Source of the DNA: Winogradskya consettensis
GTDB taxonomy: Bacteria; Actinomycetota; Actinomycetes; Mycobacteriales; Micromonosporaceae
Reading direction: 5' to 3'
NCBI RefSeq assembly: GCF_018332715.1
Contig: NZ_BOQP01000040.1
Location: 1 to 64,000 of the forward strand
Length of the DNA stretch: 64,000 nucleotides
Part shown: positions 1 to 64,000 of the stretch, one piece after another
Numbering within the stretch: the first letter of the stretch is position 1
Layout of the letters: every line of letters starts with the position of its first letter
Translations under genes and position numbers: made by a program
Notes under the pieces: generated by a model
The model's database searches: none
What the model saw: only the letters and a program-made list of their open reading frames with translations
What the model was told of the DNA's origin: nothing

Positions 1-17
1 CGGCTCACCCAGCCGGC

Positions 18-617
18 TCACTCAGCTTCGAAACCGCCGTGGTGGCGGGCCACAGCGAGCCACTCCAGCCATGCGGTCCACCGGGGCTCCATCTCCAGCC
101 GGGCCCTCAGGTCGGCGGGCGCCCGGCCGTAAGCGGCCAGCGCCTCCTCGATCTCCGCCGCGGTGATCACCCAGCGGTCGTTCGACACCAGCTTGAACGC
201 GGGAATACCCGCCCGCCCGGGCGGGCGCTGCGATCGCCAGAGCAGATCGGCGCCGTCCCTGGCGGTCTCGTCGCCCTGCCCGTCGGGCGGCCCGGTCCAC
301 GGTTCCGGTTCGGCTGCGTACCCCATTCCGGTCAGCCGCATGTTCTCGTTGATGTCCGCGAACCGCCGGTACCTGAACTCCGACGGATACTCACCCGCCC
401 CGGGCCGTTCGGCAGCGGCCGTCGCGACCAGACGATCGAGGATCGCGGCGCAGTCAGGCTCGTGCGAACACCGCGGCCCGGCGTCCCGGCAGGCAGCCCA
501 CCGATACCGCGCCGCAGCACAGTCGGCCAACTCCAGATCGATCCCCACCCGCCCATGATCGCATTCCGGGGCCTGATCGAACGACGCTGACGCGACCCCG
601 CCCCGGCAGCCGGACAT
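18..617 (-). CDS. Conserved-looking hypothetical protein, 199 aa
   Basis: I do not recognise this family. The 199-residue product is soluble, with no signal peptide or membrane segment. The N-terminal half has several cysteines and histidines (C4, C19 and further CxxxxAxPxC-like spacings around residues 33-56), so metal binding is possible but unproven. The reading frame has the strong G/C third-position bias of a real gene in this genome. It lies 12 bases downstream of the next gene on the same strand (630-926), so the two are probably co-transcribed. Translation may begin a few codons after the ATG used here because the Shine-Dalgarno match is weak. Confidence 0.6.
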   Translation of the reverse strand: MSGCRGGVASASFDQAPECDHGRVGIDLELADCAAARYRWAACRDAGPRCSHEPDCAAILDRLVATAAAERPGAGEYPSEFRYRRFADINENMRLTGMGYAAEPEPWTGPPDGQGDETARDGADLLWRSQRPPGRAGIPAFKLVSNDRWVITAAEIEEALAAYGRAPADLRARLEMEPRWTAWLEWLAVARHHGGFEAE

Positions 618-629
618 CGATCGCTTCCG

Positions 630-926
630 TCACGCCAACGGCGGGCGGTCGATCACTTCGACGTACATGATGAGGTTGTCGACCACGTCGAGGATGAGCA
701 TGCCGGGGCCGGCCGGGCTCAGGCCGATGTTGCGGTGGCCGGGGCCGTACGCGCCGTCGGGTGGGGGTTGGGTGTAGAAGCTCTGGCAGAAGCTGTCGCC
801 GCAGCCGCACTCCTTCAGCACCCGGAGCTCGTCGATCCGGGCGGCCAGGGCGTTTTCGCCCTCCTCGAGGAGGGCGGTTCTCAACTCGGCGGCGAGAAGG
901 GGCCATCTACTGCTCACAAGTGTCAT
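630..926 (-). CDS. Small hypothetical protein, 98 aa
   Basis: Unrecognised small soluble protein. It carries a compact cysteine cluster, CGCGDSFC, near residues 40-47, followed by a hydrophobic stretch with LILDVVDNLIMYVEVID near the C-terminus, which looks like a beta-strand core. The pattern resembles small actinobacterial proteins of unknown role that are often annotated as hypothetical. Codon use is typical of the genome. It is immediately upstream of 18-617 on the same strand and 15 bases downstream of the VOC gene's stop, so it may be the third member of a TetR-VOC transcription unit. Confidence 0.6.
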   Translation of the reverse strand: MTLVSSRWPLLAAELRTALLEEGENALAARIDELRVLKECGCGDSFCQSFYTQPPPDGAYGPGHRNIGLSPAGPGMLILDVVDNLIMYVEVIDRPPLA

Positions 927-941
927 CGGCCGCGACGGTAG

Positions 942-1445
942 TCAGCTGCGCATCGCCGCGTCGAACGATAATTGCAGCCCGCGCATGACGGTGAGTTCGG
1001 CCGGGTCGGCGAAGCGCTCCCGCATCGTGGCGGGGTCGACGTCCTCGAGGTGGGTCTGGATCCACCAGATGTTGCCGACCGGGTCCTTGATCCGGCCGCC
1101 GCGGTCGCCCACGATCCTCGACGTGACCACCTCGGTGACGAGCGTGGCACCGGCGTCGAGAGCGCGTGCCACCACCTCATCGGCGTCGTCGACGTAGACG
1201 CTGAGAAAGCTCGGGGTCGGGGGCCACTCGGGGTGGGCGTCGAAGGCCATGATGACCGCGCCGTCGATGGTGATCTCCGCGTGCCCGATCGTGCCGTCCT
1301 CGTTCGGGACGCGGACTGCCTTGTGCGTGGTGAACACCGCTTCCACGAAGTCGAGGAAGCGGGCCGCGCCCCTGGCCACCACGTAGGGGGTCACTGCCGA
1401 TTTGCCGCCGGGAATGGTTGTCATGCGGTCCAGCATGGACGCCAT
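942..1445 (-). CDS. VOC (glyoxalase/bleomycin-resistance fold) protein, PhnB-like
   Basis: The 167-residue product has the vicinal-oxygen-chelate pattern of PhnB-like proteins: an N-terminal half with VTPYVVARGAARFLDFVEAVF, an acid-containing strand (GHAEITIDGAVIMAF), then the second beta-alpha-beta module with FLSVYVDDADEVVARALDAGA and the closing DPVGNIWWIQTH. Members are metal-dependent isomerases, dioxygenases or drug-binding resistance proteins; no substrate can be assigned from sequence. It starts 6 bases after the stop of the TetR gene on the same strand, so it probably belongs to the TetR transcription unit opposite an MFS exporter, which suggests a detoxification or resistance role (inference). 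Confidence 0.85.
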   Translation of the reverse strand: MASMLDRMTTIPGGKSAVTPYVVARGAARFLDFVEAVFTTHKAVRVPNEDGTIGHAEITIDGAVIMAFDAHPEWPPTPSFLSVYVDDADEVVARALDAGATLVTEVVTSRIVGDRGGRIKDPVGNIWWIQTHLEDVDPATMRERFADPAELTVMRGLQLSFDAAMRS

Positions 1446-1450
1446 TGCGG

Positions 1451-2059
1451 TCAGGATGTGGCCTCTGCGGGACGGACGAGGGGCAGGAGGATGTCGTCGA
1501 CGATCGAACGGATGCGGTCCTGTTTCAGGGGTTCGAGGTTCATGAGCAGGTCGTGGCGGACCAGGTCGAAGGGCATGGCGAGGACCGCGGCGGGGATGGT
1601 GTCGAGGTTGATCTCGCCCCGGTCGTGGGCGCGCTGGTAGAGGGTGCGCATGCGGGCGTGGCGCTGGTCGCCCATAATGCGGTCGCGGACCTGGGCGGGG
1701 GTGCGGCCGGCGGTGGCCAGGCCGGAGGAGACGGCGGCCGCGGCGATGGCGAAGAAGGGGGCGCGGGCCTCGCCTATGCCGGTCAGGGCGGCGAGGAGGT
1801 CACCGCGCAGGGTGCCGGTGTCGGGGAGATCGATGCGGTGGGTGGCGCCGTAATGCTCGAGGGCGGCGAGCACCAGCTCGTCCTTGTTGGCCCAGCGGCG
1901 GTAGAGCACGGCGATGCCGGTGCCGGCGCGGGTGGCGACGGACTCCATGGTCAGCCTGGCGAAACCGGTCGCGGTGAGTTCTTCCCAGGCGGCGTCGAGG
2001 AGCGCGGCCTCGAGCTCGGCTCCGCGGCGGCGGCGCGGGGGGTCTGTGGGCGTCACCAC
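1451..2059 (-). CDS. TetR-family transcriptional repressor
   Basis: An N-terminal TetR helix-turn-helix is clear: LLDAAWEELTATGFARLTMESVATRAGTG... with the recognition helix followed by LYRRWANKDELV. The C-terminal ligand domain is unassigned. I chose the GTG at 2059 (202 aa). A longer frame from a GTG at 2095 would translate directly through palindrome 2067-2088, and its extra residues look unlike protein. A TATGAT hexamer lies just upstream of 2059, so the message may be leaderless. The gene is divergent from the MFS exporter at 2144, with two matching palindromes between them, the classic layout of a repressor controlling itself and an efflux pump. Confidence 0.85.
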   Translation of the reverse strand: MVTPTDPPRRRRGAELEAALLDAAWEELTATGFARLTMESVATRAGTGIAVLYRRWANKDELVLAALEHYGATHRIDLPDTGTLRGDLLAALTGIGEARAPFFAIAAAAVSSGLATAGRTPAQVRDRIMGDQRHARMRTLYQRAHDRGEINLDTIPAAVLAMPFDLVRHDLLMNLEPLKQDRIRSIVDDILLPLVRPAEATS

Positions 2060-2066
2060 CCCATCA

Positions 2067-2131
2067 TAAGGAAGGGTTGCATTCCTTAAAGACACGACCT
2101 ACGTTCTTAAGAGAGGTTTCCATCTCTTAAG
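2067..2131. promoter_or_regulatory. Twin TetR operators between tetR-type gene and MFS exporter
   Basis: Two palindromes share one architecture. The first has arms TAAGGAA and TTCCTTA (2067-2073, 2082-2088) around an 8-base spacer. The second has perfect 9-base arms CTTAAGAGA and TCTCTTAAG (2106-2114, 2123-2131) around an 8-base spacer. Aligned, both read TAAG-R-R-A, N8, T-Y-Y-CTTA, with centres 41 bp apart. The first overlaps the presumed promoter of the TetR gene; the second ends 12 bases before the exporter start codon. The repeated motif, identical spacing and location support binding by the neighbouring TetR protein. Confidence 0.75.
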
Positions 2132-2143
2132 CGAGGGCTGCAC

Positions 2144-3553
2144 ATGACCGTCGACACGAAGTTGTCACCGCAGGTGAGGATGGCGTTGCTGGCGCTGCTC
2201 GTCGGGGGGATCGCGGCGATCCTGGACTCGACGATGGTGACGCTGGCGATCCACACGCTGACGGTGGAGCTGCACTCGGGCACCGGCACCATCCAGTGGG
2301 TCACCACCGGCTTCCTGCTGGCGATGGCCGTGGCGATCCCGGTCACCGGGTGGGCGGAGCGGCGCTGGGGCGGCAAGCAGGCCTGGATGGCGGCGCTGAC
2401 GCTGTTCGTGCTGGCGTCGGTGCTGTGCGCGGTGGCGTGGAACGACGTCGCCCTGATCGGGTTCCGGGTGCTGCAGGGCTTCGGCGCCGGGCTGATCTTC
2501 CCGCTCATGCAGACCCTCGCGGTCCGGGCCGCGGGCGGGCAGGTCAGCAGCCGGTTGATGGCGTCCGTGACCCTGCCGATCGCGCTCGGCCCGATCCTCG
2601 GCCCGGTGCTCGGCGGGATCATCCTGCACTGGCTGAGCTGGCGCTGGCTGTTCCTGGTCAACGTGCCGCTGATCGCGGTGGGCCTGCTGCTGGCGTGGCG
2701 GTTCCTGCCCGCGGACCGCCCCGGCCCCGCGGCGCGGCGCTCACGGCTGGACGTGACCGGTCTGGCGTTGCTCGCACCCGCGCTGGCCGGGATCCTGCTC
2801 GGGCTCTCGCAACTCCCCGACGAGGGCGCGGGAGCGCTGGTGCCGCTGCTGGCAGGGGTCGCGCTGCTGGCCGTGTTCATCATCCGGGCGGCTCAGTACG
2901 GCGCGGGTCAGCCTATCGTCGACATCCGGCTGCTGCGGCTCCGGTCGCTCGGCAGCGCCTCCGCGGTCCTGTTCACCGCGGGCGCCGCGATGTACGCCGC
3001 CATGTTCCTGCTGCCGCTCTACTTCCAGCAGCTGCGCGGCGACAGCGTGCTGGAGGCCGGCCTCCTGCTGATCCCCCAGGGCGTCGGTGCGCTCGCTGCG
3101 CGCTTCGTGGTCGGCGGTCTGGTCGATCGGTACGGTGCCCGCGCCATGACGATCGCCAGTTTCCTGCTCGCCGCCGTGGCGACCGTCCCGTTCGCGCTCG
3201 CCGGCCCGGGCACGAGCCTGTGGTGGTTGTCGATCGTGCTCCTGATCCGCGGGGTGGGCATCGGGGCGGTGCTGATCCCGCCGATGTCCGTCGCCTACAC
3301 CGGGATCGCGCCGGGCGACATCCCGCACGCCACCATGAACACCCGCATCGCGCAGCAGGTCGGAGCGTCGTTCGGCACCGCGATCGTCGCCGTCGCCCTG
3401 CAAGCCACGCTCGGCGCGACCACCACCGACGCCTTCCGCGGCGCCTTCTGGTGGGCGATCGCCATCACCGTCCTCGCAGTGATCCCCGCCCTCCTCCTCC
3501 CGGCAGATCGCCCCACGAACACCCGCCCGGAAAGCGCCAGGCCGGGCCGGTGA
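2144..3553 (+). CDS. MFS drug exporter, DHA2 (EmrB/QacA) family
   Basis: A 469-residue integral membrane protein with about 14 hydrophobic segments, the DHA2 topology. Signature elements are LDSTMVTLAIHTL in helix 1 (motif D1), the helix 2-3 loop WAERRWGGKQAWMAAL, and LGPILGPVLGGIILHWLSWRWLFLVNVP in helix 5 (motif C of antiporters). It should export a toxic compound by proton antiport. A Shine-Dalgarno GAGGG lies 7 bases before ATG 2144. The divergent TetR and the twin palindromes imply substrate-induced derepression. The substrate cannot be deduced from sequence. Confidence 0.9.
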   Translation: MTVDTKLSPQVRMALLALLVGGIAAILDSTMVTLAIHTLTVELHSGTGTIQWVTTGFLLAMAVAIPVTGWAERRWGGKQAWMAALTLFVLASVLCAVAWNDVALIGFRVLQGFGAGLIFPLMQTLAVRAAGGQVSSRLMASVTLPIALGPILGPVLGGIILHWLSWRWLFLVNVPLIAVGLLLAWRFLPADRPGPAARRSRLDVTGLALLAPALAGILLGLSQLPDEGAGALVPLLAGVALLAVFIIRAAQYGAGQPIVDIRLLRLRSLGSASAVLFTAGAAMYAAMFLLPLYFQQLRGDSVLEAGLLLIPQGVGALAARFVVGGLVDRYGARAMTIASFLLAAVATVPFALAGPGTSLWWLSIVLLIRGVGIGAVLIPPMSVAYTGIAPGDIPHATMNTRIAQQVGASFGTAIVAVALQATLGATTTDAFRGAFWWAIAITVLAVIPALLLPADRPTNTRPESARPGR

Positions 3554-3571
3554 GAAAGCAGCCCACAGGGA

Positions 3572-5803
3572 TCATGAAGCGGTGAAGGCGGCCATCCAGG
3601 CGAGGGCGGAGTTCCAGTTGATGGTCAGCTCGTTGGTGGACCAGGACTGGATGTCGTCGATGTAGCAGAACTGCGCGACGCACCCGGTGAGCTTGCTCTG
3701 CGCGTACGGGTCCTGGATCGAGGAGTTCGCGCCCCCGGCGAGGGACCCGTTCGGCGGGTGCGGGAGGGTGGCGTCGAGCTCGTGGGCGTACCAGCGGCTG
3801 TGCTGGTTCTGGGAACTGACCTCGCCGTAGCCGGTCACGTAGGACTGGTTGAGCGCGTTGCGGCCGAGCACGTAGTCCATGGTTTCGAGGGCGGCGTCGC
3901 GGAAGGCCGAGCGGCCGGTGAGGTCGTAGGCGGTGGCGAGGACCTGGGCGTTGTTGAGGACGGCGCTGTTGGAGCCCCAGTCCCAGGCGTTGTTCGCGGG
4001 GGCGTACGGCACGCCGTAGGGCTGGTTGCGCTGGATCGCGAGGTAGTGCGCTGCTCCGCGTACGACGGAATCCCTGATCTGAGCCCGGCCCGGCAGTCTG
4101 CTCGGCAGGACCGCCAGGTCGAGGCGGGCGGCAGCCGCGGTGCTGGCCCAGTCGAAGGCGCCCGCACCGGTGAAGACGTCGGCCGTGTGCAGCGGGGAGG
4201 CGAGCAGGAAGTCCTGGTAGGAGCGTTCGCCGGTGGTCAGGTAGAGCTCGGCGGCTGCCCAGTAGAAGTCGTCGTCGACCTTGCTGTCGTTGTAGGCGCC
4301 ACCGCCGATGCCGTCGGACTCGGGGGCGTAGAGCGCCGGGTTCGCCCTGGCGGCGGTGAACGCGGTGCGGGCGGCGGCGAGAGCCTTGGCGGCGAAGGCC
4401 GGGTCGAAACGGCGGTAGACGCGGGCTGCCTGCGCGGCGGTCGCGGCGAGGTTCAGGGTCGCGGCGGTGGAGACCGGGTGCAGCTCACGCTGCTGCGGGT
4501 CCAGGTGGGGCAGCAGGGGAAGTCCGGTCCAGGCCGCGTCGTGGATCTTGTGGTGGGCCATGCCGGCGTACGCGTGCCCGGCCGGGACCTGCATCTTCAG
4601 CAGGAAGTCGAGCTCCCAGCGCACCTCGTCGAGCACGTCCGGGGTGGCGTTGCCGCTTTCCGGGATGGCCAGCTCACTCTTCACCCCGAAGCGTTCGTAC
4701 GCGCTGAGCACCTGCCACACCGAGATCCCGCCGTTCACGACGTACTTGCCGTGATCCCCCGCGTCGTACCAGCCACCCGTCACGTCGAGGGTGTAATCGC
4801 ACACGCCGGGCTGACAGGGGACTGCACCGTCGCCGAGGTTCGGGGCGACGTCGACGTGGCCGGCCGGGCGGGCGTACCCGGGTCGCAGGTCCTCCCGGAT
4901 CTCGATGCCGCTGCGCTGGGTGTAGAAGAACTTGAGCGAGTCCGTCCGCAGCTGCCGGTAGGCGGCGGTGTCCACGTCGAACGGGCGGCTGGTCTCGCCA
5001 TCGGCGACGAGCGTGTAGCCGGCTCCACGGACCCGGTATCCGCTGAAGTCGATCGAGTGCACGTTCTGCCCGGAGCTGACGTCGACGCCGCGCGGGGTGC
5101 TCCGGCCGCTCTTGACGACCTTGCCGGCGGCGTTCCTCAACTGCCAGGGCAGCGCGGTGGTCGCGTCGGTGACGAGGGTGGCCTTCTTCGGGCCGTCCGG
5201 CAGATAGCCGACCTGGTTGACGCGGACCCGCGGTCCGGTGTCGGGGACGTAGACCTCGGGTGGCACGCCGCCGAGCAGCGAGGCGTCGTCGACGCAGAAG
5301 GTCCAGGGATCGGGGCTGCCACCGAGCTGGAACGCCACTTGCGCCTGGCCGGTGGTCACTGCGGAGGTGAAGGTGTACGCGTACGGCTGCGCGTCCGCGG
5401 TCAGCCCGGGTGACGCCTCGAAGTACGTGTCGTAGGGCGCCGCGGAGCCCCCGACGATGGCCCGCACGACATGCCCGGCCCCGGTCGCCGTGAACGAGTA
5501 GCGGTAGTTCTCCCCCGCCACCAGGTCGATGTCGTTCTGCCCGATGGAGAAGTCCCATTTGTTCACGGTCCCGCCGGGCACGTCCACGCAGGCCTGCCCG
5601 CCCGCGACGGTGATCGCCCCGGAGCTGGCCCACCACGGCGCGGCGCCGTTGTCGAATCCCCCGTTGACGATCTGCTCGACCTCATCGGCATTCGCAGCCC
5701 GGGCATCTGCGGTCTGGGCATTTGCGGCCTGGGCATTTGCGGCCTGGGCCGTCACGGGCACGAGCAGCAGTGTTGTGGCAAGGACGACAGCGGTTCGGAT
5801 CAC
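3572..5803 (-). CDS. Secreted glycoside hydrolase family 9 endoglucanase with N-terminal CBM
   Basis: Cellulase of 743 residues. A Sec signal peptide (1-21) is followed by an alanine-rich repeat ([11 protein letters not shown]), a CBM4/9-like beta-sandwich (about 42-178, [16 protein letters not shown] onward), a CelD-type Ig-like domain (about 190-280, [20 protein letters not shown]) and the GH9 (alpha/alpha)6 barrel. The catalytic aspartates sit in [12 protein letters not shown] (D347, D350), and the general acid is E725 in the C-terminal [13 protein letters not shown] motif. GH9 enzymes hydrolyse beta-1,4-glucan by inversion. The start is GTG 5803, with GGGAG 8 bases upstream. A CelR/CebR-type operator at 5816-5829 suggests induction by cello-oligosaccharides. 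No dockerin or C-terminal CBM is present. Confidence 0.95.
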
Positions 5804-5815
5804 GTGACGACTCCC

Positions 5816-5829
5816 TGGGAGCGCTTCCA
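5816..5829. promoter_or_regulatory. CelR/CebR-type (LacI-family) operator upstream of GH9 gene
   Basis: The sequence TGGGAGCGCTTCCA matches the palindrome TGGGAGCGCTCCCA, known as the binding site of CebR in Streptomyces and CelR in Thermobifida, at 13 of 14 positions. It lies directly upstream of the Shine-Dalgarno of the GH9 gene and downstream of its likely promoter, which is a repressing position. No celR/cebR gene is visible in this window, so the regulator would act from elsewhere. Confidence 0.8.
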
Positions 5830-5861
5830 GCCATCGGGCAATGCAGATATGTTGATGGCTA

Positions 5862-5890
5862 CGTTACGTGCTGTCAACGCTTACGTAACG
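5862..5890 (-). promoter_or_regulatory. Probable GH9 promoter region with inverted repeat
   Basis: On the minus strand a consensus -35 hexamer, TTGACA, occupies 5877-5872; plausible -10 hexamers (AACATA or CATATC) follow 18-20 bases downstream. The -35 lies inside an inverted repeat with 8-base arms CGTTACGT (5862-5869) and ACGTAACG (5883-5890), spacer 13. The repeat could be a second operator acting on the same promoter. The promoter call rests on the -35 match alone. Confidence 0.5.
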
Positions 5891-5895
5891 ACGGG

Positions 5896-6405
5896 CTACC
5901 GCAGGGGGTATCGACTGATCGCGTCCGATGCCAGGGCCGCGGCCTGGCTGATCTCCGCCAGATCGGCGTCGGTGAAGTCGTGCCGCTCCGGCGTCATCAC
6001 GCAGTGGCTGCCCAGGATGTGGCCGTCGGGAAGCACGAGCGGCACTCCCGCGTACGCCCGGACGAGCCCACCGCGTACCGCCGGATTGTTGCGGTATTCG
6101 TCGTCCTCGGTGAGATCACCGCACACGTACGGCGCCGCGTCGACCACCACGTGCGGGCAGAACGACAGCTCGTTCGGCGAGCCCCCGATCACCGACAGGA
6201 AGTCGGCCTCCCCGGCATTGGTGGCCATCGTCGCCGTCGCGGTGTCGAGCACGGCCTGGACTGCGCTCAACGGCAGCTCGAGGCGCTCGGCGCTGTCCCG
6301 GCAGATCTCCTCCAGCTCGGCGGTCAGGTCCGGGTTGAACAGGTCGTAGGCGGCCATCGCGGTGAGGCGATCGAGGTCGGCGAGGGCCGCGGTGTCGGTG
6401 GTCAT
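5896..6405 (-). CDS. GAF-domain sensor protein, single domain, 169 aa
   Basis: A free-standing GAF domain covers residues of about 18-165: an N-terminal helix (LEEICRDSAERLELPLSAVQAVLD), the strand and loop DFLSVIGGSPNELSFCPHVVVDAAPYVCGDL, and the closing YAGVPLVLPDGHILGSHCVM, typical of cofactor- or small-molecule-binding GAF folds. C90 and C103 could bind an iron-sulfur or heme group, but this is speculative. It is the last gene of a same-strand cluster, chemoreceptor (6731-8320), 94-aa protein (6425-6709), GAF (19 bases later), so it may feed redox or ligand information into chemotaxis signalling (inference). Confidence 0.8.
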   Translation of the reverse strand: MTTDTAALADLDRLTAMAAYDLFNPDLTAELEEICRDSAERLELPLSAVQAVLDTATATMATNAGEADFLSVIGGSPNELSFCPHVVVDAAPYVCGDLTEDDEYRNNPAVRGGLVRAYAGVPLVLPDGHILGSHCVMTPERHDFTDADLAEISQAAALASDAISRYPLR

Positions 6406-6424
6406 GACGGGCTCCCTTCTCAGC

Positions 6425-6709
6425 TCAGCGCGCGTCGGCTACGGCGGACGCCGCCGCCTGCAGGTATTCGTAGGACTTGATGCGGATCATCAGGGCGCGG
6501 CCGGAGAGGGCGAGGACGGGGTCCGACGCGGCCATGGTGTCGGCCAGCCGGCGTACGGCATCCGGGTCGGTCTCCTTGCCGGTCAGGCCGGACTGCGTGA
6601 GCAGCCGCTGCCAGATCTCCGCCGAGGTGTGCCCGTAGAGCTGTTCGAGCGCGGCTTTCGCCTCGGCGAGGTCGGGCCGGCGCATATGGTACGGATCGTC
6701 ACTCGTCAT
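6425..6709 (-). CDS. Small all-helical protein in chemoreceptor cluster, 94 aa
   Basis: Unrecognised. The 94-residue sequence is predicted mostly helical (DLAEAKAALEQLYGHTSAEIWQRLLTQ; DAVRRLADTMAASDPVLALSGRALMIRIKSYEYLQ), with no signal peptide or membrane segment. It begins 21 bases after the stop of the methyl-accepting chemotaxis protein and ends 19 bases before the GAF gene, all on one strand. The position suggests a protein that works with the receptor, for example as an adaptor, but nothing in the sequence proves this. Confidence 0.7.
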   Translation of the reverse strand: MTSDDPYHMRRPDLAEAKAALEQLYGHTSAEIWQRLLTQSGLTGKETDPDAVRRLADTMAASDPVLALSGRALMIRIKSYEYLQAAASAVADAR

Positions 6710-6730
6710 GCGTCCTCGTTCCTCAGAAGC

Positions 6731-8320
6731 TCAGTAGCTGAACCGGCCGACCAGGGCATTGAGCTTGGTCGCCAGCCCGGAGAGGTCGTCAGCCGCCTCC
6801 TTGCTGGAGCGCGCCGCGTCGGACGTCGCCTCGGTGACCTGGGAGACCGCGGCGAAACTGGCCTGCACGTCACCGCTTCCCTGGGCGGCGTCGCTGATCG
6901 AGCGGGTCATCTCGTTGGTGGTGGCCGACTGCTCCTCCACCGCGGAGGCGATCGTGGTGCTGTAATCGGTGATCTGGCCGATGACCTCCTCGATCCGGGC
7001 GATCGCCGCGCTGGCACCCGCGCTGCGCTGCTGGATCGCGCCGATCTTGGCGGTGATGTCCTCGGTCGCCCGCGCGGTCTCCTGGGCGAGATCCTTGACC
7101 TCGCTGGCCACGACGGCGAAGCCCTTGCCCGCGTCGCCGGCCCGGGCCGCCTCGATCGTCGCGTTGAGGGCCAGCAGGTTGGTCTGCTCGGCGATCGAGG
7201 TGATCAGCTTGACCACGTCACCGATCTCCGTGCTGGCCTGGCCCAGTTCGGCGATCTGCGAGCTGGTCTCCTGAGCGATCGACATCGACTCGTTGGCCAC
7301 CTCCGCGGCCTTCGAGGACGTCGTGGCGATCTCCCGGATCGACGCGGTCATCTGCTCGGCGCCGGCCGCCACCGACTGCACGTTCGAACTGATCTGCTCA
7401 GCCGCGCCCGCCGCCGCCCCCGCTTTGCCGGACGCCTCCCCCGCACCGGTGGTCAGCTCGTCGCTCACCTTCGACAACTGCACGGCCGCGGTGGACAACG
7501 CCGTCGCGGTGGTCACGAGCTCCCGGATCGTGTCGGCCACGGACGTCACGGCCTGATCCAGGTCCCGGCCCATGGCTCCCAGCTCGTCGCGGGAGTCGAG
7601 ACCCGCCGACCGGGTCAGGTCGCAGGCCGCCAGGCCTTTCAGCGCGTACGAGACCTTGCCCATCCCGGAGATCACGGAGCGGGCCACGTAGCCGGCGAAC
7701 GCGAGCGCGACCAGCACCCCGGCAACGAGCAGGACAATGATCTGGGTACGCGCGGTGCCGTATGCGTCAGCGGCCGCGCTCTGGCGCTCCTTCGCGTCGG
7801 AGGCCTCGGCCTCGGCCAGCTTGTTGACGATGTCCCCGGCCTTCGTGGCGGCGGGCAGCGTGATCTCGTCACGGGCCTTCTCCACGGCGGGCAGATCACC
7901 CTTGCGCGCCGCGGGCAGCAGGTCGCTGTCGCGCAGCTTCTGGAACTCCGCCCAGGTCGTCCCCAACTCGGCAACGAGCGCGGGCTGCACCGACGTCGCC
8001 TGGTAGACCTTCAGATCCGCGGCGAACGCGGCATCGTTGGCATCGAGCGCCTGCTGGTACTTCGTGAACGACGCCTCGGTGCTGGAGATCGCATAGTTGA
8101 GCATGTTGCGCCGGGTCTGATCCATGTCGAGCTCGACCGCGTCGATCTCCTGGACCGGCAGCAGCCCCTGCTCATAGATGGCGTTCGCGTCATCGCTCAG
8201 CTTCGCCATCCCGACGATGGCAAGTATGCCGACGAACACCGCCACCGCCGCCATGACCAGCACCGCGGCAGCGATCTTCGTCAGGATCCCCCGGTCCGCG
8301 ACCAAGCGCCCCACACCCAT
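6731..8320 (-). CDS. Methyl-accepting chemotaxis protein
   Basis: Chemoreceptor of 529 residues. TM1 is at about 13-36. A four-helix-bundle ligand domain follows ([35 protein letters not shown] onward), then TM2 near 200-220, a HAMP linker, and a long coiled-coil signalling domain. The hairpin tip, [21 protein letters not shown], is the canonical CheA/CheW contact region. The ATG at 8320 is chosen because the open frame upstream runs into a C-rich repeat with no coding character. No cheA or cheW gene is nearby, so the receptor must couple to a chemotaxis cluster elsewhere. The 94-aa and GAF genes follow closely downstream. Confidence 0.93.
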
Positions 8321-8339
8321 GTCAGATTCCCCCCGCCGA

Positions 8340-8690
8340 GTGCTCCCCCACCCCCGATCGGCACCCACCCCAAAACCCTGAGCCCGCCCGCACGGGCCCG
8401 CCCCCACAGGCCCCTCCGCTGCCCACCGCAGGCCCCGCCCACCGCAAGCCCTGCCCGCTGCCCACCGCAGGCCCTGCCCCTCCTGCCCCCTGCAGGCCCA
8501 GCCCCCCGCCCACCACAGGCCCAGCCCCCCGCCCACCACAGGCCCAGCCCCTCCTGCCCACCGCAGGCCCCGCTCCTCACGCCCCCTGCTCCCGGCGACC
8601 CAGCCGACCGCAGGTCCTGCCCACCACACAGGTCCTGCCCGCCACACAGGCCCCGGCCCGCCACACAGGCCCCCGCCCCCGACGACCACA
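8340..8690. repeat. C-rich degenerate minisatellite upstream of chemoreceptor gene
   Basis: About 350 bases are built from imperfect 16-30 bp units around the core GCCCACCRCAGGCCC; two adjacent units with CCAGCCCCCCGCCCACCACA are near identical. The tail changes to CCGCCACACAGGCC units. Long frames cross it on both strands but encode only low-complexity peptides, so I regard it as non-coding. On the minus strand, the direction of chemoreceptor transcription, it is rich in GGG/GGGG runs and could fold into G-quadruplexes. It fills most of the 416-base gap between the MFS gene's stop and the receptor's start. Confidence 0.75.
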
Positions 8691-8709
8691 AGCCGATACG
8701 CAGCGTTAG

Positions 8710-8736
8710 GTTGTGTGCAACTTAATTGCACACAAC
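8710..8736 (-). terminator. Perfect hairpin after MFS stop codon
   Basis: Perfect 11-base arms GTTGTGTGCAA (8710-8720) and TTGCACACAAC (8726-8736) flank a 5-base loop, ending directly at the stop codon of the MFS gene at 8737. It is relatively A+T-rich for this genome. No clear T-run follows, so an operator role for the chemoreceptor is an alternative. Confidence 0.6.
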
Positions 8737-9900
8737 TTAACCGGCCGTGATCAGGGCACCACGGCGTCCGAGGGCCCAGACGGTGAGCGCGAAACAGCTG
8801 AGAACCATCCCGGCGATGGTCACCGCGGTCCAGCCGCCCGCGGACCAGAGCACGGACGCCGCGGCGGACCCGATCGCGCCGCCGATGAAGTTGCTGGTCA
8901 CGTAGGCGGTGTTGAGCCGGCTCCGCGCCTCGTGCGAGACGGCGAAGACGCGCAGCTGGTTCAGAATGTTGACGCCCTGCATGGCGATGTCCAGCACGAC
9001 GATGACCACGAGGATCAGCAGCACCGAGCGCCCGGAGAACGCGGCGAGCACAAAACTGAGCAGGATGACCGCCCAGCCGAGCCCGGTGCCCGGCAGCGAG
9101 AGCCCCCGGTCGTGCAGCTTGCCGGCGCGCTGGGCGGCCACCGCACCCACGAGCCCGGCCAGCCCGAACAGCCCGATCACCGACACGGGATAGCCGAACG
9201 GCGGCGCGCTGAGCAGGAACGTCAGCGAGGTCCAGAACATCGTGAAGGTGGCGAAGCCGGTCGCGCCGAGGACGAGCGTCCAGCGTACGGTCCGCTCCCG
9301 CACGACAACGGCAAAGACCGAGCCGATCAGCCGGGGGTACGCAAGCCTGGTCTTGGGTTCCAGTACCGGAATCGCCCGATGGAGCAGCACCGCGAAAACC
9401 ACCGCGGCCAGCGCGGCGACCACGTAGATCGCCCGCCACCCGGCCACCCCCGCGACCAGCCCGCTGACCGTACGCGAGACCAGGATCCCGGTCAGGATGC
9501 CGGACGCCACCGTGCCGACCACGTGCCCCCTGGTCGCCTCGTCGGCGAGGTCCCCCGCGAGCGGCGTGAGGATCTGCCCGGCGACCGTCGTCACGCCCAG
9601 TGCGGTGATCGCGGCGAGCAGCACCCCGAAACTCGGCGCGACGGCGCACCCGACGAGCGCGACGGCGGCGCACAGCATCATTACGGGGATCAGCTTGCGG
9701 CGGTCGACGACGTCCCCGAGCGGGACGATGAGCAGGATGCCGGCGGCGTACCCCAATTGGGTAGCGGTGACCAGCCACCCCGCGGCCGCGGTCGGCGCGT
9801 GCAGGTCCTCCGCGATCAGGTCGAGCAGGGGCTGAGCCCAGTACAGGTTGCCCACGGCGGCACCGGCGGCCACGGCGAAGAGAAAGGTCAGGCGTTTCAC
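8737..9900 (-). CDS. MFS transporter, 12-TM DHA1-like exporter
   Basis: A 387-residue membrane protein with 12 hydrophobic segments. The start is clear: [33 protein letters not shown] (GTG at 9900, preceded by GTGAGG). The helix 2-3 loop [15 protein letters not shown] is motif A of major facilitators. It resembles uncharacterised actinobacterial and proteobacterial exporters of the arabinose/drug efflux group, whose N-termini share NLYYAQPLL. Substrate is unknown. The gene is divergent from the DUF574 methyltransferase at 9973 across a 72-base gap, and they may share regulation. The longer frame upstream of 9900 runs antisense to that methyltransferase and is not real. Confidence 0.9.
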
Positions 9901-9972
9901 CTGATCATCCTCACCCGTCCCGGCCCGGCCGGCCGGCCCGGGGGCGTTGACAGGTGGGATATCAATGATTCC

Positions 9973-10743
9973 ATGGTGGACTCGGAATTGCAGGTGGAGA
10001 TCCCGCACGCGGCCCGGATCTGGAACTACTGGATGGGCGGGACGGACAACTTCCCCGCCGACCGTGCCGCCGGCGACGCGGTGGCGCAGGTCTACCCCGA
10101 GATCGTGCTCATGGCGCGGCAGTCCCGCAGGTTCCTGATCCGGGTGGTCCGCCACCTGGCCGGCGAGGCGGGCGTACGCCAGTTCCTCGACATCGGCACC
10201 GGCCTGCCCACCATGCAGAACACCCACGAGGTGGCCCACGGCGTCGCCCCCGAATCCCGCATCGTCTACGTCGACAACGACCCCCTGGTCCTCGCCCACG
10301 CCAGATCCCTGCCCGCAGGCGGCGACACGACCTACGTCCACGCCGACTACCACCAGCCCGAGAAGATCCTCGCCGAAGCCGCCCGCACCCTCGACTTCAG
10401 CAAACCGGTCGCCATCATGTTCATGGGCGTCCTCGGCTACGAACCGGACCTCACGGTCCTGCGCGACATCGTCCGCACCACCATGTCCGGCACGGTCCCC
10501 GGCAGCCACCTGGTCCTGTGGGACGGCACGGACACCACCCCCGCCGTGGTCGAGGGCAGCGCCAAACTCGCCGAGAGCGGCGGCGTGCCGTACATCCTGC
10601 GCAGCCCCGAGGACCTCGCCACCTGCTTCGACGGCCTCACCCTCCTCGAGCCCGGCCTGGTCCAGCTCCCCCTGTGGCACCCCGACCCCACCGACGACCC
10701 CGAATGGCTCGACGCCTACGGCGCCGTCGCCGCCAAACCGTAG
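9973..10743 (+). CDS. SAM-dependent methyltransferase, DUF574 (Methyltransf_19) family
   Basis: A 256-residue member of the actinobacterial DUF574 family, recognised by the N-terminal motif HAARIWNYWMGGTDNFPADR and the SAM-binding strand QFLDIGTGLPTMQNTHEVA (glycine-rich motif I), then ESRIVYVDNDPLVLAHAR (motif II acid). These proteins are highly amplified in actinomycetes and are presumed small-molecule O- or N-methyltransferases; in vivo substrates are mostly unknown. ATG 9973 is chosen because the family motif begins 12 residues later; upstream sequence in the same frame is antisense to the MFS gene. Confidence 0.92.
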   Translation: MVDSELQVEIPHAARIWNYWMGGTDNFPADRAAGDAVAQVYPEIVLMARQSRRFLIRVVRHLAGEAGVRQFLDIGTGLPTMQNTHEVAHGVAPESRIVYVDNDPLVLAHARSLPAGGDTTYVHADYHQPEKILAEAARTLDFSKPVAIMFMGVLGYEPDLTVLRDIVRTTMSGTVPGSHLVLWDGTDTTPAVVEGSAKLAESGGVPYILRSPEDLATCFDGLTLLEPGLVQLPLWHPDPTDDPEWLDAYGAVAAKP

Positions 10744-10745
10744 TT

Positions 10746-11003
10746 TCAGTTCGCGAGACCCGGGGGCAACGTATTCTCGCCGGACGTTTCGCGCTCTTGC
10801 CAGGACAACAAGTCACGACGCCGCTGCCGGGCAACCGCCACGGCAGCGGCGATCGCGCCCAGATCCGCCGGCCTGGCAGGGAAGCGCCCCAGCTCCTCAC
10901 CAGCACCCAGAGCCGGAGCGGGCGACCAGACCGTCGTCGGCACGCAGACGACCGCATCCGCCCGGGAAACGCCGATCAGAGACTCGAAGTCTTCCGTGGT
11001 CAT
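10746..11003 (-). CDS. Small hypothetical protein, 85 aa
   Basis: Unrecognised. From ATG 11003 the protein reads MTTEDFESLIGVSRADAVVCV..., with a predicted helical C-terminal half (DLGAIAAAVAVARQRRRDLLSWQ). The longer version starting at 11072 adds an arginine- and glycine-rich stretch that looks non-coding. Codon use is consistent with the genome. It is convergent with the DUF574 gene, whose stop lies 3 bases away, and its 5' end faces the tRNA gene at 11151. Confidence 0.5.
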   Translation of the reverse strand: MTTEDFESLIGVSRADAVVCVPTTVWSPAPALGAGEELGRFPARPADLGAIAAAVAVARQRRRDLLSWQERETSGENTLPPGLAN

Positions 11004-11150
11004 GAACCACGCCCGATCCCAGCCGGTACGCCTCCCCAGCCTAACTCCGGCTCGGGGTAGTCCACCCCGCATTCGACCACGGCCGGCCGCACCGGGAGGC
11101 CATGCCGCCGCAGAAGCCGGAACCCGGACAAGGTATGCTTCTGATGTCGA

Positions 11151-11224
11151 CGCGGGGTGGAGCAGCTCGGTAGCTCGCTGGGCTCATAACCCAGAGGTCG
11201 CAGGTTCAAATCCTGTCCCCGCTA
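11151..11224 (+). tRNA. Initiator tRNA-fMet (CAU)
   Basis: A 74-base cloverleaf is readable: acceptor GCGGGG/CCCCGC with an unpaired C1-U72, D-arm GGAGCAGCUCGGUAGCUC, anticodon arm CUGGG-CUCAUAA-CCCAG with anticodon CAU, and T-arm GCAGG-UUCAAAU-CCUGU. The mismatched 1-72 pair and the three consecutive G-C pairs in the anticodon stem are the hallmarks of initiator rather than elongator tRNA. CCA is not encoded. A -10-like TATGCT lies at 11134-11139, 12 bases before the 5' end. Confidence 0.95.
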
Positions 11225-11240
11225 CAAAGTAAGTGCAGGT

Positions 11241-11276
11241 CAAAGGCCCTTCATCCTTCCGGGTGAGGGGCCTTTG
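11241..11276 (+). terminator. Long hairpin terminator downstream of tRNA-fMet
   Basis: CAAAGGCCC (11241-11249) pairs with GGGCCTTTG (11268-11276), and the stem continues inward with two G-U wobbles to a TTCC tetraloop, about 16 pairs in all. It is 17 bases after the tRNA. No pronounced T-run follows. The same bases form the 3' end of the small minus-strand frame at 11251, so it may act on both strands. Confidence 0.75.
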
Positions 11277-11514
11277 TGTATCCCGTGGTCGCAGGGTGGT
11301 CGCAGACGAAAAACACGAACGGTTCGACCGGCTGCTGCACGCTCACCCGCGACCACTGCTGCACCGCCAACGCCGGACGCGCCGTCAGGTCCAGCCGGCT
11401 CACGCACACAGCGTTCTGATCGGCGTCCAGGAAGATCGCGACCACGCTGTCCTTCGGGTGGGACCCCAGCAGGTAGGGGCACCAGGCCCAGCACCTCCGC
11501 ACATGAGCGCACAT
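11251..11514 (-). CDS. Possible small gene or gene remnant, 87 aa
   Basis: The frame has strong G/C third-position bias and a natural-looking sequence (DSVVAIFLDADQNAVCVSRL...PFVFFVCDHPATTG), so I list it although I do not recognise it. ATG 11514 is preceded by AGGCGTCAGG. The stop falls inside the tRNA terminator hairpin, which is unusual for an intact gene and makes a truncated remnant next to the tRNA equally likely. No integrase motif (R..H-x-x-R..Y) is visible. Confidence 0.35.
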   Translation of the reverse strand: MCAHVRRCWAWCPYLLGSHPKDSVVAIFLDADQNAVCVSRLDLTARPALAVQQWSRVSVQQPVEPFVFFVCDHPATTGYTKAPHPEG

Positions 11515-11572
11515 CCTGACGCCTCTGAAGAATTTCAGTCACGCCGAACATTGATCGGTAAGGGATAATTTA

Positions 11573-12160
11573 GTGCTTCTATCCATCGATTTCAAGAAAG
11601 AATTGTATCGGCCCAGGATTGATGCGGAGCTGTCCGGATTGATCGCTCATATATTCGCGAAACTCGACCATGAGCGTGATGCCTCCATTGCTTTCGAAGA
11701 TGGATCGCAGGCGCCAGTCCTCAGCCCTGGTGATGAAGCGTGGTGCACCTTCGACGAACGATATCGCGGAGAGGGAGAGCCCCCCTCCGGCAAAGCGCTT
11801 CTACGTTTGGCGGTCAATGCGGCAACGGGATACGGGTCGCTGACCTGGATGGGGACAGCTCCAGACGGGCAGTCCAGTGATCTCTATGACCACATATGGG
11901 TGTCCGATAATCCTCAACCGCTCGACTGGGATCCACGTGTAGTCGGGGATCCCTACGTTCCAACTTTTCATGATCCGCGAAACGCGCTGCCGATCTTTCA
12001 AATTCGTTCCGCTGTCGACGAGTACTGCAGTACCGAAGATGGTGAACGGCCGGCAGAGATTCGGTGGGCGCATGGCGAGTTCGACGGGCAACGGCCGGGA
12101 TGGGGCACTTCAGCTTTCAGCGAGGAGTCGGCGGTCACGGCTCGGGCCGAATCCGTCTGA
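11573..12160 (+). CDS. Imm1-family immunity protein (orphan)
   Basis: A soluble 195-residue protein. The sequence resembles the Imm1 family of polymorphic-toxin immunity proteins: LTWMGT in the first half, then the block VVGDPYVPTFHDPRNALPIFQIRSAVDEYCSTEDGERPAEIRWAHGEFDGQ, where a P-x-F-x-D-P turn, the helix leading to EYC and the final W-x-x-G are typical. Family members neutralise secreted nuclease or deaminase toxins. The first third is noticeably A+T-rich, with codons unusual for this genome (AAA, ATA, TTG), suggesting recent acquisition. No toxin gene is adjacent, so it is an orphan beside IS remnants. Family assignment is from memory of the pattern. Confidence 0.65.
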   Translation: MLLSIDFKKELYRPRIDAELSGLIAHIFAKLDHERDASIAFEDGSQAPVLSPGDEAWCTFDERYRGEGEPPSGKALLRLAVNAATGYGSLTWMGTAPDGQSSDLYDHIWVSDNPQPLDWDPRVVGDPYVPTFHDPRNALPIFQIRSAVDEYCSTEDGERPAEIRWAHGEFDGQRPGWGTSAFSEESAVTARAESV

Positions 12161-12225
12161 GATTACCTGGATACAGGGTGGCGTGTCTTAATTTATTTGA
12201 CGGCCGGGTTGCGAGAGAATGAGGC

Positions 12226-12975
12226 ATGTCTGTTGCTGCCGCGTTGATTCTGCGTCCCGGTGATGGTGTCCGGCTGCGGGAATTGACGCGTTCCTCGACG
12301 GCGCTGGCGGGCATATGCAGCAGGCTCGGATGGTGTTGCCGGCTGCGGAAGGCTGCCTAATGCGGAGATCGGCCGGCAGGTGGGGATGACCCGGCAGACG
12401 GTGATCGCCTGGCGGTCCCGTTACGAAGCCGGCGGGGTCGAAGCCCTGGCCGATCTACCCCGCTCCGGGCGACCGCCGGTGATCGACGAGCCTGTGTCAT
12501 CGCGTCCACGTTGAACCCGACGGCGAACGCGGTGGTGGTCTGCGTCGATGAGAAATCAAACACCCGGGCCTCGGCTCGCACCACACCCCTGTTGCCGATG
12601 CGTCGACCAGGCCGAACGCCGCACCCGCGACTACCGGCGGCTCGGCACCATCACCCTGTTCGCCGCTTTGGACGTCGCGACCGGGAAGATCACCGCGAAC
12701 GCCTGCTACGAACGGCACTGCACCACCGAGTTCCCCGCTTTCCTCAAGCAGGTAGCCAAAGCGCACCCGAGGGTTAAGCCGCACGTTGTAGCCGATAATT
12801 ACGCCACCCACAACCACCCGAACGTCAAAGCCTGGCTGGCGCGTAACCCACGGATCACTTTGCCTTTCACCCCGGCCGGCGATCCGTGCATTCATCGACG
12901 GCTGCAACGATCGCTGTCAGCCGTTCCGCTGGACCAAGACCGCCGACCAGATCCTTCAAAAGCGCAGCGCAAGCC
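12226..12975 (+). pseudogene. Decayed IS630-family transposase
   Basis: Fragments of one transposase occur in three frames. They are a start at 12226 (MSVAAALILRPGDGVRLREL), an HTH piece near 12355-12490 (EIGRQVGMTRQTVIAWRSRYEAGG...LADLPRSGRPPVID), and the catalytic core from about 12513 (VVVCVDEKS, first D of DDE, then RTRDYRRLGTITLFAALDVATGK and HVVADNYATHNHPNVKAW, second D). The C-terminal tail FIDGCNDRCQPFRWTKTADQIL follows in a shifted frame with the intervening region, including the last catalytic residue, deleted. At least two frameshifts and internal deletions make it inactive. Imperfect TTTGACG-containing ends near 12195 and 12985 may be terminal-repeat remains. Confidence 0.85.
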
Positions 12976-12986
12976 CCGGCTTGACG

Positions 12987-13379
12987 TCAAAGATCACGCC
13001 ACGTGTGCGGCTCTTGATAGGCATGCCAGCCACGGAAGAACCAGTCCGCCAGGTCTCTCAGCCGCTCCAAGCAGTCCTGGTAGTACTGCACCGGCTCCGG
13101 CCGAGGAAAATTCGGGTGACTGGTCCACTCCGCCACACAGTGTGAAGTTTCATAGAATCCCTCTGCCATCCAACGCGGCAGATCGTCACGGTCTTCGTAC
13201 TGTTCACAGGCCGACCGCATCGCCTGCCCCAAGCGGCTGAACGCCGCCCGGTCCCAGACCAGGCCCTCGCCTCGCAGACACAGCAGGAAACTGCCCTCTG
13301 TCCCCTCAAACTCCCGCCTCAGCAGGGTCAACGCGTCATCCACGTCCGCATCCTGGCACGCGGGTACGACAATCCCCAC
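12987..13379 (-). CDS. Hypothetical protein, 130 aa
   Basis: Unrecognised soluble protein with predicted helices (DDALTLLRREFEGTEGSFLLCLRG; VQYYQDCLERLRDLADWFFRGWHAYQEP) and many aromatic residues toward the C-terminus. The GTG at 13379 is the only reasonable start, since an in-frame TAG lies four codons upstream, but it lacks a good Shine-Dalgarno. An IS701-type element inserted 32 bases upstream (13412) separates it from the marR gene that would otherwise precede it on the same strand, so its expression is probably altered. Confidence 0.55.
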   Translation of the reverse strand: MGIVVPACQDADVDDALTLLRREFEGTEGSFLLCLRGEGLVWDRAAFSRLGQAMRSACEQYEDRDDLPRWMAEGFYETSHCVAEWTSHPNFPRPEPVQYYQDCLERLRDLADWFFRGWHAYQEPHTWRDL

Positions 13380-13411
13380 GCCGTCAAACTACTTCAGACA
13401 CGCGATAGTAG

Positions 13412-14943
13412 CGGTAGTTTGTCGGCTTCGTAACCTTTTGTTGCTCTGCCACGTTGCACCGGCTGGTGTCGGTCAAGTGAGTCGGGGTGCTGGTGGTTCG
13501 CGCGGTGTGTCCACCGGCTGCAGGTCCGTTGGAGGACTATGCAGCCGGGTTTGACAAGTTGTTCTCCCGGCTGGCTCAGCGGCGAGGGTTTCGCGAGTAT
13601 TTGACCGGTCTGCTGGCCCCGCGCGATCGCAATAAAACGCTGACCGGCCTGGCCGGGTCTGAACCGGTCGAAGGGGCGCAACACGCTGCGGTGCAACGGT
13701 TGCAGTACTTCTTGTCACAGTCCACCTGGGATGCCGATGAGGTCAACCGGCGGCGTCTGGAGCTGCTGGTCAACGACCCCGCGACCGCACCACACGCGCG
13801 TGGTGTGATCGCTATCGACGACTCCGGTGATCGTAAAGACGGCACCGCGACGGCGCATGTCGGGCGGCAGTGGCTGGGCCGCTACGGCAAGACCGACAAC
13901 GGCATCGTCACCGTGACCACGGTCTGGGCTGACGAGCGGGTCTACTATCCGCTGCACGCCGAGCCTTACACCCCGGCATCGCGCTTGCCGGGCAAGAAAG
14001 CTGATCCCGAGTTCCGGACCAAGTTGCAGATCGCCGCCGACCTGGTCTCCCAAGCACTTTCCGCCGGTGTGACATGCCGGGCGGTCGTAGCGGACAGCTT
14101 CTACGGCGACCACGACGCGCTACGGGGAGAACTGAGCCAGAGCGGCTTGGGCTTCGTGATGTCCCTCAAACCCTCCCGCGGCACCTGGCAGTACGGCGCT
14201 GATGCCTATACCCCGAAAGACGCCGCGCGGGCCGTGCCATGGGGCGGGCCCGACGATCCCGGCGGCTGGAGCCCGGTCGTGCGCCGGTTCCGTGACGGGC
14301 ACACCGAAACGTGGTGGGCCGTCGATGCCCAACTCGGCTGGTGGGGGCCCGACGGACACACCCGCCTCGTCATCGCTACCACCGACCCGTCCGTCCTGCC
14401 GGACAACGCCACCTGGTACTTGGCCACCAACCTGGCACGCCCCGACGGCCCGCACGACACCCCCGATGCGCTGCACGAGCCGGCCAACCTGACCGAAGTC
14501 GTAAGGCTTTACGGCATCCGGCACTGGATCGAGCAGAGCTACAAACAGGTCAAGGACGAACTCGGCTGGGCCGACTTCCAAGTCCGGTCCGCCACCGCGA
14601 TCCGCCGCCACCAAACCCTCGTCCACTGCGCATTCTCGTTCTGCTGGAATACCTGGTTCGGCCCACCATCCACAAACGACAACTCTGCAAGCTCTCCGGA
14701 ACCGTCAAACGACGACTCCGGAGAGAGGGGGCCCCGCAACCGGCCCGCCGGCTGAACTCCCCAGCTGGCCCAAAGCGCTGCGCGCCGTCCGCGCCTGGCT
14801 CGCACCCTGGCTACTGCTCCAACGCTGGTGGCAGGCCTGGACCGACAAACCCCCACCCGCTGAACTCCAACAACTCTTGAACGCTCTCGAACAGGGCCAT
14901 GCCATCAATCTATATTTACCACCTTAAAGCCGACAAACTACCG
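13412..14943 (+). mobile_element. IS701-family-like insertion sequence, complete ends
   Basis: The element is 1532 bp. Its left end CGGTAGTTTGTCGGCTT (13412-13428) is repeated inverted and without mismatch at the right end (14927-14943). Outside the ends, GTAG is duplicated directly (13408-13411 and 14944-14947), consistent with a 4-bp target duplication. The single transposase gene fills almost the whole element. Perfect ends plus intact duplication indicate a fairly recent single insertion into the short gap between marR and the 130-aa gene. Confidence 0.9.
13487..14927 (+). pseudogene. IS701/IS4-superfamily transposase, C-terminally frameshifted
   Basis: The DDE transposase reads from GTG 13487: an N-terminal domain, then GVIAIDDSGDRKDG (first D), CRAVVADSFYGDHDALR (second D, Y-x-G-D-H) and the YREK-like block IRHWIEQSYKQVKDELGWADFQVRS (E). 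The frame stops at 14755, giving 422 residues. The +1 frame from the G5 tract 14727-14731 continues with convincing protein, AELPSWPKALRAVRAWLAPW ending HAINLYLPP, to a stop at 14925-14927 next to the right terminal repeat. One extra G in that tract explains the break. The original product would be about 479 residues. The catalytic residues are intact, so partial activity is not excluded. Confidence 0.8.
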
Positions 14944-15001
14944 GTAGATGTACCGGATGTGCCACAGGTGCATTACGCGGTCGGCGGGGAAGACCCAAAG
15001 C

Positions 15002-15445
15002 TCAGGACCGGGCGGACGCCGGGACGTCGGCTGCGTCGACGACGGTGGTGGCGACGCGTTCGAGGTCGCGCTGGTCGTCAGGGGTGAGGTTTTTTGCGAT
15101 GTCGGGCAGGCGGTCGGCGGTCTCGGCGTACACCGCGTCGGCAAGGACCTTTCCCGTGGGTGTGACGCCGAGCATGATGACGCGCCGGTCCTGGTCCGAG
15201 CCCACCCGGTTGACCAGGTCGCGCCGTTCGGTGCGGTCGACGAGCTGGCTCAGTGCGTTCTTGGTCATGCCGAGGGAGGCGGCGAGGTACGTCATCCGCT
15301 TCGGCTCGTCCTTGATCGCGCAGAGCAGCGTGGCCTGCATGGGGGTCAGGTCGAGCTCGGCGCAGATCTGCGCGTACCTGCGCTGGATCAGGACCGAGAG
15401 CCAGAAGAGCTTGTCGCCGTAGCCCAAGCCCGCGTCCGATGCCAC
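15002..15445 (-). CDS. MarR-family transcriptional regulator
   Basis: A 147-residue winged-helix protein with the MarR core: LTPMQATLLCAIKDEPKRMTYLAASLGMTKNALSQLVDRTERRDLVNRVGSDQDRRVIMLGVTPTGKVL, where the recognition helix and the D-x-R wing (DQDRRV) are evident. Such dimers usually repress efflux or catabolic genes until a phenolic or oxidative signal binds. The start is GTG 15445. It lies 50 bases downstream of the PhyH-type dioxygenase on the same strand and may be co-transcribed with it; an IS element lies just beyond its 3' end. Confidence 0.88.
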   Translation of the reverse strand: MASDAGLGYGDKLFWLSVLIQRRYAQICAELDLTPMQATLLCAIKDEPKRMTYLAASLGMTKNALSQLVDRTERRDLVNRVGSDQDRRVIMLGVTPTGKVLADAVYAETADRLPDIAKNLTPDDQRDLERVATTVVDAADVPASARS

Positions 15446-15495
15446 CCGCCTACTCTACCGCCGGGGGCGAGCCACCCGGCCGGCTGACAGAGGCC

Positions 15496-16275
15496 CTATC
15501 CGTGAGTTTCCCGCCCGAGGCCCCGGCGGATCGCGATCTCCACGGGAGAGTACGCACCGTCGGGCCGATCCAGTTCGTACGGTGCGGCCGGCATCAGGGG
15601 CGGCTGGGCCATGAAGCGGGGGCGGGTTCCGTGGTGGGGCTGTGCCGCGTGGACCAGGAACGGATGGCACAGGAAGACGTCACCGGGAGAGCCCGTGGCG
15701 AGCGCGAGGGGGCGGTGGTCGGAGGCTGCTATCAGATCGGGGGCGAGGGTCAGGCCGCTTGCCCCGTCCTCGCCGTACTTCTCCAGCACCTTCGGGACGT
15801 CGAGGTGCGAGCCGACCCGGATCACGGTCGGGGCGTCCCGGTCGGCGACCTCGCTGAACAGGAACAGCATCAGCAGCGCGCGGCCCCGGGAGCGTACGTT
15901 GGTGAAGTACCAGCTCTCCCCCTCCGGCAGGTAGCTGCCCTCGATGTGCCAGCCCGCGTCGTCCGGCTCCGTCTCGTGCGGGAAGCGCAGCGGGAACGTC
16001 CCCAGCGAGTAGCGCGGCTCCCAGCGACCCGCGCCGACGAGCAGGTCGTACGCGTGATGCAGGAACGGCGAGTTGGGCGCCGCCGCGAAGGGGCCCTGCG
16101 CCATGCCGGGCACCCAGTGCACGGGCTGTGTCCATGTCGCGGGATCGTCCGGGTCGCAGCCCGTCTCCCGCCACAGCAGCCGCGCGCAGTCCGCGGCCAC
16201 GCGCGGCGCGACCGCGCCCTCCAGCTTCACGAAGCCGTCGCTGAGGAAACGGGATACCAGGGTCGCATCGTCCAC
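15496..16275 (-). CDS. PhyH-type (phytanoyl-CoA) Fe(II)/2-oxoglutarate dioxygenase
   Basis: A 259-residue protein with the PhyH double-stranded beta-helix: GWHIEGS contains the first two iron ligands (H110, E112), FLVHAAQPHHGTRPRF supplies the distal histidine (H209) and the 2-oxoglutarate-binding arginine (R220). Most relatives have H-x-D; here the acid is glutamate, an accepted but less common ligand. The reaction is oxidative hydroxylation of an unknown small molecule or lipid. It sits immediately upstream of a marR gene on the same strand, possibly under its control. Confidence 0.82.
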   Translation of the reverse strand: MDDATLVSRFLSDGFVKLEGAVAPRVAADCARLLWRETGCDPDDPATWTQPVHWVPGMAQGPFAAAPNSPFLHHAYDLLVGAGRWEPRYSLGTFPLRFPHETEPDDAGWHIEGSYLPEGESWYFTNVRSRGRALLMLFLFSEVADRDAPTVIRVGSHLDVPKVLEKYGEDGASGLTLAPDLIAASDHRPLALATGSPGDVFLCHPFLVHAAQPHHGTRPRFMAQPPLMPAAPYELDRPDGAYSPVEIAIRRGLGRETHG

Positions 16276-16345
16276 GCCCCATCCTGTCGCGACACCGGCT
16301 CCGACCGCACGGCATTTTCCGGGGCGTGGATCTCAAGCGGGCACG

Positions 16346-17191
16346 TCAGACCGGGGCGGTCCACTTCTGGTTGGCCGCGCCGGTGCAGGTCCAGAGCTGG
16401 GTGGGGGTGAAGTCCGCGGAGCTGGCGCCGGTCAGGTCGAGGCACTTGCCGGACTGCGGGTTCACCAGGTCGCGGGCGGCTGTGTAGACCCATTGCTGGG
16501 CGCCGGTGCCGTTGCAGTCCCAGAGTTGCACCTTCGTGCCGTCGGCCGTGCCGCTGCCGGAGACATCGAGGCACTTGCCACCCGTACGGAGAGTGCCGTC
16601 TGTGGATCTTGTCCACTGCTGGGTCGAGCTGGCCACGCAGGAGTAGAGGTCGACAGCTGTGCCGTTGGCGGTGGCGCCGCCCGCCGCACCGATGCACTTA
16701 CCGGCCAGACCGGTGATCTGACCGGTCGCGCCGGCGGGTGGTGGCGTGGTGCCGCCGTTGTCGCCGCTTCCGGAGACGAACTTCCAGGTCACATTGAGGA
16801 CGCCGGGGGTGTTCGCCGGATCCGTGGAGGCGAACTGGGCGAAGGCCGGCGCGCTCAGATCGATGTGCGTGGCGTCGCAGCTGGGGCACTTGTCCCTGAC
16901 CGGGACCGTGATCGTGCGGCCCTGATAGGTGACCTGCACGGAGATGCCGCTGCACAGCGGGTCGAGGTTGGGGTTCGCCGTCGTCCACCACCGGTAGGAG
17001 ACGGCGACCAGCATCTCGGTGGCGGCGTTGATCTGCGTGCCGCAGGCACCGTACCCGGCATCGTTGTAGTAGGTCGTCGTGCCGGTCTGGGTCTCGCCGA
17101 TGGGGATGGCCGCCGCGGCCGGCGCGGCGAGAGCCACCACCGCTGTCAGTCCCGCGGCAACGGCGAGCACGGCCTTACGCACGAAGAGCAA
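16346..17191 (-). CDS. Secreted double-psi beta-barrel (expansin/RlpA-like) protein with ricin-type lectin domain
   Basis: About 281 residues. A Sec signal (VRKAVLAVAAGLTAVVALAAPAAAA) precedes a double-psi beta-barrel of the expansin/RlpA/cerato-platanin group: TGTTTYYNDAGYGACGTQIN, then ITVPVRDKCPSCDATHIDLS with the conserved cysteine pair and HIDLS, AFAQFA. A short Pro/Gly linker leads to a CBM13 ricin B-type domain with repeated Q-x-W motifs (STQQWT, AQQWV, NQKWT), consistent with carbohydrate binding. I prefer a TTG start at 17191 because GGAAGGGG lies 8 bases upstream; an ATG at 17221 would place that site inside the gene. It probably loosens or binds plant or microbial wall polymers. 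Confidence 0.88.
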   Translation of the reverse strand: MLFVRKAVLAVAAGLTAVVALAAPAAAAIPIGETQTGTTTYYNDAGYGACGTQINAATEMLVAVSYRWWTTANPNLDPLCSGISVQVTYQGRTITVPVRDKCPSCDATHIDLSAPAFAQFASTDPANTPGVLNVTWKFVSGSGDNGGTTPPPAGATGQITGLAGKCIGAAGGATANGTAVDLYSCVASSTQQWTRSTDGTLRTGGKCLDVSGSGTADGTKVQLWDCNGTGAQQWVYTAARDLVNPQSGKCLDLTGASSADFTPTQLWTCTGAANQKWTAPV

Positions 17192-17376
17192 TGGGTACGC
17201 CCCTTCCAGGATATAGAGCATTACGAATCTGTAAGGACTCTATACGGTTCCTGTGTGGAGGACCATGAGGAACCACGCGTTCGCCACGATCCAGCCGACG
17301 ACTTCCCCTACCCCGACAAGACGCCGGTCCTACCTGCCGGACTGACCCGACCAGAACGTGACGCGGGCAACGACCG

Positions 17377-17772
17377 TCACCTCACGAAACGTGCGATATC
17401 CTCACGCAGTTTCTCGTCGTCCTCGAGGTCGCCCGGGTCGACCGACCGGGCGACGTCCGCCAAGCGCTCACGCTCAGCCGGGTTCGCCACCCAGTACTCG
17501 GCGGGCACCTGCCGCAACACGGCCGCCAGCAGATCGCCCGGGTAGTAGTCACCCTCGGCGAGGGGGTCCCGCTCCAGCACCTCCAACGCGAGCGGCACCA
17601 GCGTCGCCACCCCCACCCGCTGGCCGATCAGCACCCGCAGCTCCTCGACGTCCAGCGCACCGACGGGCTTGCGACGCAGCCGGTGCACGGTCTCCATCAG
17701 CTTCGGCGCGTCGGCGGGTGCGCTGCCCCACACGCGGTTCTCGATCTCCTCGAGCGACTGCTCCCGCGACAT
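17377..17772 (-). CDS. CdiI-type (CdiI_2) contact-dependent inhibition immunity protein, orphan
   Basis: The 131-residue protein has the conserved run of CdiI_2 family immunity proteins: SLEEIENRVWGSAP, LRRKPVGALDVEELRVLIGQ, RVGVATLVPLALEVLERDPLAEGDYYPGDLLAAVL and PAEYW. Family members bind and neutralise CdiA-CT or related nuclease toxins. No toxin or two-partner secretion gene is adjacent. Free-standing copies are frequent in actinobacteria, so it may protect against kin toxins or have been recruited for another role. Codon use is normal for the genome, so it does not look recently acquired. Confidence 0.8.
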   Translation of the reverse strand: MSREQSLEEIENRVWGSAPADAPKLMETVHRLRRKPVGALDVEELRVLIGQRVGVATLVPLALEVLERDPLAEGDYYPGDLLAAVLRQVPAEYWVANPAERERLADVARSVDPGDLEDDEKLREDIARFVR

Positions 17773-17847
17773 CTCTTCTCCTCGGACTCAAGGGGGCGCG
17801 CTGGCCCGCAACGGTGAGACCGGCGGGGAAGACCCTAGACTCCGGCT

Positions 17848-18048
17848 GTGATCGACGACCCGGTCGCGCAGCGGAGTCTCGGCTTTCTGGTCCAGGTGGA
17901 GGATCCCGGCCGGGCCATGTCGCTCTACCGGGCCGCGGCCGAGGGCGGGGACGCCATCGCCGCTTTCAACGTCGGTATGACGCTCGGCAAGTCACCCGCG
18001 GCGGTCCCGTGGCTGCGGCAGGCCGCCGCGGCCGGTGCCCGCGGCCTC
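17848..18048 (+). pseudogene. Truncated TPR/Sel1-like repeat gene fragment
   Basis: From GTG 17848 about 65 codons read as a Sel1/TPR-type repeat protein (GRAMSLYRAAAEGGDAIAAFNVGMTLGKSPAAVPWLRQAAAAGA). The frame then runs into sequence antisense to the C-terminus of the flavin monooxygenase, where it continues to a stop at 18105 with no protein character. The abrupt end beside the stop codon of the convergent gene (18047) suggests the rest of the gene was lost by deletion. Confidence 0.5.
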
Positions 18049-19252
18049 AGGCGTACTCGGGGAGTTGCCAGGCACCGCCGCGGTCCTGCTTGGCCATGCG
18101 GGTGACCAGGTCGGGGATGCGCAGGAAGCAGGCAAGGGACGTGACGGCGTGGAGGGTGTCGATCTCGAACTGGTGCATCGGCATGCCGAGCTTCAACAGC
18201 TGAGGCTTCACCTCGGCCTGGATCTTGTCGACGAACGGCCGCAGCGTGGTGTCGTAGTTCGCCAGGGCTGCGGGCAGGTCGTCCGGGTTGCGGTTGAGTT
18301 CGCCGGCCAGGACGTACGCGCCGACGAGCCCGCCCGAGATGCCCATGCCGCTGTACGGCGAGGCACAGTGGGCGGCGTCCCCGACCAGCACGACGCGTCC
18401 CTGGGACCACGTGTCCGTGCGTACCTGGAGCACTTCCTGGGAGTAAAAGCTTTCCGTCGTCTGCATGCCCTCGATGAACCGCTGCGTCTGCCAACCCGCG
18501 TTGCGGAACCGGCCCGCCCAGAATTCCTTCTGCCGTTCGACCGGCTCCCGGTGCACGGCCGATGCCTCCGCGGACTGCTCCCGGAGCACGAAGTACGCCT
18601 GGGTGTCGGCCGGGTTGTGACTCCTGCGCATGATCATGCGACCACCCGGGGCCAGGTACGTGTCGCGGATGTTGCTGTCCGACGCGATGCGCGGCACGAA
18701 CCAGTACGCCATGTGGATCCCCACCCGCCAGTAGGGGTCCGCGTCGTCGGGCAGCAGGGCCCGGCGGATCCGTGATCCCTGCCCGTCAGCGCCGACCAGC
18801 AGGTCGAATTCGCCGGACGTGCCATCGGAGAAGTACGCGATGACATGCTTCTCGTCCTGCTCGAAGCTGTCCACGCTGACGCCGAAGACGTACTCCACGT
18901 CGTTCCTCGTCGCGTCGTGCAGGATACGGACCAGGTCGCCGCGCATGATCTCGTACTCGGAGGTCAGGGACTGTTTTCCCTGCCCGGACGTGTTGGCCAT
19001 GATCGTCGCCCGGGCCCGGCCCCGGCTGTTGACGAAGGCGACCCCGGCCTCGTCGACGAGCTTGTCCCGGACGGCGCCGAGCAGCCCCATGCGCTTGACG
19101 GCGTCGATGCCCTGCCCGCGCAGGTCGACCTGCGCGCCGGTCGCGCGCAGGGCCGGGAAGCGCTCGGCGACGACGACCTGGTGCCCGCCCCGGGCCAGCC
19201 AGAAGGCCAGCGCCTGCCCCGCGATGCCGCCACCGGCGATGAGGATCTTCAT
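18047..19252 (-). CDS. FAD-dependent monooxygenase, Tet(X)-like
   Basis: Class A flavoprotein monooxygenase of 401 residues. The Rossmann motif ILIAGGGIAGQALAFWLARGG is at the N-terminus. GAQVDLRGQGIDAVKRMGLL and MRGDLVRILHDA parallel the corresponding blocks of Tet(X) (DL...GQEAMKKAGL; NRNDLRAILL). The DG motif is LLVGADGQGSRIRR, and the second FAD/ribityl motif is VVLVGDAAHCASPYSGMG. Such enzymes hydroxylate aromatic or polyketide substrates with NADPH and O2; Tet(X) inactivates tetracyclines. The gene is divergent from a TetR whose C-terminal domain and three tetO-like operators match tetracycline control, which strengthens, but does not prove, a tetracycline-type substrate. Confidence 0.85.
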   Translation of the reverse strand: MKILIAGGGIAGQALAFWLARGGHQVVVAERFPALRATGAQVDLRGQGIDAVKRMGLLGAVRDKLVDEAGVAFVNSRGRARATIMANTSGQGKQSLTSEYEIMRGDLVRILHDATRNDVEYVFGVSVDSFEQDEKHVIAYFSDGTSGEFDLLVGADGQGSRIRRALLPDDADPYWRVGIHMAYWFVPRIASDSNIRDTYLAPGGRMIMRRSHNPADTQAYFVLREQSAEASAVHREPVERQKEFWAGRFRNAGWQTQRFIEGMQTTESFYSQEVLQVRTDTWSQGRVVLVGDAAHCASPYSGMGISGGLVGAYVLAGELNRNPDDLPAALANYDTTLRPFVDKIQAEVKPQLLKLGMPMHQFEIDTLHAVTSLACFLRIPDLVTRMAKQDRGGAWQLPEYA

Positions 19253-19265
19253 GTCGTCAACTCCA

Positions 19266-19329
19266 ACCTATCAGTGAAAGGTAACGGTCGCCTATCGGCG
19301 ATAGGTTTGTCAAGGACTATCACTGATAG
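19266..19329. promoter_or_regulatory. Three tetO-like operators
   Basis: The 86-base intergenic region holds three related palindromes. They are ACCTATCAGTGAAAGGT (19266-19282, one mismatch between arms), CCTATCGGCGATAGG (19291-19305, perfect) and CTATCACTGATAG (19317-19329, perfect). Centres lie at 19274, 19298 and 19323, about 24-25 bp apart. The core CTATCA-N-TGATAG is that of classical tetO (TCTATCATTGATAGA). One operator abuts the monooxygenase start and another ends 9 bases before the tetR ATG, so both genes should be repressed. Confidence 0.88.
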
Positions 19330-19338
19330 GCTGGCGAC

Positions 19339-19878
19339 ATGGCCAAGCTGAACCGGGATTCCGTCATCGCCGAGGCGCTCGACCTGCTCGACGAGGTCGG
19401 CCTCGACGCCGTGAGCACGCGGCAGCTCGCGAGGCGGCTGGGCGTCGAGCAGCCGTCGCTCTACTGGCACTTCCACAAGAAGGAAGACCTGCTCAGCGCC
19501 ATGGCGGAAGCGGCCATGGCACCCCACGCGGCCGCTCCCCTGCCGGCCCCGTCGGACGACTGGCGGAACTGGTTCGCCGAGAACACCCGCAGCTTCCGCC
19601 GGACCCTGCTGCTGCGCCGCGACGGCGCGAGGCTGCACGCCGGATCAATGCCCGCCGGCAAGGACCTCGACCGAGCCCTGCAAAAGTACGAATTCCTGGT
19701 CGCCGCCGGCCTGCCCGAGCCCGATGTCCGCACGGCGATGCTGGCCACCAGCCGCTACACCGTCGGCAGCGTCCTCGAGGAGCAGGCGAACGCCGCCCCG
19801 GGCACCGATCACGAACCGGCGTTCGACGCCGGCCTGGCGCTCATTCTCGACGGCCTGGCCCTCAAACTGCGGGCGTAG
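19339..19878 (+). CDS. TetR repressor of the tetracycline-repressor (TetR_C) type
   Basis: A 179-residue repressor whose N-terminus closely follows classical TetR: KLNRDSVIAEALDLLDEVGLDAVSTRQLARRLGVEQPSLYWHFHKKEDLLSAM (compare [52 protein letters not shown]). The ligand domain has LRRDGARLHAG and ASRYTVGSVLEEQA, again as in TetR (LSHRDGAKVHLG; TLGCVLEDQE). It is divergent from a Tet(X)-like monooxygenase with tetO-like sites between them. The expected role is release from DNA on binding a tetracycline-like ligand. Confidence 0.92.
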   Translation: MAKLNRDSVIAEALDLLDEVGLDAVSTRQLARRLGVEQPSLYWHFHKKEDLLSAMAEAAMAPHAAAPLPAPSDDWRNWFAENTRSFRRTLLLRRDGARLHAGSMPAGKDLDRALQKYEFLVAAGLPEPDVRTAMLATSRYTVGSVLEEQANAAPGTDHEPAFDAGLALILDGLALKLRA

Positions 19879-19957
19879 AACCTCAGCTGGGGAAGCCCTG
19901 CACCACCGCGAGCGCCAAACACTTCACCAGGACCGACCTGAGCGCTGAGCCCGCCAC

Positions 19958-20005
19958 GGGTGCGGGCTCAGCGCGTTCGCCGGGTGCGGGCTCAGCGCGT
20001 TCGCC
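19958..20005. repeat. 24-bp tandem duplication across the permease stop codon
   Basis: Two identical 24-base units (GGGTGCGGGCTCAGCGCG plus TTCGCC) occupy 19958-19981 and 19982-20005, with a partial third beginning GGGTGA. The duplication includes the stop codon and last codons of the YjfF-like permease and fills the gap to the convergent tetR gene. Confidence 0.85.
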
Positions 20006-21002
20006 GGGTGACGGCTCGTTGCAGGACGATGAAGGCGAAGAGCAGGACGCCCACGACGATGCGGGTCCACCAGGAGCTGAGTGTGCCCTGGAAGGTGATG
20101 ATGGTCTGGATGAGGCCCAGGACCAGCACGCCGAGCACCGTACCGAAAAGGTAGCCGGACCCGCCCGTGAGCAGGACCCCGCCGATGACCACCGCGGCGA
20201 TGGCGTCGAGTTCCATGCCCTGGGCGTTCAGGCTGTAGCCGGAGCTCATGTAGAAGCTGTAGAGGACGCCGCCGAGGGCGGAGCAGAAGCCGCTGAGGGT
20301 GTAGACCGCGATCCGGGTACGCCCGACCGGGAGCCCCATCAGCAACGCCGAGTCCGCGCTGCCGCCGATGGCGTACACCGTGCGGCCGAAGCGGGTGTAG
20401 GCCAGGACGTACGCGCCGATCAGGACCACGATGAGGGCGATCACCACGCTCGTGGAGATGAAGACTCCGGGGCCGAAGCGGATGCGTTCCTCGGCCATCG
20501 CGGTCCAGAAGCCGTCGGTGATCGGGATGGAGTTGCGGTTGATGAGCAGGGCGATGCCGCGGGCCAGGAACATGCCGGCGAGGGTGGCGATGAACGGTTC
20601 CACCTGGAAGAAGTGGATGACCGCGCCCATGCCCAGCCCGAGGACGGTGCCGATGAGCAGGACCAGGGGCAGGACGACGGCCGCGGGCCAGCCGGCGTGG
20701 AGCAGGGTCGCGGCGACGGTGGTCGTGAGGGCGACGACCGCGCCCACGGACAGGTCGATGCCGCCGGTGAGGATCACGAACGTCATGCCCGCGGCGACGA
20801 CGAGCAGGAACGCGTTGTCGACGAAGATGTTCAGGACGACCTGGGTGTCGGAGAAGCCGCGGTAGTTCGCGACGCCCACGGCGTACATGATGATTAAAAG
20901 CGCGAGTGTCGCCAGGACCGGGACGTGCCGGCGGTTTTGTTTCAGGACGCGGTTGCGGGCCTTCGCCGGTGGTGTGCCGGGCGGGGCGGTGACGTCGATC
21001 AT
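19992..21002 (-). CDS. yjfF: Sugar ABC transporter permease, YjfF-like (galactofuranose)
   Basis: A 336-residue permease of the BPD_transp_2 (ribose/galactofuranose) family with about 9-10 membrane helices. It matches E. coli YjfF closely: DNAFLLVVAAGMTFVILTGGIDLSVGAVVAL, PFIATLAGMFLARGIALLI, SIPITDGFW, YAIGGSADSALLMGLPV, ELDAIAAVVIGGVLLTGGSGYLFGT and TFQGTLSSWWTRI. It is the last gene of the importer operon, overlapping the upstream permease by 4 bases (ATGA at 20999-21002), which implies translational coupling. In E. coli the pair YtfT/YjfF forms the membrane channel for galactofuranose uptake. Confidence 0.9.
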   Translation of the reverse strand: MIDVTAPPGTPPAKARNRVLKQNRRHVPVLATLALLIIMYAVGVANYRGFSDTQVVLNIFVDNAFLLVVAAGMTFVILTGGIDLSVGAVVALTTTVAATLLHAGWPAAVVLPLVLLIGTVLGLGMGAVIHFFQVEPFIATLAGMFLARGIALLINRNSIPITDGFWTAMAEERIRFGPGVFISTSVVIALIVVLIGAYVLAYTRFGRTVYAIGGSADSALLMGLPVGRTRIAVYTLSGFCSALGGVLYSFYMSSGYSLNAQGMELDAIAAVVIGGVLLTGGSGYLFGTVLGVLVLGLIQTIITFQGTLSSWWTRIVVGVLLFAFIVLQRAVTRRTR

Positions 21003-22005
21003 GCGGAGGCTCCCACTCGCGAGGGACGGCGCAGCACCTTGGCCCGGAAGGCGGCGGACTGGACGAGGCAGAGGACGATGACGACGATCGCCTTGAAGAG
21101 CAACGTCGTCTCGACGGGGATGCCGATGCTGACGGTCGTGACGTTGAGGGTCTCGATGAGTACGGCGCCGAGCACCGTGCCCGCGAGGGAGAACCGGCCG
21201 CCGGTGAGTCTCGTGCCGCCGATCACGACGGCGAGGATGGCGTCCAGCTCGATGAGGTTGCCGGCCGCGTTGCTGTCGGCGCTGGAGACGTTGGAGCTGT
21301 AGATCAGCCCGGCGATGCCCGCGCAGATCGCGGAGAAGACGTAGACCATGATCGTGAGGCGGCGGGCCTGGATGCCGGCGAGCCGGCTCGCGGTGGGACT
21401 GCCGCCGACCGCTTCGATCAGCAATCCCAGCGCGGTACGCCGGGTGAGCACCACCGCGATCGCGACCATCCCGGCGGCGATGAGCACCGACACGGGCAGC
21501 GCGATGGTGTAGCCGGCACCGATCACCTTGTACGGCGCGGACGTCACGTTGAGGATCTGCCCGTCGGTGATCAGCTGGGCGATGCCACGCCCGGCCACCA
21601 TCAGGATCAGCGTCGCGATGATCGGCTGGATCCCGATGCTCGCGACCAGCGCGCCGTTCCAGATGCCGAGCACCAGGGAGAGCGCGATCCCGGCCGCGCA
21701 GGCCAGCAGCACGCCGGTGACGCTGTTCTGGTTGTCCAGGTCACCGATCAGCAGGCAGGCCAGGGCGCCGGAGATCGCCATGACCGAGCCGACCGAGAGG
21801 TCGATGCCGCCGGTCGCGATGACCAGGGTCATGCCGATGCCCACCAGGATCAGCGGGGCGCTGCGGCGCAGGATGTCGATGATCGAGCCGTACAGGTGAC
21901 CGTCGTGCACGGTGATGCTGAAGAAGCCCGACGAGAAGAAGATGTTGCTGGCCAGCAGCGCCACGAGGATGGCGGCGGGCCAGAAGAGCCGGTGCCGGAC
22001 GAAGC

Positions 22006-22009
<4 letters not shown>
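20999..22009 (-). CDS. ytfT: Sugar ABC transporter permease, YtfT-like (galactofuranose)
   Basis: A 336-residue BPD_transp_2 permease with the family blocks TLVIATGGIDLSVGSVMAISGALA, QPIIATLILMVAGRGIAQLITDGQI, VGGSPTASRLAGI and ELDAILAVVIGGTRLTGGRFSLAGT. It partners the second permease to make a heterodimeric channel. It overlaps the ATPase gene by 4 bases upstream (22006-22009) and the second permease by 4 bases downstream, so all three are translationally coupled. Assignment to galactofuranose follows from gene order Q-R-T-yjfF and the strong YjfF match rather than from this protein alone. Confidence 0.88.
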
Positions 22010-23532
<1,523 letters not shown>

Positions 23533-23543
23533 GTGCGAACCTC

Positions 23544-24530
23544 TCAGTACTTGCGCTCGGCCAGGACTGCCTTGGCCTGCTCGGGGGTGAAGGTGGTCTC
23601 CTCGGTCAGCACGCGCTGCGGCACGGTCTCGCCGGCCTTGACCTTCTTGGCGAGATCCATCAGCTGCGGGCCGAGCAGCGGGCTGCACTCCACGATGTAG
23701 TTGATCTTGCCTTCGGACAGCGCCGTCATACCGTCCTTGACCGCGTCCACCGTGATGATCTTGATGTCGGTGCCGGGCTTCTTGCCGGCCGCCTCGATCG
23801 CCTCGATCGCGCCGAGACCCATGTCGTCGTTGTGCGCGTAGAGCACGTCGATCTTGGGCTGGGCCTTGAGGAACGTCTCCATGACCTGCTTGCCGTCGGT
23901 CCGGGTGAACTGCCCCGTCTGCGACGCGACGACCTTGAACTTCGGGTCCGCCTTGATGACGTCGGCGAATCCGGCCTTGCGGTCGTTGGCGGGTGCCGCT
24001 CCGGGCGTACCCTGCAGCTCCACGATGTTGACCGGATCGGTCTTGCCCGTGTAGTCCTTGACCAGCCATTCGCCGGCCTTCTTGCCCTCGAGCACGAAGT
24101 CCGAGCCGATGAACGTTTTGTAGAGCGACGTGTCCTGCGAGTCCACCGCGCGGTCGGTGAGGATGACCGGGATGTTCGCGTCCTTGGCCTCCTTGAGCAC
24201 GGTGTCCCAGCCGGACTCCACCACCGGCGAGAACGCGATCACGTCGACCCGCTGGGTGATGAAGTTGCGGATCGCCTTGATCTGGTTCTCCTGCTTGCCC
24301 TGCGCGTCGGAGAACTTGAGCTCGACACCCGCGGACGCGGCCGACTCCTGGATCGACTTGGTGTTCGCCGTGCGCCAGCCGCTCTCGGCACCGACCTGGG
24401 AGAACCCGAGGACCAGCTTGCCGTCGCCACCACCGCTACCACTGTCGCCGTCGTCGCCACCACACCCGCTGAGGGCCGAGGTGATCAATAATCCACTCAG
24501 TACGGCGGCGGTCCATCTCTTCGACACCAC
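23544..24530 (-). CDS. ytfQ: Sugar-binding lipoprotein, YtfQ-like (galactofuranose)
   Basis: A 328-residue periplasmic-binding-protein-like (Peripla_BP_4) lipoprotein: a lipobox LSGC at residues 20-23 after a short signal, then a Gly/Ser/Asp linker. The mature part matches YtfQ: LVLGFSQVGAESGWRTANTKSI, NFITQRVDVIAFSPVVESGWDTVLKEAKDANIPVILTDRAVDS, VLYAHNDDMGLGAIEAIEAAGKKPG and FTPEQAKAVLAERKY. YtfQ binds galactofuranose. It is the first gene of a four-gene operon, 11 bases before the ATPase, and is preceded by LacI-type operator candidates. Confidence 0.92.
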   Translation of the reverse strand: MVSKRWTAAVLSGLLITSALSGCGGDDGDSGSGGGDGKLVLGFSQVGAESGWRTANTKSIQESAASAGVELKFSDAQGKQENQIKAIRNFITQRVDVIAFSPVVESGWDTVLKEAKDANIPVILTDRAVDSQDTSLYKTFIGSDFVLEGKKAGEWLVKDYTGKTDPVNIVELQGTPGAAPANDRKAGFADVIKADPKFKVVASQTGQFTRTDGKQVMETFLKAQPKIDVLYAHNDDMGLGAIEAIEAAGKKPGTDIKIITVDAVKDGMTALSEGKINYIVECSPLLGPQLMDLAKKVKAGETVPQRVLTEETTFTPEQAKAVLAERKY

Positions 24531-24548
24531 AACACGCTCCTGGGGGGC

Positions 24549-24668
24549 TGTTAGCGTTCACAATTGAGATTGATCGATGTAGCGGCCGATACTCACCCTG
24601 CCGGGGAGGGACGGCGGGAGGCCAATGTGGCCTGAACCACATTGATTTCGGAAGTGTTACCGTTCTCA
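24549..24668. promoter_or_regulatory. Two LacI-type operators and a palindrome between ytfQ and lacI-type gene
   Basis: TGTTAGCGTTCACA (24549-24562) and TGTTACCGTTCTCA (24655-24668) share the pattern TGTTA-S-CGTTC-W-CA and resemble the LacI-family palindrome TGTTAGCGCTAACA. One lies 19 bases upstream of the ytfQ start, the other 52 bases before the regulator's GTG. Between them is a separate perfect palindrome with 8-base arms CAATGTGG (24623-24630) and CCACATTG (24637-24644), spacer 6, which may bind another protein. Two operators about 106 bp apart would allow looping by a LacI tetramer. Confidence 0.65.
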
Positions 24669-24719
24669 ACCGCAGCGTCAAGAGTCGATTTCTGTCCGTG
24701 ATGAACGACAGGGGGTCGG

Positions 24720-25778
24720 GTGCCACTCCAGAAGGCTCCACGGGGCACGGTGATGCGCGACGTGGCCAAACTGGCCGGGGTCTCGCACCAGACGGTGTCC
24801 AGAGTGCTCAATGAGCACCCCAACGTCCGTCCCGAGACCCGGCTGCGGGTCCTGGAAGCCATGCGATCACTCAACTACCGGCGCAACCTGGCCGCCCGCA
24901 CACTGGTCACCCGCCGCTCGAACACGCTCGGCATCATCGGCTTCGAGACCACGCTCTTCGGTCCGGCGTCGATGCTCTACGGCATCGAGAGCGCCGCCCG
25001 GGAAGCGGGTTACCTGGTCAGCATCGCCACCGTCCGCAACCTGGAACGCGCCGACGTCCTCAGCGCCGTCGACCGCCTCGCCCAGCACGCCGTGGACGGC
25101 ATCATCGCGATCGCGCCGAAGACCGCGGTCACCAGTGCGCTGATGCAGGCACCGACCGACCTGTTCTGCGTGGCCGTCGGCGGGGCGGGAGACTCCGAGG
25201 CGGTCCCCACCGTACGCATGGACAACGCCGAGGGCGCGTGCCTGGCCACCCAGCACCTGCTCGATCTCGGGCACGCCACCGTCCACCACGCGGCCGGCCC
25301 CGGCGACTGGCCCGAGGCCCACGAACGCACCGAGGGCTGGCGCCGCACGCTCTACGCGGCGGGCGCCGTCGTGCCTCCCGTACATCCACAATGGTGGGAC
25401 GCGGCCTCCGGCTACGAACAGGGCCGCGCCATGGCCGCCGACCCGGCCGTCACCGCGATCTTCTGCGCCAACGACCGCATCGCGCTCGGCGTGCTGCGCG
25501 CCCTGCACGAGGCCGGCCGCAAGGTCCCCGAGGAGGTCAGCGTCGTCGGCTTCGACGACATGCCGGACTCCGGCTTCTTCCTGCCCCCGCTCACCACGGT
25601 CAGCCAGAACTTCGGCGAGCTCGGCCGGCGCAGCCTCGCACTGCTGCTGGAGCACATGAACCGCCCCAGCGACGCCGAGACGGTCGACCACGTCATCGTG
25701 GAACCCACGCTCGTGCACCGGGCCAGCACGGCACCACCGCCCCGCCGTGCTCCGCGCGGCTCACAGGATGCACCCTGA
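24720..25778 (+). CDS. LacI-family repressor of the galactofuranose importer
   Basis: A 352-residue regulator. The HTH is VMRDVAKLAGVSHQTVSRVLNEHPNVRPETRLRVLEAMRSLNYRRNLAARTL, including the hinge helix (RRNLAARTL). The sugar-binding core includes TLGIIGFETTLFGPASMLYGIESAAREAGY, AIFCANDRIALGVLRALHEAGRKVPEEVSVVGFDDMPDSGFFLPPLTTV. The divergent orientation and paired operator-like sites imply control of the ytfQRT-yjfF operon and itself, with a galactofuranose-type sugar as inducer. The start is GTG 24720; an internal ATG at 24753 would cut off only the residues before the HTH. Confidence 0.9.
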   Translation: MPLQKAPRGTVMRDVAKLAGVSHQTVSRVLNEHPNVRPETRLRVLEAMRSLNYRRNLAARTLVTRRSNTLGIIGFETTLFGPASMLYGIESAAREAGYLVSIATVRNLERADVLSAVDRLAQHAVDGIIAIAPKTAVTSALMQAPTDLFCVAVGGAGDSEAVPTVRMDNAEGACLATQHLLDLGHATVHHAAGPGDWPEAHERTEGWRRTLYAAGAVVPPVHPQWWDAASGYEQGRAMAADPAVTAIFCANDRIALGVLRALHEAGRKVPEEVSVVGFDDMPDSGFFLPPLTTVSQNFGELGRRSLALLLEHMNRPSDAETVDHVIVEPTLVHRASTAPPPRRAPRGSQDAP

Positions 25779-25857
25779 ACGGTCGGCAACGGTAGGTGGC
25801 CATCACACTGCCAAAGCCTTCGCCGCGCGATCTACTGGAAAGGTGAGAGGAGCGGCG

Positions 25858-26172
25858 ATGATGACCCTTCGATGTACCCCGTTCACGGTCACCTATTCGG
25901 AATTCCCCTCCCGGCTGCGGCTGGCCGGCGAGCTGGACATGCAGACCCTGCCGGTCCTCGACCGCGCCCTCGAAGAGCTCCTGGACGCCGCCGGCCACGG
26001 CTGGATCGACCTGACCGGCCTGACGTTCATGGACGTCGGCGGCATGCGGGCACTCGCGCTCGCCGCCCGGGCGATGCGCGAGGCCCGCAGAGAACTGCAC
26101 CTCACCGGAGCCGCCCCGAACCTGCACACCATGGCGCGCATCCTGGGCTGGTCCCACATCTTCCAGCAGTAG
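25858..26172 (+). CDS. STAS-domain anti-sigma factor antagonist
   Basis: A 104-residue single STAS domain: RLRLAGELDMQTLPVLDRALEELLDAAGHGWIDLTGLTFMDVGGMRALALAARAMREARRELHLTGA. The phosphorylatable serine of SpoIIAA-type antagonists, normally in DxSG, is replaced by VGG (MDVGGM), so regulation by HPK-type phosphorylation at that position is unlikely. ATG 25858 (or the adjacent ATG 25861) has GAGAGGAG upstream; 37 further codons upstream lack coding character. It converges on the lipoprotein gene, with stops 3 bases apart. Confidence 0.85.
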   Translation: MMTLRCTPFTVTYSEFPSRLRLAGELDMQTLPVLDRALEELLDAAGHGWIDLTGLTFMDVGGMRALALAARAMREARRELHLTGAAPNLHTMARILGWSHIFQQ

Positions 26173-26174
26173 CC

Positions 26175-26714
26175 TCACCAGTCCGGATGGCGGCACAACC
26201 CCGGATCCTGCGGGCCGGAAACCCCCGCGTCAGGGGGCGCCATCGGCACGGCGACGTCCACGCTGCCGCCCTCGGTGAACGTGAACCGGACCGACACGCT
26301 GTAGCCGTACGTCATCTCGGCCTTGATCTTCCTGGCGATCAGATAGCCACCGTCGGGCGGCACGAGCAGGCTGCAGCCCTGGGCGGCGACGGCGACCGGG
26401 AGCCGATGCACGCCGTCGGGGGTGACCTCGGCCGGAATCACCGCGTTGTCCCCCGCCGGGCCGGGCCCGACGGCGCTGAGCTGGACCGTCGACGTCGCCT
26501 CGCTGACGATCCGGACCACCAGCGGCACGTCGGACCCGGCCGGGTAACCGTCCTGCCGGAACGGCACCATCAGGTCCAGCAGCCGCATCGGGCCGGCCTG
26601 CGCGTCGGCACCCTGCACCGCGGGTGCCTCGTTGCTGGTCTGCGCCTCCTGACCGGCCCCGCACGCCGACGCCGTGACCAGCACACAACCGAGCAGCATC
26701 AGGATCTTCCGCAT
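26175..26714 (-). CDS. Putative lipoprotein, 179 aa
   Basis: Unrecognised beyond its export signal: MRKILMLLGCVLVTASACGAG carries a lipobox (TASAC, C18). The mature part is predicted beta-rich (DVPLVVRIVSEATSTVQLSAVGPG; YGYSVSVRFTFTEGGSVDVAVPM), like an Ig-type or copper-chaperone-like extracytoplasmic fold, but no metal motif is visible. It overlaps the stop of the PrsW-like gene upstream (TGATG at 26716-26712), so the two are translationally coupled and may act together at the membrane. A similar-sized lipoprotein with the same plan (GDVxLTATxxTxAP...) is encoded at 40649-41221. Confidence 0.75.
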   Translation of the reverse strand: MRKILMLLGCVLVTASACGAGQEAQTSNEAPAVQGADAQAGPMRLLDLMVPFRQDGYPAGSDVPLVVRIVSEATSTVQLSAVGPGPAGDNAVIPAEVTPDGVHRLPVAVAAQGCSLLVPPDGGYLIARKIKAEMTYGYSVSVRFTFTEGGSVDVAVPMAPPDAGVSGPQDPGLCRHPDW

Positions 26715-27520
26715 CAGTACGCCAGAACAGGCCGGCCGGTGACCACAGCGTTGTCGCGGGTCTCGTGGACGCGGAGCCGGTGCACCGTCAGGCCGAGCAG
26801 CAGCAGGCTGACCGCGGCGATCACGGCGTACCCGGGGGTCGTGCCGATGCTGTCCCAAGCCGCGTGCAGGACGACCGCGACCAGGTAGACGCCGGCGAAC
26901 CGCAGCACCGGCCGGAGCTTCCAGCGATGGATGGCCGCATACCAGAGGGCGGTCGCGGTGAGACCGGTCCACGCCATGTGCGCGGCCGGGCTCATCAGGC
27001 CCCGGATCAGCAGCACCCCGTCCACCGCGCCGATGTCACCCTGGCTCTGCACCAGCGAGACGAACGCGTACCCCATGGTCTCCAGCGCGGCGAACCCGGC
27101 GCCGGAAGCAACCCCGACCAGCAGGCCGTCGGCCGGGCGCCGGTGCCGGGTGAACAGCAGCACGGCGAGCGGCGCGATCAGCTTCGCCGCCTCCTCGATC
27201 ACCCCGACCGCCACCATCGGCAGCGTCCCCAGGTCCTTGGCCGTGTCGTACTCCAGCGTCCCCGCGGCGGCGATCCCCACGATCCCCCCGACAATGGCGA
27301 TCAGCGCGACGGTGCCGCCGTCCACACTGAACGTCAGCTTGCGGGCCCGCACGAACGTGACGAACGCCGCGGGCACGATCGCCGCACCCAGCACGATCAG
27401 CGCCGGCAGCAGGTTCGGGTTCTCGGTGGCGATCACCGTCCGCCGGATCACCTCGAACAGCACCAGCCCGACCACCAGCACCAGCAGCCAGGCGCTCCTA
27501 GCAAATCTGCTCATGACCAT
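26714..27520 (-). CDS. PrsW-family intramembrane metalloprotease
   Basis: A 268-residue membrane protein with about eight helices and the three PrsW/CPBP-type motifs: EEAAK (E109-E110-x-x-K113), an ALETMGY segment (E147), HMAW (H181) and HAAWD (H219 and D223). In Bacillus PrsW performs site-1 cleavage of an anti-sigma factor. It is coupled to the downstream lipoprotein gene. No membrane-spanning anti-sigma factor is adjacent; the nearest is the ECF pair at 32.8-34.2 kb, on the same strand but separated by unrelated genes. Confidence 0.88.
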   Translation of the reverse strand: MVMSRFARSAWLLVLVVGLVLFEVIRRTVIATENPNLLPALIVLGAAIVPAAFVTFVRARKLTFSVDGGTVALIAIVGGIVGIAAAGTLEYDTAKDLGTLPMVAVGVIEEAAKLIAPLAVLLFTRHRRPADGLLVGVASGAGFAALETMGYAFVSLVQSQGDIGAVDGVLLIRGLMSPAAHMAWTGLTATALWYAAIHRWKLRPVLRFAGVYLVAVVLHAAWDSIGTTPGYAVIAAVSLLLLGLTVHRLRVHETRDNAVVTGRPVLAY

Positions 27521-27536
27521 GCCCTCTTTCCGGAAG

Positions 27537-28568
27537 TCACGCGACAGGGTCGACCGCGTTGACCCGGCCTACGATCAGCGGGTCCGCGGGGGTGAACGGC
27601 AGGGCGGGCAGATCCCCGACACCCAGCCCGAACGACGCGGCGACGACCTCGGGCCGCAGCGCGCTCATCGCGGCCCGGTACCCGACGTCGTACGGCATGG
27701 GCTGATCGAAGAAGATCAGGAAGTGGATGTCGCCCTCGCCGACGTCCTCGATGTGATGCGGGTACGAGCGCGGAATGAAGTACACGTCGCCCTCGTGCAG
27801 CTCGAACGTGTCCCAGGTGCCGTCCGGGTCGAGAATCGTCATCCGCCCGGTGCCCTTGGCGATGTAGCCCATCTCGGCGGTCCCGGGATGCCAGTGCGGC
27901 TCCCGCATCCCGTTGTCGGCGATCGTCAGCGAATACATGGCGACGTCCTCGAGCGCGGCCCAGAACTGCTTACGCCCCAGCCGCGCCTGCCCGTCCGACG
28001 TCCCGATCGGCGCGGACTGTGCCTCGATGTCGAACTTGAACGGGTCGAGCCGCCGATCGTCCAGCGTCGGCACCGGCCCCGCACCGAGATCCTGCAGGAC
28101 TCCGTCGTGCACGGCGTGATTGCGCTTCGCGACGGCGGCTGCCGGGAGATCGTACGTATTCCCGATCACCGCGTCCGTCATGACCGCGAGCGACCCGGAC
28201 ATGCCGAACTCCTCCGGCAGCTCATGGGTGAGCGTGGCGATGAACTCGGCCTCGCCCTCCCCCACCACCTCGATGGTGTGCAGCGCCCCCAGCGGCACGA
28301 AGAACATCTGCCCCGCACCGATCGTGAACCGGTGATACCGGCTCCCGCTGTCGAAGATCGTCACGATCGACGCCCCGCGCAGGCAGTACGTCAGCTCATG
28401 CGCATTGGTATGCCAGTGCGGCTCCCGGATCATCCCCGGCTGCAACACCAGCCGCCGGATGGACAACCGGCTGAGCACCGGCAATTCCGTGGCCGAAACC
28501 TGCTGCACCGAGCTCCCCCGCAGTTCGGCGCTCGGCTTCTGCTCCCGCAACGAGACGACATGTCTCAT
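27537..28568 (-). CDS. Bicupin, oxalate decarboxylase-like
   Basis: A 343-residue two-cupin protein. Metal ligands are complete in both halves: H51, H53, E58 and H97 in the N-cupin (EPHWHTNAHELTYCLRG ... GALHTIEV) and H225, H227, E232 and H271 or H272 in the C-cupin (EPHWHPGTAEMGYIAKG ... YPHHIEDVG). This is the OxdC/OxdD pattern of two Mn sites. The SENST-type lid of Bacillus OxdC is not conserved (HELPEEFG instead), so activity could be decarboxylase, oxidase or something else. No signal peptide is present. It is divergent from the Mn importer gene mntH, suggesting coordinated metal supply. Confidence 0.85.
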   Translation of the reverse strand: MRHVVSLREQKPSAELRGSSVQQVSATELPVLSRLSIRRLVLQPGMIREPHWHTNAHELTYCLRGASIVTIFDSGSRYHRFTIGAGQMFFVPLGALHTIEVVGEGEAEFIATLTHELPEEFGMSGSLAVMTDAVIGNTYDLPAAAVAKRNHAVHDGVLQDLGAGPVPTLDDRRLDPFKFDIEAQSAPIGTSDGQARLGRKQFWAALEDVAMYSLTIADNGMREPHWHPGTAEMGYIAKGTGRMTILDPDGTWDTFELHEGDVYFIPRSYPHHIEDVGEGDIHFLIFFDQPMPYDVGYRAAMSALRPEVVAASFGLGVGDLPALPFTPADPLIVGRVNAVDPVA

Positions 28569-28668
28569 GGCACCCTCCTGTCTGTAGACCCCCTCAAGTC
28601 AATGTCCTGCCGCCGGGCCCGCCAATGTGTGCCTTCCCCACCCATACCGGCCAGCCGGTGGGCCCAGT

Positions 28669-28684
28669 AAACGGTTTACCGTTT
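28669..28684. promoter_or_regulatory. Palindrome between bicupin and mntH
   Basis: AAACGGT (28669-28675), spacer TT, ACCGTTT (28678-28684): a perfect 16-base palindrome 43 bases upstream of the mntH ATG and 101 bases from the bicupin start. Position and symmetry suggest an operator, perhaps of a Mn-responsive regulator of the MntR or Mur type; the base pattern alone does not identify which. Confidence 0.5.
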
Positions 28685-28726
28685 CCCGTGCGGTCGACCC
28701 CGCCCGCCGATGCGACCGTTCCGCTC

Positions 28727-29902
28727 ATGACCGCCCGCCGTCTCGCGTTGTTCGGGCCGGCCCTGGTGGCCGCGATCGCCTACGTCGACCCCGGCAACAT
28801 CGCCGCCAACACCCAGGCCGGCGCCCAGACCGGCTACGCCCTGGTCTGGGTCATCGTCCTGGCCAGCCTGATCGCCCTGCTCGTGCAGTACCTGTCGGCC
28901 AAACTGGGACTGGCCACCGGTCGCAGCCTCCCCGAGCTCTGTGCCGCCGAGTTGCCGCGCCGCACCAACATCGCGATGTGGATCCAGGCGGAAGCGATCG
29001 CCATCTGCACCGACGTCGCCGAGTTCGTGGGAGCGGCCCTCGGCCTGAACCTGCTCTTCGGCACCCCGTTACCGATCGCCGGCATCATCACGGCCGTAGC
29101 CTCTCTCGCCCTGCTGCACCTCCACCGCTTCCAGGGCGCGGTGGCGGCCCTGCTGGTGCTCACGGCAGGAGGATTTCTGTACGACACCATCGCCCTCGAC
29201 GACATCACCTGGCCCGCCATGGGCGCGGGCCTGGCCCCCACGCTCCCGGACGCCACCGCGGTGACCCTGGCCGCCGGCATCGTCGGCGCCACCGTGATGC
29301 CGCACGCGGTCTACCTCCACTCGGCCCTGACCACGACCCACCCCGCAGCGGACCGGCAGCACCTGCTCCGCTCCCTGAAACTCGACTGCCTGACCGGCCT
29401 CGGCCTGGCCTCCCTGGTCAACCTGGCCCTGCTGGTCCTGGCCGCCGAGCTGTACGCCACCCACCCGGACGGCGCCGAGACCATCCAGGGCGCGCACACC
29501 TTGATCCAGGGCTCGGTGGGAGCCCCGGCCGCGGTGATCTTCGCGGGCTCCCTGCTCACGTCTGGCCTGGCATCCTCCAGCGTCGGCACGTTCGCGGGCG
29601 AGGTCGTCATGGCCGGCTTCATCCAACGCCGCATCCCCGCCACCACCCGCCGTCTGATCACGATGCTGCCGTCGCTCGTGGTCCTGTGCACAGGAATCCC
29701 GATCACGGCGACGTTGGTGGCCAGCCAGGCCGTGCTGTCGTTCGGGGTGCCGTTCGCACTGGTGCCGCTGGTGCTCTTCACCCGCCGGCGCCGGCTGATG
29801 GGCCCGCTGGTCAACCGGCGGCTCACGACGCTGGTTGCCGCAGTGGCCTGCGCGCTGGTCATCGCGCTCAACATCGGGCTGCTGGTGACCCTCTTCCTGT
29901 GA
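28727..29902 (+). CDS. mntH: NRAMP-family Mn2+/Fe2+ importer
   Basis: A 391-residue, 11-TM proton-coupled divalent metal transporter. The helix-1 metal site DPGN is in AIAYVDPGNIAANTQAGAQTGYAL, and the helix-6 site MPH is in GATVMPHAVYLHSAL, both invariant in NRAMP proteins. QYLSAKLGLATGRSLPELC and the C-terminal SFGVPFALVPLVLF also fit. ATG 28727 starts just before the first helix. It is translationally coupled (GTGA overlap) to a YoaK-like gene downstream and divergent from the Mn-type bicupin. Confidence 0.93.
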   Translation: MTARRLALFGPALVAAIAYVDPGNIAANTQAGAQTGYALVWVIVLASLIALLVQYLSAKLGLATGRSLPELCAAELPRRTNIAMWIQAEAIAICTDVAEFVGAALGLNLLFGTPLPIAGIITAVASLALLHLHRFQGAVAALLVLTAGGFLYDTIALDDITWPAMGAGLAPTLPDATAVTLAAGIVGATVMPHAVYLHSALTTTHPAADRQHLLRSLKLDCLTGLGLASLVNLALLVLAAELYATHPDGAETIQGAHTLIQGSVGAPAAVIFAGSLLTSGLASSSVGTFAGEVVMAGFIQRRIPATTRRLITMLPSLVVLCTGIPITATLVASQAVLSFGVPFALVPLVLFTRRRRLMGPLVNRRLTTLVAAVACALVIALNIGLLVTLFL

Positions 29903-30591
29903 AAGGCGCGCCCGTGCCCCGATTCCTCCGCGACCCCGACCACGGCCCGCTACCCGGCCTCCTTCTGCTGCTCACCCTGACCACCGGAATGGTCGACGCG
30001 GTCACGATCATCCGGCTGGGCAAAGTCTTCACGGCGAACATGACCGGTAACACGGTCTTCATCGGCCTGGCCGCCGCTGGGGTGCCGGGGTTCGCGTTGT
30101 GGGGATCATTGCTGTCGCTGTCATGCTTCGCGCTCGGGGTCGCTCTGGGCGGCCTGGTCGCCCGGCGCGCCGCAAACCGGGCGCACATGCTGCGCAACAC
30201 GACGGCGTGCCAGGTCCTACTCCTGCTTGCTGCGACCCTGCTGTCCCTGACCTCCGTGACGCACTACCTGTTGCTGGCGCTGTGCGCCCTGACCTTCGGC
30301 ATCCAGAACGCAGCGGTGAACGTCCTCGAAGTCCCCGACCTGACCACCTCAGTCCTCACCCGAACCCTCACCGCTCTGATCGTCAACGCCCACCACGCCC
30401 CCGCACCAGTCACCCTGCGCCGCCTCCTGTCAGTCCTCTGCATCTTTACGGGCACACTGATCGGCGCCCTGCTCGTACTCCATACGAGCGTCGCCGCGAC
30501 GCTCACCACAGCGGCCATCACCCAAACAGCGGTCACGATCCTGGTGACGCTGTCCAACCGCCGCCCGGCAAATTGGCAACGCGTGTCATGA
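29899..30591 (+). CDS. YoaK/DUF1275 family membrane protein
   Basis: A 230-residue membrane protein with six predicted helices and the DUF1275 signatures TTGMVDAVTIIRLGKVFTANMTGNTVFIGLA, AARRAANRAHMLRN and LCALTFGIQNAAVNVLEVPDLTTSVLTRTLTAL. The function of the family is unknown. The GTG at 29899 overlaps the mntH stop by 4 bases, so expression is coupled to Mn uptake, a clue that it may act in metal or cation homeostasis (inference). The last residues are slightly irregular but the frame is intact. Confidence 0.88.
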   Translation: MKGAPVPRFLRDPDHGPLPGLLLLLTLTTGMVDAVTIIRLGKVFTANMTGNTVFIGLAAAGVPGFALWGSLLSLSCFALGVALGGLVARRAANRAHMLRNTTACQVLLLLAATLLSLTSVTHYLLLALCALTFGIQNAAVNVLEVPDLTTSVLTRTLTALIVNAHHAPAPVTLRRLLSVLCIFTGTLIGALLVLHTSVAATLTTAAITQTAVTILVTLSNRRPANWQRVS

Positions 30592-30628
30592 ACGTCGGGC
30601 TCTATTTCTCTCCGGCACGGAAACGGAC

Positions 30629-31402
30629 TCATGCTCGGGGCAATTCGCCCGCTACGCGATCTACTACCCCTTCGAGCCGTCCGACGTCGTTCCATCTGTC
30701 GATATGGCGCATGATCCCGGGAAGACGCTCGGGCTTCAGACCGGTGTGCAGAAGGAGGCAAAGCGTGGTCACATAGAACATACTCTCCGCGAGCCAGAGC
30801 AGGTCGGCGCCATCAAACTTCCGTTGTGCCTCGTCAAGGTGCGTGAGAGAGTTCCGGGCCTTCTTGACGGCGGTCACCCAACGGCCGACATCGCCACCGA
30901 CAAGGAAGTAGGCAAGATCCCCCAGTTCAGCCGCCAGGTCCCGCAATCTTCGATCAAGATCGAAATCATTTGCGTGAGCCATGACGCTGTTGAACCACTT
31001 GTAATGGTCAGGCGAAACGAGCTGCTCCCGGACAGCACGTCTCAGTCGGTCAAATTTCTTCTTCGGCATGTGCTCGCCTTTACCGACGAGAGCCCGATGG
31101 AGACCCTCCCGCAACCGCTCGATCACGACCGTGCGTAACTCCGGCGAGCGTTCGACCGCGAACAGTTTCGGCCACCCCCGGGCTGCCGCCGCGGCGGTGC
31201 CGGCGGCCACCGCCCGGTAACCGGCCCGGCCGCCGTGCCGGGCGACCTCCCGCGACACGATCGACGGGTCCCGGCCGATCCGCACACCGATTTCCTTATA
31301 CAGCAAGCCTTCCGCCATTCCGCGGGAGATCTCTTCACGGTCGATCGACGTCAGCATCACACGCACGGCGGGCATCCTGTCCCACCGAACCAGCAAGATC
31401 AA
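30629..31402 (-). pseudogene. IS30 transposase N-terminus fused in frame to ApeA-type HEPN domain
   Basis: A 257-codon chimera. Residues 11-100 are an IS30-family transposase N-terminus: LTSIDREEISRGMAEGLLYKEIGVRIGRDPSIVSREVARHGGRAGYRAVAA, an HTH. Catalytic DDE parts are absent. From about residue 104 the sequence is unrelated: a helical domain with RRLRDLAAELGDLAYFL and VKKARNSLTHLD, where R183-x4-H188 matches the Rx4-6H motif of HEPN ribonucleases, as in the C-terminal domain of ApeA abortive-infection proteins. The next frame upstream on this strand encodes an ApeA-like N-terminal domain, so I read this as an apeA gene broken by an IS30 insertion and deletion. The fused frame is open and could still be translated. 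Confidence 0.65.
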
Positions 31403-31405
31403 ATG

Positions 31406-31780
31406 CTACGACCGACTGAATCTGCCAGCTTCTTGGTTGACCCAGGGAGCAGCATCACGCAGCCGAACGATGACAGACTCGAATTCAGTTTCCTCATCGG
31501 TCGCGAAGTGGCCGCCGATCAGGAATGAATTCGGTCGATATTTTCTCCGGGCAGACCAGATGCAATCAATGAGCGTAACCGGCTGGAGCACTTCGCCGTC
31601 GTTGATGACACCGAGGATCCGGCCCCGGACCCCGCCGTCCAACTCGTGCTCTTGCCCGCTCGGCAGCCTTTCGATGAGCGAGTCAGCCAGCGTGAGGGAG
31701 GTTCCTTCGACAGGGTCGAACACAAGGCGGCCATCCGCCTGACTCCGTGCGGACCCGGAAGCCAAATTCTCCGATTGCAT
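31406..31780 (-). pseudogene. ApeA-like N-terminal domain fragment
   Basis: About 125 codons resemble the N-terminal beta domain of ApeA-type anti-phage proteins: DGRLVFDPVEGTSLTLADSL, RGRILGVINDGEVLQPVTLIDCIW, YRPNSFLIGGHFATDEETEFESVIVRLRDAAPWVNQ. The frame ends at TAG 31406-31408, right where IS30-derived sequence begins. The frame is open upstream to 32017 but those codons lack protein character and would overlap the divergent acetyltransferase start, so I place the start near ATG 31780. Base composition is less G+C-rich than neighbouring genes, as in many defence genes. Together with 30629-31402 it represents one disrupted gene. Confidence 0.55.
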
Positions 31781-32003
31781 CAAGCGCCTGCATTTCGCCG
31801 ATGCTATCTCCGGGATGACGACGGTAAAACCACGTTTCGAGTGACACGGCCGATGCGCCGAGTCGTTCTCACGTATCGCAGCAGATCTACAGGCGCCGCA
31901 GGCGACGGGGAGCTCAAGGGTCGGCCGGATGTCCTGACCGTGTCCGATGTGCGAGGGAGCAAGGCGGGTGACCCGGAGCGGGCGAGGCTGCCATCCTGAC
32001 GGC

Positions 32004-32750
32004 ATGGATCTCGACATCGCGCCTCTGGATGGCCGGATGGGGTTGTGGGAACAGCTCAGCGGCTACTGGCCCACGTTCGTGACCAATGATCCGACCGGGG
32101 CGCTGTACTACCGGCATTTCGCGGAGATCTGGCCGGAGTTCACGTTGCTGGCGGTGGATCGGGCGACCGGGGAGCCCGTGGCCAAGGCGCACTCGGTGCC
32201 GCTCTCCTTCACCGGAGACATCGGCGACATCGGCGACGGGCTGCCGGAGAACGGCTGGGACTGGGCGATTCGCTCGGCGGCCCTGGACCACATGGGCAGT
32301 GTGAAGCCCACGATCGTGTCCGCGTTGGAAATCATGGTGCGGCCCGATGTGCGCGGTAGCGGGTTGTCCGGGCTGATGCTGGGTGCGATGCGGGAGAACG
32401 CGGGCCGGCTGGGCTTCAAGGATCTGGTTGCCCCGGTGCGGCCCAGCGGGAAGCATGCTCAGATCGACAAGTCCATCGATGAGTACGCGTACGAGACGCG
32501 CGCCGACGGCCTCCCGATCGATCCGTGGCTGCGGGTGCATGTGCGGGCCGGCGGCACCATTCTGAACGTGGCGCACAGCAGCATGGTGGTGGCCGGTTCC
32601 CTGAAGCAGTGGCGGGAGTGGACCGGGTTGCCGTTCGACCGGACCGGGCCGGTGGTGGTGCCCGAGGCGCTGACCGCAGTGCACTGTGACGTGGAGGAGG
32701 ATCACGCCGTGTACGTGGAGCCGAACGTCTGGGTCCACCACCGGATCTGA
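32004..32750 (+). CDS. GNAT-like N-acetyltransferase
   Basis: A 248-residue protein with the acetyl-CoA site of GNAT enzymes: ALEIMVRPDVRGSGLSGLMLGAMRENAGRLGFKDLVAPVRPSGK, in which V-R-P-x-x-R-G-S-G-L is the pyrophosphate-binding loop. LLAVDRATGEPVAKAHSVPLSF forms the preceding strands. Related actinobacterial proteins are annotated only as acetyltransferases. Substrate unknown. ATG 32004 is chosen because the frame upstream overlaps the divergent ApeA-like region. A 22-bp tandem repeat begins in its last codons. Confidence 0.75.
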   Translation: MDLDIAPLDGRMGLWEQLSGYWPTFVTNDPTGALYYRHFAEIWPEFTLLAVDRATGEPVAKAHSVPLSFTGDIGDIGDGLPENGWDWAIRSAALDHMGSVKPTIVSALEIMVRPDVRGSGLSGLMLGAMRENAGRLGFKDLVAPVRPSGKHAQIDKSIDEYAYETRADGLPIDPWLRVHVRAGGTILNVAHSSMVVAGSLKQWREWTGLPFDRTGPVVVPEALTAVHCDVEEDHAVYVEPNVWVHHRI

Positions 32751-32808
32751 GCCGGCAGAAGGCAGGATCTGAGGCGGCAGAAGGCCGGATCTGAGGCGGT
32801 TAGAAGCC
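32743..32808. repeat. 22-bp tandem repeat (three copies) across two convergent stop codons
   Basis: Three units of 22 bases, GGATCTGAGSCGGCAGAAGG-like (32743-32764, 32765-32786, 32787-32808), span the TGA of the acetyltransferase (32748-32750) and the stop and last two codons of the anti-sigma gene (32800-32802 on the other strand). Units 1 and 2 differ at two positions; unit 3 is more diverged. Confidence 0.85.
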
Positions 32809-33678
32809 GGTCGGGGCCGTGATGGTGACGGGCTGGCCGAAGTCGTAGAACTCGGTCAGGGTGCGGCGGTCGGTCTGGTCGACGGCGATGCGGCGGATGA
32901 GGTTGCCGGAGGTCCAGACGTCGAGGGAGAGGATGTCCTCGGCGTGCTCCACCTCGAACCAGGCGGTCTCCACCGGTGGGAGGGCTGCCAGGGCGGCGCG
33001 GGACTTTGCCGTGAGCTGCACGTGGTAGTGGGTGGCCTCGGCTCCGCGTACCTCATCGGTGCCTTTGTCCGTCACGTCGGCGTCGTTGAGGGCGGCTCGG
33101 ACGACGTCGGCGGCTGAGTCGGCGAACGGGGCGAGGCGCTGCTCGGGCTGCATCTCCTGCTTCGACTTGTCGCCGTCGGAGTTCGATTCGTAGCCGATGT
33201 TGCCGACGATGGTGGTGGTGATCGTACCCATGTCGTCCTGGGTGATGATCTTCATGTCGGGGCCGTTGGCCTCGATGGTGGAGCGGGTGGAGCCGCCGGT
33301 CTTGACGTCGTCCTGGGTGGTGCCGCGCAGGGTGACCACGGTCTCGGTCTTGTCGGCCGCGGTCAGGACGGCCGCCGACGCGGAGGTGGTGTTGCCGCCG
33401 AGGACGACCATCGTGGCCACCACCGACGCTGCCACGCCCGTCCCGGCCGCCGCCCAGGTCATCCAGCGGCGCGAGCCCCCGGAGCGGAATCGCTGCCGAC
33501 GGAGAAGGGCGGGCCGGCGGGCCGGTTCCCAGGGGCCGGAGTCGACCGGGCGCCACGGGGCAGGAGCAGTCGACAGACTAGGGCGGATCGCCTCGTAGCG
33601 CGCCGAGCCCGGCGCCGGCGGCTCGTCGTGCAGGGTGGGGTCGAGGGAGCGCAGGAAGTCGAGGTCAGTGTCAGGCAT
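32800..33678 (-). CDS. Putative anti-sigma factor / membrane protein paired with ECF sigma
   Basis: A 292-residue single-pass membrane protein. The N-terminal cytoplasmic part (MPDTDLDFLRSLDPTLHDEPPAP) is followed by one membrane segment (MTWAAAGTGVAASVVATMVVLGG, about 73-95) and an extracytoplasmic domain (EVRGAEATHYHVQLTAKSRAALAALPPVETAWFEVEHAEDILSLDVWTSGNLIRRIAV) like the CU044_5270 / LolA-like proteins found next to actinobacterial ECF factors. It overlaps the sigma gene by 8 bases, as usual for sigma/anti-sigma pairs. No zinc-binding ZAS motif (HxxxCxxC) is present, so inhibition would use a different mode. Confidence 0.75.
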   Translation of the reverse strand: MPDTDLDFLRSLDPTLHDEPPAPGSARYEAIRPSLSTAPAPWRPVDSGPWEPARRPALLRRQRFRSGGSRRWMTWAAAGTGVAASVVATMVVLGGNTTSASAAVLTAADKTETVVTLRGTTQDDVKTGGSTRSTIEANGPDMKIITQDDMGTITTTIVGNIGYESNSDGDKSKQEMQPEQRLAPFADSAADVVRAALNDADVTDKGTDEVRGAEATHYHVQLTAKSRAALAALPPVETAWFEVEHAEDILSLDVWTSGNLIRRIAVDQTDRRTLTEFYDFGQPVTITAPTGF

Positions 33679-34177
33679 GTTCGTCCTCTCGCGGGCGGGC
33701 TGTGTCGAGGTGCTGGTCGAGGCGGCGGCGAGCCTTGTGCAGCCGGGAGGAGACCGTGGCCGCTGACGTGTTGAACAGCGTGGCGATCTCGGTGACGGCG
33801 AGGCGGTCCCAGGCGCGGAGCAACAGCAGCTCGCGATCGTCCGGGTTCAGGGCCGCCAGGGCGTGCCACAGGCCGGCGGCTGCGGGGTCGGGCGGTTCGA
33901 GGGCGACCGGCGGCGGGTCCTCCGTGGCGATCTTGAGGTGCAGGCGGCCACGGCGGCGGGATTCGCGGTGCTGGTTGGCCAGGACGTTGCGGGCCACCCC
34001 GAACAGCCACAGCCGGGCGCCTTCCGCGGGGATGTCGTCCCGGCGGCGCCAGGCCACGGCGAAGGTCTCGGCCGTGATGTCGTCGGCGTCCTCGCCTGTT
34101 TCGGTACGTCTGCGGGCGAAGCGCCACAAGTCAGCGAACTGTGCGGTGTAGAAGTCGCTGAAGCTGTCCTCGTCCAT
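33671..34177 (-). CDS. ECF RNA polymerase sigma factor
   Basis: A 168-residue sigma factor with region 2 (FSDFYTAQFADLWRFARRRTETGEDADDITAETFAVAWRRRDDIP; DADDITAETF is region 2.2) and region 4 (ALAALNPDDRELLLLRAWDRLAVTEIATLFNTSAATVSSRLHKARRRLDQHL). ATG 34177 has GGAGGTGG just upstream; a longer frame to 34219 would include that Shine-Dalgarno. It is followed by the overlapping anti-sigma gene and is divergent from an L,D-transpeptidase lipoprotein gene, a possible cell-envelope target. Confidence 0.9.
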   Translation of the reverse strand: MDEDSFSDFYTAQFADLWRFARRRTETGEDADDITAETFAVAWRRRDDIPAEGARLWLFGVARNVLANQHRESRRRGRLHLKIATEDPPPVALEPPDPAAAGLWHALAALNPDDRELLLLRAWDRLAVTEIATLFNTSAATVSSRLHKARRRLDQHLDTARPREDEHA

Positions 34178-34299
34178 GCCACCTCCAGAGGGTCGAAGTG
34201 TTCCACTCGCCCTCCACATGTCCGGTGCCCCGGAAATCTTGCCGGCTGCATCCGCGGAAAATTTTGCAACGCGACAGCTGCGGCAGACGTCTTCAGTAC

Positions 34300-35553
34300 G
34301 TGAATCCCGATCGGAAAGTGCTGCGACGCAACGTCATCATCGGCGGACTCGGCGCGACTGCCGGCCTCGCCGTCGCCGGCTGCTCCACGCCGACGCACGC
34401 GAGCAGCCGTACACAAACGGATGAAAGCCCGGTAGCGGGCACCTGGCAGTCACCCTCCGCAATGCCCGTCAGTCTGACCGTGACCCCCAAGGCCGGTAGC
34501 ACCAAGGCCTCCCCGGCCGAGCCGGTCACCGTGGCCGTCACGGGTGGCAAGCTCGCGTCGGTCAAGGTCGTCTCCGGGAAGAAGACCGTCAGCGGCGCGG
34601 TGCAGTCCGACGGGGTGACCTGGCGTTCGACCGGAGCCCTGGCCTACGGCAAGACCTACAAGGTGACGGCCTCCGTGCTGGACAGCCTGGGCGCGCAGGT
34701 CGAGAAGACCTCCACCTTCACCACACTCAAGCCGGCCCACACCGCCGGAACAACCTTCCAGGCCAATGCGATGAGTACGCTCACAGCAGGCGGAACGTAC
34801 GGCATGGGCCAGCCGGTCATCGTGGCGTTCAGCCGCAACGTCACCGACAAGGCGGCAGCGGAGAAGGCGATCACCGTCGAGACCTCGCCCGCCGTGGACG
34901 GCAAGTTCTACTGGGTCACCAAGTCGATCGTGCACTGGCGCCCCGCGAAATACTGGACGAAGGGCACCACGATCAAGGTGTCCGTCAACGCGTTCGGGGT
35001 GAACCTCGGCAACGGCGTCTACGGCTCGGCCGACGCGAAGACCCACTTCACCATCGGGCGTACCCTCCTCGCGGTCAGCGACAACAGCACCCACCACACC
35101 AAGGTCTACATCGACGGCAAACTCGTGCGGACCATGGCCTGCAGCAACGGCAAGGGCGGCTACACCACGGGCGCGGACGGCCAGCAGCTCCACTTCTGGA
35201 CCCACGAGGGCCCCCACGTCGTGCTCTCCAAGGAACGGACGCACAGCATGAGCTCGGCGAGTTACGGGCTCACCGACCCGACCAACCCGAACTACTACGC
35301 CCCCGAGATCGTCAAACTGTGCACCCGGATCAGCTACTCCGGCGAATTCCTGCACGCCGCCCCGTGGAACGGCTCCCTGGGCCAGGCCAACCTCTCCCAC
35401 GGCTGCATCAACCTCAGCACCGCCGACGCCCAATGGGTCTACGACAATTTCCTCGTCGGCGACGTCGTCGACGTCCGCCACACCCCGAAACCCCTCCCGA
35501 TCGGCGACGGCCTCGGCGACTGGACGGTCTCCTACGACAAGTACGGTGCGTAG
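34300..35553 (+). CDS. L,D-transpeptidase (YkuD) lipoprotein with Ig-like domains
   Basis: A 417-residue exported enzyme. The N-terminus (VLRRNVIIGGLGATAGLAVAGCSTP) combines twin arginines with a lipobox (VAGC). Two Ig-like domains (about 50-260; TVTPKAGSTKASPAEPVTVAV..., FQANAMSTLTAGGTYGMGQPVIVAFSRN) precede the YkuD catalytic domain, whose active-site motif SHGCINLS has nucleophile C369 and H in FLHAAPWNGSLGQANLSHG. This is the architecture of mycobacterial LdtMt2-type enzymes that form 3-3 peptidoglycan cross-links outside the membrane. The start is GTG 34300. It is divergent from the ECF sigma gene. Confidence 0.92.
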   Translation: MNPDRKVLRRNVIIGGLGATAGLAVAGCSTPTHASSRTQTDESPVAGTWQSPSAMPVSLTVTPKAGSTKASPAEPVTVAVTGGKLASVKVVSGKKTVSGAVQSDGVTWRSTGALAYGKTYKVTASVLDSLGAQVEKTSTFTTLKPAHTAGTTFQANAMSTLTAGGTYGMGQPVIVAFSRNVTDKAAAEKAITVETSPAVDGKFYWVTKSIVHWRPAKYWTKGTTIKVSVNAFGVNLGNGVYGSADAKTHFTIGRTLLAVSDNSTHHTKVYIDGKLVRTMACSNGKGGYTTGADGQQLHFWTHEGPHVVLSKERTHSMSSASYGLTDPTNPNYYAPEIVKLCTRISYSGEFLHAAPWNGSLGQANLSHGCINLSTADAQWVYDNFLVGDVVDVRHTPKPLPIGDGLGDWTVSYDKYGA

Positions 35554-36237
35554 GTGGGCTACGACTGGCACATCACCCGGGCATTCGTGTCGTACGAGAG
35601 CCGGTGGTTCCCGATTCTCGGCACCGAGGTGGACGCCCTGGTGAACGCCGAGCCCGACCTGCTCATCCCCGCCGGCACACCGAAGCGCCCGGACTTCTGC
35701 TACGTCAGCTGGACGGGCGAGGCCGCCGACGAGGACGACTACCTGATCTTCCAGGACGGCCGCCTGTCCAGGAAGAACCCCCGCCCGGCGTTCCTGCGCC
35801 GCATGGCCGCCATCGCCGCCCACCTCGACGCCTGGCTCATCGGCGACAACTGCGAGGTGTACGCCGACCCCACCGCCTGGGAACGCGGCCCCGCAGCCTT
35901 CGCCACCCGCCACTTCATCACCCGCGGCCCCTGGCACACCGGCGAGAACAATCCCCCACCAATCCACACCGACGAGTGGGCCGCGCTCGTGGACACCCAG
36001 CCGGACTTCGAGTGGGCAACCCGCATCGAGGCCGTCCTACCTTCCGGAGCCCGACCGATCCCCTGCCCCCCGACAGCCACCTGGACCACCCACCCCACCG
36101 CCCACCCCGTCCCGTTCTTCATGGACGACGACGCCATCCAGGTCCGCAACGCCGACCCCCCGACGATCACCCGGATGAAAGCCCTCGCCGTCCCCCTCAA
36201 AGCCCACATCCTCGACGACAACGCCCAACCCGCCTGA
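35554..36237 (+). CDS. Hypothetical protein, 227 aa
   Basis: Unrecognised soluble protein, with no signal peptide. It contains MGYDWHITRA at the N-terminus and a central stretch FLRRMAAIAAHLDAWLIGDNCEVYADPTAWERG, typical of small actinobacterial proteins of unknown function. The GTG start follows the transpeptidase stop without a gap, so the two genes are coupled. The last third is proline- and threonine-rich. Codon use is normal for the genome. Confidence 0.7.
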   Translation: MGYDWHITRAFVSYESRWFPILGTEVDALVNAEPDLLIPAGTPKRPDFCYVSWTGEAADEDDYLIFQDGRLSRKNPRPAFLRRMAAIAAHLDAWLIGDNCEVYADPTAWERGPAAFATRHFITRGPWHTGENNPPPIHTDEWAALVDTQPDFEWATRIEAVLPSGARPIPCPPTATWTTHPTAHPVPFFMDDDAIQVRNADPPTITRMKALAVPLKAHILDDNAQPA

Positions 36238-36476
36238 CGCCGCCAATCCCCCTCAGACCCCAGCAGTCATCACCACACCTGACACGCTCAGCAGCGAACA
36301 TCCGCTCACGCCGATGACAACAAGACGGCCAACGAACTCGTGGCGCGATGAGCACGAGGATCGCCCTCCCGGGATCCATCCGCCACTACTTTACGGCTAT
36401 CTGAATACTCACTATCTGCCATTCGAGTTCGTGTGATCCCCCTCAACCCGACAATGGCACACCCGCCCTTCCGATC

Positions 36477-36866
36477 ATGAAACTCCCTGAGAAGAATAAA
36501 GGAATGAAATACGCTCAGCTGGAGATCTTCACGACCGTTGAACTGGCGTGGATACGTGACCCTACACGGCGCCGGAACTACTCCCCGGCAACCGAAGAGT
36601 TCCGGCGCGAGCACAAGGTTCGGCGGGCCTTCGGAAAAGCTCTCGGCCACACCACCCGCTTACGGCGCGACTCTCCCGAAGCCCGGACACCGGACGGCAA
36701 GCTGATCTGGATCGAAGCCGCACGAGCATTGTTCCGTGAGGCGAACTCCCACCGGGCACAGGCCACCGCCGACCATGAACGTGACCGCAGACGCGCCGCC
36801 GGTGACCTGTTCGACTGGGGCCGGTTCACCAACCGCTGGCTGGTGAAGTACGCCGCCGCCTCTTAA
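36477..36866 (+). CDS. Hypothetical basic protein, 129 aa
   Basis: Unrecognised. The product is strongly basic (RRRNYSPATEEFRREHKVRRAFGKALGHTTRLRRDSPEARTPDGKLIW...DHERDRRRAAGDLFDWGRFTNRWLVKY), compatible with nucleic-acid binding, but no known fold is evident. Translation may begin at ATG 36477 or at the ATG of codon 10 (36504). The first part of the gene and the 239 bases before it are less G+C-rich than the surroundings, hinting at acquisition. In those 239 bases I see no gene. Confidence 0.5.
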   Translation: MKLPEKNKGMKYAQLEIFTTVELAWIRDPTRRRNYSPATEEFRREHKVRRAFGKALGHTTRLRRDSPEARTPDGKLIWIEAARALFREANSHRAQATADHERDRRRAAGDLFDWGRFTNRWLVKYAAAS

Positions 36867-37262
36867 CCCGCGAACACCGGACTCTGCGTCACACCCGGGG
36901 CGTGACACGACAATCAACACGCGCACGTGAAAGCACTCAACCAAAGGCGGCGGCCAGCTCCGAGCGTTGCCGGCCGGTGCTGCGATACGTCAGTCCACGA
37001 CCGGTGGCGAGTCCGGCGGGAATAGACGCGACATGGGCGACGTGGCGGCTCTACGCCTACGAGCCGGACACAGGCAGGCAATCCTGCGTAACGAAGGAAA
37101 TCCTGCGCGTCTTCTTCACGAGTCCCACCCATGCCGTACTTCACCTCAGCAACGGCAGCAACCCTGCCGCGATCGAGCAAACAAACCGATCTTCAACCAC
37201 TATTCCGGCGGCACGCTCTCATGCCGCGGTCCGCGCGCGCAGCGAGTCGCAGCGGTATTGAC
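36867..37262. other. Intergenic region, no gene recognised
   Basis: About 400 bases between the 129-aa gene and the repeat downstream of the GH35 gene. Frames on both strands are low in protein character and show no family motif. I see no tRNA, strong hairpin or palindrome here. Confidence 0.5.
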
Positions 37263-37320
37263 GCGACCATCGGAGCCGCGACCATCGGAGCCGCGACCGT
37301 CGGAGCCGCGACCGTCGGGG
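37263..37320. repeat. 15-bp tandem repeat downstream of GH35 gene
   Basis: Nearly four copies of a 15-base unit, GCGACCATCGGAGCC (two copies) changing to GCGACCGTCGGAGCC and a partial GCGACCGTCGGGG, end 8 bases before the stop codon of the beta-galactosidase gene. Confidence 0.85.
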
Positions 37321-37328
37321 TCTGCCGG

Positions 37329-40463
<3,135 letters not shown>

Positions 40464-40486
40464 GCCCGCCACCTCCAGGAAATGTC

Positions 40487-40502
40487 ATCGAAACGCTTCG
40501 AT
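40487..40502. promoter_or_regulatory. LacI-type operator upstream of GH35 gene
   Basis: ATCGAA-ACGC-TTCGAT: a perfect 6-base-arm palindrome around ACGC, close to ATCGAAACGTTTCGAT-type sites of actinobacterial LacI-family sugar regulators. It is 24 bases upstream of the GH35 start, in a repressing position. Confidence 0.6.
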
Positions 40503-40622
40503 CGAGTCTTGGCCCTACATCGGCGAACGTCAATAGATAGCCGGCGTTGGGACGACAGGAGCGGCGCGGGCCGGAACCTGTGCCGGCGGAGGGACGTCCA
40601 AGGGGCCGGATGGCAGGGCTCC

Positions 40623-40654
40623 GGGAGGGGACGTGACCGGGAGGGGACGTGACC
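40623..40654 (+). repeat. 16-bp tandem duplication of ribosome-binding site and GTG
   Basis: GGGAGGGGACGTGACC is present twice in tandem (40623-40638, 40639-40654). Each copy contains a strong Shine-Dalgarno and a GTG. Only the second GTG (40649) is in frame with the lipoprotein; the first is offset by 16 bases and would start a different frame. Confidence 0.85.
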
Positions 40655-41221
40655 GGGATGGTTCGCTGGACCTACGCTGAACGGGCGGCCGGGGTGGCCG
40701 CCGCGGGACTCATCGCTACGGGCCTGGTCTTTGTCGGGTGTGCGAGTGGTGATGACGGGAGTGCCGCGCCGCCGGAGTCATCGGCGATCGAGGGGCGTTC
40801 CTTGGATGCTGTGGGGCCTGCCTGCGGGGAGCCGTGGCAGTTCAACCCGGGTGATCTGACGGTCACCGCCACCTTCCCCACCGGGGCGCCGGCGGGGCCG
40901 CAACCGGTTGCCGGGGAGGTCGAGGTCACCAGCCGAGCGGCGGTCCGGGGCGTGGCCGGGCCCGCCGCGGACGTGTTCGTGGTCCGGGACGGCCTGATCG
41001 TGACCATGCCGATGGCCCAGGACGCGGTGGGGGTGCGCTGGGAGCTGGCCGCCGGGCAGGCCCGCACGCTGCCCGCCCAGCTCGTGCCGCTTTCCTGCGC
41101 CCCCGGCGGGGAGGCGCTGCCGCCCGGCTCCTATCAGCTGTACGCCCGGGTGGTCCTCATCCCCGATGACGGCACCCCGCAGACGTCCTACGGCGGTCCG
41201 TGGCCGTTCGAGATCCGCTGA
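40649..41221 (+). CDS. Putative lipoprotein, 190 aa
   Basis: Unrecognised exported protein: a signal with lipobox (IATGLVFVGCASGDDG, C31) is followed by a predicted beta-sandwich (NPGDLTVTATFPTGAPAGPQPVAGEVEVTSRAAV; ELAAGQARTLPAQLVPLSC; LPPGSYQLYARVVL). The general plan resembles intracellular-proteinase-inhibitor/BsuPI-like or Ig-type envelope domains, without firm assignment. GTG 40649 or the ATG three codons later could be the start. The Shine-Dalgarno and GTG are tandemly duplicated. It is convergent with the secreted protease gene. Confidence 0.7.
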   Translation: MTGMVRWTYAERAAGVAAAGLIATGLVFVGCASGDDGSAAPPESSAIEGRSLDAVGPACGEPWQFNPGDLTVTATFPTGAPAGPQPVAGEVEVTSRAAVRGVAGPAADVFVVRDGLIVTMPMAQDAVGVRWELAAGQARTLPAQLVPLSCAPGGEALPPGSYQLYARVVLIPDDGTPQTSYGGPWPFEIR

Positions 41222-41284
41222 CACCCGCGGCCGGGAACCGCACCCCCGCGGTCCCCGGCCGTCCCATCCAGCAGAAGGATCGAG

Positions 41285-42304
41285 TCAGCCCGTGACGATG
41301 CTGACGCCCAGCTCCGGTGCGGTGACGGTGTACGGCTCGGCGTAGCCGGTGGTGCCGTCGGTGGCCAGGATGTGGCCGCGGATCCAGGCGCCGCCCGCGC
41401 TGTCGTAGACGTAGAACGGGCTGCCCGAGTCACCGCCCTGGATCATGACGCCGCCCGTGAAGGCGATCACCGGGGATTTGCAGCCGGTCTGCGTACACAC
41501 CTGGGCGGTGATGCTGGTGGCGGTGTGCCCGCAGTTCTCACCGGTGGTGCGGCCGCTGTGGCAGTAATTCGTGAAGCCGACATAGGCGGTGCCGGCGGCC
41601 ACGACGGGCGCGCTGGTCGAACTGGTGACGCCGCCGGTGAAGATCCGCCCGGCGTAGGACGAGCCGCCGATCAGTTCCAGGTCCTGGGCGTGACCGGTGA
41701 CCGTCGGCAACCGCCGGTGGGAAACCGTGCCGTAGGTGGTGGCGCCCGATTCGGTGGTCACGGTGGTGCCATCCGCGAAACAATGGCCGGCGGTGACCAT
41801 GAAACGGGTTCCGGCGGAATTCTGCACCGCGTATCCGGAGGAGCAGACACCCCCGCCGAATGTGATGCCGCCACCGCCGTAGAACGACGGGACGTCGTCG
41901 CGGCGGCTGAACACGTCGTTGAGCTCCGAGTGCCGGACCTGCACCGACGAAGCCTTGGCCGCGGTGGTCAGCGTGGACACCACATCGGCGGGCGCGTCGG
42001 TGCTGAGCACGATCCGGCCGGCCGTGGCGTCGTAGTAGCTGGCGAACGTGTACTTCGTGCCGTTCGTGGCCACGTACCGGGCGATCCTGGTCTGGATCGT
42101 GGTCAGCTCGGCCGAGGTGGCGGCGGGTGCCGCCGGTGCCGTGACCCGGTCCGGTGCGAGACCTTCGGCCTTCGCCACGGTGCGCTTCTCGGGCGGCTTG
42201 GTGTTGCCGCCCGGGTCCGCCTGGGCCGGTGTGGTGCCGAGCACCGTGGTGACCGCGGCTGCCACCGCCACCACGGACATCAGCAGTCTTCTGTTTCCGC
42301 GCAT
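41285..42304 (-). CDS. Secreted trypsin-like serine protease (S1, chymotrypsin fold)
   Basis: A 339-residue secreted proenzyme. A signal peptide (MRGNRRLLMSVVAVAAAVTTVLGTTPAQA) precedes a pro-region (about 30-145, with TRIARYVATNGTKYTFASYYDATAGRIVLSTDAPADVV), typical of actinobacterial proteases that need intramolecular chaperoning. The mature domain has the triad: H in FMVTAGHCF, D in HAQDLELIG and S in IQGGDSGSPFYV. Four cysteines (CSSGY, GHC, NYCHSG, NCGH and CTQTGC) can form disulfides. It is a streptogrisin-like member of family S1. ATG 42304 starts right at the signal peptide. Confidence 0.92.
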   Translation of the reverse strand: MRGNRRLLMSVVAVAAAVTTVLGTTPAQADPGGNTKPPEKRTVAKAEGLAPDRVTAPAAPAATSAELTTIQTRIARYVATNGTKYTFASYYDATAGRIVLSTDAPADVVSTLTTAAKASSVQVRHSELNDVFSRRDDVPSFYGGGGITFGGGVCSSGYAVQNSAGTRFMVTAGHCFADGTTVTTESGATTYGTVSHRRLPTVTGHAQDLELIGGSSYAGRIFTGGVTSSTSAPVVAAGTAYVGFTNYCHSGRTTGENCGHTATSITAQVCTQTGCKSPVIAFTGGVMIQGGDSGSPFYVYDSAGGAWIRGHILATDGTTGYAEPYTVTAPELGVSIVTG

Positions 42305-42496
42305 CTGATTCCTCCCCCTGTTGCGCGGACCGCGGCATACGCCGCGGGCCACGACCAGAACAGCCGCTCGGGGCAGCGGAAGTCCAGCGGGGAGTCGGCC
42401 TCGCGACAGCTATTCGACGGGCCGGTGAATACAGTCGGATTCCATCACCGGATAAAGTACGCAGATACCGTCAGCGGCAATTCAGGCGTGCCATTC

Positions 42497-43948
42497 TCAG
42501 CTGCGCACCAGCCGCCGGCGGAATTCCGCGTACGCCGCCTCCATGACATTGTTGAGCTGCTCGAGCTCCGCCTGCGCGGGCTCGCGCCGCAGTTCGACAT
42601 CGATTTTGAAGTCGCCGTCCTCGACCGTCACGTCGAGACGGGCGAGCAGGTCGGCGGGCAGCTGGTGCACGACGAATTCGCGGAACGCCGCCGCGGTTGT
42701 CGCCGGTAGGTCGCCGCACCCGCAGGTCCGGCCGTCCAGCACCGCGCCGAGGTGGCTGCGGCCGATGAGGGCATCGGGGTGCAGCGGGTCCATGGCGGGC
42801 AGGCACTCCTCCAGGATCGTGCGGGCCTCCGGCAGCCGGTTCTCGTGCTGGAGGAACAGCCCCAGCGCGACACCGGCCCGGCCTGCCATCTCGTGGTCGG
42901 CGCCCCGGCGTGCCTGGGTCAGCGCCTCGGTCAGCCGCTGCTCCGCGGGGACCGGCCGGCCCGCTTCCTTCAGCGCCAGGCCCCAGTTGCGCAGCACCTG
43001 ACTCTGCAGCTCCGGGCGGCCGATCCGCTCCGCCCGCTCGTACGCCGACTCGTACGTCAGCAGCCCCGCCTCGGCCTCCCCTGCGTCGTCCTGCGCCATC
43101 GCCAGCCCGAGCGACGCCATCAGCCCCTCCTCGGCGCGGCCCTGCCGGTCGTACGACGCGAGCACCCGCTCGATCGCCTCGACCCGTCCCGCCTGATCGC
43201 CGATGTCGCGGCCGTGGTTGGCCAGTGCGGACCAGCCGTTGACCGTCGCCTGGTGGTCGGCCCCGAGCCGGGTCTCCAGCGCTGTGACCAGCTCGGTGAG
43301 CACCCGCCCGGACACGGGCCGGCGGCCGGTGACGGCCCGCGCGAGCCGGTCGACGACGGGGTCCGGCAGCTGGTCCAGGCCCAGGAACAGCGGTTCCGGC
43401 GAGCCCGCGGCGTCGACGACGGCCGCCCGCAGTGCCATCGCGTCCGCGACGTGCGCGTGGCTGTTCGACCAGAGGTTCTGCACGGCTTCCTCGGCGACCT
43501 GCCGGGCCGCGGGCAGGTCGCCGCGCTCCAGCAGGAGCTCCGCCAGTGGCTGGAGGCCGAACGCGTACCCCGGGTGCTCACGGCCGTAGAAAGCTTGGCG
43601 CTCCTGCAGGCCCCGGCGCAGCTCGGTCTCCGCCTCGTCGAGCCGGCCGGCCATCCGCAGGGCCATACCCAGATTCATCAGGTACGTCAGCTGGTCCTTG
43701 TGCGACTCGTGATCGCGGGGAGCGGCGGAGACGGCCTGCCGGAAGCACTCGATCGCCCGATCGAGCTGGTCGCCGTTGAGCAGCACGTTGCCGAGGTCGC
43801 ACTGCACCGAGGCCCACTCCGGGCTGCCCGCGCCGTGCCGCTGCGTGACGGCCTCCAGCTCGCGGGTCATGACGTTCTGGGCGTCGACGAGACGGCCCTC
43901 GCCCAGCAGGGCAAAGGCCGTCTCCACGGGCGTGCTGGGTGTGGTCAC
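42497..43948 (-). CDS. Tetratricopeptide-repeat protein, 483 aa
   Basis: A soluble protein made of about ten TPR-like helical hairpins: DLGNVLLNGDQLDRAIECFRQAVSAAPRD, LGMALRMAGRLDEAETELRRGLQERQ, PLAELLLERGDLPAARQVAEEAVQNL, LGLAMAQDDAGEAEAGLLTYESAYERAE, WGLALKEAGRPVPAEQRLTEALTQARR, LGLFLQHENRLPEARTILEECLPAM. The C-terminal 90 residues, with CGCGD, differ from TPRs and may form a separate small domain. TPRs mediate protein-protein contacts; no partner is indicated by the neighbours. Confidence 0.85.
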   Translation of the reverse strand: MTTPSTPVETAFALLGEGRLVDAQNVMTRELEAVTQRHGAGSPEWASVQCDLGNVLLNGDQLDRAIECFRQAVSAAPRDHESHKDQLTYLMNLGMALRMAGRLDEAETELRRGLQERQAFYGREHPGYAFGLQPLAELLLERGDLPAARQVAEEAVQNLWSNSHAHVADAMALRAAVVDAAGSPEPLFLGLDQLPDPVVDRLARAVTGRRPVSGRVLTELVTALETRLGADHQATVNGWSALANHGRDIGDQAGRVEAIERVLASYDRQGRAEEGLMASLGLAMAQDDAGEAEAGLLTYESAYERAERIGRPELQSQVLRNWGLALKEAGRPVPAEQRLTEALTQARRGADHEMAGRAGVALGLFLQHENRLPEARTILEECLPAMDPLHPDALIGRSHLGAVLDGRTCGCGDLPATTAAAFREFVVHQLPADLLARLDVTVEDGDFKIDVELRREPAQAELEQLNNVMEAAYAEFRRRLVRS

Positions 43949-43975
43949 GGTCGGGGATCCTACGACCGCCGCGGG

Positions 43976-45619
43976 TCAGGCGATGAAACGGGTACGCCGC
44001 CGGCGCGCGACAACTACGACAGCGACCCCGGCAACCACCAGAAGCGCGGCGAGCCCGCCCAGCAGCCCGGCCGTCGGCCCGGTGACCGGCAGACCGCCAC
44101 CCGCTCCCCCACCCGCTCCCCCATCCGCTACGGGAGTGGTGGTCGGGGACGGGGACGGGGACGGGGACGGCGATGAGGTGGGGGAAGACGTGGACGACGG
44201 GTTGAGGACCAGGACCGTGGCGTTGTTCGTCACGTCGCTCTCGTCCGGAAACGGCAGCGGCTCGTCCACCGAGAAGTCGCCCTCGTAGTGGTAGGCGTGG
44301 ATCTGCACGGGTGCCTTCGCGTCGGGGACGACCCGGTCGACCCGGAGCTTGAAGTCGAAGGTCTTCTCCTCACCCGGATGGATCCAGATGAGCTGATCGC
44401 TGTCGTTACCGGCGCCCGGCGAACCCCGGCGGCCCACTCCGCACCAGTAGCGGCCCTCGTGACCGGGCGTGGCGTCGCACTCGCCGGGGACTGCGGTGAC
44501 GGTGGTGCCGGGCGAGGCCGTGAAGTAGACGCCCAGCATGTCGGCGTACGCGAGCATGATGCTGTAGGGCGCCGCGTTGCGGAAGCCGACGGTGGCGGTG
44601 ACGACGGCGCCCGCCTTGCCCCGCACCGGTGACGTGACGACCGGGACCACATCGTTGCCGGTCTGGCCGCCCACGGCGAGGTGGAACTGGGCAGCGTTGT
44701 TGGAAGGGTCGTGGTCCTGCTGGCCCGTGCGGGCGGCGGCAGTCGCGACCGGCTCCAGCTTCAACGGCGCGGCGGTGCCTGGGGTGCCCGCCGGCTCGGG
44801 GGTCTGCCCGTTGACCGCGGACCACACCTCGATGATCGCGCCGGGGGCGTTCAGGGGTGCGTCCGCCCTGGCCTTCAGGGGAATCCTCGCCGTGTACTCC
44901 GTGCCGGGAGCGAGGTCCTGGTCGAACCGGCACGAGAGGGGCAGACCGCGCTCGTCGTAACGGCAGTTCCCGAACTTCACCGGCGCGGAGTCCACCAGCA
45001 GGTGCGACCGGTATGAGCCACCGCCGAGCCGCAGGAAGGACAGTATGGGGGTGTGGACGGTCGTGTCACCGGTGTTCACCACGTCAACCGGCAGGGTGAA
45101 GTCCTCCCCCACCCGCGGGGTCAGGTCGGTGTCGGCCACCTTGGCGGCCAGGTTGACCGCCTCGGCCAGCTCGATCGGCGCGTCGGCCGTGCTCGGAGCC
45201 GCGAGGTTGTCAGCGCGCAGCGTCGCCTTGATCACAACGGTGTCGCCTACGTGGGCGCCCGGTGTGGTGGCCACCTCGAGTGCGGAAGTGGAGTTCACCG
45301 GCGAGTAGCCGCTGTTGATGGTGACCCCGAGACAGGTGACCCGGGTCCCGTCCCCGGCGGTCGTGCACCGGTCCTTCGTGGAGACGACCTTCAGCTCGGG
45401 CGGCAGCTCGTAGGTGATCGTCGGGTTGACGAGCCGCGACGAGTTCCCCTCGTAGCTGTACAGCCACGGCTTGGCGGTGCCGGCACCCACGCTGAGCACC
45501 ACGGTGTGGGCCCCGATCGGGTATTCCAGCGCGGCGAGCGCGGGTCGCGGGAACACCATGGACAGTGCGGCGCCGAGCAGGACCGCTGCCGCGGCCGCCC
45601 GCCGGGATCTGCGATGCAT
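43976..45619 (-). CDS. Cell-wall-anchored (LPVTG) surface protein with repeated Ig-like domains
   Basis: A 547-residue surface protein. A signal peptide ([29 protein letters not shown]) is followed by three or four DUF11/CARDB-like beta domains (for example GEDFTLPVDVVNTGDTTVHTPILSFLRLGGG; KAGAVVTATVGFRNAAPYSIMLAYADMLGVYF). A Ser/Pro-rich wall-spanning linker (STSSPTSSPSPSPSPSPTTT) and a sortase signal follow: LPVTG near residue 510, hydrophobic segment and RRRRTRF tail. Sortase would join it to peptidoglycan. Ligand unknown. No sortase gene is adjacent. ATG 45619 begins at the signal peptide. Confidence 0.9.
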   Translation of the reverse strand: MHRRSRRAAAAAVLLGAALSMVFPRPALAALEYPIGAHTVVLSVGAGTAKPWLYSYEGNSSRLVNPTITYELPPELKVVSTKDRCTTAGDGTRVTCLGVTINSGYSPVNSTSALEVATTPGAHVGDTVVIKATLRADNLAAPSTADAPIELAEAVNLAAKVADTDLTPRVGEDFTLPVDVVNTGDTTVHTPILSFLRLGGGSYRSHLLVDSAPVKFGNCRYDERGLPLSCRFDQDLAPGTEYTARIPLKARADAPLNAPGAIIEVWSAVNGQTPEPAGTPGTAAPLKLEPVATAAARTGQQDHDPSNNAAQFHLAVGGQTGNDVVPVVTSPVRGKAGAVVTATVGFRNAAPYSIMLAYADMLGVYFTASPGTTVTAVPGECDATPGHEGRYWCGVGRRGSPGAGNDSDQLIWIHPGEEKTFDFKLRVDRVVPDAKAPVQIHAYHYEGDFSVDEPLPFPDESDVTNNATVLVLNPSSTSSPTSSPSPSPSPSPTTTPVADGGAGGGAGGGLPVTGPTAGLLGGLAALLVVAGVAVVVVARRRRTRFIA

Positions 45620-45701
45620 CAGAACTCCCCCGTTGCCGGCCCACGGTGGCGCGGGCGGTCGAGGCAAGATATTCGATGCCCGCCTGCCCGCGCGACCCCG
45701 C

Positions 45702-46664
45702 TCAACCCGGTGGCGGGTCGTCGCCGGACAGTGCCCCGCGGTTCTGCAACGAGAAGAGCAGCAGGAACGACGGCACCACCAGGACGACCACGAGCACTGC
45801 GACCACCAGCAGCGCGCGCAGGGACGCCTCCGGGGCCGCCGAGCCGGCGAGGGTGAACCCGCCCCGCGGCACCACGACCGGGTACTGCGCGGTGCCCCAG
45901 GCCCCGACGACCGCGGCGATGCCGGTCCAGGCGAGGATGCGGACTCCCCGCGTACGGTGCAGGAAGAGCCGGACCACGACGGCCAGGCCGCAGGCGGCAG
46001 CGAGCGCGGTCAGCGGCAGTGCCCGGCCCAGGAGCCGGTCGGCGAGCCGGGCGTTCGCCGTGTGCAGCACCACCAGGCAGACGATCGACGAGAGCCCGGT
46101 CACCACGCCCGCCCACTGGGCCCGCACGGCGAAATATCGCTCCAGCTCCGGCGTTTCCCGGGCCTCCCGCACCAGGTACGCGGCCGCGAGGTACGCCCCC
46201 GCGGCCACGAACAGCACCCCGCACGCGGGGGCGAAGTACCAGCCGTGCCCGCTCACCACCAGGCCGATCGCCCAGCCCATGCAGAACGGCGTCACGATCG
46301 ACGACGCGGCGAAGGTGCCGTTGAGCAGGCGCCGGAGTCCGGGCGTACGCGTGGTGGCGAGAAACGCGAAGGCCGCGCCGCGCAGCACTATGCCCAGCAG
46401 AGCGAGCCAGAGCGCGGGCGCCGCGACCGTCCACACGCTCGCCGAGGCCGCGGGGAAGCCGGTGAAGAACAGCACCAGCCCGAAGACCAGCCACACATGG
46501 TTGGACTCCCACACGGGGGTGACCGACGCCGCGATCAACCGCCGCGCCCCGGGATCGCGGGCGGCCAGGAGGTTCCAGAAACCGGCGCCGAAGTCCGCAC
46601 CGCCGAACGTGACGTAGAGCGTCGCCGTCACGAGCAGGGCCACCGCCACCAGCGTCGCGGTCAT
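45702..46664 (-). CDS. cydB: Cytochrome bd quinol oxidase subunit II
   Basis: A 320-residue membrane protein with eight or nine helices, the CydB pattern: LYVTFGGADFGAGFWNLLA at the N-terminus, SVTPVWESNHVWLVFGLVLFFTGFP (the W-E-x-N-H-V-W hallmark), GWAIGLVVSGHGWYFAPACG. It pairs with CydA to reduce O2 to water with quinol electrons. The ATG overlaps the cydA stop by 4 bases (46661-46664), so the subunits are translationally coupled. The gene is the last of an apparent aquaporin-molybdoenzyme-cydAB operon. Confidence 0.95.
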   Translation of the reverse strand: MTATLVAVALLVTATLYVTFGGADFGAGFWNLLAARDPGARRLIAASVTPVWESNHVWLVFGLVLFFTGFPAASASVWTVAAPALWLALLGIVLRGAAFAFLATTRTPGLRRLLNGTFAASSIVTPFCMGWAIGLVVSGHGWYFAPACGVLFVAAGAYLAAAYLVREARETPELERYFAVRAQWAGVVTGLSSIVCLVVLHTANARLADRLLGRALPLTALAAACGLAVVVRLFLHRTRGVRILAWTGIAAVVGAWGTAQYPVVVPRGGFTLAGSAAPEASLRALLVVAVLVVVLVVPSFLLLFSLQNRGALSGDDPPPG

Positions 46665-47929
46665 CGCGCCGCCATTCTGCGCAGCAGGGCCAGCGTGGCC
46701 GCACCGAGCACGGTGTAGACGAGCACGACCACCACCAGCGCGGGTACGACGTTCTCGCTGGTCATGGCGTCGGCGGTCGTGAGGTAGCCGTAGACGACCC
46801 AGGGTTGACGGCCGACCTCGGTGACGATCCAGCCGCACTCCATCGCCACCACGGCGGCCGGGCCGGCGACGACCGCGGCCCACCAGAACAGCCGTCCGCC
46901 CGGAAGTGACCGGCGGCGGCGCCACACGACCAGCGCCCACAGCGGGAGCAGGATCAGCAGGGTGCCGATCCCGACCATCGTGTCGAAGCTGAGGTGCAGC
47001 AGGGTCGGCGACGGCGGTCGCAGATCGGTGGGGACACTGTCCAGGCCGGTCACCACGGTCCGCGGGCTGAAACCGACCAGCACCGAATCCATGTCCGGGA
47101 TCGGGATGCCCCCGTAGACCGTGCCGTCGAGATAGATGCCGCCCAGGTATTCGGGTTGCTGGGCGCCGGTCGTGGTCACGTATTCCATCGCCGCGAACTT
47201 GACCGGCTGATCGTGCGCGACGGCCCGGGCCGCGACGTCGCCGAGCAGAAATTCGACCGGAGCGAGGACGCCTGCCAGGACGAACGGGATCAGGAACCCC
47301 AATCGGTGATAACGGTCCCGGCGACCCTTCAGCCAACCGTACGCATAGACGCCCGCGGTCAGGAACCCGGTCACGAGATACGCGGCCACGGTCATGTGCG
47401 GCACCTCGTAGAAGAACGCGTGGTTGAAGAAGACCTCGAGGGGCCGTACCTGGGTGATCCGCCCGTCGACAACGGTGAACCCGCCGGGCTGATTCATCCA
47501 GGCGTTCACGGCGACCACGGACGCCGCCCCGGCGATGCCGCTGACCGCCACGGGAACGCCGGTCCACCAATGTGTCCAACCCCGTAACCGCCGCCACCCA
47601 TACACGTAGATGGCGGTGAAAACGGCTTCGAGCAGAAAGAAAATGCCCTCGAACCCGAAGGGCAACCCGAGCACCGCGCCGTATTTCGCCATCAGTCCCG
47701 GCCAGAGCAGACTCATCTCGAACGAGAGCACCGTGCCGGTGACCGCCCCCACGGCCACCAGCACGGCGAGCGCCTGCGACCAGCGCCGGGCGAGCAGCAT
47801 CGCGGTGTCGTTGCCCCGCCGCAGCCCTATTCCCTCCGCGATCAGCACCAGGGTCGGCAGGGCGATGCCGAGGCACGCGAGAATGATGTGGAATCCCAGC
47901 GTGCCCCCCATCAGGACGCGGGCGGTCAC
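46661..47929 (-). CDS. cydA: Cytochrome bd quinol oxidase subunit I
   Basis: A 422-residue subunit. Heme ligands and motifs are visible: GGTLGFHIILACLGIALP (His of heme b595/d end), FEGIFFLLEAVFTAIYVYGW (GFEG... E), the quinol-site GYLVTGFLTAG-type helix, and MECGWIVTEVGRQPWVVYG near the C-terminus, diagnostic of CydA. The Q-loop is of the short type (CioA-like). GTG 47929 overlaps the stop of the upstream molybdoenzyme by 4 bases (GTGA). Function: high-affinity, low-coupling terminal oxidase in the cytoplasmic membrane. Translation coupling to an oxidoreductase is unusual. Confidence 0.95.
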   Translation of the reverse strand: MTARVLMGGTLGFHIILACLGIALPTLVLIAEGIGLRRGNDTAMLLARRWSQALAVLVAVGAVTGTVLSFEMSLLWPGLMAKYGAVLGLPFGFEGIFFLLEAVFTAIYVYGWRRLRGWTHWWTGVPVAVSGIAGAASVVAVNAWMNQPGGFTVVDGRITQVRPLEVFFNHAFFYEVPHMTVAAYLVTGFLTAGVYAYGWLKGRRDRYHRLGFLIPFVLAGVLAPVEFLLGDVAARAVAHDQPVKFAAMEYVTTTGAQQPEYLGGIYLDGTVYGGIPIPDMDSVLVGFSPRTVVTGLDSVPTDLRPPSPTLLHLSFDTMVGIGTLLILLPLWALVVWRRRRSLPGGRLFWWAAVVAGPAAVVAMECGWIVTEVGRQPWVVYGYLTTADAMTSENVVPALVVVVLVYTVLGAATLALLRRMAAR

Positions 47930-50139
47930 GCGCTTGCCACGATCTCGACAACGACGTGCTTCATCAGTGGCTGGTCGCTCTGGGAACTGACATCGCCGAT
48001 GGGGCACAGGACGTTCAGCTCGGGCATGTATCCGGCCGCGTTGCCGGGTGGCACGTCGTATCGCATCGCCTGGTAGCCGTACACATGTCTGCGGGTGCCG
48101 TCCTTGGCCAGGCTCGTCACATCCACCCTGTCGAATTCGGCGAGGCCCCGGTCGGCCATGTCCCGCTCGTTCATGAAAATGACCGTCCGGGTGCCGCGCA
48201 GGCCCCGGTAACGGTCGTCGTTCGAGTAGATGGTGGTGTTCCACTGGTCGTGCGACCGCATCGTCGACAGCATCAGGAACCCCGGCGGGACCTCGAGATC
48301 GGGCAGCGCGGCGGCGGAGAATTCGGCGTGCCCGGACGGCGTCAGGAATTCCCGCTCCCGCGCGGGCTGCGGAATGCGGAACCCGAGCCGGTCGCGGACC
48401 TTGCGGTTGAACCCCGCGAAGCCGTCGAGCACCTCGGCCATGGTGTCGCGGATCCGGTCGTAATCGTCGGTGTACTCGGCCCACGGTGTTCGCGATTCCG
48501 GCAGGGTGGCAGCGGCCATCCCGGCGATGATGGCCGGCTCGGACAGCAGGTAGGGCGACGCCGGCCGTTTCGAACCGCGGGACAGATGAACCTCGCTCAT
48601 CGCGTCCTCGACGGAGATCGACTGCGGGCCGGTCTTCTGCACATCCCTTTCGCTGCGGGCTATGCAGGGCAGGATGAGGGCGTCCCGGCCGTGCACGAGA
48701 TGGCTGCGGTTCAGCTTCGTGCTCACGTGCACAGTGAGATCGCACTGACGCAGAGCCTGCGACGTGTACGCCGTATCCGGCGCGGCCAGCACGAAATTGC
48801 CGCCCATTCCCACGAACACCCTGACGTCCCCGCGCCGCATCGCCTCGATCGTCGCGACGGTGTCCAGACCGTGCTCCCGGGGCGGATCGATCCCGCACAC
48901 CTCGGCGAGCTTGTCCAGGAACGCCGCCGTGGGCCGGTGATCGATGCCGCACGTCCGGTTGCCCTGCACGTTGCTGTGGCCCCGCACCGGGCTCGGCCCG
49001 GCACCCTCCCGCCCCAGATTCCCGCGCAACAGGAGCAGATTCACGATCTCGCGGACGGTGTCGACGCCGTGCTCCTGCTGGGTGAGGCCGAGACACCAGC
49101 TGATGACCGTACGCTCCGAGCGGATGTAGACGCCGGCGAGCTGCCGGATCTGCTCCTCGTCCACCCCGGACCCGGCGACGATGTCCTCCCAGGACGTCGT
49201 TACCACCAGATTCCGGTAGGCCTCGAACCCGTCGGTGTACCGGTCGAGGAAATCGGGGCTCACGGCACCGGCCTCGATCGTCGCCTTCGCCACGCCCCGC
49301 AGCAGGGCCATGTCCCCGCCGATCCGCGGCTGCACATTCATCGTCCCGATCCGCGTCGGACGAAACGTCGCCATCGCCAGGATCTCGTGCGGCACGATCG
49401 TGTCCCGCGACGCCGCCTCGACAAGCGGATTGATGTGCACGATCTGAGCACCACGGCGGTACGCATCGGAAAGCGCGGTCAGCATCCGCGGGGCATTCGA
49501 GGCGGCGTTCACCCCCATCACGACAATGGCGTCGGCCTTCTCCCAGTCGTTCAGGTCGCAGGTCCCTTTGCCGGTGCCCAGGGACGCCTGCAGAGCCCGG
49601 CCGCTCGCTTCGTGGCACATGTTGGAGCAGTCGGGAAGATTGTTGGTGCCGTATTCGCGTACCCAGAGCTGGTAGAGAAAGGTCGCCTCGTTGGCCAGTC
49701 GTCCGGAGGTGTAGAACGCTGCCCGATGCGGGCTGTCCAGTCCCCGCAACGCCCGGCCCACCAGCTCGAACGCGTCGGCGAACAGCTCGCGGCCCGCGCG
49801 CTTCGCGGTCATCTCCCAGGTGACGTGCTTGATCCCGTTCTCGCAGAGGTCGAGCTTCAGGCCGTCGGTCGCATCCGGCCACGCACAGCCCGGGCAGTCG
49901 AAGCCGCTCCCCTCATGGTTCATGGTGAACAGCGCCTTCGCCGCCTGCCCGGGAACGCCGCTCGCGGCGACGACCTTGCCGACACTCACCGCCGCACCCC
50001 AGCCGGCCGCGGGGTGGGTGTAGTCCTTCTGCCGTGGCTTCCCGGTGACAGCGGGTCCCCGGCCGGCAGAAGGCACACCCGGCGCACCACCGAGCATGGC
50101 CGCCTCACGCGGGCCTACCTGCTTCTCGTTGATGTCCAT
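47926..50139 (-). CDS. YdeP/FdhF-like molybdopterin oxidoreductase
   Basis: A 737-residue molybdopterin enzyme of the YdeP (FdhA-like, TIGR01701) type. The N-terminal Fe-S region is reduced (MNHEGSGFDCPGCAWPD). The cofactor domain includes YGTNNLPDCSNMCHEASGRALQASLGTGKGTCDLNDWEKADAIVVMGVNAASNAPRM, LLLRGNLGREGAGPSPVRGHSNVQGNRTCGIDH, and the C-terminal dinucleotide-binding domain (LMLSTMRSHDQWNTTIYSNDDRYRGL). Formate dehydrogenase-like substrates are possible; E. coli YdeP is linked to acid resistance. It starts 12 bases after the aquaporin gene and overlaps cydA by 4 bases, suggesting that its electrons reach the quinol oxidase (inference). Confidence 0.9.
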   Translation of the reverse strand: MDINEKQVGPREAAMLGGAPGVPSAGRGPAVTGKPRQKDYTHPAAGWGAAVSVGKVVAASGVPGQAAKALFTMNHEGSGFDCPGCAWPDATDGLKLDLCENGIKHVTWEMTAKRAGRELFADAFELVGRALRGLDSPHRAAFYTSGRLANEATFLYQLWVREYGTNNLPDCSNMCHEASGRALQASLGTGKGTCDLNDWEKADAIVVMGVNAASNAPRMLTALSDAYRRGAQIVHINPLVEAASRDTIVPHEILAMATFRPTRIGTMNVQPRIGGDMALLRGVAKATIEAGAVSPDFLDRYTDGFEAYRNLVVTTSWEDIVAGSGVDEEQIRQLAGVYIRSERTVISWCLGLTQQEHGVDTVREIVNLLLLRGNLGREGAGPSPVRGHSNVQGNRTCGIDHRPTAAFLDKLAEVCGIDPPREHGLDTVATIEAMRRGDVRVFVGMGGNFVLAAPDTAYTSQALRQCDLTVHVSTKLNRSHLVHGRDALILPCIARSERDVQKTGPQSISVEDAMSEVHLSRGSKRPASPYLLSEPAIIAGMAAATLPESRTPWAEYTDDYDRIRDTMAEVLDGFAGFNRKVRDRLGFRIPQPAREREFLTPSGHAEFSAAALPDLEVPPGFLMLSTMRSHDQWNTTIYSNDDRYRGLRGTRTVIFMNERDMADRGLAEFDRVDVTSLAKDGTRRHVYGYQAMRYDVPPGNAAGYMPELNVLCPIGDVSSQSDQPLMKHVVVEIVASA

Positions 50140-50151
50140 AGCCCGCGCCGC

Positions 50152-50946
50152 TCAGCTGGCCGGGTTGGTGAAGGTCGTGCCGCCTTTGCGGAAGACGTAC
50201 TCGTAGAGGACGGCGGCCAGGCTGCCGCCGAGGATCGGGCCGGCGAGGTACGCCCACCAGTCGACGAACTCGCCCGCGACCAGCATCGGGCCGAGGGCGC
50301 GGGCGGGGTTGACGCCGGCTCCCGTGACCGGACCGGCGATGAAGATGGCGACTGCGAGGGCGAGGCCGATCGCCAGGGCCGCCCCGGCCCGCGGCACTCT
50401 CGGGTCGGTGGCGACGGAGATCACGACCAGCACCAGGATGAAGGTGACGATCGCTTCGGTGAGCAGGACCCGGCCCGCGCCGACCGCCCCGGCCGGTCCC
50501 GTGGCGCCCAGGTCCGCCACCGTGCGGGCGCCCCAGCCGTCGATGGCCCAGGCGGCGAGCGCTGCCACGACCGCGCCGCCGAGCTGGGCCAGGACGTACG
50601 CCGGGACGTCGCGCCACGGGAACCTGCGGGTGACGGCGAGGGCGACGGTGACGGCGGGGTTCACGTGTGCGCCACTGATGTGGCCGAGGCCGGCGACGAC
50701 GACGATCAGCGCGAACCCGCCGGCCAGGGGCACCGCCAGGGACTCCCAGGCGCCCCCGGCGACCGGCTCGCCCAGCGCCGCCGGGATCACCGTGGCGATG
50801 ATCGCGAGGACCAGGACGAACGTGCCGACGAACTCGGCGGCGACGGCCCGGGCCACCTCGGTGCCGAGGCGGTGACCGTGCAGGCCGGTGGGGGCGGTCG
50901 CGAGGCGTTTGCCGATCAGCGGGGGCATGGTGGTGTCGGTCTGCAT
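50152..50946 (-). CDS. MIP-family aquaporin / glyceroporin
   Basis: A 264-residue channel with six helices and two half-helices carrying the NPA boxes: ISGAHVNPAVTVALAV and GAGVNPARALGPMLV. The aromatic/arginine constriction has R after the second NPA (NPAR). The N-terminus AEFVGTFVLVLAIIATVI is typical. The loop after the second NPA lacks the D-x-x-R-D expected of glycerol facilitators, so water or a small neutral solute such as H2O2 is more likely than glycerol. ATG 50946 has GGAGA 8 bases upstream, which I prefer to the TTG at 50961. First gene of the molybdoenzyme-cydAB operon. Confidence 0.9.
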   Translation of the reverse strand: MQTDTTMPPLIGKRLATAPTGLHGHRLGTEVARAVAAEFVGTFVLVLAIIATVIPAALGEPVAGGAWESLAVPLAGGFALIVVVAGLGHISGAHVNPAVTVALAVTRRFPWRDVPAYVLAQLGGAVVAALAAWAIDGWGARTVADLGATGPAGAVGAGRVLLTEAIVTFILVLVVISVATDPRVPRAGAALAIGLALAVAIFIAGPVTGAGVNPARALGPMLVAGEFVDWWAYLAGPILGGSLAAVLYEYVFRKGGTTFTNPAS

Positions 50947-51010
50947 GGTGATCGTCTCCAACGTCAGGGCTGTTACGTCCCCAGCGTGGAGGGATCACCG
51001 TGCGGTCACC

Positions 51011-51652
51011 TCACGCGGCGGCGGATTGTGTTGCTCTCCTCCTCCGGATGAAGCCCACGACGGTGGGAATCGCCCACCAGATCGCGTACGCCCAGTGCGT
51101 GAAGTAGGCGACCGGGATCGCGAGCAGGAATGCCGCGGCGACGGTCAGCGTCCGGGCGACGGCGACCCGGAAGTACGCGGCGGAGGTGCCCGGCCTGGCG
51201 AGTTCGTGGCGCTGGGCGTACCGCATGATCAGGACGAGGACGACGGCGGCGAGGGCCTGCAGGATCGCGTACAGGGTGAAGGCCATCGGGAAGGAGACCT
51301 CGCTGACCAGGAGCTTGGTGGCGAACGGGTTCACCACGACGGTCAGCAGCCAGAGCAGGTTGAGCTGGCCGAGGCGCCGGTTGGTCCACTCGATGTTGCG
51401 GAACACCGCGTTGTGGTTCAGCCACTGGGTGCCGATCACGATGAAGCTGATCAGGAACCCGAGGTATTCCTGCCAGGCCTCGCCGAGCGAGCGCCAGGCC
51501 TCCCCGACCGCCTCCCCGTGCGGGACGGGCAGTTCGAGGACGAGCAGGGTGATGGCGATGGCGATGACGGCGTCGGAGAAGTACACGAGCCGCTCGGTGG
51601 GCGACCGGTCGGCGTTGCCGTCCTGCTCCAGCTCCTGCGCGATGAGGGACAT
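51011..51652 (-). CDS. TMEM175/DUF1211-family potassium channel
   Basis: A 213-residue protein with six membrane helices. The signature of prokaryotic TMEM175 K+ channels is near the N-terminus: ERLVYFSDAVIAIAITLLVLELPVP (FSD motif and pore-lining isoleucines/leucines), with a matching WLNHNAVFRNIEWTNRRLGQLNLLWLL second motif. These channels assemble as tetramers and lack the classic TVGYG filter. It is separated from the upstream sigma gene by a strong terminator and from the aquaporin gene by 64 bases. Confidence 0.9.
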   Translation of the reverse strand: MSLIAQELEQDGNADRSPTERLVYFSDAVIAIAITLLVLELPVPHGEAVGEAWRSLGEAWQEYLGFLISFIVIGTQWLNHNAVFRNIEWTNRRLGQLNLLWLLTVVVNPFATKLLVSEVSFPMAFTLYAILQALAAVVLVLIMRYAQRHELARPGTSAAYFRVAVARTLTVAAAFLLAIPVAYFTHWAYAIWWAIPTVVGFIRRRRATQSAAA

Positions 51653-51667
51653 CGCGCCAACATACGG

Positions 51668-51699
51668 CAGTACGCCCGGGCGGTTGCCCGGGCGTACTG
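51668..51699 (-). terminator. Strong hairpin terminator after sigma-factor gene
   Basis: A 14-pair perfect stem, CAGTACGCCCGGGC (51668-51681) with GCCCGGGCGTACTG (51686-51699), and a GGTT loop. It is 19 bases past the sigma-factor stop and 15 bases before the channel gene start, separating the two same-strand genes. Confidence 0.85.
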
Positions 51700-51718
51700 G
51701 GTGTCTCTTACAGCAAGA

Positions 51719-52525
51719 TCAGGCGGCGAAGTCGAGCTGGCCGCGGAGCTTGACGAGGGCCTTGGTCAGCAGGCGGGAGACGTGCATCTGGGAGATGCCG
51801 ACCTGGTCCGCGATCTGCGACTGGGTGAGGTTGCCGTAGAAGCGGAGGGTGATGATCTTCCGCTCGCGCTCGTCGAGGGTGGCGAGGGCCGGGGCGAGGG
51901 CCGCGCGGGTCTCGGCGAGCTCGAACTCGCTGTCCTCGCCGCCGAGGGTGTCGCCGAGCTCGGTGTTGCCGTCGGCGCTGATCGGGGTGGAGAGGCTGGT
52001 CGCGTTGTACGCGCGGGCGCCCTCCAGGCCCTCCAGGACCTCTTCCTCGGTGATCTCGAGGTGGACGGCGATGTCGGCGACCGTCGGCGAGCGGCCCAGG
52101 GTGTGGGTGAGGTTGGTGTTGGCGGCCGTGATCGCGAGGCGCAGCTCCTGCAGGCGGCGCGGCACGCGGATCGACCAGGTGCGGTCGCGGAAGTGGCGCT
52201 TGATCTCACCGATGATGGTGGGGATCGCGAAGCCGGCGAACTCGACGCCGCGGTCCGCCTCGAAGCGGTCGACGGCCTTGATGAGGCCGATGGTGGCCAC
52301 CTGGACGAGGTCGTCGAGGGGCTCGCCGCGACCGGCGTAGCGGTTGGCGAGGTGGCGGGCCATCGGCATCCAGGCCTCGATGGTGCGGGCCCGGACGGTG
52401 CTGCGCGACGGGTGGCCGGCGGGCATCGCGGCGAGCGCGGCGATCAGCTCGCTGGCCTTGTCCGTCGTGGCCGAAGCGTCAGAGGCGGCCTCGGTCTTGA
52501 TCGGGGCGGCGGTAACGACGGTCAT
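51719..52525 (-). CDS. SigB/SigF-type RNA polymerase sigma factor
   Basis: A 268-residue group 3 sigma factor with regions 2 to 4: ARHLANRYAGRGEPLDDLVQVATIGLIKAVDRFEADRGVEFAGFAIPTIIGEIKRHFRDRTWSIRVPRRLQEL (region 2, with the SigB/F hallmark IIGEIKRHFRD), region 3 (NLTHTLGRSPTVADIAVHLEITEEEVLEGLEGA) and region 4 (LDERERKIITLRFYGNLTQSQIADQVGISQMHVSRLLTKALVKLRGQL). Relatives control stress or developmental genes and are held by anti-sigma kinases; none is adjacent. A sigma-B/F-like promoter may lie at 52572-52598, implying autoregulation. Confidence 0.93.
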   Translation of the reverse strand: MTVVTAAPIKTEAASDASATTDKASELIAALAAMPAGHPSRSTVRARTIEAWMPMARHLANRYAGRGEPLDDLVQVATIGLIKAVDRFEADRGVEFAGFAIPTIIGEIKRHFRDRTWSIRVPRRLQELRLAITAANTNLTHTLGRSPTVADIAVHLEITEEEVLEGLEGARAYNATSLSTPISADGNTELGDTLGGEDSEFELAETRAALAPALATLDERERKIITLRFYGNLTQSQIADQVGISQMHVSRLLTKALVKLRGQLDFAA

Positions 52526-52571
52526 GGGAGGGACTCCTTCGGCGGCACGGTCTTTCCGGGTCGGCGCACAT

Positions 52572-52630
52572 ATGCCCCCGGCCCCACCCTGCCTAAACTC
52601 ACCTTTTCGGTTACATGTAGATCACCGAAA
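52572..52630. promoter_or_regulatory. Possible SigB/F-type promoter and inverted repeat between sigma gene and GGDEF-EAL gene
   Basis: On the minus strand GTTT (52598-52595) is followed after 17 bases by GGGCAT (52577-52572), near the SigB/F consensus GTTT-N14-16-GGGTAT but with one extra base of spacing. Next to it, TTTCGGT (52605-52611) and ACCGAAA (52624-52630) form an inverted repeat with a 12-base spacer, a possible operator. Both calls are weak. Confidence 0.35.
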
Positions 52631-52724
52631 GTATGAGCTTTACGGAAAATCACTTTCCCTCATCCGCCCGGATCATGCGCCGACGTACTGACGGAGACGG
52701 GACGAGCTGGAGAGGGGTGGGACC

Positions 52725-55028
52725 GTGCAGAGGCGTCCGTTCGACCTGATCCGGCGCGATCCGGTCCTGCTCGCCCTGGTGGCGCTGACCGCGCTGGGCT
52801 GGGTGCTCTTCACGCTCTTCGAGGGCGACAACGTCCGTCAGGTGCAGATCTTCTGGGCGTGCCAGGTGCCGCTCGACGCCGCACTGGCCGTGGGCGGGTG
52901 GCGCCTGCGCACGCTCGCCCCCGCGCGCTACCGGCGGTTCTGGTCGTCGATCGCGTTCGCCGGCACCTCCTTCACCACGGGTGACAGCTACCAGTTCCTG
53001 CACACCCTCCTCGCCGCCGGCACCCCGTCGGTGAACGGCGGCCTGGTCCAGAGCGTGTTCTTCACGATCGGGATGTGCGCCAACGTCCTCGCCTGCCTGA
53101 TCTTCCCGCAGGGGCTGCGCTCCGGGCGCGAGAAACTCGTCTTCTGGCTCGACGCGGCGACCGTCCTGGTCGGCGGTGGCGTCATGGCCTGGTGTTTCGC
53201 CGTCAACCCGATCGACGAGCACACCGACCGGGTGACCGCGAGCATCACCGCCGCGCTGGTCATCGTCGCGGCGTTCTCGGCGACGAAGGTCGCGCTGATC
53301 CGCAAGCCCCCGATGGCCCTGATCGCCGCGTGGCCGATGGTCGCGGCGCCGATGGTCCAGGGTGTCGCGACGTTCCTGCCCGGCGCGTTCCAGCACGACA
53401 ACCACGTGTACGTCCTCGGCATCCGGCTGCTGCCCTCACTGCTGATCGCGGTCGGGCCGAGGATCCAGGAGATCACGGTACGCATCGAGGGCACGGGCAC
53501 GCGCAAGAAGCGGCGCCCGTACAGCCTGCTGCCGTACGGGATGATCGCCCTGACCTTCCTGGTCTTCTTCGCCATGCTCCCGGCGCACGTGTCGACCCAG
53601 TTCTGGGGCGCCCTCGCCGGTGTCGTCGTGATCACCGCGCTGGTCGCCGCGCGGCAGCTCGTGGCGTTCCAGGACAACGTCGTGCTGATCCGGCGCCTCG
53701 ACACCGCCCTCGGCGAGCTGAAGGACCAGGAGGTACTGCTGCGCGAGCAGGCCGCCTCCGACGCGCTGACTCACCTCGCCAACCGCACCACGTTCAACGC
53801 CGAGATGGACCGGCTGGGCGGATCGGGCGAACGCACCGTGCTCCTGATCGACCTCGACGACTTCAAGACGATCAACGACACGATGGGGCACGCCGCGGGC
53901 GACGCCCTGCTGATCACGATCGCCGAGCGGCTGCGCGCCGCGGTCCGCGCGGACGACCTGGTGGCCCGGCTCGGCGGTGACGAGTTCGCGGTCCTGCTCA
54001 GCGGCACACCGGGCGCGGAGGCCGGTCGCGTCGCCGAGCAGATCCTCGGCCGGGTCGCGGAGCCGGTCACCATCCAGCAGCACACGATCGCCGCGCGCGC
54101 CAGCATCGGCGTCGCCGCCGCGAGCCCCGGCGACGAGCCGTCCGCGCTGCTCAGCAACGCCGACATCGCGATGTACGAGGCCAAGCGGCGCGGCAAGGGC
54201 ACCTGGGTGCTCTACAGCGACGAGATGGGCGCGCGGATCGGCGCCGAGGCCGAAATGATCCGGGAGCTGTCGCAGGCCGTGGACGAGGGGCAGTTCATGC
54301 TCGCGTATCAGCCGATCGTCCGGCTCGACGACTCCGCGCTGACCGGCGTGGAGGCGCTCATCCGCTGGAACCACCCGGCCCGGGGCCTGGTCTCGCCCGA
54401 GGAGTTCATCCCGCTGGCCGAACGCTCCGGGCTGATCGTCGCGATCGGCGACTGGGCGCTGCGCGAGGCCTGCCGCCAGGCCGCCGACTGGCGGGCTACC
54501 TATCCGGGCGCGGCGCACATGACGGTCGGGGTGAACGTCGCCGGGCGCCAGCTGCGTACGGGCACGTTCGTCGACGACGTGGCCCAGGTCCTGGCGGCGA
54601 CGGGCCTGCCCGCGGGCTGCCTCAACATCGAGGTCACCGAGACCGCCGTCCTCGACGACACGGAGTCGCACGAGGCGATGCTGAGCCTGCGCGGGCTCGG
54701 CGTACGGCTGGCCCTCGACGACTTCGGCACCGCGGCGTCGTCGCTGGGCCTGCTGCTCACCTGCCCGGTCACCACGCTCAAACTGGACCGCTCGTTCGTC
54801 GAGTCGATCACCACGGTCGGCCGGCAGGCAGCGGTCGCCACCGCGGTCAGCCAGATGGCCACCGCCCTGGACTTCGCGTCGGTCGCCGAGGGCATCGAGA
54901 CCGAGGAGCAGCGTGACCTGCTGCAGAAACTCGGCTATCAGTACGGCCAGGGCTACTACTTCTCCCGCCCGCTCCCCGCCGCCCGCATGGGCGAGCTGTG
55001 GGCCGCCGTGCCGTCCCTCACTCGATAA
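52725..55028 (+). CDS. Membrane-bound GGDEF-EAL protein (c-di-GMP turnover)
   Basis: A 767-residue protein. Residues 1-320 contain about nine hydrophobic segments, a sensory membrane domain without a known signature. A short coiled coil (LDTALGELKDQEVLLREQAASDALTHLANR) leads to a GGDEF domain with intact active site RLGGDEFAVLL (GGDEF at about 416-420) and an EAL domain with GVEALIRWNHP (E-A-L at about 541), NIEVTETAVLDD and LALDDFGTAASSLGLLLTCPVTTLKLDRSFV. Both catalytic motifs are complete, so it could make and degrade cyclic-di-GMP. It is divergent from the SigB/F-type sigma gene. Confidence 0.93.
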   Translation: MQRRPFDLIRRDPVLLALVALTALGWVLFTLFEGDNVRQVQIFWACQVPLDAALAVGGWRLRTLAPARYRRFWSSIAFAGTSFTTGDSYQFLHTLLAAGTPSVNGGLVQSVFFTIGMCANVLACLIFPQGLRSGREKLVFWLDAATVLVGGGVMAWCFAVNPIDEHTDRVTASITAALVIVAAFSATKVALIRKPPMALIAAWPMVAAPMVQGVATFLPGAFQHDNHVYVLGIRLLPSLLIAVGPRIQEITVRIEGTGTRKKRRPYSLLPYGMIALTFLVFFAMLPAHVSTQFWGALAGVVVITALVAARQLVAFQDNVVLIRRLDTALGELKDQEVLLREQAASDALTHLANRTTFNAEMDRLGGSGERTVLLIDLDDFKTINDTMGHAAGDALLITIAERLRAAVRADDLVARLGGDEFAVLLSGTPGAEAGRVAEQILGRVAEPVTIQQHTIAARASIGVAAASPGDEPSALLSNADIAMYEAKRRGKGTWVLYSDEMGARIGAEAEMIRELSQAVDEGQFMLAYQPIVRLDDSALTGVEALIRWNHPARGLVSPEEFIPLAERSGLIVAIGDWALREACRQAADWRATYPGAAHMTVGVNVAGRQLRTGTFVDDVAQVLAATGLPAGCLNIEVTETAVLDDTESHEAMLSLRGLGVRLALDDFGTAASSLGLLLTCPVTTLKLDRSFVESITTVGRQAAVATAVSQMATALDFASVAEGIETEEQRDLLQKLGYQYGQGYYFSRPLPAARMGELWAAVPSLTR

Positions 55029-55037
55029 CATCCCGTT

Positions 55038-55616
55038 GTGGAAATCATCGGTACGGTCACCGCTAACCAGCCGCTGCTAGTCATGGCCGTGCACCTCGAA
55101 GCCGAGGCGCTGGCGAGTGACCTCCCCGTCCTGCTGACGGGCATGGGGAAGGTCAACGCGGCCCTGGCGGTGGCCACGGTCCTGGCGCGCGGCCCGCACC
55201 CCAGCGAGATCATCAATCTGGGTACGGCCGGAGGTCTGCGCCCGGGCCTGACCGGTACGCACACCATCGGCACCGTGCTCCAGCACGACCTCGACAGTGA
55301 CGCGCTGCTCCGCATCACCGGCATCCTGACCGGCCCCCCGCTGCTGGTCGGCGATCCGGACGGCCCCACGCTGGCCACCGGCGACTCGTTCATCGCCGAC
55401 GAGGTGACCCGCGACCGCCTCGCCGTGCACGCCTCGCTGGTCGACATGGAGGGCTACGCGGTGGCAGCGGCGGCCCAGGCGGCGGGCGTACCCGTCAGGC
55501 TGGTGAAGCATGTCAGCGACGACGCCTCCGAGCAGGCCGGCAGGACGTGGCAGCAGTCGGTCGCGGAGTGTGCCAAGTCGCTCGCCGCCTGGGTCGCGGA
55601 GAACGTCCACCGCTGA
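55038..55616 (+). CDS. MTA/SAH nucleosidase-like nucleoside phosphorylase
   Basis: A 192-residue member of the PNP/UDP phosphorylase superfamily, shortened relative to E. coli MtnN (about 230). Recognisable blocks are LLTGMGKVNAALAVATVLARGPHPSEIINLGTAGGLRPGL and the nucleoside-binding VDMEGYAVAAAAQAAGVPVRLVKHVSDDA, where M-E-G-Y/F and S-D catalyse ribosyl bond cleavage. Likely role: hydrolysing methylthioadenosine, S-adenosylhomocysteine or a related nucleoside. It begins 9 bases after the GGDEF-EAL gene and is probably co-transcribed. Confidence 0.85.
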   Translation: MEIIGTVTANQPLLVMAVHLEAEALASDLPVLLTGMGKVNAALAVATVLARGPHPSEIINLGTAGGLRPGLTGTHTIGTVLQHDLDSDALLRITGILTGPPLLVGDPDGPTLATGDSFIADEVTRDRLAVHASLVDMEGYAVAAAAQAAGVPVRLVKHVSDDASEQAGRTWQQSVAECAKSLAAWVAENVHR

Positions 55617-55692
55617 GTCGTAGCCAGGACCTGGCGGTCCTATGACAACCGGACCACTGGTTGATCTCCGGGCGCTGCCCCACGATCGGTGC

Positions 55693-56304
55693 ATGACAAG
55701 CACAGCCACGTCGTGTGACACCGGGACCCTGGCCTTCGTGGGCGAGTTCGTCCGGAGGCCGATGGCGGTCGCGTCGCTCACCCCCAGCGGCCGGGCCCTC
55801 TCGCGGCGGGTGATCGCGCCCGTGCCGTCGTCCGGTGACCCGGTCGTGGTGGAGCTGGGCCCGGGCACCGGGGCGTTCACCCGCCTGATCCAGTCGCAGC
55901 TCGGCGGGCGCGGCCGGCACATCGCGGTGGACGTCAACGAACGGTTCACCGCCCTGCTCGGCGAGCGGTTCCCCGGCGTCGACGTGCTGACCGCCGACGC
56001 CCGGCACCTGCCCGCGACGCTCGACGGGCTCGGGCTCGACCGCGCCGACGTGATCGTCAGCGGCCTGCCCTGGGCGGCGTTCCGGCGCCCGCTGCAGCGC
56101 GAGGTTCTCGACGCCGTGGTGACCTCGCTCGCCCCCGGTGGAGCGTTCACGACGTTCGCCTACGTCCACGCCCGCTGGACCGGCCCGGCGCGGCACTTCC
56201 GGCGCGCGCTGGAGAACCGGTTCGACGAGGTCGTGGTGGGCCGCACGGTGTGGGCGAACCTCCCGCCCGCGCTGGTCTACCACTGCCGCCGCCCCCTTTC
56301 CTGA
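55693..56304 (+). CDS. Class I SAM methyltransferase (PmtA/KsgA-like)
   Basis: A 203-residue methyltransferase. FVGEFVRRPMAVASLTPSGRALSRRVIAPV is typical of phospholipid N-methyltransferase-like proteins, followed by motif I VVVELGPGTGAFTRLIQSQL, motif II HIAVDVNERFTALLGERFPGVDVL, and DVIVSGLPWAAF (motif IV). Likely substrates are a lipid head group or small molecule; rRNA dimethyltransferase identity is less likely because the N-P-P-Y/F motif is replaced by SGLPW. ATG 55693 is preferred; codons upstream to 55642 look non-coding. Confidence 0.85.
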   Translation: MTSTATSCDTGTLAFVGEFVRRPMAVASLTPSGRALSRRVIAPVPSSGDPVVVELGPGTGAFTRLIQSQLGGRGRHIAVDVNERFTALLGERFPGVDVLTADARHLPATLDGLGLDRADVIVSGLPWAAFRRPLQREVLDAVVTSLAPGGAFTTFAYVHARWTGPARHFRRALENRFDEVVVGRTVWANLPPALVYHCRRPLS

Positions 56305-56419
56305 ACGATCTTTCACGTGTCGCCCGCCACATCGGGGGCCCGCGCGGAATGACCGCCCGGGTGGACCGGGTTGGGTTGGCGAGGATAGATCTTTTTCGTT
56401 TACCGAGGTGGAACCCGTG

Positions 56420-57754
56420 ATGGACGTGCGATCCGATGCCGTCGTGCTCTTCGGCGTGACCGGGGACCTGGTCTCCAAGAAGCTGTTCCCCGCGCTGTAC
56501 GAGCTGACGCGCCGCGGCCGGGTGCCCGCCACGGTCATCGGTTTCGCCCGGTCGCCGTGGGACCAGCAGCAGCTCGTGACGGCGGCCCGCAAGTCGGTCA
56601 CCGAGGCCGGAATCGACGTCGACGAGGACGTCTTCGAGGATCTGGCCGGCCGGCTGAGCATGATCTCCGGTGACTACGCCGACCCGGAGACGTACGCGCG
56701 GCTCGCCGACGCCCTCGCCGGTGCCGAGCGCCCGCTGTTCTACTTCGCGATCCCGCCGGCGGTCTTCGACGCCGTCGTCGAGGGCCTCAAGGGTGCCGGG
56801 CTCGCCGACCGCGGCCGCGTCGTCGTGGAGAAGCCGTTCGGGCACGACCTGGCGTCGTCGCACGAGCTCGCCGCGACCCTGCGCGGCGCGTTCGCCCCGG
56901 AGCGCACCTTCCGCATCGACCACTACCTGGGCAAGGAGCCGGTCGAGGGCATCACGCTGTTCCGCTTCGCCAACGCCGTCTTCGAACCGCTGTGGAACCG
57001 CGAGCACATCGCGAGCGTGCAGGTCACGGTCGCCGAGAAGTTCAGCACGCAGGGCCGGGCCGGCTTCTACGACAAGGTCGGCGCGACCCGCGACGTGCTG
57101 CAGAACCACATCCTGCAGGTCGTCGCGCTGCTCGCGATGGAGGAGCCCGCCGACGACACACAGGAAGCCTTCCAGGCCGCGGAGGCCGCGGTGCTGCGCC
57201 AGGCCGCCGCGCTCTCCCCGGAGACGACGGTGCGCGGACAGTACGAGGGCTACCGCGACGAGCCGGGCGTCGCCACCGGCTCGCAGACCGAGACGTTCGT
57301 GGCGACCCGGCTGACGGTCGACAACGAGCGCTGGGCGGGCGTGCCGTTCTACCTGCGCACCGGCAAGTCGATGCCGGTCACGTCGACCGAGGTCGTCGTC
57401 GAGTTCAAGGGCGCGAAGCCCGGCACCGGTAATCTTCTGCGCTTCCAGCTCGGCAAGAAGGACGGCATCTCGCTGACGGTGCAGGTCAAGCGGCCCGGTG
57501 CCGACGTGACCGCGCAGACCGTCTCCCTCGCCGTCGACTTCGACGACGTGCTGGAGCCGCGCCGCGAGGCGTACGAGCGGCTGCTCGACGACGCCATGGA
57601 CGGTGAGCACCTGCGCTTCGCCCGCGAACAGGCCATCGAGCAGGAGTGGCGGATCGTCGAGCCGATCCTGGACCTCGAGTCGGGCGTTCTCGCGTACCCA
57701 CAGGGAAGTTGGGGTCCGGACGAGGCCGACGCCCTCGCCGGGGGCTGGGCCTGA
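56420..57754 (+). CDS. zwf: Glucose-6-phosphate 1-dehydrogenase
   Basis: A 444-residue oxidoreductase, first enzyme of the oxidative pentose-phosphate pathway. The NADP-binding loop is VLFGVTGDLVSKKLFPALYEL (G12-x-x-G15-D-L), and the active-site signature RIDHYLGKEPV spans 165-175 with catalytic H168 and K172. FYLRTGKSMP follows near residue 315. It is somewhat shorter than typical Zwf (about 490-510), and may be the second, shorter G6PDH class of actinobacteria. The start may be ATG 56420 or the GTG just before it. No opcA, tal or gnd gene is adjacent; a clear terminator follows. Confidence 0.93.
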   Translation: MDVRSDAVVLFGVTGDLVSKKLFPALYELTRRGRVPATVIGFARSPWDQQQLVTAARKSVTEAGIDVDEDVFEDLAGRLSMISGDYADPETYARLADALAGAERPLFYFAIPPAVFDAVVEGLKGAGLADRGRVVVEKPFGHDLASSHELAATLRGAFAPERTFRIDHYLGKEPVEGITLFRFANAVFEPLWNREHIASVQVTVAEKFSTQGRAGFYDKVGATRDVLQNHILQVVALLAMEEPADDTQEAFQAAEAAVLRQAAALSPETTVRGQYEGYRDEPGVATGSQTETFVATRLTVDNERWAGVPFYLRTGKSMPVTSTEVVVEFKGAKPGTGNLLRFQLGKKDGISLTVQVKRPGADVTAQTVSLAVDFDDVLEPRREAYERLLDDAMDGEHLRFAREQAIEQEWRIVEPILDLESGVLAYPQGSWGPDEADALAGGWA

Positions 57755-57764
57755 GGTTTCGTAG

Positions 57765-57790
57765 AAGGGCGGGGCTGCGGCCTCGCCCTT
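57765..57790 (+). terminator. Terminator after zwf
   Basis: AAGGGCG (57765-57771) pairs with CGCCCTT (57784-57790); the stem continues through a G-T wobble and GGC/GCC to a TGCG loop (57776-57779). It lies 10 bases after the zwf stop codon. Confidence 0.75.
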
Positions 57791-57856
57791 TACGTTCGTG
57801 ATGTGCGTGCACTGACATCGGGAGTGTCGCTTCGCCCGCCGCCGGAGAAACATGGC

Positions 57857-57874
57857 CGTTACGAGAACGTAACG
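57857..57874. promoter_or_regulatory. Palindrome upstream of formaldehyde dehydrogenase gene
   Basis: Perfect 7-base arms CGTTACG and CGTAACG around AGAA, 24 bases upstream of the ATG. Probably an operator or activator site for the dehydrogenase gene; the cognate regulator is not in view. Confidence 0.55.
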
Positions 57875-57898
57875 ATGCGTGTCGATCGGGAGGCTGCG

Positions 57899-59134
57899 AT
57901 GCCAGGCAACAGAGCGGTTGTCTATCAGGGTGCGGGGCAGGTCGAGGTCCGTGACACCGACTATCCGACGTACGAGCTGCAGGACGGTCCCGGCGTCAAC
58001 AAGGAGAACGTCGGGCGCAAGGTCCCGCACGGGGTGATCCTCAAGACCGTCGCCAGCAACATCTGCGGCAGCGACCAGCACATGGTCCGGGGGCGCACGA
58101 CCGCACCCGAGGGCCTGGTGCTCGGCCACGAGATCACCGGTGAGGTCGTCGACGTGGGGCCGGACGTCGAGTTCATCAAGGTGGGGGACCTGTGCTCCGT
58201 ACCGTTCAACATCTCCTGCGGCCGGTGCCGTAACTGCAAGGAACGCAAGACCGGCGTCTGCCTCAACGTCAACCCCGACAGGCCAGGATCGGCCTACGGG
58301 TACGTCGACATGGGCGGCTGGGTCGGCGGACAGGCCGAATACGTGCTGGTGCCGTACGCGGACTGGAACCTGCTCAAATTCCCGGACCGCGACCAGGCCA
58401 TGGAGAAGATCCTCGACCTCGCCATGCTGACGGACATCTTCCCCACCGGCTACCACGGCTGCGTCAGCGCCGGCGTCACCAGCGGCTCCACGGTCTACAT
58501 CGCGGGCGCCGGACCGGTCGGACTCGCCGCGGCGACCTCGGCGTACCTGCTGGGCGCCGCCGTCGTGATCGTCGGTGACCTGAACGAGGAGCGGCTGGCC
58601 CAGGCCCGCAGCTTCGGCTGCGAGACCATCAACGTGGCCGACGGCGACCCTGCCGACCAGGTCCAGCAGATCCTCGGACACGACGCACCGGCGATCGGTC
58701 AGCCACTCGTGGACTCCGCGGTGGACGCGGTCGGCTTCGAGGCGCGCGGCCACGGCGAGAACGCACAGACGGAGATGCCGGCCACCGTGCTGAACTCCCT
58801 GATGACGGTGACCCGGGCGGGCGGCGCGATCGGCATCCCGGGGCTCTACGTCACCGGCGACCCGGGCGGGGTCGACGACGCCGCCAAGGTGGGATCGTTG
58901 TCGCTGCGACTCGGCCTGGGCTGGGCGAAGTCCCACTCCTTCGTCACCGGCCAGTGCCCCGTCATGAAATACAACCGCGAACTGATGATGGCGATCCTGC
59001 ACGACCGCGTCCAGATCGCGAAGAACGTCAACGCCACACCCATCCGGCTGGACCAGGCCGCCCAGGGCTACGCCGACTTCGACAAGGGCGCGGCCCGCAA
59101 GTACGTCCTCGACCCGCACGGCGTCATCGCCTGA
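57899..59134 (+). CDS. fdhA: Glutathione-independent formaldehyde dehydrogenase, zinc ADH family
   Basis: A 411-residue medium-chain dehydrogenase resembling Pseudomonas putida FdhA. The catalytic zinc ligands are C56 (SNICGSDQH) and H77 (GHE); four cysteines C107, C110, C113 and C121 (CGRCRNCKERKTGVC) bind the structural zinc. The NAD-binding fold is VYIAGAGPVGLAAATSAYLLGAAVVIVGD. The N-terminal MPGNRAVVYQGAGQVEVRD is characteristic of the family. It oxidises formaldehyde to formate with a tightly bound NAD, sometimes as a dismutase. ATG 57899 has GGGAGG 5 bases upstream. Confidence 0.93.
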   Translation: MPGNRAVVYQGAGQVEVRDTDYPTYELQDGPGVNKENVGRKVPHGVILKTVASNICGSDQHMVRGRTTAPEGLVLGHEITGEVVDVGPDVEFIKVGDLCSVPFNISCGRCRNCKERKTGVCLNVNPDRPGSAYGYVDMGGWVGGQAEYVLVPYADWNLLKFPDRDQAMEKILDLAMLTDIFPTGYHGCVSAGVTSGSTVYIAGAGPVGLAAATSAYLLGAAVVIVGDLNEERLAQARSFGCETINVADGDPADQVQQILGHDAPAIGQPLVDSAVDAVGFEARGHGENAQTEMPATVLNSLMTVTRAGGAIGIPGLYVTGDPGGVDDAAKVGSLSLRLGLGWAKSHSFVTGQCPVMKYNRELMMAILHDRVQIAKNVNATPIRLDQAAQGYADFDKGAARKYVLDPHGVIA

Positions 59135-59201
59135 CGGGACCGCCCTGCCGGGGTCGCCCTTCTGGGGCCACCCTGGTGGGGCCGCCCCTGGTTTGGCCCC
59201 T

Positions 59202-59888
59202 TCAATCGGCCCTGCGGGCCGCCTGCATGAGCGGGACGATGGTGGTGAGCGCGTGCCGGCGGTTCTCCGGGCTGGTCGCCGCGAGGAGGTCGGCCCGCGG
59301 GTCCCACGGGTGCTCGAGCATGCCGGCCACCGCCCGGGCCGTGTCGGTGTTCTCCAGCCGGTCGATCAGGTGCAGTGCCATGTCGATGCCGGCGGTGATG
59401 CCCGCGCTGGTCACCACCGGGCCGGCGTCCACCCAGCGCCGGTCGCGGACGACCTCGACCTTCGGGTGCTGCCCGGCCAGCTCGTCCAGGACGAGCCAGT
59501 GGGAGGTGGCGGCCCGGCCGTCGAGCAGCCCGGCCGCGGCGTAGACCATCGCGCCGTTGCAGACCGAGGTCATGACCGTGCCGTTCTCGGCGAGGCCCCG
59601 CATCCGGGCCAGATGGGCCCGGTCGGCGTAGAGCGTGTCGATACCCGCGCCGCCGGGGTGCACGACGAGGTCGGGCCGGGGCTCGTCGTCGATCCCGCCG
59701 TCCGGGGTGACCGTCAACCCCAGCGCGCAGCGTACGGGCGCCCCGTCGAGGCTGGCCGTACGCACGCTCACCGGACGGGTCGCCACCGTCTGCCAGATCC
59801 GGAGCGTCTCCCACGGGCCGGTGAAGTCCAGCTCCTCGACGCCGTCGAAGAGGAGCACGGTGATGCGGTAGGGCCGTGTGTCCGTCAT
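59202..59888 (-). CDS. DJ-1/PfpI superfamily protein
   Basis: A 228-residue single-domain protein of the DJ-1/PfpI (GATase1-like) fold: VLLFDGVEELDFTGPWETLRIWQ at the N-terminus, and the nucleophile elbow TSVCNGAMVYAAAGLLDGRAATSHW with the cysteine. H in SHW and the acidic residue in DFTGPWE complete a likely triad. Related proteins act as isonitrile hydratases, glyoxalase III or proteases; the D-F-x-G-P-x-E start resembles isonitrile hydratase-like members. It is divergent from an AraC-type regulator that has the same fold, the standard layout for a regulator and its target. Confidence 0.85.
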   Translation of the reverse strand: MTDTRPYRITVLLFDGVEELDFTGPWETLRIWQTVATRPVSVRTASLDGAPVRCALGLTVTPDGGIDDEPRPDLVVHPGGAGIDTLYADRAHLARMRGLAENGTVMTSVCNGAMVYAAAGLLDGRAATSHWLVLDELAGQHPKVEVVRDRRWVDAGPVVTSAGITAGIDMALHLIDRLENTDTARAVAGMLEHPWDPRADLLAATSPENRRHALTTIVPLMQAARRAD

Positions 59889-59958
59889 GCCCTCATCCTT
59901 CGCGCCCCGCCCCGTCGCGACGAGTAGCAGGAATGCCCCTGGTCGATAAGATTCCGCC

Positions 59959-60942
59959 ATGACCGGTTCGTCTCGGCGGCGCCATCGCGTCGCGGTGCTC
60001 GCCCTCGACGGCGTGCAGCCGATGGAGGTCGGCATGCCGTTCCAGATCTTCGGCCTCCACGACCGCCGCTACGACGTCATCCTGTGCGGACAGTCCGCCG
60101 GGCCGGTCGAGACCCTCCACGGCTGGTCGCTCACCGCGCCGTACGGCCTCGACGAGGTGTTCACGGCGGACACGGTGATCGTGCCGGCCTACGGGGGCTC
60201 GGAGCGGGACACCCCACCGGATGCCACCCCGGACGTGCGGGACGCGCTCCGCGAGGCGCACTCCCGGGGCGCGCGGATCGCCACCATCTGCACGGCCGCG
60301 TTCGCCCTGGCCTCCACCGGCCTGCTCGACGGCAAGCGCGCGACCACCCACTGGCTGCTCACCGACGAGCTGGCCCGCCGGCATCCGCGCATCGAGGTCG
60401 ACCCCGGCGCGCTCTACGTCGACACCGGCTCCCTGATCACCTCGGCCGGGGTGGCCAGCGGCATCGACCTCTGCCTGCACCTGCTACGCCGGGACTGCGG
60501 CGCGGCCACGGCCACCGCGATCGCCCGCGGAATCGTGGCCGCGCCCCACCGCGAGGGCGGCCAGGCACAATACGTGACCCACCCGCCCGCGCCACCGAAC
60601 CGCACCGAGCTGAGCGCGACCCTGGAGTGGGCCCTGCACCGCCTCGACAATCCGCTGACGGTCGCCGCACTGGCCGCGCACGCCACCGTCGCCGAGCGTA
60701 CGTTCGCACGGATGTTTACCGCGCAGCTCGGGATCAGCCCGATCAGGTGGCTCACCGCCGCCCGGATCACCCGCGCCCGCGAGCTGCTCGAGACGACCGA
60801 CGCCAGCATCGACCACATCGGCCAGGCATGCGGCATGGGCACCCCGGCAAACTTCCGCCACCACTTCCGGCTCGCGACTGGAACCACCCCGACCGCCTAC
60901 CGCCGCACCTTCTCGTCCCGCACTTTCACCCACGGACCATGA
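59959..60942 (+). CDS. GlxA/FtrA-type AraC regulator with DJ-1-like domain
   Basis: A 327-residue regulator. Residues 1-190 form a DJ-1/PfpI-like domain (VAVLALDGVQPMEVGMPFQIFG; TICTAAFALASTGLLDGKRATTHW, where the nucleophile-position cysteine is present). Residues 205-327 carry two AraC helix-turn-helix motifs: NPLTVAALAAHATVAERTFARMFTAQLGISPIRWL and LLETTDASIDHIGQACGMGTPANFRHHFRLATGTTPTAYRRTF. It likely controls the divergent DJ-1 gene in response to a small ligand. A hairpin terminator follows the stop codon. Confidence 0.9.
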   Translation: MTGSSRRRHRVAVLALDGVQPMEVGMPFQIFGLHDRRYDVILCGQSAGPVETLHGWSLTAPYGLDEVFTADTVIVPAYGGSERDTPPDATPDVRDALREAHSRGARIATICTAAFALASTGLLDGKRATTHWLLTDELARRHPRIEVDPGALYVDTGSLITSAGVASGIDLCLHLLRRDCGAATATAIARGIVAAPHREGGQAQYVTHPPAPPNRTELSATLEWALHRLDNPLTVAALAAHATVAERTFARMFTAQLGISPIRWLTAARITRARELLETTDASIDHIGQACGMGTPANFRHHFRLATGTTPTAYRRTFSSRTFTHGP

Positions 60943-60997
60943 GGGGCGACCGCCTGGCAGGTGTTCATCAGCCACCTCGGCTCCCCGAAGGGGCCGC

Positions 60998-61032
60998 CCT
61001 GCCGCGCCGGTCTCTGCTCCCGGCGCGGCAGG
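60998..61032 (+). terminator. Hairpin terminator after AraC-type gene
   Basis: Perfect 13-base arms CCTGCCGCGCCGG (60998-61010) and CCGGCGCGGCAGG (61020-61032) with a 9-base loop, 55 bases past the stop codon. Confidence 0.7.
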
Positions 61033-61424
61033 CCCCCGATCCACCGGCGCTCCCGTGACGGCAGCGCCGGCGACCCCGATCTGGTGCGTGCACACCAATA
61101 GCGCCCCGATGCAGGACGCACGGCCCGATCCGATCGGCGCCCACCGGCATGACCTGAGCATTCCGCCCGCACGAACGCCGGCCCTACGCGTCGAGGCAGG
61201 TGCCGTCCGACTGCCTCGGACATCAGGCTCCGCAGGTGGCAGGTGGGGACGCCGTGCGGTGCAGTCGCGTTCGGGCGTGCCTCATGGCCCGGTCTGATCG
61301 GCTGCCACGCCGCGGATCTGAGGGATCTCCCGGAATCGTGCCACGTGGTGGTCGACTGTGGATCTCTGGTGGCGGGGGCGGATTAGGGTTTTCCCAACAT
61401 CGTTTGTTCACGGGGAGTTTCAGG
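61033..61424. other. Intergenic region upstream of small secreted protein
   Basis: About 390 bases without a recognisable gene. Open frames here (including an in-frame extension of the next gene back to 61200) lack protein-like sequence. A purine-rich GGGGAG 8 bases before 61425 is the ribosome-binding site of the next gene. Confidence 0.5.
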
Positions 61425-61844
61425 ATGAGTTTTCTCAAGCGGGCCGCTGTTGCCGCGACGGCAGCTGTCATTGTCTCTGCCGGGCTGTTCGCCGGGCCGG
61501 CTGATGCCGCTGCGGCCAAGCCGGCGGTTGTTGTCGACTACGGCAGTGCGAAGGTTGTCACGAAGGTGAAGCCGAAGACGATCCGGCCGTACAAGGACGT
61601 CTCCTACACCAGCGTGCACTGGACGAAGCTGACCGGCAGCACCGGCTATGCGACGGCTGTCCGGAAGGTCAACACCTGCGTGCCGGACTGCGCGACCGGG
61701 AAGGTCAAGTCGGACAAGGTGAGCCTGAAGTTCACCCGGGTGCGCAAGGCCTCGAACCACAGGAACGTCTTCACGCGGGTGCGGGTGACCGTCATCAAGA
61801 CGCACAAGGTCACCACCCACGCGCTGCCGACCTCGGTCAGCTGA
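61425..61844 (+). CDS. Small secreted protein of unknown function, 139 aa
   Basis: A Sec signal peptide (MSFLKRAAVAATAAVIVSAGLFAGPADA) precedes a 110-residue basic, beta-rich mature protein (VVVDYGSAKVVTKVKPKTIRPYKDVSYTSVHWTKLTGSTGYATAVRKVNTCVPDCATGKVKSDKVSLKFTRVRK). It has one cysteine pair (C-V-P-D-C) that can form a tight disulfide. I do not recognise the family, although similar small secreted proteins are common in actinomycetes. ATG 61425 follows GGGGAG. A near-perfect terminator hairpin lies just after the stop. Confidence 0.75.
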   Translation: MSFLKRAAVAATAAVIVSAGLFAGPADAAAAKPAVVVDYGSAKVVTKVKPKTIRPYKDVSYTSVHWTKLTGSTGYATAVRKVNTCVPDCATGKVKSDKVSLKFTRVRKASNHRNVFTRVRVTVIKTHKVTTHALPTSVS

Positions 61845-61859
61845 CACCGGACAACCCTC

Positions 61860-61892
61860 GAACCCCTGGTGCCACGGTGGCACCAGGGGTTC
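61860..61892. terminator. Perfect 15-bp bidirectional terminator hairpin
   Basis: GAACCCCTGGTGCCA (61860-61874) and TGGCACCAGGGGTTC (61878-61892) around CGG, between two convergent genes. Perfect symmetry allows termination in both directions. Confidence 0.88.
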
Positions 61893-61913
61893 CGTGCGCA
61901 GAGGGCTCAGGGC

Positions 61914-63071
61914 TCAGGGCTTGGCGGCGAAGACCATGATGCCGAGGCACATCTCGTCGCTGGTGCCCTCGCCCCAGACGACGTAGCGGGGCGGGAGTTT
62001 CTGCAGCTGGGGCAGTTGCTTGCGCAGGGTCGCGTCGTGGGTGCAGGTGACCCGGACGGTGTCGCCCCGCTTGACCTGGACGGGTTTCGGGAGCGGGACG
62101 AGGGCCTGGTTGTCGAAGTCGTAGCGGGGGACGTCGATGACCGTCTGCGCGGCGGGCGTACCCGGATTGATCTCGACCTTGATCGATCGTCCCAGCAGGT
62201 GCATGTGACCGGCGGCCATGAGGATCGTGCCGTCCTGGTCGATGGGCTGGTCGCACTGCTGGGTGTTGCCCGGTTTCGGGGCGGCGCCGCCCTGGCACTG
62301 CTGGTTGAGGCCCTGGACCATGTCGCCGGATTCGGCGCCGAAGCGTTTCTCGACGTCGGCGACCGCCGTGGCACGGTCGCAGAGGGCACCGGTCGCGCCG
62401 GGCTCGCAGGGCAGCTCGATCGGGGCGAAGGCCAGAGCGGTCTGCAGCGACGTCAGTTTCGTGGTGCTGTCGGCGAGGCGCATCTTGATCCCGGACCTGT
62501 CCGTGGCCGGGACGCTGCTGTCCACGTTGAGCAGGTTGTAGTGCACCTGCATCACGAGTTTGCTGCCGGGCGGCATCTCGAAGCCGTAGCCGGCCGGCAT
62601 CAGCGTCTCGCCCGCGCCCGGTGCCCAGTGCGCCACCCAGGCCGTCTGCCCGTCGACCCCGGCGCCGCCGAAGCAGGTCCAGCCCTCGCCGGGGGTCTTC
62701 GCGTCGACCGCGACCGCGTCGGCGGACTGCTCCGGGCTGAGCCGGTAGAAGATCGCGTGGTGCACGATCTCGGCGTTCTGCGGCAGGAACGTGCTGCCGG
62801 TGAGGTACGCGGTCGACGTCAGCCCGGGGTCGACGAGGAAGCACCTGTACTCGTCGGTGCCGCCGTTGGGCGCGGCCGGGGTGTAGGCCTGCGGGATCGA
62901 CAGGTCGACGAAGCGTTCACCCGCGCGCAGCGCCGCGGGTGGGGCCGCTGAGCCGGCGGAATGGCCGGAGTGTGCGCTGCTGGAAGCGGGTGGCGCCGCG
63001 GCCGGTGAGGAACCGCAGGCGGCGATCAGGCTGAGAGCGGCGAGGGCGGTGACCGTTGCCTTGAGACGCAT
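61914..63071 (-). CDS. PHM-like copper type II monooxygenase lipoprotein
   Basis: A 385-residue lipoprotein (lipobox IAAC, C19) with a His/Ser-rich linker, then two domains of the copper type II ascorbate-dependent monooxygenase fold (peptidylglycine alpha-hydroxylating / dopamine beta-monooxygenase). CuH ligands: H104-H105 (EIVHHAIFYR) and H177 (QVHYN). CuM ligands: H289 and H291 (GHMHLLG) and M374 (DEMCLG). All five histidines and the methionine expected for the dicopper site are visible, so it is probably catalytically competent outside the membrane. Substrate unknown. ATG 63071 begins at the signal peptide. Confidence 0.88.
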   Translation of the reverse strand: MRLKATVTALAALSLIAACGSSPAAAPPASSSAHSGHSAGSAAPPAALRAGERFVDLSIPQAYTPAAPNGGTDEYRCFLVDPGLTSTAYLTGSTFLPQNAEIVHHAIFYRLSPEQSADAVAVDAKTPGEGWTCFGGAGVDGQTAWVAHWAPGAGETLMPAGYGFEMPPGSKLVMQVHYNLLNVDSSVPATDRSGIKMRLADSTTKLTSLQTALAFAPIELPCEPGATGALCDRATAVADVEKRFGAESGDMVQGLNQQCQGGAAPKPGNTQQCDQPIDQDGTILMAAGHMHLLGRSIKVEINPGTPAAQTVIDVPRYDFDNQALVPLPKPVQVKRGDTVRVTCTHDATLRKQLPQLQKLPPRYVVWGEGTSDEMCLGIMVFAAKP

Positions 63072-63161
63072 GGCTGCCTTCCGAGTGGCCGGATGGAAAC
63101 CCGCTAATCCTCCCAAGAACACCAAGTCGGCGTAAATCAGGGACAACCCGGATTAAGAAGA

Positions 63162-63599
63162 TCAAGACTGTCGCTGCCGGTACGCCCGGGTCTTGTGCCG
63201 GTTGCCGCAGACCGCCATCGAGCACCACCGGCTGCCACCGTTGCGGGAGACGTCGTGGAACGCCCAGCGGCACTCCGGCGCAGCACAGAGCTTGATCCGC
63301 GCCCAGGCGCCCGTCACGACGGCGTTCGCGACCGTCTCCACGATCGGCACCAGCGCCGGGACCGGTGACTGCGCGGCGAGCCGCAACCCGCCCGCGGTGT
63401 CCGGGACGAGCCGTAGGGGGAACGCCGCCAGGGCCGGCTCAGCCCCCTCGGACAGCGCGTCACGCAACGCACCCCGGAGCCCCTCGGCCAGCCCGTCGCG
63501 GTCGGCCTCACCCAGCCAGGAGCCGAGGACGTCGCCGCCCTCGTGACTGCCGAAACTGCGCACGTCGAGCGTGTTGAGAAAGGCCACCACCTGATCCAC
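63162..63599 (-). CDS. CGNR zinc-finger (ABATE-type) transcriptional regulator
   Basis: A 145-residue protein: an N-terminal ABATE-type ligand domain (VVAFLNTLDVRSFGSHEGGDVLGSWL) and a C-terminal zinc finger CAAPECRWAFHDVSRNGGSRWCSMAVCGNRHKTRAYRQR, containing the diagnostic CGNR and four cysteines. These are common actinobacterial stress and detoxification regulators. The GTG at 63599 is preferred; further frame upstream is antisense to the epoxide hydrolase. A perfect palindrome separates it from the divergent gene, probably its own binding site. Confidence 0.88.
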   Translation of the reverse strand: MDQVVAFLNTLDVRSFGSHEGGDVLGSWLGEADRDGLAEGLRGALRDALSEGAEPALAAFPLRLVPDTAGGLRLAAQSPVPALVPIVETVANAVVTGAWARIKLCAAPECRWAFHDVSRNGGSRWCSMAVCGNRHKTRAYRQRQS

Positions 63600-63600
63600 G

Positions 63601-63626
63601 ACACCAGTGTACGCCGACACTGGTGT
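63601..63626. promoter_or_regulatory. Perfect 10-6-10 palindrome, probable CGNR operator
   Basis: ACACCAGTGT (63601-63610), spacer ACGCCG, ACACTGGTGT (63617-63626), between the regulator's start codon (63599) and the epoxide hydrolase ATG (63639). Each arm is itself nearly palindromic. Confidence 0.8.
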
Positions 63627-63638
63627 TAGCCTGAGGCC

Positions 63639-64000
63639 ATGTTCACGGTTGCTGAGGAAGAACTGGCCGACCTGCGTGACCGGCTCCGACGTACCCGCTG
63701 GGGCAGGACCTGGCCCGGCACGGACGACAGCGAGCTGCGTGACCTGGTCGCCTACTGGGCCGGCGACTTCGATTGGCGCGCGCGAGAGGCGGCCATCAAC
63801 GCGCTGCCCGCGCATTTCGCCGACGTGGCCGGGACGCGCCTGCACTACCTGCGCTACGACGGCGGCACCCCGGACGTCCTGCCGATCGTGCTGACCCACG
63901 GCTGGCCCAGCTCGATCCTGGAGCTGACCGGCCTCGCCGAACGCCTCGCCGCCGCGGGGTTCACGGTCATCGTGCCGTCGCTGCCGGGATACGCGTTCTC
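63639..64000 (+). CDS. Epoxide hydrolase (alpha/beta hydrolase, EHN type), 5' part
   Basis: The first 120 codons are present before the window ends. The N-terminal epoxide-hydrolase (EHN) region LADLRDRLRRTRWGRTWPGTDDSELRDLVAYWAGDFDWRAREAAINALPAHFADVAGTRLHYLRY leads into the oxyanion-hole motif LTHGWPSSILELTGLAERLAAAGFTVIVPSLPGYAF. The catalytic Asp, acid and His lie beyond the window. Such enzymes hydrate epoxides to diols. The divergent CGNR regulator and palindrome suggest induction by a substrate. Confidence 0.9.
   Translation, partial: MFTVAEEELADLRDRLRRTRWGRTWPGTDDSELRDLVAYWAGDFDWRAREAAINALPAHFADVAGTRLHYLRYDGGTPDVLPIVLTHGWPSSILELTGLAERLAAAGFTVIVPSLPGYAF

Follow-up and report, generated by a model that had tools for sequence, protein, structure and literature searches.

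Two open frames on the minus strand of the 64,000 nt stretch of Winogradskya consettensis DNA analyzed here (the window) carry, in serial order, an ApeA N-terminal part, the left end of an IS30-family element, and an ApeA HEPN domain. The question raised is whether this is the wreck of an anti-phage gene or a chimeric protein, IS30 helix-turn-helix (HTH) plus HEPN, that is made and retained. We conclude that the locus is very probably a pseudogene of ApeA, produced by an IS30 insertion and a subsequent deletion. The genome that carries it appears to belong to the Actinoplanes group.

In the portion of a HEPN survey that deals with the family, ApeA-NTD1 is described as a domain of ~300 aa that is rich in strands and occurs fused to the Apea HEPN; for Abi proteins in general, the survey proposes that the N-terminal domains meet viral targets or restrain the toxin domain (PMC3710099). 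One table of a review lists ApeA under HEPN as PF18735 (PMC10952713); the match obtained here is to PF18739. The reference list of a 2026 preprint includes work titled deoxydinucleotides activate ApeA (PMC13405049). By extension from the family, an intact ApeA would act as an infection-triggered HEPN ribonuclease under the control of its N-terminal domain.

Layout of the locus

The first frame extends over 31780..31406, within a longer open frame (32017..31406), and the second over 31402..30629. The initial annotation placed both frames correctly and read the first as an ApeA-type N-terminal domain and the second as a single 257-codon frame joining an IS30 transposase HTH to a HEPN part with the motif RNSLTH. 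Pfam agrees on the domains. ApeA_NTD1 (PF18862), searched with the minus-strand translation 31828..31406, matches with E 2.7e-9 (37.4 bits, cut-off 25.5) over profile positions 16–117 of 271; nothing in the window matches profile positions 118–271. In the 257-codon frame, HTH_38 is matched at residues 17–56 (E 1.2e-8, profile 5–44 of 44) and HEPN_Apea (PF18739) at residues 99–225 (E 4.6e-17, profile 8–135 of 136). The HEPN motif is defined as R-x4-6-H. RNSLTH is present in the frame, and the relatives in genomes G046 and G027 have RNNLTH. Of the PADLOC models, those for PDC-S58 hit both parts and those for Cas13-ApeA hit the HEPN part. When solved structures were compared by sequence, no meaningful match was found (best E 0.24). 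The features are collected in Table 1.

Table 1. Features of the ApeA–IS30 locus, in window coordinates.
Feature	Position	Strand	Evidence
ApeA N-terminal domain remnant (ApeA_NTD1)	31437..31793	-	PF18862, E 2.7e-9; 70% DNA identity to G046
IS30-family left end: terminal repeat and transposase codons 1 to ~98, with HTH	31110..31426	-	DNA identity to IS30 copies; HTH_38
ApeA C-terminal part with HEPN, RNSLTH	30629..31109	-	PF18739; 70% DNA identity to G046 across 362 nt, no gaps
Chimeric open frame, 257 codons, IS30 HTH and ApeA HEPN	30629..31402	-	Translation, Pfam
TAG stop closing the N-terminal frame, inside the IS30 left end	31406..31408	-	Translation, IS30 comparison

The locus thus resembles ApeA, a single-gene anti-phage system (PDC-S58 or Cas13-ApeA), in that both domains score above the Pfam cut-offs, stand in the usual order, and keep RN-x3-H. 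It differs in that NTD1 ends at profile position 117, the native start is out of frame, and IS30 sequence lies between the domains, so that they do not form one protein. That is, instead of a full N-terminal domain and a HEPN in a single polypeptide, there is an NTD1 remnant in a different frame, closed by the stop at 31408.

The IS30 part is recognizable at the DNA level. Over ~312 bp it is 87% and 85% identical to IS30 copies in two other genomes (G048 and G025, respectively) and 81% identical to a copy in its own genome, likeness that, judged from the sequences, lies far beyond chance. The piece is 317 bp long and begins at 31426 with a slightly altered left repeat; the end repeats were compared by eye with those of the three copies just mentioned. 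Similarity stops at ~31110, inside the transposase gene, and therefore the right part of the element, ~731 bp, is absent. Only the left terminal repeat was found in the window, with ApeA sequence past the junction, and Pfam found HTH_38 in the fragment and no rve catalytic domain. The fragment would thus be unable to move by itself.

The copy in the same genome (G000:C21, L002, 1496–2543) is an apparently intact IS30-family element of ~1048 bp, with GGCGAATTC at both ends (by eye) and with both HTH_38 and an rve domain. The window fragment shares with it the left terminal repeat, the first ~98 transposase codons, and HTH_38 but lacks the right end and the rve domain. At only 81% identity, this copy is not the parent of the fragment.

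Comparison with an intact ApeA and the loss of sequence

An intact relative in the same genus, G046:C65, has one 489-aa frame in which NTD1 (profile 3–262 of 271) and HEPN_Apea (1–134 of 136) are both nearly complete. Its alignment with the window, at 70% DNA identity, flanks the IS30 piece and covers query positions 36–392 and 720–1081. The spacing between the aligned blocks is 594 nt in G046 vs 327 nt in the window, nearly all of the latter being IS30, and the spacing in G027 equals that in G046 to within 2 nt. When the IS30 boundary is taken at 31426, ~584 nt of ApeA are missing relative to G046. These alignments support the initial proposal that an ApeA gene was broken by IS30 and then suffered a deletion.

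That proposal is strengthened by damage at the other end of the gene, where two additional frame changes are found in the N-terminal part. ATG 31793 is the native start of ApeA: in the alignments it coincides with the ATG opening the conserved part in G046 and G027. The ATG at 31780, taken as the start in the initial annotation, sits instead in the shifted frame. Relative to both G046 and G027, single-base gaps near 31763 and near 31735 shift the frame. With two frame changes between 31793 and ~31730, reading from the native start stops after 36 codons. What remains of the N-terminal frame no longer contains the conserved start segment (GEFWLP in G046 and G027, GTFWLP in G184, GHFWFP in G022). 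Further single gaps in these alignments occur in cancelling pairs vs G046, and may be alignment noise; one extra gap vs G027 belongs to that relative's own broken frame. The start-region changes point, as read from the alignments, to decay independent of the IS30 event.

The following course of events would account for the arrangement. Originally, a genome of the Actinoplanes group would have carried ApeA as a single-gene anti-phage system. Into this gene, at 31426/31427, an IS30-family element would have inserted, placing its left repeat there. A later deletion would have taken ~731 of the ~1048 bp of IS30 plus ~584 nt of ApeA, i.e., the rest of the N-terminal domain; the sizes come from the comparison, and from them we infer a single step of ~1.3 kb in all. 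The new joint, at ~31110/31109, would have left the HEPN part in frame with the transposase start. The frame is indeed kept across this joint, which a random joint would achieve in 1/3 of cases. The two small frame changes close to the native start are a separate matter; they have put what remained of the N-terminal domain out of the ATG frame. Translation of the fused frame, if any, would likely begin at the IS30 transposase ATG near 31371 and not at TTG 31402.

Since most of the ApeA N-terminal domain is lost, the locus is most likely without a working defence, a prediction made from its domain content. If that domain is the sensor or the restraint, its loss would also remove control over the HEPN domain. 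One set of observations stands against the pseudogene: over the 362 nt aligned to G046 the HEPN part is free of gaps, it contains no stop, RNSLTH is kept, and the 257-codon frame is open, which is also how a retained protein would look. Many frames of similar length that overlap other genes are open in this G+C-rich DNA, however, and so the openness of the frame says little.

ApeA in the genus and the surroundings of the locus

Across the 67 genus genomes, HEPN_Apea is found at 13 places in 11 genomes and ApeA_NTD1 at 18 places in 13 genomes, with the window included in both counts. The open frames at the HEPN places were scanned with Pfam at E up to 0.001 (at G014:C35, 662 codons of a 778-codon frame). 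NTD1 is in frame at nine of the 13 HEPN_Apea places; the four at which it is absent are those in G027, G065, G014:C136, and the window. HTH_38 is joined to HEPN_Apea in the window alone, 1 of 13 places.

The ApeA of G027 (L026, G027:C5, region 282302–283544) is itself broken, the NTD shifting frame twice before the HEPN. As in the window, its HEPN lies in a frame apart from most of the NTD (L026 and L082, frames of 230 aa, the one with the HEPN, and 278 aa). Unlike the window, it is broken by frame changes, with no IS30 piece between NTD and HEPN. At G065:C117 (11053–12367) and G014:C136 (2310–3018; L083, L105, L092, and L110 for the two places), HEPN_Apea occurs without an in-frame NTD1 and with an NTD1 match nearby. 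These two loci are perhaps further decayed copies of ApeA.

An unoccupied version of the site was sought through the neighbouring genes. The gene at 31947–32750, which we take to be acetyltransferase-like, has good relatives in the genus, with a match in 29 of the 67 genomes, its own included. At the nine of these loci that were compared, no other window gene was matched within ~1.5 kb. On the other side, the gene at 29911–30591, presumably a DUF1275-like membrane protein, adjoins the remnant and is matched in 4 of the 67 genomes, its own included (E up to 1e-20); the relatives outside its own genome are distant, with 39–40% identity. Its presence in so few genomes marks this as a patchy neighbourhood within the genus. 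Beyond ApeA itself, the G046 and G027 loci, taken to at most ~1.5 kb on each side, have no match in the window. Thus, with no flank shared in either the neighbour-gene or the G046 and G027 comparisons, no empty site was found.

Could the fused frame be a protein?

The principal competitor of the pseudogene is a domesticated fusion, in which the IS30 HTH would bind DNA, e.g., the IS30 end repeats, and bring the HEPN ribonuclease within reach of nascent transcripts, or of IS or phage DNA entering the cell; a low-level growth inhibitor would be a variant. We regard it as very unlikely. In its favour are the single open frame, the HTH_38 match (5–44 of 44), the near-complete HEPN_Apea, and the retained catalytic motif, together with the contrast between a gap-free HEPN alignment and an N-terminal part with two frame changes. 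Against it, the greater part of the ApeA N-terminal domain has been lost, and the distribution of the junction and the substitution pattern bear on it as follows.

In none of the collections searched does a listed match cross the junction. The matches listed for the family come from 299 other genomes (300 with its own); none is junction-spanning, and any full-length junction match would rank at the top of that 300-genome list. The same junction was not found by a DNA search of the 67 genus genomes. In the genome-contig collection, nine loci from 32 stretches were matched, none past query residue 118 and none across the junction. The plasmid and phage collections yielded no match to the HTH–HEPN junction. 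In viral contigs a single locus was matched, over residues 6–99, i.e., the IS30 part, without spanning the junction, and no match to the N-terminal part was confirmed there. A search of the paper collection used here found no report of IS30 fused to HEPN. The initial annotation had raised the domesticated fusion as its alternative, and the idea gains no support from these searches.

The substitution pattern does not single out the fused frame either. In the HEPN part, differences found only in the window number 15, 15, and 17 by codon position, vs 18, 9, and 33 for G046 and 20, 15, and 38 for G027, with columns omitted that did not map or in which the three sequences are all different. The third-position share of unique differences is 17/47 in the window vs 71/133 in the two relatives (Fisher p 0.06); the corresponding test for the NTD part downstream of the frame changes gives p 0.13. 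Taken at face value, the raw counts tend towards relaxed constraint, a tendency that speaks, if at all, against domestication. A branch-omega model of four taxa (the window, G046, G027, and G184) and 155 codons, with G022 aligned and unused, detects no departure of the window branch from the others (free vs one omega, p 0.55–0.59), its synonymous branch lengths being saturated and the G184 branch at its bound. An omega of 1 over the whole window branch is rejected under three tree shapes (p 5e-5 to 5e-4). This rejection stands against the pseudogene, although the branch also spans time before the fusion, probably for the larger part of its length. Such test results are expected if the fusion is young relative to the divergence of the relatives, and they are compatible with a kept fusion.

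A stronger form of the idea, which we consider more doubtful still, is that the in-frame IS30 HTH–HEPN protein is made and kept, the transposase head steering or dimerizing the ApeA ribonuclease. Within this form, the protein would be a new DNA-addressed RNase, acting, for example, at sites of transcription of IS30 end repeats. Production of the fused protein would mean a new architecture, in which the DNA binding of a transposase is coupled to a HEPN ribonuclease.

It is scarcely credible that the locus is a split but working ApeA, with an N-terminal fragment (from ATG 31780) and a HEPN fragment cooperating as two proteins. No stop interrupts the shifted N-terminal frame between ATG 31780 and its end at 31408, and the fused frame follows close behind, but over half of the N-terminal domain is absent (no match to profile positions 118–271) and the frame changes have altered its opening segment. 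Finally, an assembly artefact joining IS30 and ApeA sequence has a negligible probability: the genome is a draft of 112 contigs and IS copies are a usual source of misjoins, but the best other IS30 match in the genome is only 81% identical, so that no near-identical copy able to cause a misjoin was found, and the right junction lies inside the transposase and not at a repeat end.

Taken as an ApeA pseudogene, the locus adds one more defence gene lost to an insertion sequence and a deletion, and as such it matters little. For surveys of the family, annotation by HEPN_Apea plus PADLOC could count a dead ApeA here.
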